DNA of 24,161 nucleotides from a virus. The position numbers and the translations under genes were made by a program. This document shows positions 1-24,161 of the stretch, one piece after another (within the stretch, counting starts at the first letter, position 1; each line of letters starts with the position of its first letter). Location of the stretch: the IMG/VR virus record IMGVR_UViG_3300030328_004755, positions 10,507-34,667 of that record, one strand, 5' to 3'. Below the pieces are notes generated by a model. The model worked only from the letters and a program-made list of their open reading frames with translations. It did not search any database and was not told the DNA's origin.

Positions 1-2
1 AA

Positions 3-506
3 GTTAGTAATTGCCCTGCATATAATAAAGAGTCTAAAGAAGCCCTAGAAGGGATGTTGGAATACAATTTAAATCCTGATGATTATTATTATATAGATTT
101 TCCTAAGCGTTTTCAACATAATGGACAAACAGTAACTTTGTATACAGGATTATTTGCCATATTATTTTCTTGTATGATGGGCTATGAGGAAGTATATACA
201 GCAGGGGTAGACGGAAATATGCTAGGTACAGATGATGGATTTAAATATAAAAAAAGATATATAAAAGAGGCAAAAAAATTTGTAAGAACAGGTAAGAGTA
301 AATTGGTAAGAGTTCATAAGCAACCCAAACCCAAAAATATGTCGGAATGGTCAGATTGGAAGGTTATACAAAATTATCCAAAAACTCTTGATTATCTTTT
401 GGATTATTGCAAAGATTTATATCCTAATATTAATATTTATAAATCGCATAAATTGTCAAAATTAAATGTAGAAATAAAAGACCCTTTAAATTACAATTTT
501 AATTAA
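3..506 (+). CDS. DUF115 / GT42-like glycan-modifying protein (5' partial)
   Basis: The frame is open back to the window edge (17 more codons before the first ATG at 54), so this is the C-terminal part of a longer protein. Counting from that ATG, residues 24-53 hold a glycine/threonine stretch, a helix and then GYEEVYTAGVDGN. This resembles the 'ALGYKEIYLSGIDF' segment of GT42 sialyltransferases (CstII type) and DUF115/MptE-like proteins, where it forms part of the nucleotide-sugar site. The C-terminal 'YPNINIYKSHKLSKL' also fits the end of those folds. A role in transferring or remodelling sugars is inferred from family resemblance only. The stop overlaps the next start by one base (TAATG), so it is coupled to the sulfotransferase gene, which supports a shared glycan-decoration job. 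The N-terminus and substrate cannot be judged here. Confidence 0.55.
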   Translation, partial: VSNCPAYNKESKEALEGMLEYNLNPDDYYYIDFPKRFQHNGQTVTLYTGLFAILFSCMMGYEEVYTAGVDGNMLGTDDGFKYKKRYIKEAKKFVRTGKSKLVRVHKQPKPKNMSEWSDWKVIQNYPKTLDYLLDYCKDLYPNINIYKSHKLSKLNVEIKDPLNYNFN

Positions 507-1210
507 TGGATAATATATTAATATATCAAATGGGGAAAGTCGGATCTCAAAGCATAAAACATTCTTTAGAAGAGAAAAAAATAAATCCATACCATTTACA
601 TTGGTTAGGAGAAAGAGAGCCTATTGCTGAGTTTTATACAAGGAATATAGATATTTTAAAGAATTTAAAAGATAAGAATAAAAAATTTAAAGTTATAGTT
701 TTAGTGAGAGAGCCAATGGCAAGGAATTTATCTGCTTTTTTTCAAAAAATTAGAAGATGGACATCTAAAAAACCTGAAAAGATGGATTCTTATGAAATTT
801 TTAAAGATTTTATAGAAAACTATGACATAGCATACCCAGACAAATGGTTTAAACAGGAACTTGAAAAGTTTTTTAATATAAATGTTTATAAAGAACCTTT
901 CGATCATAGTAAAGGTTATAAAATATATAGTATAAATGGACACGATATTTTAATTATAAGATTAGAAAATGCAAAAGATAAATTAGAAGAAGCGATGAGG
1001 GAATTTATTAAAATTTCAGGGATAAATATGAGCTGTTGTGGAGTTTATGAAAATAGAAAAGTTGGAAATGATTTTATTCAAAAATATAAAGATATTAAAA
1101 GTATGAATTTTCCATTAGATTTTATAAATAAAAATTATAATCTTAAATATTCAAAGCATTTTTACACAAAAAATGAAATTGAATCTTATAAGAAAGGATG
1201 GATAAATTGA
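506..1210 (+). CDS. Sulfotransferase, NKWYS / capsular polysaccharide type
   Basis: The N-terminus carries a P-loop-like 5'-phosphosulfate motif, YQMGKVGSQSIKHSL (residues 7-21, key GKVGSQS). A second motif, VIVLVREPMARNLSAFF (63-79), matches the 3'-phosphate-binding region of PAPS-dependent sulfotransferases, with R68 and S76 as the expected contacts. The middle 'DKWFKQELEKFFNINVYKEPFDHSKGY' region and the following 'ILIIRLEN' are typical of the putative capsular polysaccharide synthesis (NKWYS) family. It would transfer sulfate from PAPS to a glycan. At 234 residues it looks complete. The start overlaps the upstream stop (TAATG) and the end overlaps the lysozyme gene. A phage copy could modify host surface glycans or glycans on the virion; the target cannot be read from sequence. 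Confidence 0.75.
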   Translation: MDNILIYQMGKVGSQSIKHSLEEKKINPYHLHWLGEREPIAEFYTRNIDILKNLKDKNKKFKVIVLVREPMARNLSAFFQKIRRWTSKKPEKMDSYEIFKDFIENYDIAYPDKWFKQELEKFFNINVYKEPFDHSKGYKIYSINGHDILIIRLENAKDKLEEAMREFIKISGINMSCCGVYENRKVGNDFIQKYKDIKSMNFPLDFINKNYNLKYSKHFYTKNEIESYKKGWIN

Positions 1211-1605
1211 GTTTAATAGAAGCAGTTAAAGAATCAGAAGGTTTTAGAGATAAAGTATATAAGTGTACTGAAGGTATTGATACTATTGGGTATGGCTTCG
1301 CTATTAAAGACTTAGTATTAGATGAAGATATATGTGATATGATACTAGAGAGAAAGTTGGATAAATTGATAGATGCCGCCAATAAGAAGTTTCCTTTTTT
1401 AAGAGGATTGCCGCAAGATAAATGCGAAGTTGTATACGAAATGTGCTATCAGCTCGGCATCAACGGAGTTTCTAAATTCAAGAATATGCTTAAACACTTA
1501 GAAGCTGAGAACTTTGAAAAGGCATCAGTTGAGATGTTAGACTCTTTATGGGCTAAACAAACGCCTAATAGAGCTATTAAGCTCAGTAACCAGATGAAAA
1601 AATGA
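1207..1605 (+). CDS. Endolysin, T4-lysozyme-like (GH24)
   Basis: The N-terminus ESEGFRDKVYKCTEGIDTIG aligns with the T4 lysozyme active-site region. The spacing E-8-C-5-T (E14, C23, T29 counted from the ATG at 1198) fits the GH24 triad, in which the second residue is Asp or Cys; here it is Cys. It hydrolyses the MurNAc-GlcNAc bond of peptidoglycan. The C-terminal SLWAKQTPNRAIKLSNQMKK matches the 'W..QTPNRA' end of the family. No signal peptide or SAR anchor is seen, so a holin is needed for release. Start choice: the ATG at 1198 directly abuts the AAAGG Shine-Dalgarno, while TTG at 1207 has normal spacing and makes a 4-base TTGA overlap with the sulfotransferase stop, so TTG 1207 is preferred (132 residues; 135 from 1198). 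Confidence 0.85.
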   Translation: MSLIEAVKESEGFRDKVYKCTEGIDTIGYGFAIKDLVLDEDICDMILERKLDKLIDAANKKFPFLRGLPQDKCEVVYEMCYQLGINGVSKFKNMLKHLEAENFEKASVEMLDSLWAKQTPNRAIKLSNQMKK

Positions 1606-1826
1606 CAGAAGCACAAAAGCATAGGGAATATGTTATTAGTGTTTTATCGGAGCTTAAAAGCGATACTGAACACATTAAGGAAGGGGTAGCAAAGAATGAG
1701 CAGCATCTTAGTGAAATTAATGGAAGGTTACGCAAGACAGAGGAGAAAGTCAAGTTTATGGAAGGCGTTGGGTCTATTCTCTCTGTTATGTTTACTTTTT
1801 TTATCGGTTGGTTGTTTAGGAGATAG
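1602..1826 (+). CDS. Small coiled-coil protein with C-terminal membrane anchor (XhlA/holin-like)
   Basis: A 74-residue protein. Residues 1-52 are charged and heptad-like (coiled coil), and residues 53-72 (GVGSILSVMFTFFIGWLF) form one transmembrane helix ending in RR. This layout, and the place immediately after the endolysin with an ATGA overlap, resembles XhlA-type lysis accessory proteins, which act with a holin at the inner membrane. There is no lipobox or signal sequence, so it is not a classical spanin. Membrane topology is well supported; the lysis role is inferred from position and shape. Confidence 0.65.
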   Translation: MTEAQKHREYVISVLSELKSDTEHIKEGVAKNEQHLSEINGRLRKTEEKVKFMEGVGSILSVMFTFFIGWLFRR

Positions 1827-2600
1827 ATGAGTAAAGTATTGAAAAGAGCTATCGTTACCCCTGATAAGCATTTTCCTTTACATTCACAACCTGCAATTAA
1901 CTGTGTTAAACAGGTTATTGAAATTGTTAAACCTAATCTTTATATAGATTTAGGTGATACTGGTGAGTGGGGTAACTTCTCTCATTGGAAGTGGAAAAGA
2001 AAGAAAAAGCCTCCTTTAGAGATTATAATTCCTACATTAAACCAGGATGTTAAAGATGTTAATGAGGGGATGGATCAAATTGACGAGTCTTTAGATAAGG
2101 TAGGTTGTGAAACCAAACACTTCATACAAGGCAATCACGAGCTTTGGTTAGATCAATTTGTAGATGAACATTCTTACTTGCCTCAATATATGCCTAAAAA
2201 TTGTTTAAGATTAGAAGATCGTGGGTATAAATACCATAAATGTGGTAAATTTCTTAAGGTAGGGAAGCTCAATTTTTATCATGGACATCTATATGGTGGG
2301 CAATATCATACCGCTAATCATCTTAGAAAGTTAGGTGCAAATGTTATGTATGGGCATTGGCACGACATCCAACAAATGAGTGCTACCCATATAGATGGAC
2401 AGAAGTCAGCCTGGAGTATTGGATGCTTAAAGGATATGACAAGAGAAAGTAATGAATGGCTAGGTGGTAGAGGGCATAATTGGAGTCATGGGTTTGCTAT
2501 AGTGGATTTCTTTAGAGGTGGCAATTTTTCAGTACATTTGATGCAAATAATTGATGGTGTTACTAGCTTGTATGGGGAGAAGATAGATGGGAATGTCTAA
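1827..2600 (+). CDS. Calcineurin-like metallophosphoesterase
   Basis: The set of metal-binding motifs of the family is present in order: D13-K-H15, GD at 43-44, GNHE at 102-105, HGH at 152-154 and GHWHD at 176-180. These bind two metal ions and hydrolyse phosphomono- or diesters. The length (257) is normal for a single-domain phage enzyme. There is a good Shine-Dalgarno (AGGAGA) before the ATG, which directly follows the upstream stop. The substrate is unknown: nucleic acid, nucleotide or phosphoprotein are all possible. Its location between lysis-type membrane genes is not informative about function. Enzyme class is confident, biological role is not. Confidence 0.85.
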   Translation: MSKVLKRAIVTPDKHFPLHSQPAINCVKQVIEIVKPNLYIDLGDTGEWGNFSHWKWKRKKKPPLEIIIPTLNQDVKDVNEGMDQIDESLDKVGCETKHFIQGNHELWLDQFVDEHSYLPQYMPKNCLRLEDRGYKYHKCGKFLKVGKLNFYHGHLYGGQYHTANHLRKLGANVMYGHWHDIQQMSATHIDGQKSAWSIGCLKDMTRESNEWLGGRGHNWSHGFAIVDFFRGGNFSVHLMQIIDGVTSLYGEKIDGNV

Positions 2601-3027
2601 ACAAGAAATAGAGCAGAAGAAGAAAGAGCGAATGGCTGCTAAGAGGCTTATGATTGATAAGCTAAGATTTTGGGTTGGTGTATTTAGTGTTCCTACTATA
2701 TTGATTATGGCTTGTATGTTGATTGCCTCGGCATATTACTTAGGTGAAAGTCAGTTGGCGGTTGTAACAGGTCTTATTTCGACCATAACGATAGGTTTAA
2801 TCAATGTTTTAAATGGGATGGTAGCTCCACCTCCACCAGAAGACCCATTAGCGACAGTAGCAAAAGATTTAGTACACCATTTACAAGATCAAGCTAATAA
2901 AGATATGGAAGTATCTATGGATAGGAATAAGATTAAGATTGGTGGAAATGGAGTAAAGATGGAATCTAATACCCCTAAAGATTCAGTATGGGGAGATGAT
3001 GTTCCGCTCAAGAAAAGGAAAAAGTAA
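2587..3027 (+). CDS. Two-helix membrane protein, holin candidate
   Basis: A 146-residue protein with a charged N-terminus (residues 1-26), two predicted membrane helices (about 27-50 and 57-78) joined by a short loop, a Pro-rich break (APPPPEDP, about 79-86) and a charged cytoplasmic tail ending KKRKK. Two helices with a basic tail, in the same operon as the endolysin, fit a class II-like holin, although the long tail is unusual. A GGGGAGA Shine-Dalgarno sits 6 bases before the ATG at 2587; an alternative start at 2593 would remove only two residues. It overlaps the metallophosphoesterase gene by 14 bases. No recognised family. Confidence 0.6.
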   Translation: MGMSKQEIEQKKKERMAAKRLMIDKLRFWVGVFSVPTILIMACMLIASAYYLGESQLAVVTGLISTITIGLINVLNGMVAPPPPEDPLATVAKDLVHHLQDQANKDMEVSMDRNKIKIGGNGVKMESNTPKDSVWGDDVPLKKRKK

Positions 3028-3855
3028 ATGAAAAATATGTATGATTACAGTAAAGTAGTCAAACTAATGAGAGATTTTTTTCAGGGTGAGAAGGGTTTTA
3101 CAGAAGTCCCTGCTCAAAGTAGGCAATCTATATTAGCTGCTTGTGAAGACCCTGCGACAATATCTCAGTATATATTTAGTGGTGTTAATTACCCATTACC
3201 TCAAACAGGGCAAATGTGGCTAGAGAGAGACTTGTTGGAAAACCCTAAAGTAAAAGGTGTTTTTTGTATAACAACTAGTTATAGAAACGAACCTAATCCA
3301 GTAGAGGGAAGGCACGATAAAATCTTTCCTATGTTTGAATTTGAGTCTCATGGCAATATAAATGATATGATTAAACTAGAAGAGGAATTGCTAGAGCATT
3401 TAGGGTTTGGCTCGGATCACCATAAGATTACATATGATGATGCTTGTAATAAATATGATACAAAAGAATTAGATTATGATGAAGAAGAAGCGTTGTGTAA
3501 GGACTTTACTCCTTGTACTTTTTTAACGCATTTTCCATTGAGGACTCATCCATTTTGGAATATGAAACACGCAGGTAATGGTATTTATAATAAAGTAGAT
3601 GTTATAATGCATGGTATGGAAACTATTGGTTCTGCTGAACGAGCAGTAGATGTAGAGGAAATGAGAAACCAATTTCATAACATATCAGATGGTGAGTATG
3701 CTAGATTGCTTTATAATCATTTTGGCGAAAAAAGAGTTGAAGATGAATTAGAAGAATATTTAGCTTTAGATATGTTTGAAAGATTTGGTGGTGGTATAGG
3801 AGTAACAAGAATGGTATCTGCTTTAAAGGCAGCAGAATTATTAAAAGGAAATTAA
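3028..3855 (+). CDS. Stand-alone class II aminoacyl-tRNA synthetase core (Asp/Asn/Lys subclass-like)
   Basis: The protein is 275 residues and consists only of a class IIb catalytic core. A motif 1-like GFTEVP lies at 23-28. Motif 2 is TSYRNEPNPVEGRHDKIFPMFEFE at about 83-106, with R86, E88 and H96 in the expected ATP-binding places. Motif 3 is GGGIGVTR at 254-261. An ETIGSAER segment matches the 'GE(I/L)xxGxxR' region that reads the amino acid. The OB-fold anticodon-binding domain that normally precedes the core is absent, so it should activate an amino acid without reading a tRNA anticodon. Known stand-alone relatives include archaeal AS-AR, bacterial AsnA (both make asparagine) and EpmA (modifies EF-P). 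Which it resembles is undecided. It starts directly after the previous stop and ends in a TAATG overlap. Confidence 0.8.
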   Translation: MKNMYDYSKVVKLMRDFFQGEKGFTEVPAQSRQSILAACEDPATISQYIFSGVNYPLPQTGQMWLERDLLENPKVKGVFCITTSYRNEPNPVEGRHDKIFPMFEFESHGNINDMIKLEEELLEHLGFGSDHHKITYDDACNKYDTKELDYDEEEALCKDFTPCTFLTHFPLRTHPFWNMKHAGNGIYNKVDVIMHGMETIGSAERAVDVEEMRNQFHNISDGEYARLLYNHFGEKRVEDELEEYLALDMFERFGGGIGVTRMVSALKAAELLKGN

Positions 3856-3977
3856 TGAAAAAAAAATCAACAACACATAAAAGAAGAAAAGAAGCAATAG
3901 ATGCCTTAAATGGCGAATATAATGGTTGGTGGATATACCAATATTACAAAGGGTTGGTTAGAGGAAGTGAAAAATAA
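3855..3977 (+). CDS. Small basic protein, 40 aa
   Basis: Starts within the upstream stop (TAATG), with AAAGGAAAT just before it, and ends in another TAATG that starts the next gene. The N-terminus is very basic (KKKSTTHKRRKEA), followed by an aromatic stretch NGWWIYQYYKGL. The double one-base overlap is the main evidence that it is a real gene. No family is recognised. Confidence 0.5.
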   Translation: MKKKSTTHKRRKEAIDALNGEYNGWWIYQYYKGLVRGSEK

Positions 3978-4093
3978 TGGATTGGGGAAGATTGTTAGAT
4001 GCTTTTTTAACAAGTTTATTTATTGCAGTTCCTTTGTGGGTGTTTTATGTAGGAATTAAGATATTAATAATGGATTGGTTAAATGGAAAATAA
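3977..4093 (+). CDS. Small single-span membrane protein, 38 aa
   Basis: Coupled by TAATG to the gene before it. Residues 9-32 (from FLTSLFIAVPLWVFYVGIKI) form one hydrophobic helix. The N-terminus starts MDWGRLLD and a short soluble tail ends DWLNGK. Its size and place near the lysis block suggest a membrane accessory protein, for example a holin modulator, but nothing proves this. Confidence 0.5.
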   Translation: MDWGRLLDAFLTSLFIAVPLWVFYVGIKILIMDWLNGK

Positions 4094-4164
4094 TGTTAGC
4101 AAATTTGAAGATTTAAGATTTTACATAAACAATAAAGAAATAATATATAAAATAAGGAGTGATT

Positions 4165-4464
4165 ATGTTAGAAATGATCGCAGCAAATTTAACAGGTAAA
4201 GCAGTAGCTGTAGCAGGGGGAGGAGTTGCAGTTGTTGTCTCTACTTGGGTTTTAAAGAAGATACCTAATGCTACTATAAAAGCAAAGGTGGGGATGTGGA
4301 TGTATGGACTAGGAGTTGGAGTAACTCTTGGAATGGCTAAATGGAAATTTACTAAGCCAATATGGAATAAGGTTGTTGAGCCATATTTTATTGACTTAAT
4401 AGATAATGTAATAATAACTGGGCTATCAAAGTTTGTGGAGGGTATGAGATCAGATAATGTCTAA
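4165..4464 (+). CDS. Small membrane protein, 99 aa
   Basis: ATG 4165 lies 5 bases after a strong AAGGAG (4154-4159). The in-frame GTG at 4159 overlaps that Shine-Dalgarno and is unlikely to be the start. Residues about 11-31 (glycine/alanine/valine rich) and about 42-58 (MWMYGLGVGVTLGMAKW) look like two membrane helices separated by a basic KKIPNATIKAK loop, followed by an amphipathic tail. This is the third or fourth small membrane protein of the block, so another holin or pinholin-type protein is possible. It ends in an 8-base overlap with the next gene. No family recognised. Confidence 0.65.
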   Translation: MLEMIAANLTGKAVAVAGGGVAVVVSTWVLKKIPNATIKAKVGMWMYGLGVGVTLGMAKWKFTKPIWNKVVEPYFIDLIDNVIITGLSKFVEGMRSDNV

Positions 4465-5062
4465 TCTTAAATTAGATAATGCTTTAGATCATAATCTTAA
4501 ACCAATAAAGGTAGAAGATAGAATTTTGCCTTTAAATGTTTCTGATAGTAAAATAGTTTATCCTAAAACACCTACAGATACTTATGAGGTGGCTAATAAA
4601 AAGTATGTAGATGATAATGCAGGTGGTGGTTCATCTGATAGTAATTATTATTGGGTTCTTAATGCAGGTTTTAATTATGGCTCTACAGGAGGTACAAAAG
4701 TATATGTACCATTGAATGGATATGTATTTGAAAGTAGTGTTTCTTCTAGTAGAAATGAATTTCAAGTAGTTGTAATGCCACACGATGGATATTTAAGTAA
4801 AGTGGTTGTAAGAAGTGAAGAAGCGTGTGGTTCTTCTGTAGTTGGATTGCATAAATCTTCAAATAACACAGAAATACCTAATACTACAGCTTCAAATGAA
4901 GCAACAGTAAATATGATAGTAGATGATACATCTTATAATTTTGCATTTGGAGAATCTGCAACAGTATCATCAGGAGATGCTGTAGCTATATCTTTTGATC
5001 CTACTAACGATGCAAATGATACGATTTTAACTGCTGTATTTATTTTAGATGGGAGTACATAA
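4457..5062 (+). CDS. Tail-fibre-like structural protein
   Basis: 201 residues. The N-terminal part contains PTDTYEVANKKYVDDN (about 39-54), a motif common at the start or neck of phage tail fibres, followed by a Gly/Ser linker (GGGSSDS). The rest (about 62-201) is beta-rich, and 'VSSGDAVAISFDP' followed by a closing strand is like a jelly-roll receptor-binding tip. It probably forms a trimeric fibre or spike. Its neighbour downstream has the same layout and is coupled by TAATG. The receptor cannot be predicted. Confidence 0.6.
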   Translation: MSNLKLDNALDHNLKPIKVEDRILPLNVSDSKIVYPKTPTDTYEVANKKYVDDNAGGGSSDSNYYWVLNAGFNYGSTGGTKVYVPLNGYVFESSVSSSRNEFQVVVMPHDGYLSKVVVRSEEACGSSVVGLHKSSNNTEIPNTTASNEATVNMIVDDTSYNFAFGESATVSSGDAVAISFDPTNDANDTILTAVFILDGST

Positions 5063-5856
5063 TGAGTTTAACAAATAAGACAATAGCAAATACTTATAAA
5101 GATGTATTACAAGTAGATAATAGTAATAATGGAGCATCTGCTATAATAAAAACTGTAAAAAGTGGAAATGGCGTTGATACTGCATTAAGATTATCAAAGG
5201 AAGTAGTAAGCGTAAGACCTTCAACTACTGAAACTACAACAGCATTAAGGGTACAAGCCTATGAAGGAAGTACATTACTACAAGTAGATTCTACTAATAC
5301 AGAAGTAAAAGCATTGGGGCAATATGTCAATACAGGTGTTCATCAATTTATGTATGCTGCTGCACATCAATATCCTGATACTGCTAATACTTGGAGTGCA
5401 TTGGATGCAATAGGTGGTGGAAGGTTTAGAAATTCTAATATAGAATTAGGTACAGGTTCATCTCCTGCAACAACTTATGATGCAAGTGCAAATCAAGCTG
5501 ATGATTTAGTCCAAAGTATATGGGTTGTACCATTTAATATAACAATAGATGCTGTAAAAGTATGGTTTGGTCAAGGTGCAGGTTCTGGAGATACCGTAAA
5601 ATTTTCAATAATGGGATATTCGATTGACACTTCAATGGGAGGAACAGGTGGAGATTTGAGTGGTGGGATTGAGCATTGTGTATCTCCATCAACAATAACA
5701 GGAACAGGATATAAAATAGCTTATAATCAAGACTTAACAATAAGCTCTGCAAATGTAAATGCAGGGAAAGCGATTGTAGCTTGTGTTCATCAAGACGGAA
5801 CAAATGCTGATTTAACAGTAAATATGCAATTAGTATATCATTTAAGAAGTACATAA
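5062..5856 (+). CDS. Fibre/appendage structural protein
   Basis: 264 residues, beginning at TAATG. The N-terminal half has short repeated beta-turn segments (SLTNKTIANTYKDVLQVDN, then TALRLSKEVVSVRPS and TALRVQAYEGSTLLQVD), typical of fibre shafts that carry 'regressive' strands. The C-terminal half (about 140-264) looks like a beta-sandwich ending in an NMQLVYHL strand, similar in layout to the tip of the upstream protein. Probably a virion appendage involved in adsorption. No enzyme motif is seen. Family assignment is by pattern only. Confidence 0.55.
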   Translation: MSLTNKTIANTYKDVLQVDNSNNGASAIIKTVKSGNGVDTALRLSKEVVSVRPSTTETTTALRVQAYEGSTLLQVDSTNTEVKALGQYVNTGVHQFMYAAAHQYPDTANTWSALDAIGGGRFRNSNIELGTGSSPATTYDASANQADDLVQSIWVVPFNITIDAVKVWFGQGAGSGDTVKFSIMGYSIDTSMGGTGGDLSGGIEHCVSPSTITGTGYKIAYNQDLTISSANVNAGKAIVACVHQDGTNADLTVNMQLVYHLRST

Positions 5857-5873
5857 AATTAAGGAGATAAGTT

Positions 5874-7436
5874 ATGCCTAAAGCATTAGGATACGCCACA
5901 GGAACTTCGGCAACTTTTGAAAGTCAAAGTGGTGCAGTAGATAGAAGTAAGGCTGTTTCAAAAACTAAAAAAGGTATTGGATATTCTGCTGATACAAATA
6001 GTTTATTACTAGACATACAAAAAAGTACAAGTGAAACTACAGTACAATCTAGTGATATTAAGGCTTTAAATATTAAAAACACAGGTAAAGTTCCTGCATT
6101 TATTATTTTAGGATATAGATTGTGGACTGCCGCCGCAACACAAGGTGCTGAAAGTTATCATGTAAACTACTTACTTAAGCCAGGAGAAGAATTGTATTTA
6201 CCTACTATTAGAGGTGTAATAAGTGATGAAGATGTAGAGCCTCTTGGTGGGACTGCTGTAACAGATGGTGTTCCTACAGCAGTTATGTATTTAGATTCTA
6301 CCGCAAATGTAGATGATGCAACAGCAAATGGAATTAAAAGTAGTGCTTCTGATACTACATTGTATTTAGAACCTTTTACATCGGCAGCTAATTGTACAGC
6401 AAATCTATTTAGAGTAGGTGATTTAATTAGGTGTACTAATGAAATAATGGAAGTAACTGCGATAGGAGACAAATCAGATTTAGCAAATAATAAATTGACA
6501 GTTAAAAGAGGTATGTATGGTTCTACCGCAGCATCTGATCACGCTGATGCAGATGCAGTTACATTTGCATTTTTTAATGAGTATCACGATTTTGATAAAT
6601 ACAGTCTACCACAAACTGATTCTCAAGGGAGGTTTAAATGCTCTAATATGTTTGGAGTAGGTAGATCAGCAACTGGAATACAAGGCATAGTACCTGGGAG
6701 TTTCTCAGTACAGTTTTATGAAGCAGGTTATCAAGAATTGGGCTTAACAGGAATTACATCTTCTACTAACTCAGGATTAACAGCAGGTGGAACATATAAA
6801 TTAGATATTACAGTAGATGGTGGAACTTTATTCCAAGATTTGACATTTACATTAGATTCATCAAATGTTAATTTCGGTGGTAAGAATGGAGTAGTCTCTA
6901 AGATACAAGAAGCACTTGATACTCAATTTTACACAGCAGGTAATTTATTTGAAAAGAAAGTTCATGTCGAAATAGTTGGAGGAGATATAAGATTTACATC
7001 AGGTTCTCATCTTGCAACATCTGCTATACTACTTGCAGACACAGGTGATAGTGATACTTTTATAGATGCGGCAGCTAATGGTAGAATCCCTGCTTCTAGT
7101 AACTTAGATGCCCCTGTAGCTGCAAAATTAGCAACTACAGAAACTTACGATCCTGTTACTTACGGAAGTAGTTTTAAAGAAGACTTGTTTGTGTATGATG
7201 ATGGTAATGGTAATTTGTTTGGCAAAGCTAGAGGTACTATAAATTATGAAACAGGTGCTATTGATATGGTAGGATGTCCACCTAATGCTCAGTTTGTTTA
7301 TAATGTATTGCACAGTTCAGCTTTTTCAGGGAAACAAGATGCTACAGAAGCAACAAAACAAAATAGTTTACAAGCAGTTTATGCTAACTTACCTTCTCAA
7401 AAATGGGCAGGTGAAATAGAAATAGAGACATTTTAA
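5874..7436 (+). CDS. Large structural protein, beta-rich
   Basis: 520 residues, with a strong AAGGAG Shine-Dalgarno 6 bases upstream of the ATG. The region at about 170-235 (VGDLIRCTNEIMEVTAIGD, then LTVKRGMYGSTAASDHADAD) matches a segment often found in phage virion proteins, where a line about onset of 'LTVxRGxxGTxAAxHxxGxxV' marks a beta-domain. The C-terminal region (GTINYETGAIDMVGCPPNAQ) resembles another common virion beta-hairpin. No HK97 capsid features (E-loop, long spine helix, protease site) are visible, so major capsid is unlikely. A neck, head-decoration or tail structural role is possible. TAATG-coupled to the 24-residue gene below. Confidence 0.55.
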   Translation: MPKALGYATGTSATFESQSGAVDRSKAVSKTKKGIGYSADTNSLLLDIQKSTSETTVQSSDIKALNIKNTGKVPAFIILGYRLWTAAATQGAESYHVNYLLKPGEELYLPTIRGVISDEDVEPLGGTAVTDGVPTAVMYLDSTANVDDATANGIKSSASDTTLYLEPFTSAANCTANLFRVGDLIRCTNEIMEVTAIGDKSDLANNKLTVKRGMYGSTAASDHADADAVTFAFFNEYHDFDKYSLPQTDSQGRFKCSNMFGVGRSATGIQGIVPGSFSVQFYEAGYQELGLTGITSSTNSGLTAGGTYKLDITVDGGTLFQDLTFTLDSSNVNFGGKNGVVSKIQEALDTQFYTAGNLFEKKVHVEIVGGDIRFTSGSHLATSAILLADTGDSDTFIDAAANGRIPASSNLDAPVAAKLATTETYDPVTYGSSFKEDLFVYDDGNGNLFGKARGTINYETGAIDMVGCPPNAQFVYNVLHSSAFSGKQDATEATKQNSLQAVYANLPSQKWAGEIEIETF

Positions 7437-7510
7437 TGCCATACGGAAAAGGAACATACGGAAAAAAGAGGGGTAGACCAAAAAAGAAAAGAAAGAAAGG
7501 TCGTAGATAA
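7436..7510 (+). CDS. AT-hook-like basic microprotein, 24 aa
   Basis: Begins at TAATG with the stop of the 520-residue structural gene and ends at TAATG with the start of the connector gene, so it fills the intergenic space exactly. The protein opens MPYGKGTYGKKRGRPKKKR and ends KKGRR: 14 of 24 residues are Lys or Arg, with a GRP core flanked by basic residues, the signature of an AT-hook that binds the minor groove of AT-rich DNA. An internal DNA-binding or packaging-related role is inferred. It is too short for most gene finders. Confidence 0.6.
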   Translation: MPYGKGTYGKKRGRPKKKRKKGRR

Positions 7511-8532
7511 TGGCAATTTCAAGTACAATAGAATATTGCACAGATTCAGATGTTTATCAGGTATATCCTGGTATTAATGCTGTAGATGGCAAAACAAGAT
7601 TATATGGTGGATGGGTAGCACACGCTAGTACAGATAACTTGTATGAAATGCACAATGCAGGTTATTCTGCTGTTCTTTACAAAGATGGTGAAGATTTAGG
7701 AGCAGAACATTCAGGGACTCCATCAAGTGATGGACAATGGCTTTATGTTGAGGCAGATGATAAAATCCAATACTACAAAGCAAGTACATCAGTTGCTACT
7801 TTAAACGCCTCTATATGGGAAGCAGGTGTAGACTTTCAAACTTTACTACAAAACGCTAGAAGAAACGCATCAAGATACTTTGAGTCAAGAGTAGACTTTA
7901 GAACTGCTAAAGAAATTTCTAAAGATAGAGAGGGCAACTATCCTTATATTGTTATTCGTTGTACAGCACTTATAGCTGCCACGCTTTTAATTAAAGCACA
8001 CGATGCTTCTGATCCAATATTTGAGCGTGGGGTATTAGAGATATTTGAAGAAGAAATAGATAATATTATTGATGGTATTAACACAGGCAAGATTACTCTT
8101 ACACATCAAGTTACTATGGACTCTAGTAAAGGTATTATTAGAGATATTACATATACAGCATCTAAATTAAGACCAGTTGAGCTTAGAGGTAAAGCTACAG
8201 GTTTGAGTGGTTTTGATAATATTAAATTAAAAGTTATAGATGCAGGAGTTTTGGGGACAGCAACTTACTCTGTATGGGTTAAAGATAGCGATTTATTAAA
8301 GAATAATCAAGTAGTAACTGCTGAAAAGATTAATGGAGATTTTCAAGATTTAGCCTATGGTTTACAAGTACGATTTGCAGGTGGGACAGACACAACTGCT
8401 GCGGCAGCTAATGATGAATGGGAAATAGAAGTATATAGTTACTCTATGGACTCTACAGTATCAGAAGTAAACTCAATGACACAAACAAGAGGTGGATATG
8501 GCGTTGCAGTTAAACGCAGCCTCAGGGTATGA
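7510..8532 (+). CDS. Head-tail connector/adaptor-like protein
   Basis: 340 residues. The N-terminus (STIEYCTDSDVYQVYPGI) and a helical region at about 108-165 (ARRNASRYFESRVDFRTAKE, then a helix VIRCTALIAATLLIKAHD) are typical of gp6/gp15-type adaptor proteins that sit under the portal. Inserted and C-terminal parts (about 30-100 and 200-330) are beta-rich extras, making it longer than the usual 100-150-residue adaptor. It lies directly before the tail-terminator genes, where connectors are expected. Assignment is from motif style and gene order. Confidence 0.55.
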   Translation: MAISSTIEYCTDSDVYQVYPGINAVDGKTRLYGGWVAHASTDNLYEMHNAGYSAVLYKDGEDLGAEHSGTPSSDGQWLYVEADDKIQYYKASTSVATLNASIWEAGVDFQTLLQNARRNASRYFESRVDFRTAKEISKDREGNYPYIVIRCTALIAATLLIKAHDASDPIFERGVLEIFEEEIDNIIDGINTGKITLTHQVTMDSSKGIIRDITYTASKLRPVELRGKATGLSGFDNIKLKVIDAGVLGTATYSVWVKDSDLLKNNQVVTAEKINGDFQDLAYGLQVRFAGGTDTTAAAANDEWEIEVYSYSMDSTVSEVNSMTQTRGGYGVAVKRSLRV

Positions 8533-8977
8533 TGATGTCTTTTGGACTAATGTCCTTAAAAAGATAGAAGCGTTAATAAATGATTCATCTACTTATGGTC
8601 ATGTTTATATAGCACCTACAATGCAAGATAAATCGCCTCAGAGTGTGCGTATATGGGGAGATTCTGCTGATTCTGAGGTATTAAAGCATACAGAGTGGAT
8701 AAAGCGATATAACGCAAATATATCCCTTTATATGATTTCAGAGTCTCCAACAGAAAATTTTTATAGAAGTTTTTATGAGCAATCGGAAGTTCTTTATCAA
8801 GTAATGGCTAATAATAATACAGTTACAGGTGCTTTAGGCTGGTACGATGGTGTGGTTGAAGATATAATTTATGATGAATTAGATTCTGTAGAAGAAGGAA
8901 TTGATGGATTACATAAGGCAAGTTTTGATTTTTCTTGCCTCGTTAATCGTATAACAACAGCGACAATTAATTTATGA
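8498..8977 (+). CDS. Tail terminator / neck-like protein
   Basis: The start is ATG 8498, 5 bases after GAGG; a GTG at 8492 overlaps the ribosome-binding site. The protein (about 159 residues) has an N-terminal helix, the motif VYIAPTMQDKSPQSVRIW, a helix with NFYRSFYEQSEVLYQV and a final beta-strand, a layout like tail terminator (gpU/gp17-type) proteins. These cap the tail tube and join it to the head. The first 160 residues of the next protein are clearly homologous to it (SPTLNPKTPSPFRIW; ERFYRKVYEESERLYQL). It overlaps the connector gene by 35 bases and the next gene by ATGA. Confidence 0.6.
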   Translation: MALQLNAASGYDDVFWTNVLKKIEALINDSSTYGHVYIAPTMQDKSPQSVRIWGDSADSEVLKHTEWIKRYNANISLYMISESPTENFYRSFYEQSEVLYQVMANNNTVTGALGWYDGVVEDIIYDELDSVEEGIDGLHKASFDFSCLVNRITTATINL

Positions 8978-11694
8978 CAACTTTACTTAAAAAAGATTAT
9001 CAATATAGTAGTGTTCTTTGGGAAGAAGTTATGCAAAGGGTTCAAGAGATTATTCGTGATGAATACAATATATCTCCTTATGTGTCGCCAACTTTAAACC
9101 CTAAAACACCATCTCCATTTAGAATTTGGTCATCTGCTCAAGGTACAGATGCACTATATGTTGGGGCATGGCATAAAGAGTACACAATATCTGTAAATCA
9201 CTATTTAAAAACAGAGGATAGTGAAAGATTTTATAGAAAAGTTTACGAAGAGTCTGAAAGGCTTTATCAGTTATTTTTCAACAACCAAGGCACACAATCT
9301 ACACAAACTTTAGGATTTTTTGGTGGTAGACCAGAAGGAATACAAATTTCACAAGAAGGTGATTATTTTAGAATTGAAGTTTTATTTACTTGTGAAGTAT
9401 TAAGAGCTGATGATGTGGTTTATGTACAAGTATTACCTTCTGAGATTAGAGCAACAAAAAGGGCGTTGGAATTACCTTTTAACTTTTGGTCTTTAGATTT
9501 TGATGGAACAGATGATTATTTGCATTGTGGGTCTAGTATTTTTGATGTAACATCTAATGCTATTTCAATTTCTATTTGGTTTAATTTGGTTTCTACAGGG
9601 ACTAGGACATTAATTTCAAGAGGTTCTGGGACATCTGGTGCAGGTTATATGATAAATTATGAGCCATCATATCCAAGATTAGTTGTATATTCTAAAAAAT
9701 CTACTAGCTATCAGACTCTTATTTATAGTGGGAGTATATCTTATAATAAATGGAATAATTTAGTTTGGGTTAATGGAGGTACAAATAATCCATCTTATCT
9801 ATATTTAAACGGAGAATCTATAGCAACAACTACTTGGACATCAAATCTTACATCTCAATCAAGTGAAAATTTATTAATAGGGTCAAATAAATCATTTAGT
9901 ACAGAGTTTGTAGGGCAAATATCAGAAACAGCAATCTTTAACTCTGTACTATCATCTTCTGAAATATCAACTATATACAATGATGGGCAACCAATACTAT
10001 TAACAGAAAATCAAGGTGGTTATAAGTCTAGTGGTAATTTAGTATCGTATTATAGAATGGGTAGTGGTAGTGGTGATAATAGGATAACTACAGGCTATAT
10101 AGCTGATCAGGTAGATTCATCTATAGGTTCTGAAATGGTTGATAATGGTGGATTTGATGGAATTAGTAATGGTACAAATGTAACAAGTTTAGATGATTGG
10201 ACTGCATACGGAACAGCAATAAGTACAACTATAGAAGATGGTAAACTAAGGATAGTTAGTGATGCTTTAGGTGAGGGTGCTAAATTATTAATTACTGGTG
10301 CTACAAATGATGCTTTTTATAGGTTTACTTGTGATGTTACAGGTGATTTAGGGCTACATAGTGTTTATGCTCTTACTGTTGAGGGTAATGCAAATATTAG
10401 TACAACAAATGGTTCAGTAGATATAGTTTTAGTTGGATATGCTAGTAAAATAACTATAATATTTAGAGCAGGAACAGGAACATCTGGTGGAACATCATAT
10501 TATGATAATATTTCAGTAAAACCACTTAATGGAAATGCAGGTTCTATGGCGAACTTCGACAGCCTAGATTTTAGAACTAATGTACCACTATTATATGATA
10601 AAGCATTATTTTCAAATTCATTGGTATTTGATGGTACTGATGATTATGTTGATATTTCAAGTATAGGTGATTACGGAACTGGTGCATTTTCTTGGTCAGT
10701 TTGGTTTAAATGTGGAAATGATGATACTATAAAGTATTTATTAGGTAATATATCAGCATTAAATACGCTATATATAACATCAACAGAAGCAATAAGGTTT
10801 AGAATAGCAAATGGTCAAGTAACAACAGAAGCTGGAGCATTGTCAAGCCCTTTAACTTGGAATCATATTGTTGCTACAAGAGATGGTTCTAATGTAGTTA
10901 AAATATATTTAAATGGGGTAGAACAAGCATTATTGCAATCAGATGGTTCTACATATTCAACAGATGATTTAACTTTATCTGGTACGCAAGAAATAAAATA
11001 TATAGGTAAGGAGAGTAGTGATTATGTAGATGCAACTTTTTCAGATGTAGCTTTATTTTCTACAGGTTTAGATGCCACTAATGTAACTGCTATATACAAC
11101 TCTGGTAAACCTATAGACTTAACTTGTGATGCAGGTAATTATAATAACGCTAATAATTTAGTGGGTTATTGGAAAATGGGAGATGGGTATTTAGATGAAT
11201 TGCCGAGTGCTGATATTAATGGTGCAATAGTAGACCAAGTAACACCTATAATAGGAGATGATGTTTTAAGTCATAATATTGATGATTGGACTCTTGGTAA
11301 TAATTCTGGTGCAACTTCAACAAAAGCGTATTCTGATGGAGTTTATACAATTACAAGAGAATCTGAAGGAACTGGTACAGCATATACTTATATAATTCAA
11401 TCTGGCATAGAAAATAACACTTTATATAAAGTTAATTTTAGTTATAAAACTACAGTAAATTTAGAAGTTTTAGGCACATATGATACTGGCTCAGCAATAG
11501 CACTATCACCAACAACTGAATATATTGAAAAAACTGTATTTATTTTAACAAACTCTACTTATGCTGGTAAATTTCAAATAAGAGCAGTAGGAAATTTTCA
11601 ATTAAAAAATTTAACATATAAAAAAGTTAATGGAAATTCAGGGTTATGTGTAAATATGAACGCATCAGCACAATCAATTAGCGTACCAAAATAG
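8974..11694 (+). CDS. Tail-terminator-like domain fused to two LamG plus jelly-roll units
   Basis: 906 residues. Residues 1-160 are a paralogue of the preceding terminator-like protein. They are followed by a tandem unit: LamG/concanavalin-like domain 1 (173-340, starting SLDFDGTDDYLHCGSSIF, with the classical SIWFNL strand and a YLYLNGESI turn) and a CBM-like jelly-roll (about 380-518, MVDNGGFDGISNGTNVTSLD, then DDWTAYG). Then comes LamG 2 (548-713, LVFDGTDDYVDISSIGDYG, KIYLNGVEQ) and a second jelly-roll (about 755-890, with DDWTLGN). Both units close with 'NGNAG/NGNSG'. LamG and such beta-sandwiches usually bind sugars or proteins, so the protein probably decorates the neck or tail with glycan-binding domains. 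Coupled by ATGA. Fusion to a terminator-like domain is unusual. Confidence 0.7.
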   Translation: MTTLLKKDYQYSSVLWEEVMQRVQEIIRDEYNISPYVSPTLNPKTPSPFRIWSSAQGTDALYVGAWHKEYTISVNHYLKTEDSERFYRKVYEESERLYQLFFNNQGTQSTQTLGFFGGRPEGIQISQEGDYFRIEVLFTCEVLRADDVVYVQVLPSEIRATKRALELPFNFWSLDFDGTDDYLHCGSSIFDVTSNAISISIWFNLVSTGTRTLISRGSGTSGAGYMINYEPSYPRLVVYSKKSTSYQTLIYSGSISYNKWNNLVWVNGGTNNPSYLYLNGESIATTTWTSNLTSQSSENLLIGSNKSFSTEFVGQISETAIFNSVLSSSEISTIYNDGQPILLTENQGGYKSSGNLVSYYRMGSGSGDNRITTGYIADQVDSSIGSEMVDNGGFDGISNGTNVTSLDDWTAYGTAISTTIEDGKLRIVSDALGEGAKLLITGATNDAFYRFTCDVTGDLGLHSVYALTVEGNANISTTNGSVDIVLVGYASKITIIFRAGTGTSGGTSYYDNISVKPLNGNAGSMANFDSLDFRTNVPLLYDKALFSNSLVFDGTDDYVDISSIGDYGTGAFSWSVWFKCGNDDTIKYLLGNISALNTLYITSTEAIRFRIANGQVTTEAGALSSPLTWNHIVATRDGSNVVKIYLNGVEQALLQSDGSTYSTDDLTLSGTQEIKYIGKESSDYVDATFSDVALFSTGLDATNVTAIYNSGKPIDLTCDAGNYNNANNLVGYWKMGDGYLDELPSADINGAIVDQVTPIIGDDVLSHNIDDWTLGNNSGATSTKAYSDGVYTITRESEGTGTAYTYIIQSGIENNTLYKVNFSYKTTVNLEVLGTYDTGSAIALSPTTEYIEKTVFILTNSTYAGKFQIRAVGNFQLKNLTYKKVNGNSGLCVNMNASAQSISVPK
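9490..10557 (+). repeat. LamG + jelly-roll repeat unit 1
   Basis: Codons 173-528 of the 906-residue gene. Shares boundary motifs with unit 2: FDGTDDY at the start, 'YN(D/S)G(Q/K)PI' at the end of the LamG domain, 'NNLV(S/G)Y(Y/W)(R/K)MG' in the linker, a 'DDWT' near the jelly-roll start and 'NG(N)(A/S)G' at the close. Similarity is at protein level; the DNA is diverged. Confidence 0.7.
10615..11661 (+). repeat. LamG + jelly-roll repeat unit 2
   Basis: Codons 548-896 of the same gene, the second copy of the LamG plus jelly-roll unit with the same boundary motifs in the same order. Indicates an old internal duplication. Confidence 0.7.
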
Positions 11695-11703
11695 GAGAAA
11701 AGT

Positions 11704-11952
11704 ATGGGATTTGAAAATAGAAAATGGGTAATAATTACACTCGCAAGTTACACAGACGAAGAACTAGAAAATTTAGTGGGTAACGCTATACAAAGTAGTG
11801 TAAATTCCCTACGGAAGAGTGTAGACTCTACTAAGGCAATCCTAAAATGGGATGGCGAAACGCCTTCTGTCTTTAGTGGTATGACTACTTATAATCATAG
11901 TGAAATTTTAACAATATTAGCAACAGAGGAATGGACAGCAAATGAAGATTAA
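11704..11952 (+). CDS. Small phage structural-region protein, 82 aa
   Basis: AGGAGA Shine-Dalgarno before ATG. Contains RKWVIITL near the start, SLRKSVDSTKAILKWDGETP in the middle and a YNHSEILTILATEEWT end. I recognise this 'KWDG.TPS... SEIL..LA..EWT' pattern as a small protein that recurs near tail genes in uncultured phages, but its function is not known to me. It overlaps the next gene by 11 bases. Confidence 0.6.
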   Translation: MGFENRKWVIITLASYTDEELENLVGNAIQSSVNSLRKSVDSTKAILKWDGETPSVFSGMTTYNHSEILTILATEEWTANED

Positions 11953-12130
11953 ATTAAAAGATAAAAACAAAAAGATTTCTCAATTATGGTGTTTTTCTTT
12001 TAATGGTTATGATTTTAATATAATAGATAAGATTAATTCTGGAAAGCAAGTTGTGGTTGATAAAGTACCTAAACCTGCTTGGGAATATGTAGAGCAAGTA
12101 AAAAGTAAAAAAGTTAAAAAAGGAGAATAA
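11942..12130 (+). CDS. Small basic protein, 62 aa
   Basis: A Lys-rich protein (MKIKLKDKNKKISQLWCF) ending KSKKVKKGE. Located between the 82-residue gene and the tail tube gene. No family recognised; possibly a head-tail or tail assembly factor by position. The overlap with the upstream gene and the absence of a gap support it as real. Confidence 0.55.
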   Translation: MKIKLKDKNKKISQLWCFSFNGYDFNIIDKINSGKQVVVDKVPKPAWEYVEQVKSKKVKKGE

Positions 12131-12132
12131 TT

Positions 12133-13152
12133 ATGGGTGTTTCAACAGCAGCATATTCGCCAAAAGAATTTCAGTTTTTAATAGCAGAACAAGATGCTTT
12201 TGGTACAATAGAGGCAGGAGGTGGTAATGCTTATCATGCCTTAGATGTAGATTCGGTAGGTTCGCCATCTTTGAATCCAACACAATCATTGGATGTTAGA
12301 AATGGTGGAAGAGTCTTACAAGCTAATGATTTTTTTCAAGATGTGAAAGCATCTGTTAAAGAAATATCGGTATCAGGCACAGCAACTACTAATGCTCTTG
12401 ATATGCTTTTAGAAAATATAATGGGTGAAGCAGAAGGAAGTGCTAGTGGAGTTTATACATTTGCCTCTAATGCAAGTTCACAATCAGTAGGATCAGGCGA
12501 TAGTAGTCAGGCAGGAACTTTATTATCTATAGTTATAAAATCAGGATTTGGTACTAATGCTGATCTTTCATTTAAAGATTGTGTTGTAACAAATTTAAGT
12601 TTAAATGGAGATGTTGGTACTGAAGGTGGGAGAATAAAATTTTCAGCTACATTCCAAACAGGTTCAGTTGTAGAAGATTTAACTGATGCAGCGACTACTG
12701 TAGATACTGCCTTTGCAGCTTCTGAAAATTATTTTATGTCTTCTTGGGTGGCAGCTTATAGAAAAATATATGGCGTAGATGATTTAGTTATGCAGTCTTT
12801 TAATCTTACATTAGACAATCCTGCAACATTTTCAGGTGTTGCTTCTACAGGATATGAAGTGGTTACTAGAGCGAGTGAATTTTCAGCAACATTAGATGCA
12901 ACTGTAAAATATGATGCAGAAACAGAAGATTTTTTTGAAAAATTTAACAATCAAACTAATCATGCTTCAACTGCTGCACAAATTACATTATTAAACGATG
13001 ACAGCTCATTAACTGATGGTACTTTTGGTATTAGTATGCCATTAACTGTTTTAACTAATGTAGCATTTAATGAAGGTGATGTTATGATGGTAGATTTATC
13101 TGTCAAGGCAGTAGGGACAGGTTCTGATGCTTTAGTAGAAGTTGCTTGTTAA
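12133..13152 (+). CDS. Major tail (tube) protein
   Basis: 339 residues with a good AAAAGGAG ribosome site. The start (AYSPKEFQFLIAEQDAFGTI), central beta-strands with SVGSPSLNPTQSLDVRNGG, and a long strand-turn pattern ending TNVAFNEGDVMMVDLSVKAV fit a siphovirus tail tube protein. It stands in the canonical place immediately before the tail assembly chaperone and the tape measure gene. It would polymerise into the tail tube. The beta-rich composition and lack of enzyme motifs agree. Gene order is the strongest evidence. Confidence 0.7.
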   Translation: MGVSTAAYSPKEFQFLIAEQDAFGTIEAGGGNAYHALDVDSVGSPSLNPTQSLDVRNGGRVLQANDFFQDVKASVKEISVSGTATTNALDMLLENIMGEAEGSASGVYTFASNASSQSVGSGDSSQAGTLLSIVIKSGFGTNADLSFKDCVVTNLSLNGDVGTEGGRIKFSATFQTGSVVEDLTDAATTVDTAFAASENYFMSSWVAAYRKIYGVDDLVMQSFNLTLDNPATFSGVASTGYEVVTRASEFSATLDATVKYDAETEDFFEKFNNQTNHASTAAQITLLNDDSSLTDGTFGISMPLTVLTNVAFNEGDVMMVDLSVKAVGTGSDALVEVAC

Positions 13153-13167
13153 TAAATAAGAGGTAAA

Positions 13168-13449
13168 ATGAAAGAAGTTAAACTTAAAGATGGTAAAAAA
13201 GTAAAGTTAAAAGAGTTGTCTTTAGATGATAGAGACTTTCTTTTAGACAATACACAATATGTTATGGATAATGGTGAGATACAGGAAGTCAAAATGATGC
13301 ACTCTACTCTCACCAAGTATCTTAGAACAGGTATAGATGGCGACACATCTGATAAGACACTAATGAAGATGTCTTTTGAAGATAGAGTTGAAATCTTTAA
13401 AGCAATACAGGGGAATATGTTACTGGGGGAAGAGAATCCCTCAAGCTAA
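13168..13449 (+). CDS. Tail assembly chaperone, short (gpG-like) form
   Basis: 93 residues in frame 1, with an AGAGGT ribosome site. Highly charged and helical, starting MKEVKLKDGKKVKLKEL, as expected for the first part of a gpG/gpGT-type chaperone. It lies between tail tube and tape measure. Its stop at 13447-13449 falls inside an overlapping open -1 frame (13401-13862) that has no start codon until 13551, so it is probably read through by frameshifting near its C-terminus. It assists tape measure folding during tail assembly. Confidence 0.7.
   Translation: MKEVKLKDGKKVKLKELSLDDRDFLLDNTQYVMDNGEIQEVKMMHSTLTKYLRTGIDGDTSDKTLMKMSFEDRVEIFKAIQGNMLLGEENPSS
13425..13431 (+). other. Candidate -1 ribosomal frameshift (slippery) site
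   Basis: Five Gs then AA: zero-frame codons CTG GGG GAA. On a -1 slip, the P-site glycine tRNA re-pairs perfectly (GGG to GGG) and the A-site Glu tRNA re-pairs with GGA with a G-U pair in the middle. A less favourable alternative is the GGGG run at 13410-13413. The site is inferred, not shown. Confidence 0.5.
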
Positions 13450-13862
13450 CGCTTAATATTCTTAATGAAAGTTGGTGCGAGGGTTGTCAGTCGTTCCCCT
13501 ATAAGGCTACGCCACCTATAAGTGGTAGTAAGCCTCGGCAGTTTGAATCTATGCAAGATGTATGGGATGTTGTTGATTTACTAATAGAGGAGGTGAAACA
13601 TTTTAATAATGAGGGTAAGAGCTTTGATGTTAGTCGTTCAATTAATGCTCAGTTACCCTTTTTTACTTGCAAAAACCTATTTCATTCTAAAGAAAATCAA
13701 ACAGACATTCAAAGATACATATACTGTCAAGACTTTAATATTCAACCCTATCCAGGCAGTTATGGTGAGCAACCTGTTTTATGGATAGAAAAAGCGTTTA
13801 TAATAAAGAGTGCGTTAGCAAAATTAAACAAGGATAAGATAGAAGATGGCAAAAGGCAATAA
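13431..13862 (+). CDS. Tail assembly chaperone, frameshifted (gpT-like) extension
   Basis: The -1 frame is open from 13401 to 13862 and lacks any ATG, GTG or TTG before ATG 13551, which has no Shine-Dalgarno. A -1 slip at the G-run 13425-13431 joins it to residue 88 of the short form, adding 143 residues (231 in total). The added part reads RESLKLTLNILNESWCEGCQ at its start, including a CxxC motif (CEGC), and continues with QRYIYCQDFNIQPYPGSYG, a pattern typical of the T part of the chaperone. The frame overlaps the tape measure start by 17 bases. If only the ATG start were used, the protein would be 103 residues. Confidence 0.65.
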   Translation, partial: RESLKLTLNILNESWCEGCQSFPYKATPPISGSKPRQFESMQDVWDVVDLLIEEVKHFNNEGKSFDVSRSINAQLPFFTCKNLFHSKENQTDIQRYIYCQDFNIQPYPGSYGEQPVLWIEKAFIIKSALAKLNKDKIEDGKRQ

Positions 13863-15846
13863 TATAACAATAAAGTTTCAAGCTAAAGGTAATGAAGCCT
13901 TAGAAATTGCTATTAAAAAACTCGATATAGCGACTAAGCGTTTAACAGGAAAAACTTCTAAATACGAAAAAGAGACTAAAAAAGGAGCTATGGGAAACAG
14001 ACTTTTAAGTAATTCTTTTGCTACTTTAAGGTCAAAAATGCTTTTGGTTAATTTTGCTATGGGTTTGGGAATTACTCAGTTAATAAAATTTGGTAAACAA
14101 GCTGCAAAAGTTCAATCAATGGAAAGAGCTTTTACTAATTTGTCAGGAGGGACTGCAAATGCCTCTATTGCAGTAAATAAATTAAAAGATGCTACCGATG
14201 GTACGATTTCAGAGTTTGATCTTTTTCAACAAGCTAATAATGCTATGATACTTGGAGTTACTAAAAATTCTGATGAAATGGCTAAAATGTTTGATATGGC
14301 TCAAAGATTGGGAGCTGCACTAGGTAAAGACACTAGACAATCTATTGAATCTCTTATTACTGGTATTGGTAGGCAATCTAGGTTGATGTTGGATAATATT
14401 GGTATAATTGTAAAAACAGAAGATGCTTATAAAAAATATGCCAATGAGCTTGAAAAGAATGTAGATCAATTAACTGATTCCGAAAGAAAACAAGCGTTTA
14501 TGAACGCTACATTAGAGGCAGCAGAAGAAAAATTAACTAGAGTTGGAGATGAAGTTTTATTTGCTGATGCACATTTTCAAAGAATAGCAGTATCTTTGGA
14601 AGAATTATCTTTAACTGTAGGTGAAGCATTATTACCAGTTATAGAGCCTTTGGCAGATCAAATGGTTAAACTTTCTGAAATTGACTCTAAAGATATAAAA
14701 GAATTTGCTACTGCTATGTCTTTGACAGCAGGGACTTTTGTAGCCGCTAATGTTGCTGCAAATGCTTTTGCTTTAGGAATAGATGCTGTAAAATTAAAAC
14801 TTAGATCATTGGCTATAAGTACAGGAATAGGTGCGGTATTTGTAGTTATGACATTAACTTTAGAAAAATTAATATCTGAAATGGGAATATTTGAGGATAG
14901 CGTAGAAGATGCTATAGTCCCTACTAAAAGTTTTGCTGATCAAATAAAAGAAGCAGAAATAAACCAAAAACTTTTTAACGAAAAATTAAAGCAAGGCAAT
15001 GATCTTTTTAATGATAGAGATATTTTGCTTATTAAATTAAAAGAAGCTCAAGGAGGATTAACAGCTTTAGAAGCTAGACAAGCAATTCTTAATGAAAAAA
15101 GAAAAGATTTATTAGTTGAATTAAATGGTATAGAAGACCAGGGTTCAATTAGGGCTATAGAATTAACTAATAAAAGAATAGAATTAGATATAGAAAGCCA
15201 AAATATAAAAAAAGAAATTGCAGACTTAGAATTAAAAGAAGATCAGAGAAAAGCTATTGCACAAACTAGAGATAGTGCTATGCAAGAATATATGTTAGAA
15301 TTGCAATCTCAAAAAGAAGATTTAGACAAGCAAGAGATAGAACTGTCTAAAGAAATTAGAAAATTAAAAAAACAAATGCTAGATGATACCGTTAAAAATG
15401 CTATGTTAGGGAATCAAAGCGTAAAAGATGCTATGATAAATACAATTAAAGCAGAAACAGCAGAAGCTATAGCAGGATATATATCCTCTTTATTTCAGAA
15501 TTTACCATTCCCTATTGCAGCTACCTTGTCAGCAGGAGCAGGTGCTTTTGTAGGTTCTATAATGAATAAAAATGTACCTACTTTTGAACAAGGTGGTATG
15601 GTTGGTGGTCGTAGACATTCGCAAGGTGGCACTATGATAGAGGCAGAGCAAGGTGAGTTTGTTATGAGTAGGAGTGCTGTCGAGGCAGTAGGTATAGAAA
15701 ATATGAATAGAATCAATCAAGGTGGTGGTGCAGGTATTACTGTAAATGTATCAGGAAATGTAATGACACAAGACTTTGTAGAAAATGATTTAGCAGAAGC
15801 AATTAAAGAGGCAGCTCGTAAAGGTGCTGATTTCGGTATTTCATGA
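13846..15846 (+). CDS. Tape measure protein
   Basis: 666 residues. An N-terminal helical region is followed by hydrophobic segments at about 64-80, 285-312 and 322-343, long coiled-coil stretches at about 365-515 (charged heptads, no Pro), a hydrophobic Ala/Gly segment at 540-573, and a Gly-rich end (FEQGGMVGGRRHSQGG) usual for tape measures. Such proteins set tail length; at about 0.15 nm per residue the tail would be near 100 nm. It follows the gpG/gpT-like chaperone and overlaps it by 17 bases, and it is coupled to the hub gene by an ATGA overlap. No lytic domain is seen. Confidence 0.85.
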   Translation: MAKGNNITIKFQAKGNEALEIAIKKLDIATKRLTGKTSKYEKETKKGAMGNRLLSNSFATLRSKMLLVNFAMGLGITQLIKFGKQAAKVQSMERAFTNLSGGTANASIAVNKLKDATDGTISEFDLFQQANNAMILGVTKNSDEMAKMFDMAQRLGAALGKDTRQSIESLITGIGRQSRLMLDNIGIIVKTEDAYKKYANELEKNVDQLTDSERKQAFMNATLEAAEEKLTRVGDEVLFADAHFQRIAVSLEELSLTVGEALLPVIEPLADQMVKLSEIDSKDIKEFATAMSLTAGTFVAANVAANAFALGIDAVKLKLRSLAISTGIGAVFVVMTLTLEKLISEMGIFEDSVEDAIVPTKSFADQIKEAEINQKLFNEKLKQGNDLFNDRDILLIKLKEAQGGLTALEARQAILNEKRKDLLVELNGIEDQGSIRAIELTNKRIELDIESQNIKKEIADLELKEDQRKAIAQTRDSAMQEYMLELQSQKEDLDKQEIELSKEIRKLKKQMLDDTVKNAMLGNQSVKDAMINTIKAETAEAIAGYISSLFQNLPFPIAATLSAGAGAFVGSIMNKNVPTFEQGGMVGGRRHSQGGTMIEAEQGEFVMSRSAVEAVGIENMNRINQGGGAGITVNVSGNVMTQDFVENDLAEAIKEAARKGADFGIS

Positions 15847-18800
15847 TAACTTCTTTAAAATTTAATTCTGACACATTATCGAATACTACTAATATTGTTC
15901 CTTTAGTTTATATAGAAAAAACTATTGCTGATGAGGTTAATATTATGGGATTTTCTACTTATCAATTAGAATTAACAGATATAAATGATAAGCCTTTGCA
16001 GTACCATCCTCTTTTGTTAAATATTCCTTCTATAAGTGAAAAAATAAACATAGAAACTAGAAAGTTTGTAATTTCATCTGTAACTTTAAATTTATCAAAC
16101 ATTGAATATTTAGGTGAAAAACTTAGTGATAAATATAATTTATTGATTAATTCTAATGTATATATTTATTACAAAACTCAAAGTGCAAATACTTTAGAAG
16201 AATGTTTAAAAGTATATTCTGGAAAAGTAAAAAGAATTAATCATTCGAATGAAGATATAAATCTAATTCTAGAAGATATGTCTCAAGAGAAAATACAAAA
16301 ACAAATTCCTAAAAATAAAATTCCTGATATTCCTGAAATTCAAGAGGAATATAGGCTAGAACCTATACCAATGGTGTATGGTAATGTAGAAAAATCTCCT
16401 TTAGTAAAATATGCTAAAAAAATAAATGTTGCTAATGATGGAGATTTAAATGAATATGCTGAAAAAATGAATTTTTTACCTGACAATATAGATGATTATA
16501 TATTACAAGATACAATTAATATTAATGGATATAAATATGATAATTTTATATACGCAGGATATTTTATAGGTGGCAATAATAGATTTAATACCCCTTTATA
16601 TATCTATGATAATGGTTATGGAAATATAGTAAATAAATATGATAATTTATCACAAAGTCTTGGTAATAATGTATTTATAAATTCCGACAAAACAATATTT
16701 ATTCAAAAAACTTATCAAGAAGATGGTACGCCTGTTAATTTAATTTCTCAAAATATATTAGAAGTAATTGCAGATTGTGAAACTTATGACCCATGTATGA
16801 TTAATCCTGTAGTTAAAAATAATGAATCAAACAATCAATCAGGTCTTTTTTTACCTGAAATAGTAAGTAGATTATATAGTAGGGGGTTTGATATTTCATA
16901 CTTACAAACCTCATATCCTAATGGCGATCCAGTCTCTTCAATAGTTTTAAATGAAAGTTTAGAATATAATGGAGAAATATATCAACCTATAGATACTATT
17001 TTTGATAAAAACACATCAGTATTTTTTGAAGGCATTTTAAAAGAAGGTAGTTTAGGCGATACTATTGGTGAAAATAATCAAAGATTAATGTTTATGTGCC
17101 AAACTAATTCTCCAAAAATAAACTACAAAAGAGGTGCTGTAATAGTAAATTGGAAAGGCTATGCAAGTACAGAGAATCTTGGAGAAAAACCTTTTTATAT
17201 TAAATTTATAAATACAGGCTTAAGCGATCCTGAAACAGATGTAGGTGAAGAAAGCAATATAGACCCTGTATTATGGTATTACAAAACTAGTTTTAATGAT
17301 GTTTTTTTTGGTGATGACCCTATTTTTAATGATTTGCCAGATAGTGCGGCATTAGGTACTTTTGGATTTATGTTTTATTTTCCCTCTGTTGGCGAAGGAT
17401 ATCAGACTGATGAATATACAAATTTTAATGTAAGATTTGATCAATTAAACTTGTCTTACCATTTAGAATTAGAAGATACTAACTTGCTTGAAAAAAATGA
17501 TTTTTACGCTAATGTTTATGGAAGGTGTAAAGAAGGAAATTATTATTATTATAGAGATTTTAATGCTAATTTTAAAATAAGCGATAATAATTTTATAGAC
17601 AATTTTTTAGATTCTAATTATAATTTATACAATTTTGATAATAATGTAGAGTATTTTATTTTAAATCCAAATGATACTTTTGATAATTTTATACATTATG
17701 TAAAACCTGATTCCTTAGAGCTTTCTAGGGCAACTATAGATGGCTCAATAGATGAAAATTATATTAATATTAATTTTACTGGTAAAGTTGTAGATTCAGA
17801 AGGGAATGATAACCTTAGTGGTGAACCTTCGATTCCCTACGATTTTAATAATATAGGTATTAAATTCTACAATAATGAAGAGATATATATATTTAAAACA
17901 GACAATAATTCATTACTAGATCAACAATATGGAATTTTAGGATTTTTACCATTATATAAACCTGCTGAAATAATTTCAAGTATTTTAAAACAAGAATGTA
18001 ATTATGAATTAGAAATTCCAGAAATAAATATAAATAATGTTGATTCAAATTATAAACAATGGAAAATGTCTTTCACTCAAAAAGACACAATAAATGGTAA
18101 AGATTTAATAGAAGAAATATGTCAATCAACAAAATCATTTGGAAGATTTAGAGGGTTTGATGAAAAATTTTCTTGGAATACAATTAAAGATAGCTATTCA
18201 GAGGAAGATATAGACTTTACAATTCCAAATCAAGATATAATAAGTTATAAATACAACAGAACTAAACTAGAAAATGTTAAAACAAAAATTAAAGTTAATT
18301 ACAATTATGATTATGCTACAAAGAAATTTACAAAAGAAACTGATGAAATAAATGTAAATCAATTAGTTTATCTTGAAAGTGGTTATAATTATAATTATTA
18401 TGGCATAGACGAAAATAATGAAGATAGTGCTTTAGAGTTTGAAAGTAAGTATATAAGAGATAATTATACTGCAGAACAGCTAAGAAACTGGTTGTTATCT
18501 TGGCACATGAACCAACACAGTTTACTTACATTACAATTATCTATAAAATATAATTTATTAGAAGTTGGTGATATAATTGCTTTTGATAAAGAAATACAAG
18601 GGTTGAAATTGTATGGTGAAACTTACACAGCTAATATGGGTTTAAATGAGGATGGTCTTTTAGTAGATTTAAATGAAACTTATAGAAATGGTCAATTAAT
18701 ATATCCTTATTTTATGATTTATGAAACAAAAAAAAGCATAGATAAAGTTGAAATAAAGTTAATACAATTACATCATAACGATCCTAATTTCTTTTTACCA

Positions 18801-19013
18801 CCACCTGAAGAAGGTGAGGATATAGACTTGACACCTACAGGCGATGTTAATTTAGATGGAAGCGTTGATGTATTAGATATAGTTGCTTTAATAGGACACA
18901 TACTAGAGACATCACAATTAACAGTAGACCAAGGATATGAAGCAGATTTAAATCAAGATAGTAATTTAGATATTTTAGATGTAGTTCAGCTAGTAGGGAT
19001 AATTTTACGATGA
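15843..19013 (+). CDS. Tail hub/tip protein with C-terminal dockerin-like domain
   Basis: 1056 residues, straight after the tape measure gene (ATGA overlap). The N-terminal region (ISSVTLNLSNIEYLGEKLSD, then LKVYSGKVKRI and LILEDMS) and the C-terminal third (RNWLLSWHMNQHSLLTLQLS, then LEVGDIIAFD) carry the beta-patterns of phage tail hub/tip proteins. The region 150-850 is very Asn/Asp/Tyr rich. After an acidic linker (PPPEEGEDIDL), residues 1001-1046 form two calcium-binding loops, DVNLDGSVDVLD and DLNQDSNLDILD, each followed by a hydrophobic helix (IVALIGHIL; VVQLVGIIL). This is a type I dockerin-like pair. A hub in the baseplate would meet the receptor first; the dockerin could anchor another protein. 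Confidence 0.75.
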   Translation: MITSLKFNSDTLSNTTNIVPLVYIEKTIADEVNIMGFSTYQLELTDINDKPLQYHPLLLNIPSISEKINIETRKFVISSVTLNLSNIEYLGEKLSDKYNLLINSNVYIYYKTQSANTLEECLKVYSGKVKRINHSNEDINLILEDMSQEKIQKQIPKNKIPDIPEIQEEYRLEPIPMVYGNVEKSPLVKYAKKINVANDGDLNEYAEKMNFLPDNIDDYILQDTININGYKYDNFIYAGYFIGGNNRFNTPLYIYDNGYGNIVNKYDNLSQSLGNNVFINSDKTIFIQKTYQEDGTPVNLISQNILEVIADCETYDPCMINPVVKNNESNNQSGLFLPEIVSRLYSRGFDISYLQTSYPNGDPVSSIVLNESLEYNGEIYQPIDTIFDKNTSVFFEGILKEGSLGDTIGENNQRLMFMCQTNSPKINYKRGAVIVNWKGYASTENLGEKPFYIKFINTGLSDPETDVGEESNIDPVLWYYKTSFNDVFFGDDPIFNDLPDSAALGTFGFMFYFPSVGEGYQTDEYTNFNVRFDQLNLSYHLELEDTNLLEKNDFYANVYGRCKEGNYYYYRDFNANFKISDNNFIDNFLDSNYNLYNFDNNVEYFILNPNDTFDNFIHYVKPDSLELSRATIDGSIDENYININFTGKVVDSEGNDNLSGEPSIPYDFNNIGIKFYNNEEIYIFKTDNNSLLDQQYGILGFLPLYKPAEIISSILKQECNYELEIPEININNVDSNYKQWKMSFTQKDTINGKDLIEEICQSTKSFGRFRGFDEKFSWNTIKDSYSEEDIDFTIPNQDIISYKYNRTKLENVKTKIKVNYNYDYATKKFTKETDEINVNQLVYLESGYNYNYYGIDENNEDSALEFESKYIRDNYTAEQLRNWLLSWHMNQHSLLTLQLSIKYNLLEVGDIIAFDKEIQGLKLYGETYTANMGLNEDGLLVDLNETYRNGQLIYPYFMIYETKKSIDKVEIKLIQLHHNDPNFFLPPPEEGEDIDLTPTGDVNLDGSVDVLDIVALIGHILETSQLTVDQGYEADLNQDSNLDILDVVQLVGIILR

Positions 19014-19453
19014 TAAATTTAAGCTATGGAAGCGGAGAAGTAAGTTTAGATAATAATATTTCTATTGTTGCTATTCAAATACAATTTAAAGGTGTGGTAA
19101 AAATAAATCAAACATTACCAAAAGAATTTACTATATATAATTCAAAGAATAAAATAATTATATATAGTATGTCTTTAAATGTATTGCCTGATTTGTTATT
19201 TACTTATAATGGAAATTTTAGAATATTAAGTTGCATAGCATCAAACAATAAAGGCGAAAAGATAGATATTACTATTACAAATGATAATTTAGGATTTTGG
19301 CAAAAACAAAATACTACTTGGGAAACAGGTATCGGTTGGGAAAGTTTGGATGGTAATTATATTGTAGGGCAAATTCCTGTAGTTCAAAAAAAGAATTTAC
19401 CTGAACTAACTGAAGAACAAAAAAAATTGCAAGAAGAATTAAGAAAAGGGTAA
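19010..19453 (+). CDS. Small beta-sandwich tail protein, possibly cohesin-like
   Basis: 147 residues, ATGA-coupled to the hub gene. Residues about 1-92 are beta-strands with a pattern INLSYGSGEVSLDNN, then SIVAIQIQFKGVVKI, a short segment KEFTIYNSKNKIIIYSMSL and a return strand RILSCIASN. This order of strands resembles the cohesin-type beta-sandwich that binds dockerins in bacterial surface proteins. Residues 93-120 hold Trp/Gly-rich WQKQNTTWETGIGWESL, then an acidic/basic helix (LTEEQKKLQEELRKG) at the end. The cohesin reading is a hypothesis from pattern and position; a generic tail accessory protein is the alternative. Confidence 0.6.
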   Translation: MINLSYGSGEVSLDNNISIVAIQIQFKGVVKINQTLPKEFTIYNSKNKIIIYSMSLNVLPDLLFTYNGNFRILSCIASNNKGEKIDITITNDNLGFWQKQNTTWETGIGWESLDGNYIVGQIPVVQKKNLPELTEEQKKLQEELRKG

Positions 19454-19456
19454 GAA

Positions 19457-20518
19457 ATGGGTAAGTATCAAAATGTAGGAACACCAAAATTTTATATAGA
19501 TTATTTCCAATATGCCTTAACCACAGGATTAGCTAAGAATGAAGGAATTGGTGGAGATAATATTTTTGGAGAAGATGATAGTGATGGAGATAAACTATTT
19601 AATAATCAAAATATACAAGATTTGCAAAAATTATTTTATTTAAATCCAACAAACTCTTTAACTATACCAGAATTTTCTGAAGCAAGAAGTCAATTAACTA
19701 TTAAAACCTATTTAAGTGAAGAAGATTATAATATAAACTATTTAATGACTTTAGGACATAATTTTAACCAATCTAATGTAACTATGTATGGAGAGCAATA
19801 CCAAGGAACTTATTCAGCCGATCCACTTGTAAACTATACTAACTCTCAAACAGCAGTTGATTATAATGGTTGGAGTCTTTCTGAGCTAACAAATACAAAT
19901 ACTAATCCTGATTTTTTTCAATTAAATATATATAACCCAAACGAAGAAGCCCCAACAAATGGAGATATAAAAATAGGTTGTATATCTATAGGTACTTCAT
20001 ATACGATGCCACACTCACCTGACTTAGACTTAACAATGACAAGAGAATTTGGTGGTGCTAAAAAACAATTCACTAAGGGTGGTGCTTTACTTACTAACTA
20101 TAACTACACACAACCACCAACATGGGGAGATGGCGAGGCATGGGGGCTATATACTGATGCACCTACAAACCTAGGAGCAAGAAGAGCAGGTAGAAGGACT
20201 TGGGACTTAAAATTCTCTTATTTAAGTGCTTCAGATATTATGGCTGACTTAGAAATGCTTACTATATATAATGCAGAATCAACTGACATTAACGATAATC
20301 CTACAGGTTATGAAAACTATTTATCAGATACTAATTTTTTCTCTCAATTTATGCAGAAAACTCTTGGTGGCAGTTTAAGATTTATATTTCAACCTGATGG
20401 TAGCGATTATAATCCTGATGGATTTGCTATATGTGTATTAGACCAGGACTCTATATCAATTAAGCAAGTTGCTCACAACACTTACAATATTAGTCTTAGA
20501 ATTATGGAAGTCTGGTAG
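19457..20518 (+). CDS. Tail/baseplate structural protein
   Basis: 353 residues, last gene of the late block. Beta-rich and aromatic, with motifs LDLTMTREFGGAKKQFTKGG at about 194-213 and a RRTWDLKFSYLSASDIM region near 244-260. No enzyme motif. The pattern resembles structural proteins found after the hub genes in other siphovirus-like phages. A short AAAGGG ribosome site precedes ATG 19457. The final residues overlap the opposite-strand gene by 17 bases. Function: probable minor tail or baseplate component. Confidence 0.55.
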   Translation: MGKYQNVGTPKFYIDYFQYALTTGLAKNEGIGGDNIFGEDDSDGDKLFNNQNIQDLQKLFYLNPTNSLTIPEFSEARSQLTIKTYLSEEDYNINYLMTLGHNFNQSNVTMYGEQYQGTYSADPLVNYTNSQTAVDYNGWSLSELTNTNTNPDFFQLNIYNPNEEAPTNGDIKIGCISIGTSYTMPHSPDLDLTMTREFGGAKKQFTKGGALLTNYNYTQPPTWGDGEAWGLYTDAPTNLGARRAGRRTWDLKFSYLSASDIMADLEMLTIYNAESTDINDNPTGYENYLSDTNFFSQFMQKTLGGSLRFIFQPDGSDYNPDGFAICVLDQDSISIKQVAHNTYNISLRIMEVW

Positions 20519-20861
20519 GATCAGGTAATGCCACGCCATGAAACATAGATGCCCATCTTATAATTCTATCTAAGTAGTCTTGAAATTCATCTTGCGACAA
20601 TCTTTTTGTTGTTTCTATTTTAAATTCTCTTTTTAATTCATTGTGCATCTCATCTAGTGTATACCCAAGATGTTGTGCTAATTTACTTACAACTACTCCT
20701 CTATAGTAGTTATTCTGCCTATTTGTTTTTTTCTTTGGCAGCTCTTTAAGGTTTAATACTACATCTCCATTAAACTTATATAAGTCGTTGGTAAACTGAT
20801 CTTTATCATCTAAAGTCAGTCTACCATTGACCACTCTCCCATAGACCATTATTTCATTCAA
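20502..20861 (-). CDS. Phage recombination-accessory protein, NinB-like (tentative)
   Basis: 119 residues. The middle motif KKKTNRQNNYYRGVVVSKLA, followed by QHLGYTLDEMHNELKREFK, is typical of small phage proteins around HNH and resolvase genes, often labelled NinB-like or of unknown function. The start is TTG 20861, 8 bases after a strong AAGGAG; the ATG at 20849 is too far from that site. The gene overlaps the HNH gene by 8 bases and is convergent with the late operon. Family assignment is tentative. Confidence 0.5.
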   Translation of the reverse strand: MNEIMVYGRVVNGRLTLDDKDQFTNDLYKFNGDVVLNLKELPKKKTNRQNNYYRGVVVSKLAQHLGYTLDEMHNELKREFKIETTKRLSQDEFQDYLDRIIRWASMFHGVALPDPTRLP

Positions 20862-21123
20862 TGAAATATCTCCTTAGTAATCTAAATGCTTCTTTCCAAC
20901 AATCTATTCGCCAATGTTGGTTAAATTCTTTTAAACCCATACCATGATAATCACTATGGTGTTCTCTGCATAGAGGTATAGCAGAGAAGTCTTTAGGTGT
21001 TTGCTTTTTTCTGTTGCCGCCCATACCAATAGCTTCAAGATGATGAGGATCGACTGGTGTTGCCCCACAAATAAGACAATGTTGCGACTTAATATACTTT
21101 AAGTATTCTTTTGTGTCAATCAA
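20854..21123 (-). CDS. HNH-type endonuclease (Ref/YbcO-like)
   Basis: 89 residues. Contains CLICG (C16, C19), DPHHLEAIGMGG (about 26-37) and a later PLCREHHSDYHGMG region. This is the Cys/His arrangement of zinc-stabilised HNH nucleases in phage recombination loci, where the HH pair binds metal. The start is TTG 21123, giving a TTGA overlap with the upstream zinc-ribbon gene. Probably cuts DNA during recombination or packaging. Confidence 0.75.
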   Translation of the reverse strand: MIDTKEYLKYIKSQHCLICGATPVDPHHLEAIGMGGNRKKQTPKDFSAIPLCREHHSDYHGMGLKEFNQHWRIDCWKEAFRLLRRYFIE

Positions 21124-21278
21124 AGTTCATCGCCTTGATAAACTAAAACTAATTGAACATTACAATTATCGTTTGGGCAAGACAAATTACTTACTATTCC
21201 TTCTCCTTCACAACTATAATCATCATAATCGTGATCTACACCCCATATTAATTCTGCATCACAATTACTACACTTCAT
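21120..21278 (-). CDS. Small zinc-ribbon protein, 52 aa
   Basis: ATG at 21278, stop 21120-21122, overlapping both neighbours (11 bases with the nuclease, 4 with the HNH gene). Sequence begins MKCSNCDAELIWG (CxxC) and later has SCPNDNCNVQLVLVYQGDEL with a second Cys pair, a zinc-ribbon-like pattern. Too short for a usual gene search; the overlaps argue that it is real. Function unknown, possibly nucleic-acid binding. Confidence 0.6.
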   Translation of the reverse strand: MKCSNCDAELIWGVDHDYDDYSCEGEGIVSNLSCPNDNCNVQLVLVYQGDEL

Positions 21279-21600
21279 TACTTAATTCCCATATCTTATC
21301 TTTTAATTCTTTTATTTCTTTTAAGTAATCAACTGCCCTAATCATAAAGTAAGTTTCGCCTCTATCCTCTTTAAACGCAACCATATCTACTTCCTTAGTC
21401 ATACCTAAAAATTTAGGTATCTTCTTACGACATTTAGCTTGAATCTTAATATTACCCTCTACAAGTAAATCTACCTCTTCTGGCAATCCTAATGAGCGAC
21501 CATTACTACCCCAAGCTCTAACAGCTTTAAATTTAAAAGACTCAAACAACATAACAAGTTGTCTTTCAAATCTATTACCCTTCTCTTTAGATTTGTTCAT
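21268..21600 (-). CDS. PD-(D/E)XK nuclease, Holliday-junction-resolvase-like (Hjc type)
   Basis: 110 residues. KGNRFERQL (E12), a GSNGRS loop (31-36), EVDLLV with D44 and KIQAKCRKK with Q54-A-K56 fit the PD-(D/E)XK core: the acidic D44, the metal-binding position at 54 (Gln here instead of Glu) and the lysine K56. Hjc-type proteins resolve four-way junctions. The Gln at the second acidic site is a deviation but occurs in relatives. The protein is single-domain length for a phage resolvase. Confidence 0.7.
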   Translation of the reverse strand: MNKSKEKGNRFERQLVMLFESFKFKAVRAWGSNGRSLGLPEEVDLLVEGNIKIQAKCRKKIPKFLGMTKEVDMVAFKEDRGETYFMIRAVDYLKEIKELKDKIWELSNEV

Positions 21601-21778
21601 TATCTACCCTCTTATTAAACTCTAAAATCAAATCAGTAAGTTCATATTCTTTTATATCATTCAATTTATAATGTGGCGAATCATTTTGTACTTCTACTTG
21701 ATGTAGTGGTTTATTTTTGTGATATAAGCCCAAATTAGCCCATATAAGGAACTTTTTTATATCTAATAGTGTAATCAT
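21587..21778 (-). CDS. Hypothetical early protein, 63 aa
   Basis: ATG 21778 with a GGAGAG ribosome site, overlapping the resolvase gene by 14 bases. Contains an LLDIKKFLIWANLGLYHKNK N-terminus and an acidic C-terminal region. No family is recognised. Likely a small early protein of the recombination operon. Confidence 0.5.
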   Translation of the reverse strand: MITLLDIKKFLIWANLGLYHKNKPLHQVEVQNDSPHYKLNDIKEYELTDLILEFNKRVDNEQI

Positions 21779-21783
21779 ATTAT

Positions 21784-21942
21784 CTACTCTCCTCTTAACT
21801 GTTTAAGGCGATTTTCTAATACTTCAATCATATCTTCAGTAATTTCAGTATTGTACTTTGTGAACTTGCCTATTCGAGGTTTAAACTCTTTCAATAAAGT
21901 TGTATACAAACTTATTGCTTCAAAGTTTTGGTTTCTTATCAT
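21784..21942 (-). CDS. Hypothetical early protein, 52 aa
   Basis: ATG 21942, preceded by GAAAGGAAAAGA. Sequence includes MIRNQNFEAISLYTTLLKEF and ends ENRLKQLRGE, mostly helical. It is the first gene after the structured leader at 21961-22033, so that element probably belongs to its messenger. No family known. Confidence 0.55.
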   Translation of the reverse strand: MIRNQNFEAISLYTTLLKEFKPRIGKFTKYNTEITEDMIEVLENRLKQLRGE

Positions 21943-21960
21943 TCTTTTCCTTTCATTTTT

Positions 21961-22033
21961 GTAGGGAAGGAGAGGCTTAGCTCCACACTCTCACCTCTCC
22001 AGTCTAATGTAGTTACCAAATACTATTCCCTAC
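21961..22033 (-). promoter_or_regulatory. Structured RNA leader, three-helix element
   Basis: Read on the - strand, this 73-base segment folds on paper into P1 (GTAGGGAA with TTCCCTAC, 8 bp), P2 (TAGT with ACTA, loop ATTTGGTA) and P3 (GGAGAGG with CCTCTCC, 7 bp, large internal loop). P1 and P3 3' strands are contiguous. It starts 7 bases after a TATAAT box and ends just before the ribosome site of the 52-residue gene, so it is a likely 5' leader with a regulatory role. A second GGAG inside the P3 loop could compete for CTCC, giving two alternative folds. It is tRNA-sized but lacks a T-loop and anticodon loop. Confidence 0.5.
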
Positions 22034-22039
22034 CTTATT

Positions 22040-22045
22040 ATTATA
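22040..22045 (-). promoter_or_regulatory. Promoter -10 box (TATAAT)
   Basis: A perfect -10 hexamer on the - strand, with about 6-7 bases to the start of the structured leader. No good -35 is present at the usual distance; TTGCAG lies 14 bases upstream. It would drive the genes from 21942 leftwards. Confidence 0.45.
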
Positions 22046-22092
22046 TGGGAGTTTTTATACTGCAACTTCCAGCCAGTTAATTTTGCGAAACA

Positions 22093-22160
22093 AGTGGGGT
22101 GCTATTTGATTTATTGTGCATTTTAATATAACAAGGAGTGTATATTGAAGCGACCCCACT
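22093..22160 (-). other. Inverted-repeat element with CUCCUU hairpin loop
   Basis: Outer repeats AGTGGGGT (22093-22100) and ACCCCACT (22153-22160) bracket a perfect 6-bp hairpin AATATA/TATATT (22125-22146) with a 10-base loop. In the - strand transcript the loop carries CUCCUU, an anti-Shine-Dalgarno-like sequence; on the + strand the loop is AAGGAG. It lies at the stop codon of the zinc-ribbon gene. Function unknown. Confidence 0.4.
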
Positions 22161-22333
22161 CATTTTCTTTTTACCTTCGCCCAGGATTTATTTCCACATT
22201 CTCTCCTGGCACATCCATCACAAACAAATTGTTCTTTCCAATCTATTTCAGGAAATAATGATTTCATTGTACTTTTATCATCTTTATACATAAATGTTGC
22301 ATACTTTCCACACATATCGCATAATTTATTCAG
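22160..22333 (-). CDS. Small zinc-ribbon protein with unusual start
   Basis: The - frame has two CxxC pairs: NKLCDMCGKYATF and QFVCDGCARRECGNKSWAKV. The first ATG (22315) falls inside the first CxxC, so a genuine protein must start earlier, yet no ATG, GTG or TTG is available after the previous in-frame stop. A CTG at 22333, four bases after AAAGG, would give 57 residues and begins one base after the stop of the upstream gene. A +1 frameshift from that gene is the other possibility. From the ATG, it would be 51 residues. Confidence 0.5.
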   Translation of the reverse strand: MNKLCDMCGKYATFMYKDDKSTMKSLFPEIDWKEQFVCDGCARRECGNKSWAKVKRK

Positions 22334-22334
22334 C

Positions 22335-22493
22335 TTACCTTTGTATTTTATTGCCAGTTCTAAACTCGTAAATATAATTAAATATTTCTTCTAATTCGTG
22401 ATTTGTAAATGTTTCAGTTTGCCATCCTCTACAACTAGAATGTTTAATTTTTAAATTTTCATTTTCTTGTACTACTATATATTTTGTTTTCAT
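22335..22493 (-). CDS. Hypothetical early protein, 52 aa
   Basis: ATG 22493 and TAA 22335-22337, starting directly after the stop of the gene upstream. Begins MKTKYIVVQENENLKIKHSS and has a single Cys-Arg-Gly-Trp and a C-terminal helix (NHELEEIFNYIYEF). Unknown family. The tight spacing with both neighbours supports it. Confidence 0.5.
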   Translation of the reverse strand: MKTKYIVVQENENLKIKHSSCRGWQTETFTNHELEEIFNYIYEFRTGNKIQR

Positions 22494-22673
22494 CTACTTT
22501 CCTTGACAATTTAAACAAGTTTTTCTTACTTTCCCTATAGATGGGATGTCCATATAAGTTATACCTTTTTTATTGCAGATATAATTAGGGCAATATTCCC
22601 ATACTTTTCTACATTTCTTGCAGAAAAATATCTTTTTATCTATAAAATGTTCTTGTAAGTTAGTTTTTCTCAT
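22494..22673 (-). CDS. Small Cys-rich zinc-binding protein, about 59 aa
   Basis: Starting at ATG 22673 (AAGG four bases upstream), the protein has FFCKKCRKVWEYCPNYICNK and then KTCLNCQGK, with six Cys arranged as CxxC, CxxxxC, CxxC. This is consistent with a zinc-ribbon or treble-clef fold. A longer frame from a GTG at 22796 exists but overlaps the replication gene by 89 bases, so the ATG is preferred. Likely nucleic-acid binding. Confidence 0.6.
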   Translation of the reverse strand: MRKTNLQEHFIDKKIFFCKKCRKVWEYCPNYICNKKGITYMDIPSIGKVRKTCLNCQGK

Positions 22674-22707
22674 AAGCCTTGATGGATATATTTCCGAAAA
22701 ATAATCC

Positions 22708-23454
22708 TCAACCCACCATCCGTTTTTTAGCTGCTTGTATAATGTCTTTAATTTCTTCTGAAGATGCTGATCGTTTTTCAACTTTTCTTTGTTCACTTAA
22801 AAATGCTCGTCTTTCTTTCTTAATTTTCTCATCACTTAAATCTACAAAAGAATTATTATTAGAAGAAGAATTATTTTTATTCCAATTTCCTGCCGCCATA
22901 TGCCACTTTTTCATCTTGTTCTTTCCGACCATCCAACCTTTAGACTCGTAAAAGCAAAAGAATTTTTCTGCTTCGTTTTTATAATCAGAGTATTTCATTT
23001 TTTTAAAGTAATTTATAACTTCATCTAAAGTTGGACTTTTAAACCTAACATCTTTTTTAACTTTAACCTTATCTTTATCTTTATCTTTCACCCTTGCGTA
23101 AGTGTTGCTCAAGGGTTGCTCAAGGGTTGATATACATACATTATTCTCCTCTAATATATTAATTGCAGACTTATGAGCATTTACATTAGGGTTTAAAGTG
23201 CCATATTGAAATTTTATAAAGTCTTTTATCCAATATTTATTATCTTTTATTGCCTCAACTTGCTTATCAAATGCTTTAGGGAGTTGTGTAACTTGGAAGC
23301 CAACCATAAACGAAGTCAGCTTCCAATTTACTTCCCAAATACCTGCATGATCACAAGAATCAGTCATATATATCCATAACAACTTTTCCTTTAGTGTTAA
23401 GTCCATAAACCAAGACTTAGACCATTTTTGGTTATCTGTGAATCGTTTAGCCAT
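22708..23454 (-). CDS. Phage replication initiator (lambda O-like / DnaD-like)
   Basis: 248 residues. The N-terminus KRFTDNQKWSKSWFMDLTLK with KEKLLWIYMTDSCDHAGIWE is the typical start of phage initiator proteins. A middle linker (about 110-135) is followed by a C-terminal domain with TLDEVINYFKKMKYSDYKNE and ESKGWMVGKNKMKKWHMAAG, which resembles the end of O-like/DnaD-like replication proteins. It binds the origin and recruits host helicase loaders. The linker is the site of iteron-like repeats (23097-23129). TAATG overlap with the SSB-like gene. Very likely essential for phage replication. Confidence 0.75.
   Translation of the reverse strand: MAKRFTDNQKWSKSWFMDLTLKEKLLWIYMTDSCDHAGIWEVNWKLTSFMVGFQVTQLPKAFDKQVEAIKDNKYWIKDFIKFQYGTLNPNVNAHKSAINILEENNVCISTLEQPLSNTYARVKDKDKDKVKVKKDVRFKSPTLDEVINYFKKMKYSDYKNEAEKFFCFYESKGWMVGKNKMKKWHMAAGNWNKNNSSSNNNSFVDLSDEKIKKERRAFLSEQRKVEKRSASSEEIKDIIQAAKKRMVG
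23097..23129 (-). repeat. Iteron-like direct repeats, candidate replication origin
   Basis: Three contiguous 11-base units on the - strand: CAACCCTTGAG twice (23119-23129, 23108-23118) and the diverged CAACACTTACG (23097-23107). An inverted half (CAAGGGTG) follows at 23089-23096, then a purine-rich AT region with AAAGAT repeats to about 23054. Position inside the initiator gene linker resembles lambda ori in gene O. Confidence 0.55.
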
Positions 23455-23690
23455 TAGAAAGGCATCCCATCATCTTCTTTTTTAGCTTTCAAATTATCAG
23501 CCAAATTTATACTGAGAGATAAGAAAGGTTTTCCACTTTCTTTGCCTTTTCTTTTCCAAGCTGATATAAAGAAATCTGAACCTTCAACATTAATTTTACC
23601 AGTCATATCAGGTTTCTTATCTTCAGGGTTATTCTTATCTTTTTTATCGTTAATAAATAATGCACCTTTATTTGTGTTATCGTATTCCAT
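23454..23690 (-). CDS. DUF736/SSB-like DNA-binding protein
   Basis: 78 residues. EYDNTNKGALFINDKKDKNN and INVEGSDFFISAWKRKGKES, then PFLSLSINLAD, match the DUF736-type small phage OB-like fold. It ends KKEDDGMPF, an acidic tail with Pro-Phe like that of SSB proteins, which usually docks replication partners. AGGAAAA ribosome site. TAATG overlap with the initiator gene. Probably binds single-stranded DNA. Confidence 0.65.
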   Translation of the reverse strand: MEYDNTNKGALFINDKKDKNNPEDKKPDMTGKINVEGSDFFISAWKRKGKESGKPFLSLSINLADNLKAKKEDDGMPF

Positions 23691-23796
23691 TTTTTTTCCT
23701 TTTCTTTTTTGTTATTTTCTTTGTTATCTTTTTTGCTTTTGGTTTATCAAAACCCATAAAGTCTTGAAAAACTTTAAGTTCTTCTTTTGTAATCAT
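23677..23796 (-). CDS. Small basic protein, 39 aa
   Basis: ATG 23796 has a strong AAGGAG (GAATAA spacing). The protein begins MITKEELKVFQDFMGFDKPK and has a Lys-rich C-terminus (KITKKKRKK). It overlaps the SSB-like gene by 14 bases. Good ribosome site supports it; function unknown. Confidence 0.55.
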   Translation of the reverse strand: MITKEELKVFQDFMGFDKPKAKKITKKITKKKRKKNGIR

Positions 23797-23808
23797 TTAT
23801 TCTCCTTT

Positions 23809-24051
23809 TTAAAATCTTCTTGAGCCATCTTGATTCCAATCTCTTGTAGCAATAGTCATTTTTTCTCCATTTTCTTTAGCTAATAACATTTTATAAATAA
23901 GATGCATAATACTTGCTACTTGATCTTTATCAAGAAACTTATATGTTCTTTTCATTAAACTTAAATAGTCTTTTTTTGATATTTTTTCTCCTATTTTTAC
24001 TACTTCTGCTATATGATTTAAGTTCATTACTTCGCCATCTTTATAATACAT
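23809..24051 (-). CDS. Hypothetical early protein, 80 aa
   Basis: ATG 24051 with AAGGAGATAGT directly upstream. Helical and charged, including HIAEVVKIGEKISKKDYLSL and a tail IATRDWNQDGSRRF. No recognised family. In the replication operon. Confidence 0.55.
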   Translation of the reverse strand: MYYKDGEVMNLNHIAEVVKIGEKISKKDYLSLMKRTYKFLDKDQVASIMHLIYKMLLAKENGEKMTIATRDWNQDGSRRF

Positions 24052-24065
24052 ACTATCTCCTTTTA

Positions 24066-24161
24066 TTAAAATAATTCTTTTTCATTTGGTTGTATTTTAT
24101 TCTTTGCCCAACTTTTTTTAGACTTATTAAGTGGTAGTTCATCAGACACCTCATTCTTTTT
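24066..24161 (-). CDS. C-terminal end of an early gene (5' part outside window)
   Basis: A - strand frame that is open at the window edge and ends with TAA at 24066-24068. It gives 31 residues ending KIQPNEKELF, after VSDELPLNKSKKSWAK. Upstream of the replication module, so it could be the end of a recombinase or exonuclease, but the part seen is too short to tell. Confidence 0.4.
   Translation of the reverse strand, partial: KKNEVSDELPLNKSKKSWAKNKIQPNEKELF

Follow-up and report, generated by a model that had tools for sequence, protein, structure and literature searches.

A stand-alone catalytic core of a class II aminoacyl-tRNA synthetase (aaRS), encoded in a phage late region, belongs to a family that very probably acts at the entry to pyrimidine synthesis. 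On balance, we favour as the explanation of the observations as a whole an enzyme derived from asparaginyl-tRNA synthetase (AsnRS) that would open this pathway, accompanied in many phages by a tRNA that would carry asparagine. CarAB, PyrB and PyrC form the textbook entry to pyrimidines. Paralogues of aaRS cores with metabolic functions are known as such; we know of none that opens pyrimidine synthesis with an apparently non-decoding partner tRNA. A search of the open literature, with subscription papers and preprints mostly outside its reach, brought to light neither this function nor this tRNA, and no aaRS-fold substitute for CarAB, PyrB or PyrC; the asnB-pyrB2-pydC cluster of PMC10119275 is, judging from the accessible part of that paper, something else. 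If true, the explanation would account for how bacteria such as Aureispira manage without PyrB, would give phages, small archaea and CPR bacteria an additional pyrimidine route, and would be the first case of a viral tRNA retained for metabolism and not for decoding. PHROG 29758, a family of unknown function, becomes directly testable.

The gene lies in a window of 24,161 nucleotides (positions 10,507 to 34,667 of IMG/VR record IMGVR_UViG_3300030328_004755) with a GC content of 31.5 %. Its product (Table 1) matched the class II D/K/N profile PF00152 over residues 3-268 (E 3.1e-20, 72.9 bits against a cut-off of 25) and, over residues 6-267, positions 9-266 of 267 in the PHROG 29758 profile (E 8.4e-98), which is annotated as 'unknown function'. 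An earlier note, made from the sequence alone, had described a class II aaRS core in a phage late region. The core is real, with PF00152 above its curated cut-off and motifs 2 and 3 present, and the placement was borne out by lysozyme upstream and tail genes downstream of the gene. Tape measure, tail and lysozyme genes were identified in the window by profile searches, and terminase-, portal- and capsid-like ORFs were seen by eye in its 34,667-base record. The Pfam and PHROG matches, at least 598 viral relatives and a confident model ruled out chance or artefact as the source of the ORF. Tail proteins very rich in Asn, to which the earlier note had also pointed, are represented by one ORF (15843-19013, 11.3 % Asn), but 15 ORFs counted together contained 7.4 %. 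The late region also encodes a sulfotransferase/capsule-type protein (positions 506-1210; PF10364 E 2e-12, PF03567 E 1e-4).

Table 1. Positions of the gene, of conserved elements in its product and of related loci; positions given without a locus name are those of the window
Feature	Position or loci	Strand	Basis or detail
Stand-alone AsnRS-like class II core, 275 aa	3028..3855	+	ORF with ATG start, PF00152, PHROG 29758
E66 of PQTGQMWLE; invariant, aligned to AsnRS Glu	3223..3225	+	Alignment
Motif 2 region, residues 85-106, YRNE...RH...EFE	3280..3345	+	Alignment
K189; invariant in 73 relatives	3592..3594	+	Alignment
R205 of ETIGSAER; aligned to AspRS/AsnRS side-chain Arg	3640..3642	+	Alignment
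Motif 3 region, residues 252-262, GGGIGVTR	3781..3813	+	Alignment
Bacteroidota unlinked tRNA	L453:2261-2375		Loop TTGTCTC
Bacteroidota unlinked tRNA	L452:2354-2222		Loop TTGTCGC
CPR Dus/dnaX loci	L130, L132, L138, L139, L140, L153, L155, L164, L169, L171

The AlphaFold model of the protein (pLDDT 95.0, pTM 0.92) aligned over residues 2-270 with the AsnRS catalytic domain 2xti (Z 27.7, rmsd 2.2, 246 residues). VIA-align Z scores were 26.7-27.7 for the AsnRS structures 2xti, 8h53 and 1x54, the last of which was the top Foldseek match (E 2.1e-19), 26.6 for AspRS 1b8a, 24.6 for the archaeal AS-AR (3p8t, 3reu, 3rex; 3rex scored 24.6) and 23.3 for EpmA 3a5y. The protein shares with AsnRS the fold, motifs 2 and 3 and the E66 and R205 positions. 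It differs from AsnRS in having 23-24 % identity over the structural alignments, in family invariants of its own (such as C39, F100-P101, N178 and K189) and in the absence of the OB anticodon-binding domain, which the earlier note had already reported missing: in the model, the catalytic core takes up residues 2-270 of 275. Scores against NCBIfam models were far below the cut-offs for AsnRS (28.0 bits against 414 and 24.3 against 342.6), for AS-AR (PRK06462, 21.4 against 389), for EpmA (31.7 against 264 and 19.7 against 286.9) and for AspRS and LysRS, and 10 other family members likewise scored far below NCBIfam cut-offs.

Motifs 2 and 3 align with those of E. coli AsnRS, AspRS and LysRS, and the motif arginines are retained. 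Among 73 aligned phage, bacterial and archaeal sequences 46 columns are invariant, including the family invariants just named, R86, E88, R95-H96, E104 and E106 of motif 2 and R261 of motif 3; this rules out a degenerate fragment. The key residues of both motifs, checked by alignment, are intact and point to a core competent for activation. The pocket was aligned with E. coli AsnRS, AspRS, LysRS, AsnA and EpmA and with 17 homologues from other genomes. In the E66 column the Glu is shared with AsnRS, while Lys occupies this position in AspRS and in E. coli AsnA; in the K189 column the AsnRS/AspRS references have A, S, C and similar residues and the LysRS/EpmA references have Arg. The E66 and R205 positions are presumably side-chain readers, as in AsnRS/AspRS structures. 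The alignments suggest that the family is likely to be a conserved catalyst, with asparagine as its probable amino acid. This agrees with the earlier view of a core of the Asp/Asn/Lys group that plausibly acts outside ordinary aminoacylation and is linked to asparagine.

At least 598 relatives were found in viral contigs, among 599 matched stretches listed, and at least 131 in cellular contigs, among 188 stretches; the best 80 of each were retained. The named phage collection contained nine records with the gene, including P-SSM2, P-SSM5, P-SSM7 and three uncultured large-phage records (735, 735 and 484 kb). Cellular carriers comprised Gammaproteobacteria MAGs, CPR, Nano-, Woese- and Pacearchaeota, Chlamydiota, Dependentiae, Aureispira, other Bacteroidota, Pasteurella atlantica and others. 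In a quick maximum likelihood tree of 86 rows, the 77 family rows formed one long-branched clade of their own, away from AsnRS/AspRS, with at least nine switches between phages and cells; the rows nearest the window protein were L005 and L006. In the accessible part of PMC3037559 the P-SSM2/P-SSM7 gene is given as 'tRNA ligase', with nothing more.

Pyrimidine genes beside the gene and missing from its genomes

Neighbouring ORFs within 5 kb on each side of the gene were compared all-against-all in 168 loci, and UMP-synthesis genes topped the shared neighbours. PyrE-, PyrF- or PyrD-type or small PRTase genes lay within 5 kb in 27 of 80 cellular loci (the best 80 of 131), one of which (L157) resembles a phage contig in a MAG; no pyr neighbour was present within that distance in the other 53. 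When Pfam was applied to 18 pyr-type neighbours, 17 matched OMPdecase, DHO_dh or phosphoribosyltransferase (12 above the curated cut-off and five below, mostly small PRTase) and the 18th was PRPP synthetase. Typical gene orders were gene-pyrE-pyrF (L100-L103) and, sometimes with an added prs, gene-pyrF-PRTase-pyrD (L121, L125, L150, L162 and L176). CPR loci differ in having Dus and dnaX as neighbours in place of pyr genes (Table 1). Dus lies near the gene, mostly upstream, and is followed by the gene and then dnaX, often with tRNA-Gln beyond. On the chromosome of Pasteurella atlantica (L125:3604-6892) the gene is accompanied by a pyrF of its own and, next to pyrD, by a gene for a small PRTase; a second pyrF is located elsewhere in this genome, in which no PyrB exceeded the cut-off.

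Pathway completeness was compared between 27 gene-carrying genomes (L139 left out) and 14 control genomes. PyrB and PyrC each exceeded the curated cut-off in one of the 27 and CarB in two, with one further 949-bit match just under, but PyrF did so in 25. All 14 controls matched each of PyrB, PyrC, CarB and PyrF, over the cut-off in 14, 11, 14 and 14 genomes, respectively. One exception, a Coatesbacteria genome (G027), carries the gene together with PyrB and PyrC. Six Bacteroidota carriers have PyrC-like matches of 204-262 bits, under the cut-off of 279, and PyrF is missing in two CPR carriers. Within the order of Aureispira, the gene was present in seven of 149 genomes. PyrB (E<=1e-40) was found in 123 of the 149 and in none of the seven, so that it was missing from 7/7 gene-positive and 19/142 gene-negative genomes (P 2.3e-6, kinship ignored); PyrC was over the cut-off in 109 of the 149 and again in none of the seven (P 6.6e-5, kinship ignored).

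The link to pyr genes, and the complementarity with them, is a property of cellular family members and not of the window's own record, in whose ORF lists no pyr gene was recognisable (Pfam was run on some of the window ORFs). If that record is near complete, the window enzyme would feed the PyrD-PyrE-PyrF of its host. Some phage loci combine the enzyme and a tRNA with pyr-type genes, namely pyrF and PRTase (L065/70/71/74) or PRTase (L045), as does L157 with DHO_dh; PyrF, small PRTase and DHO_dh queries gave no match in the cultured cyanophages P-SSM2/5/7.

A tRNA paired with the gene

In P-SSM7, P-SSM5 and P-SSM2, ARAGORN placed a tRNA-Asn directly after the gene. A tRNA model (R1) was built on 11 such tRNAs; 98.9 % of its cells were paired and 23 of 25 pairs changed on both sides, which none of 500 shuffles reached. 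With R1, this special tRNA was detected downstream of the gene in 21 of the first 85 loci; a 22nd strong match (L066:427) is tRNA-Leu by ARAGORN. In two further phage groups it lay right downstream in 76/78 and 56/63 loci, and in both misses of the former group (L223 and L231) the DNA ends at the end of the gene. No adjacent tRNA was found in the 32 loci of freshwater-group phages. The 116 tRNAs picked represented 103 unique sequences of 74-108 nt (median 86), all on the strand of the gene and a median of 9 nt past its stop codon, with 102 of 103 within 400 nt. Special tRNAs of marine phages have a long variable arm, and the association of enzyme and tRNA switches at least six times on the tree.

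Neither the window nor its 34,667-base record showed a special tRNA in searches with R1, ARAGORN and Rfam. A close relative of the window protein (L005, 77 % identity over 272 columns) has one 1,046 nt after the enzyme gene, and it is the closest relative to have it. A tmRNA (L005:7123-7456) and tRNA-Met/tRNA-Lys (L005:7461-7612) lie just upstream of the L005 enzyme gene.

G73 was present in 103/103 unique special tRNAs. The 1-72 pair was U-A in 97, A-U in five and U-G in one, and the anticodon was GUU in 95, GUU one base out of register in four, GUC in two and another in two. Among 93 clear loops, which were picked partly by anticodon (the anticodon count rests on the 103) by a finder whose bonuses of 0.3 and 0.5 favoured GUU/GUC and U33, position 37 was U in 89, and position 33 was U in 69, C in 15, A in eight and G in one (non-U33, 24/93). 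ARAGORN's own reading concurs (U37 in 80/92, U33 in 71/92). Ordinary tRNAs of the same loci had a purine at 37 in 113/113 and U33 in 111/113. Among the features of a decoding tRNA-Asn, the special tRNA thus has GUU and G73 and does not have U33 with a purine at 37.

According to the accessible parts of PMC9976931 and PMC4206432, bacterial Asn identity consists of G73 and G34-U35-U36 (and A37), Asp identity of G73 and G34-U35-C36-C38, t6A37 blocks aspartylation in yeast, and the GatCAB determinant is U1-A72. Measured against these published rules, the sequence of the special tRNA retains the amidation mark and the majority of the charging marks and loses the decoding marks. As the marks for charging and amidation (G73, GUU or GUC; U1-A72) are kept and those for decoding lost, it is probably an Asn carrier. 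Conservation of the anticodon can be due to a host synthetase, and is unlikely to stem from a core that lacks an anticodon-binding domain.

Special-type tRNAs that are not linked to the gene were found in two Bacteroidota gene-carriers, on contigs with ordinary bacterial genes (Table 1). Both carry U1-A72 together with G73, GUC and C38, the last three making up the Asp identity set, and neither is detected by ARAGORN. Among the matches listed, the special tRNA occurs in two of 27 cell genomes; the other fetched R1 matches in cell genomes (7 + 3 + 20) are ordinary tRNAs, for Leu, Ser, Tyr, Asn, Gln and Phe.

Proposed route and its alternatives

The fold and pocket residues, the gene neighbourhood, the complementary gene losses and the pairing and anatomy of the tRNA were observed directly; the substrate, the reaction and the tRNA's carrier role are inferred. 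In the proposed route, the AsnRS-derived enzyme would replace the CarAB-PyrB-PyrC steps and so open an alternative way to the pyrimidine ring. It would bind asparagine as AsnRS does and use ATP and bicarbonate; the side-chain amide would attack an ATP-activated carbamate, and the ring would close to dihydroorotate, which PyrD, PyrE and PyrF would then convert to UMP. Asparagine plus CO2 minus H2O has the composition of dihydroorotate. Dethiobiotin synthetase provides chemical precedent for the ring closure, as it also activates a carbamate with ATP and closes it to a cyclic ureide; its fold is unrelated, and its activation is by phosphate whereas that of the proposed enzyme would be by AMP. 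We know of no direct precedent for dihydroorotate formation on an AsnRS fold. The predicted position in the pathway, upstream of PyrD/E/F, is that of CarAB-PyrB-PyrC, but those proteins are unrelated to the family and are absent over cut-off from most of the gene-carrying genomes tested. In a phage, the gene would raise pyrimidine supply beyond the feedback-controlled entry steps. Use of asparagine by the enzyme is the reading that we consider probable; whether the enzyme itself makes dihydroorotate is evenly balanced in our judgement.

Where the special tRNA is present, AspRS and GatCAB would make asparagine on it and the tRNA would carry the amino acid to the enzyme, which may be useful, for example, in hosts that make asparagine on tRNA only. 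As far as the accessible sources describe them, the special tRNA has the determinants of tRNA-dependent asparagine synthesis by ND-AspRS and GatCAB (G73, GUU/GUC and U1-A72), but the tRNA of that system also decodes, whereas the special tRNA has lost purine 37 and often U33. Its role as a non-decoding carrier could go either way. The complete scheme is more tentative, and we regard it as rather doubtful: de novo pyrimidine synthesis run on a tRNA, in phages and some bacteria, in which asparagine would be built by AspRS and GatCAB on a tRNA that is dedicated to this purpose and does not decode, and the core would make dihydroorotate from this tRNA-held asparagine, bicarbonate and ATP, bypassing carbamoyl phosphate.

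An alternative closer to translation is a minimal AsnRS that charges the linked tRNA(GUU) with asparagine, the pair supplying Asn-tRNA for viral proteins. The AsnRS-type pocket, AsnRS as the closest fold, the constant pairing with a GUU tRNA and ARAGORN's naming of it as tRNA-Asn are in keeping with this. However, U37 and the frequent non-U33 set it apart from decoders such as the 113 ordinary tRNAs at these loci, and a minimal AsnRS leaves unexplained the kept anticodon, given an enzyme with no OB domain, as well as the pyr operons and the lost PyrB; we consider it unlikely. An ammonia-dependent asparagine synthetase of the AS-AR/AsnA kind, with shared aspartate as the link to pyr genes, seems similarly improbable. 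It had been suggested by the earlier note, and AS-AR of archaea is likewise a class IIb core that stands alone and has a similar size (about 290 aa), but it is a weaker match than AsnRS, which outscores it in sequence and fold, and we know of no pyr setting for it. E66 is the AsnRS-type Glu where AspRS and E. coli AsnA have Lys, which makes asparagine synthesis less likely than asparagine use, and such an enzyme would explain neither the tRNA nor why PyrF is retained where PyrB, PyrC and CarB are lost. Modification of a translation factor, another role suggested there, has nothing seen pointing to it: EpmA/PoxA lysine ligase is likewise a core with no anticodon domain, but EpmA has a Lys-type pocket in the alignment, and no EF-P link was seen for the family. 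Among the roles put forward in that note the link to asparagine stood; the pyr neighbourhoods, the loss of PyrB and the paired tRNA had been missed.

The product could instead be N-carbamoyl-aspartate or another precursor, with dihydroorotase still acting downstream, since most Bacteroidota carriers still have a PyrC-like protein, which scores under the cut-off of its family. Most other gene-carriers have no notable PyrC match, though, and E66 favours an amide substrate, so that we give this reading little probability. Least probable is that the tRNA diverts host anticodon nucleases as a decoy and is linked to the core indirectly: a decoy would account for a kept anticodon with lost decoding marks, but not for the constancy of U1-A72 and G73, the median distance of 9 nt to the enzyme gene or the unlinked copies in two gene-carrying Bacteroidota genomes.

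Further tRNA-like elements

In one freshwater phage, two weaker R1 matches (45 bits) lie upstream of the gene (L342:10-129 and L342:1800-1890). On the contig of L015, a tRNA cluster some 10 kb upstream of the enzyme gene includes a tRNA-like element of 141 nt (L090:1501-1641) that has U1-A72 and G73 and may correspond, in the freshwater group, to the special tRNA. On the contig of L014, at least five tRNA-like elements form an array on a single strand (L091:1501-1613, L093:1501-1601), with a common acceptor stem and a highly variable middle; two of those fetched pass the Rfam tRNA gathering score. The tRNA-Asn of P-SSM2 (L083:8786-8873) is given at 164094-164179 in AY939844.2, a position that looks wrong, as ARAGORN located it right after the gene, near 162082-162169.

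Follow-up and report, generated by a model that had tools for sequence, protein, structure and literature searches.

The replication initiator gene and its neighbourhood

The window, by which we mean the whole 24,161-bp stretch of DNA analysed, comprises bases 10507–34667 of a 34,667-bp record from a marine-type phage (IMGVR_UViG_3300030328_004755). Its minus strand carries a gene for a 248-residue protein (Table 1) that is a replication initiator, judged by its domain, its neighbours and its relatives. The protein is laid out as an N-terminal winged-helix DNA-binding domain, a disordered (KD)n linker and a C-terminal helical domain. In the AlphaFold2 prediction the N-terminal domain has pLDDT values mostly of 86–97, and residues ~110–135 form the disordered linker. 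A fold search with the N-terminal domain gave generic winged-helix matches only (VIA-align, Z 4–5.6), and the plasmid RepA initiators 4pta, 4pt7 and 5kbj (Z 4.2–4.4) were tied with unrelated winged-helix proteins. For the C-terminal domain, which is presumed to contact the helicase, the loader or ssDNA, the fold search returned no clear PDB match, an absence that proves nothing. The C-terminal part has matches in PHROG families and among phage proteins, and several of these proteins precede a DnaB-type helicase, a DnaC-like loader or replication protein P. Searches of the initiator against Pfam-A (E up to 1) and NCBIfam found no family match, and neither the lambda O models of Pfam and NCBIfam nor the RepA_N domain (PF06970; Pfam-A, E up to 1) was matched.

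The gene for a single-strand DNA-binding protein (SSB) abuts the start of the initiator gene, and NinB, HNH and RusA-like genes lie downstream. Across the whole record no protein matched a DnaB-type helicase or the DnaC/IstB family, so the host helicase is probably used. Three other products of the window, all encoded on the plus strand, were noted in passing. A large virion-type protein (15843–19013) has at its C-terminus what resembles a pair of dockerin type I repeats (GDVNLDGSVDVLDIVALIGHIL ... ADLNQDSNLDILDVVQLVGIIL); a 275-residue ORF (3028–3855) resembles the catalytic core of a class II aminoacyl-tRNA synthetase of the AsnRS/AspRS type, which is unusual in a 35-kb phage; and a 234-residue ORF (506–1210) resembles a sulfotransferase, with a QMGKVGSQSIKHSL start and a VLVREPMARNLSAFF motif.

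Table 1. Features of the initiator locus, in window coordinates
Feature	Position	Strand	Basis
SSB gene, abutting the initiator start, upstream	23454..23690	-	PHROG 18154 and 7364, E about 1e-12
Replication initiator gene, 248 aa	22708..23454	-	ORF; IMG/VR relatives; C-terminal PHROG matches
Initiator N-terminal domain, aa 1-105, predicted winged helix, presumed iteron-binding	23140..23454	-	AlphaFold2
Iteron 1, CAACCCTTGAG	23119..23129	-	Sequence and repeat tools
Iteron 2, CAACCCTTGAG, exact copy	23108..23118	-	Sequence and repeat tools
Iteron 3, CAACACTTACG, 8/11 identical	23097..23107	-	Sequence and repeat tools
Inverted iteron half-site CAAGGGT (ACCCTTG on the plus strand)	23090..23096	-	Repeat tools
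Presumed DNA-unwinding element, purine-asymmetric AT tract GAAAGATAAAGATAAAGATAAGGTTAAAGTTAAAAAAGAT	23050..23089	-	Composition; noncoding in relatives
Initiator C-terminal domain, aa 137-199, conserved FYxSxGWxVGKxxMKxW motif	22858..23046	-	Sequence comparison

Iterons and a purine-asymmetric tract in the linker

An earlier, sequence-only reading of this DNA had described three 11-base repeats in the initiator gene, two exact and one diverged, followed by an inverted half-site and a strongly purine-asymmetric AT region, all within the linker. These elements are present as described. On the minus strand the repeats run from 23129 to 23097, the array including the half-site (23090–23129) lies between the N- and C-terminal domains, and the linker reads, in order, CAACCCTTGAG-CAACCCTTGAG-CAACACTTACG-CAAGGGT-GAAAGATAAAGATAAAGATAAGGTTAAAG. 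The sequence after the half-site, GAAAGATAAAGATAAAGATAAGGTTAAAGTTAAAAAAGATG (23089–23049), holds the tract, and its translation, VKDKDKDKVKVKKD, is the KDKDKDK linker. The 40-mer adjoining the iterons is 80% purine on the minus strand, which places it in the top 0.9% of the record, and its A+T content is 80%, compared with 68% overall.

The array has the highest TRF score in the window (53; period 11, 2.7 copies). When the 34.7-kb record was scanned for three-copy arrays, it scored 21, against maxima of 12–18 in 30 Markov-2 genomes; higher scores went to three places of the record that are low in complexity or AT-rich. Its longest exact run at period 11 is 15 bases, a length matched in 6 of 60 Markov-2 genomes (some of these possibly artefacts of ambiguous source bases); by this measure alone, the array is only moderately unusual.

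Conservation among relatives of the initiator

A profile search of IMG/VR for relatives of the initiator gave 513 matches; among genome contigs, searched in the same manner for prophages, no relative was confirmed. The array is retained in the same codons at six IMG/VR loci of 62–74% identity and at a seventh (L010) of 55%. The iterons of these close relatives vary by genome (CAACACTTAAT, CAACTCTTAAT, CAACCCTTAAT), and the 11-bp register and an inverted AGGRGTT element are retained across them. Most relatives have the inverted copy directly beside the tract, and the position of iteron 3 is occupied in other genomes by either a direct or an inverted copy. When synonymous codons were shuffled so that the protein was unchanged, none of 1000 shuffles matched the observed repeat score for the window or for seven of nine relatives. 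Six of 1000 did so for L001, and L034, which has a KDKDKNKD linker without the array, scored at chance.

The association was also approached from the DNA and from the protein separately. A DNA-only scan of IMG/VR with the pattern CCCTTN{2,14}CCCTTN{0,30}GATAARGATAARGA, which allows core spacings of 7–19 bp, yielded 83 stretches, with an 11-bp spacing of the CCCTT cores in 74 of 84 matches and in 58 of the 66 unique contexts. Of the in-gene matches, 35 have an ORF of sufficient length and a recognisable start, and these encode a MAKRFTD-type N-terminal domain joined to C-terminal parts that vary; at least one other in-gene match (L115) encodes a protein with a different N-terminus. Conversely, 80 loci were picked by the N-terminal domain alone, and a low-complexity tract was present in 60 unique genes among them. 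In the 57 nt before the tract, the repeat period that scored best was 11 in 57 of these 60 and 12 in the other three; after synonymous shuffling, period 11 was best in about 25 of 60. For 44 of the 60 genes no more than 1 of 100 shuffles attained the observed score, and the first core lies 26 nt ahead of the tract in 23 of the 26 genes with exact cores. The N-terminal domain, the 11-bp CCCTT-core iterons and the purine tract co-occur in the window's genome, as in the MAKRFTD-domain initiator family described here.

Within this set the DNA is kept in some genes where the peptide has changed. The iterons of L333 (AAGGGGCTTAT) and L328 are inverted and encode KGLIRGL in place of the usual KPLISPL, and in L286, L296 and L319 a tract, CAAGGACAAGG, is read in another frame, giving QGQGQG in place of KDKDKD and hence (QG)n linkers.

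Modules outside the initiator gene

About a dozen matches to the scan pattern lie outside any long ORF, several of them directly after a metallophosphatase-like gene. Eight records with an intergenic module encode a full initiator of the family elsewhere (E 1e-78 to 1e-85), and none of the six of these initiators that were read out has a KD linker. A search for other tandem arrays in and around the initiator gene of linker-less relatives found nothing clear; many of these genomes hold the module in another place. A sequence-only model of the module matched 11 further places in linker-less relatives, with no ORF covering them on the strand of the module. The model was built with the window and its close relatives, so their matches to it are not independent; this applies to the match of the window sequence (E 3e-17) and to five relatives of the training set, in each of which the in-gene module is the sole strong match.

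The record of the window holds one module only, and other genomes hold two. G006 and G007 each have one in the initiator gene and one elsewhere, the iteron types matching, and G001 and G002 each have two modules of matching iteron type, about 10 kb apart and in opposite orientation, together with a third iteron pair, without a tract, at a promoter-like site. In a third subclade (e.g. L017, L030 and L032) there is no in-gene array and no match to the module model in the records, many of which are fragments. The cultured Pseudanabaena phage Pan5, which has the same or a related N-terminal domain and a KD linker, also gave no match to the model; only an inverted (palindromic) CCCCC pair lies beside its tract.

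At G001:C1:31096, G002:C1:15879 and G099:C1:6148 and in L191, L199 and L202, a pair of CCCTT iterons separates a promoter-like sequence (TTTG...TATCTTTGTAT) from a start codon; by inspection, the gene behind the pair has a peptidase-like product. The initiator gene of L264 (G091:C1:2900–4600) contains a second iteron pair, inverted, among the KKPFIRGLQGAYKLLW codons of its 5' end. Since iteron pairs without an AT tract occupy such promoter-like positions in several relatives, the iterons may also serve transcription, which suggests that the initiator acts as a regulator of transcription as well.

Taken together, the noncoding, inverted and frame-shifted copies, a period that does not fit codons and the outcome of the shuffles show conservation as DNA. 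Sequence comparison reveals a module that is maintained at the DNA level rather than as protein, that is associated with this N-terminal domain and that occurs in coding and noncoding positions alike. The comparison that the sequence-only reading had called for therefore finds the repeats in relatives, including second copies within a genome, rather than finding them absent or preserved only as protein.

Comparison with known replication origins

The sequence-only reading had likened the locus to the lambda origin. In lambda, the repeats lie in the middle of the initiator gene beside an AT-rich, purine-asymmetric tract (PMC5043065, PMC7466680) in which almost all purines are on one strand (PMC5043065). 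The likeness holds in design: in both phages the iterons lie within the initiator gene, between the DNA-binding and C-terminal parts, and are followed by an AT-rich purine tract, and the window phage also has an early, nin-like neighbourhood with NinB and a RusA-like resolvase. It does not extend to the repeats, which in lambda are four 19-bp inverted-repeat iterons bound by O dimers and in the window three 11-bp direct repeats with one inverted half-site. Nor does it extend to the proteins, since the window initiator matches no lambda O model and no loader was recognised; in addition, relatives of the window phage carry the module outside the gene.

Phage SPP1 combines direct repeats with an AT-rich unwinding element, and has one origin, oriL, inside the initiator gene (gene 38) and a second, oriR, in an intergenic position about 13 kb away (PMC6316719). 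This arrangement is paralleled by the in-gene and distant second copies of G006 and G007, and two modules are also present in G001 and G002, whereas the window's own record has no distant second copy. SPP1 differs further in encoding its own helicase and loader, and the likeness is one of architecture. In the RepA_N plasmid pSK41 a winged-helix N-domain binds repeats located centrally in rep, and the linker encoded by the origin is dispensable as protein (PMC5703833). The window initiator likewise combines a predicted winged-helix N-domain with mid-gene repeats, and the weak fold similarity to RepA N-domains is shared with other winged-helix proteins; however, it has no RepA_N match in Pfam, its repeats are different, and a plasmid is compared here with a phage.

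Initiators of Vibrio and gut phages have a homologous C-terminal domain and repeats at the linker position, and several precede helicase, loader or P genes, but their N-terminal domains are of other types (Lin1244_N or HTH_36 where tested) and their repeats differ. Vibrio phage 1.259.O, for example, has 11-bp TCCGGAG repeats at the linker position. Repeats in or near the linker of four such initiators (L213, L215, L218 and L219) comprise the 11-bp TCCGGAG type, a 21-bp perfect duplicate, three copies of a 10-bp AAATCAAAAC and a 23-bp repeat, pointing to in-linker origins as a common feature of this C-terminal domain class. A search of the literature for replication proteins with KDKDKDK linkers yielded nothing relevant. 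The system of the window would work in the manner of the lambda and SPP1 origins, but its initiator matches no recognised or named family.

A candidate replication origin and its alternatives

On the grounds of sequence and of analogy with these systems, the region is very probably the replication origin of the phage, set in the linker of its own initiator gene. We infer the binding, melting, helicase recruitment and firing of this origin from its architecture and from lambda, SPP1 and pSK41. The winged-helix N-terminal domain would bind the three direct CCCTT-core iterons, spaced about one helical turn apart, together with the inverted copy, and the resulting nucleoprotein complex would melt the adjoining purine-asymmetric AT tract. 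The C-terminal domain may then recruit the host replicative helicase while the phage SSB coats the opened strand, and the KDKDKDK linker would be largely a by-product of translating the unwinding tract. Nucleotide skews do not bear on this proposal: the cumulative GC skew has its extremes at the points (8.6 and 30.1 kb of the record) at which the genes change orientation, and GC, AT and purine skews are therefore uninformative as a test for the origin.

The converse, that the charged, disordered KD linker is a protein feature and the DNA repeats its by-product, is consistent with the predicted disorder and with the recurrence of the residues STL..PL.N in close relatives. It is nevertheless scarcely credible, because 11 is not a multiple of three and repeated peptides or codons cannot produce an 11-bp period, because synonymous shuffling abolishes the array, and because copies exist that are inverted, frame-shifted or noncoding, the last of which already contradict it. 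That the iterons are instead an operator, bound by the initiator or another regulator to control transcription next to an incidental AT tract, is improbable. Such a role is suggested by the tract-less pairs that sit behind a promoter-like sequence and ahead of a start codon in G001, G002, G075, G099, G021, G022, G024 and G030, and by the second, inverted pair at the 5' end of the initiator gene of G091, but the array of the window sits mid-gene, and the iterons mostly accompany the purine tract at the fixed 26-nt distance, in coding and noncoding contexts.

It is equally improbable that the origin lies elsewhere and that the in-gene array is a secondary site. One candidate for such an origin lies outside the window, in a 460-bp AT-rich noncoding gap at bases 2145–2603 of the window's record (G000/L008), which contains a 13-bp three-copy repeat (AAAATTATAAYCC), a palindrome (AATCACTTAAAGTGAT) and, at one end, a terminator-like hairpin. 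Relatives match this gap only in short, scattered pieces, while the in-gene module is the one strong model match in each of the five training-set relatives, and by inspection the position of the gap, after the hairpin and before the early genes, is promoter-like. The gap is probably the early promoter region and possibly a second origin. A role of the module in packaging, recombination or fork arrest rather than in the start of replication is very improbable: a noncoding module of G009 lies just upstream of a gene that on inspection resembles a terminase small subunit, and the second SPP1 origin has been proposed to stall forks (PMC6316719), yet most modules are away from packaging genes, and a location inside the gene, an associated initiator and a purine-asymmetric tract are typical of initiation sites.

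A broader reading, for and against which we see about even chances, is that a portable origin cassette of 11-bp CCCTT iterons, an inverted copy and a AAAGATAAGG tract serves a large, uncharacterised family of phage initiators. It would be located in the linker or between genes according to lineage, be duplicated to give two origins per genome, and tolerate inversion and change of frame. Were this true, the (KD)n and (QG)n linkers would be unwinding elements translated by accident, and the promoter-sited iterons would give the initiator control over an early gene as well. The module provides a sequence signature by which the probable replication origin can be found in the genomes of many uncultured phages, and it makes a puzzling low-complexity linker of the protein intelligible as a DNA element. 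Its noncoding, inverted, frame-shifted and duplicated copies are natural experiments on the ways in which an origin might occupy the gene of its initiator, leave it or be duplicated outside it.
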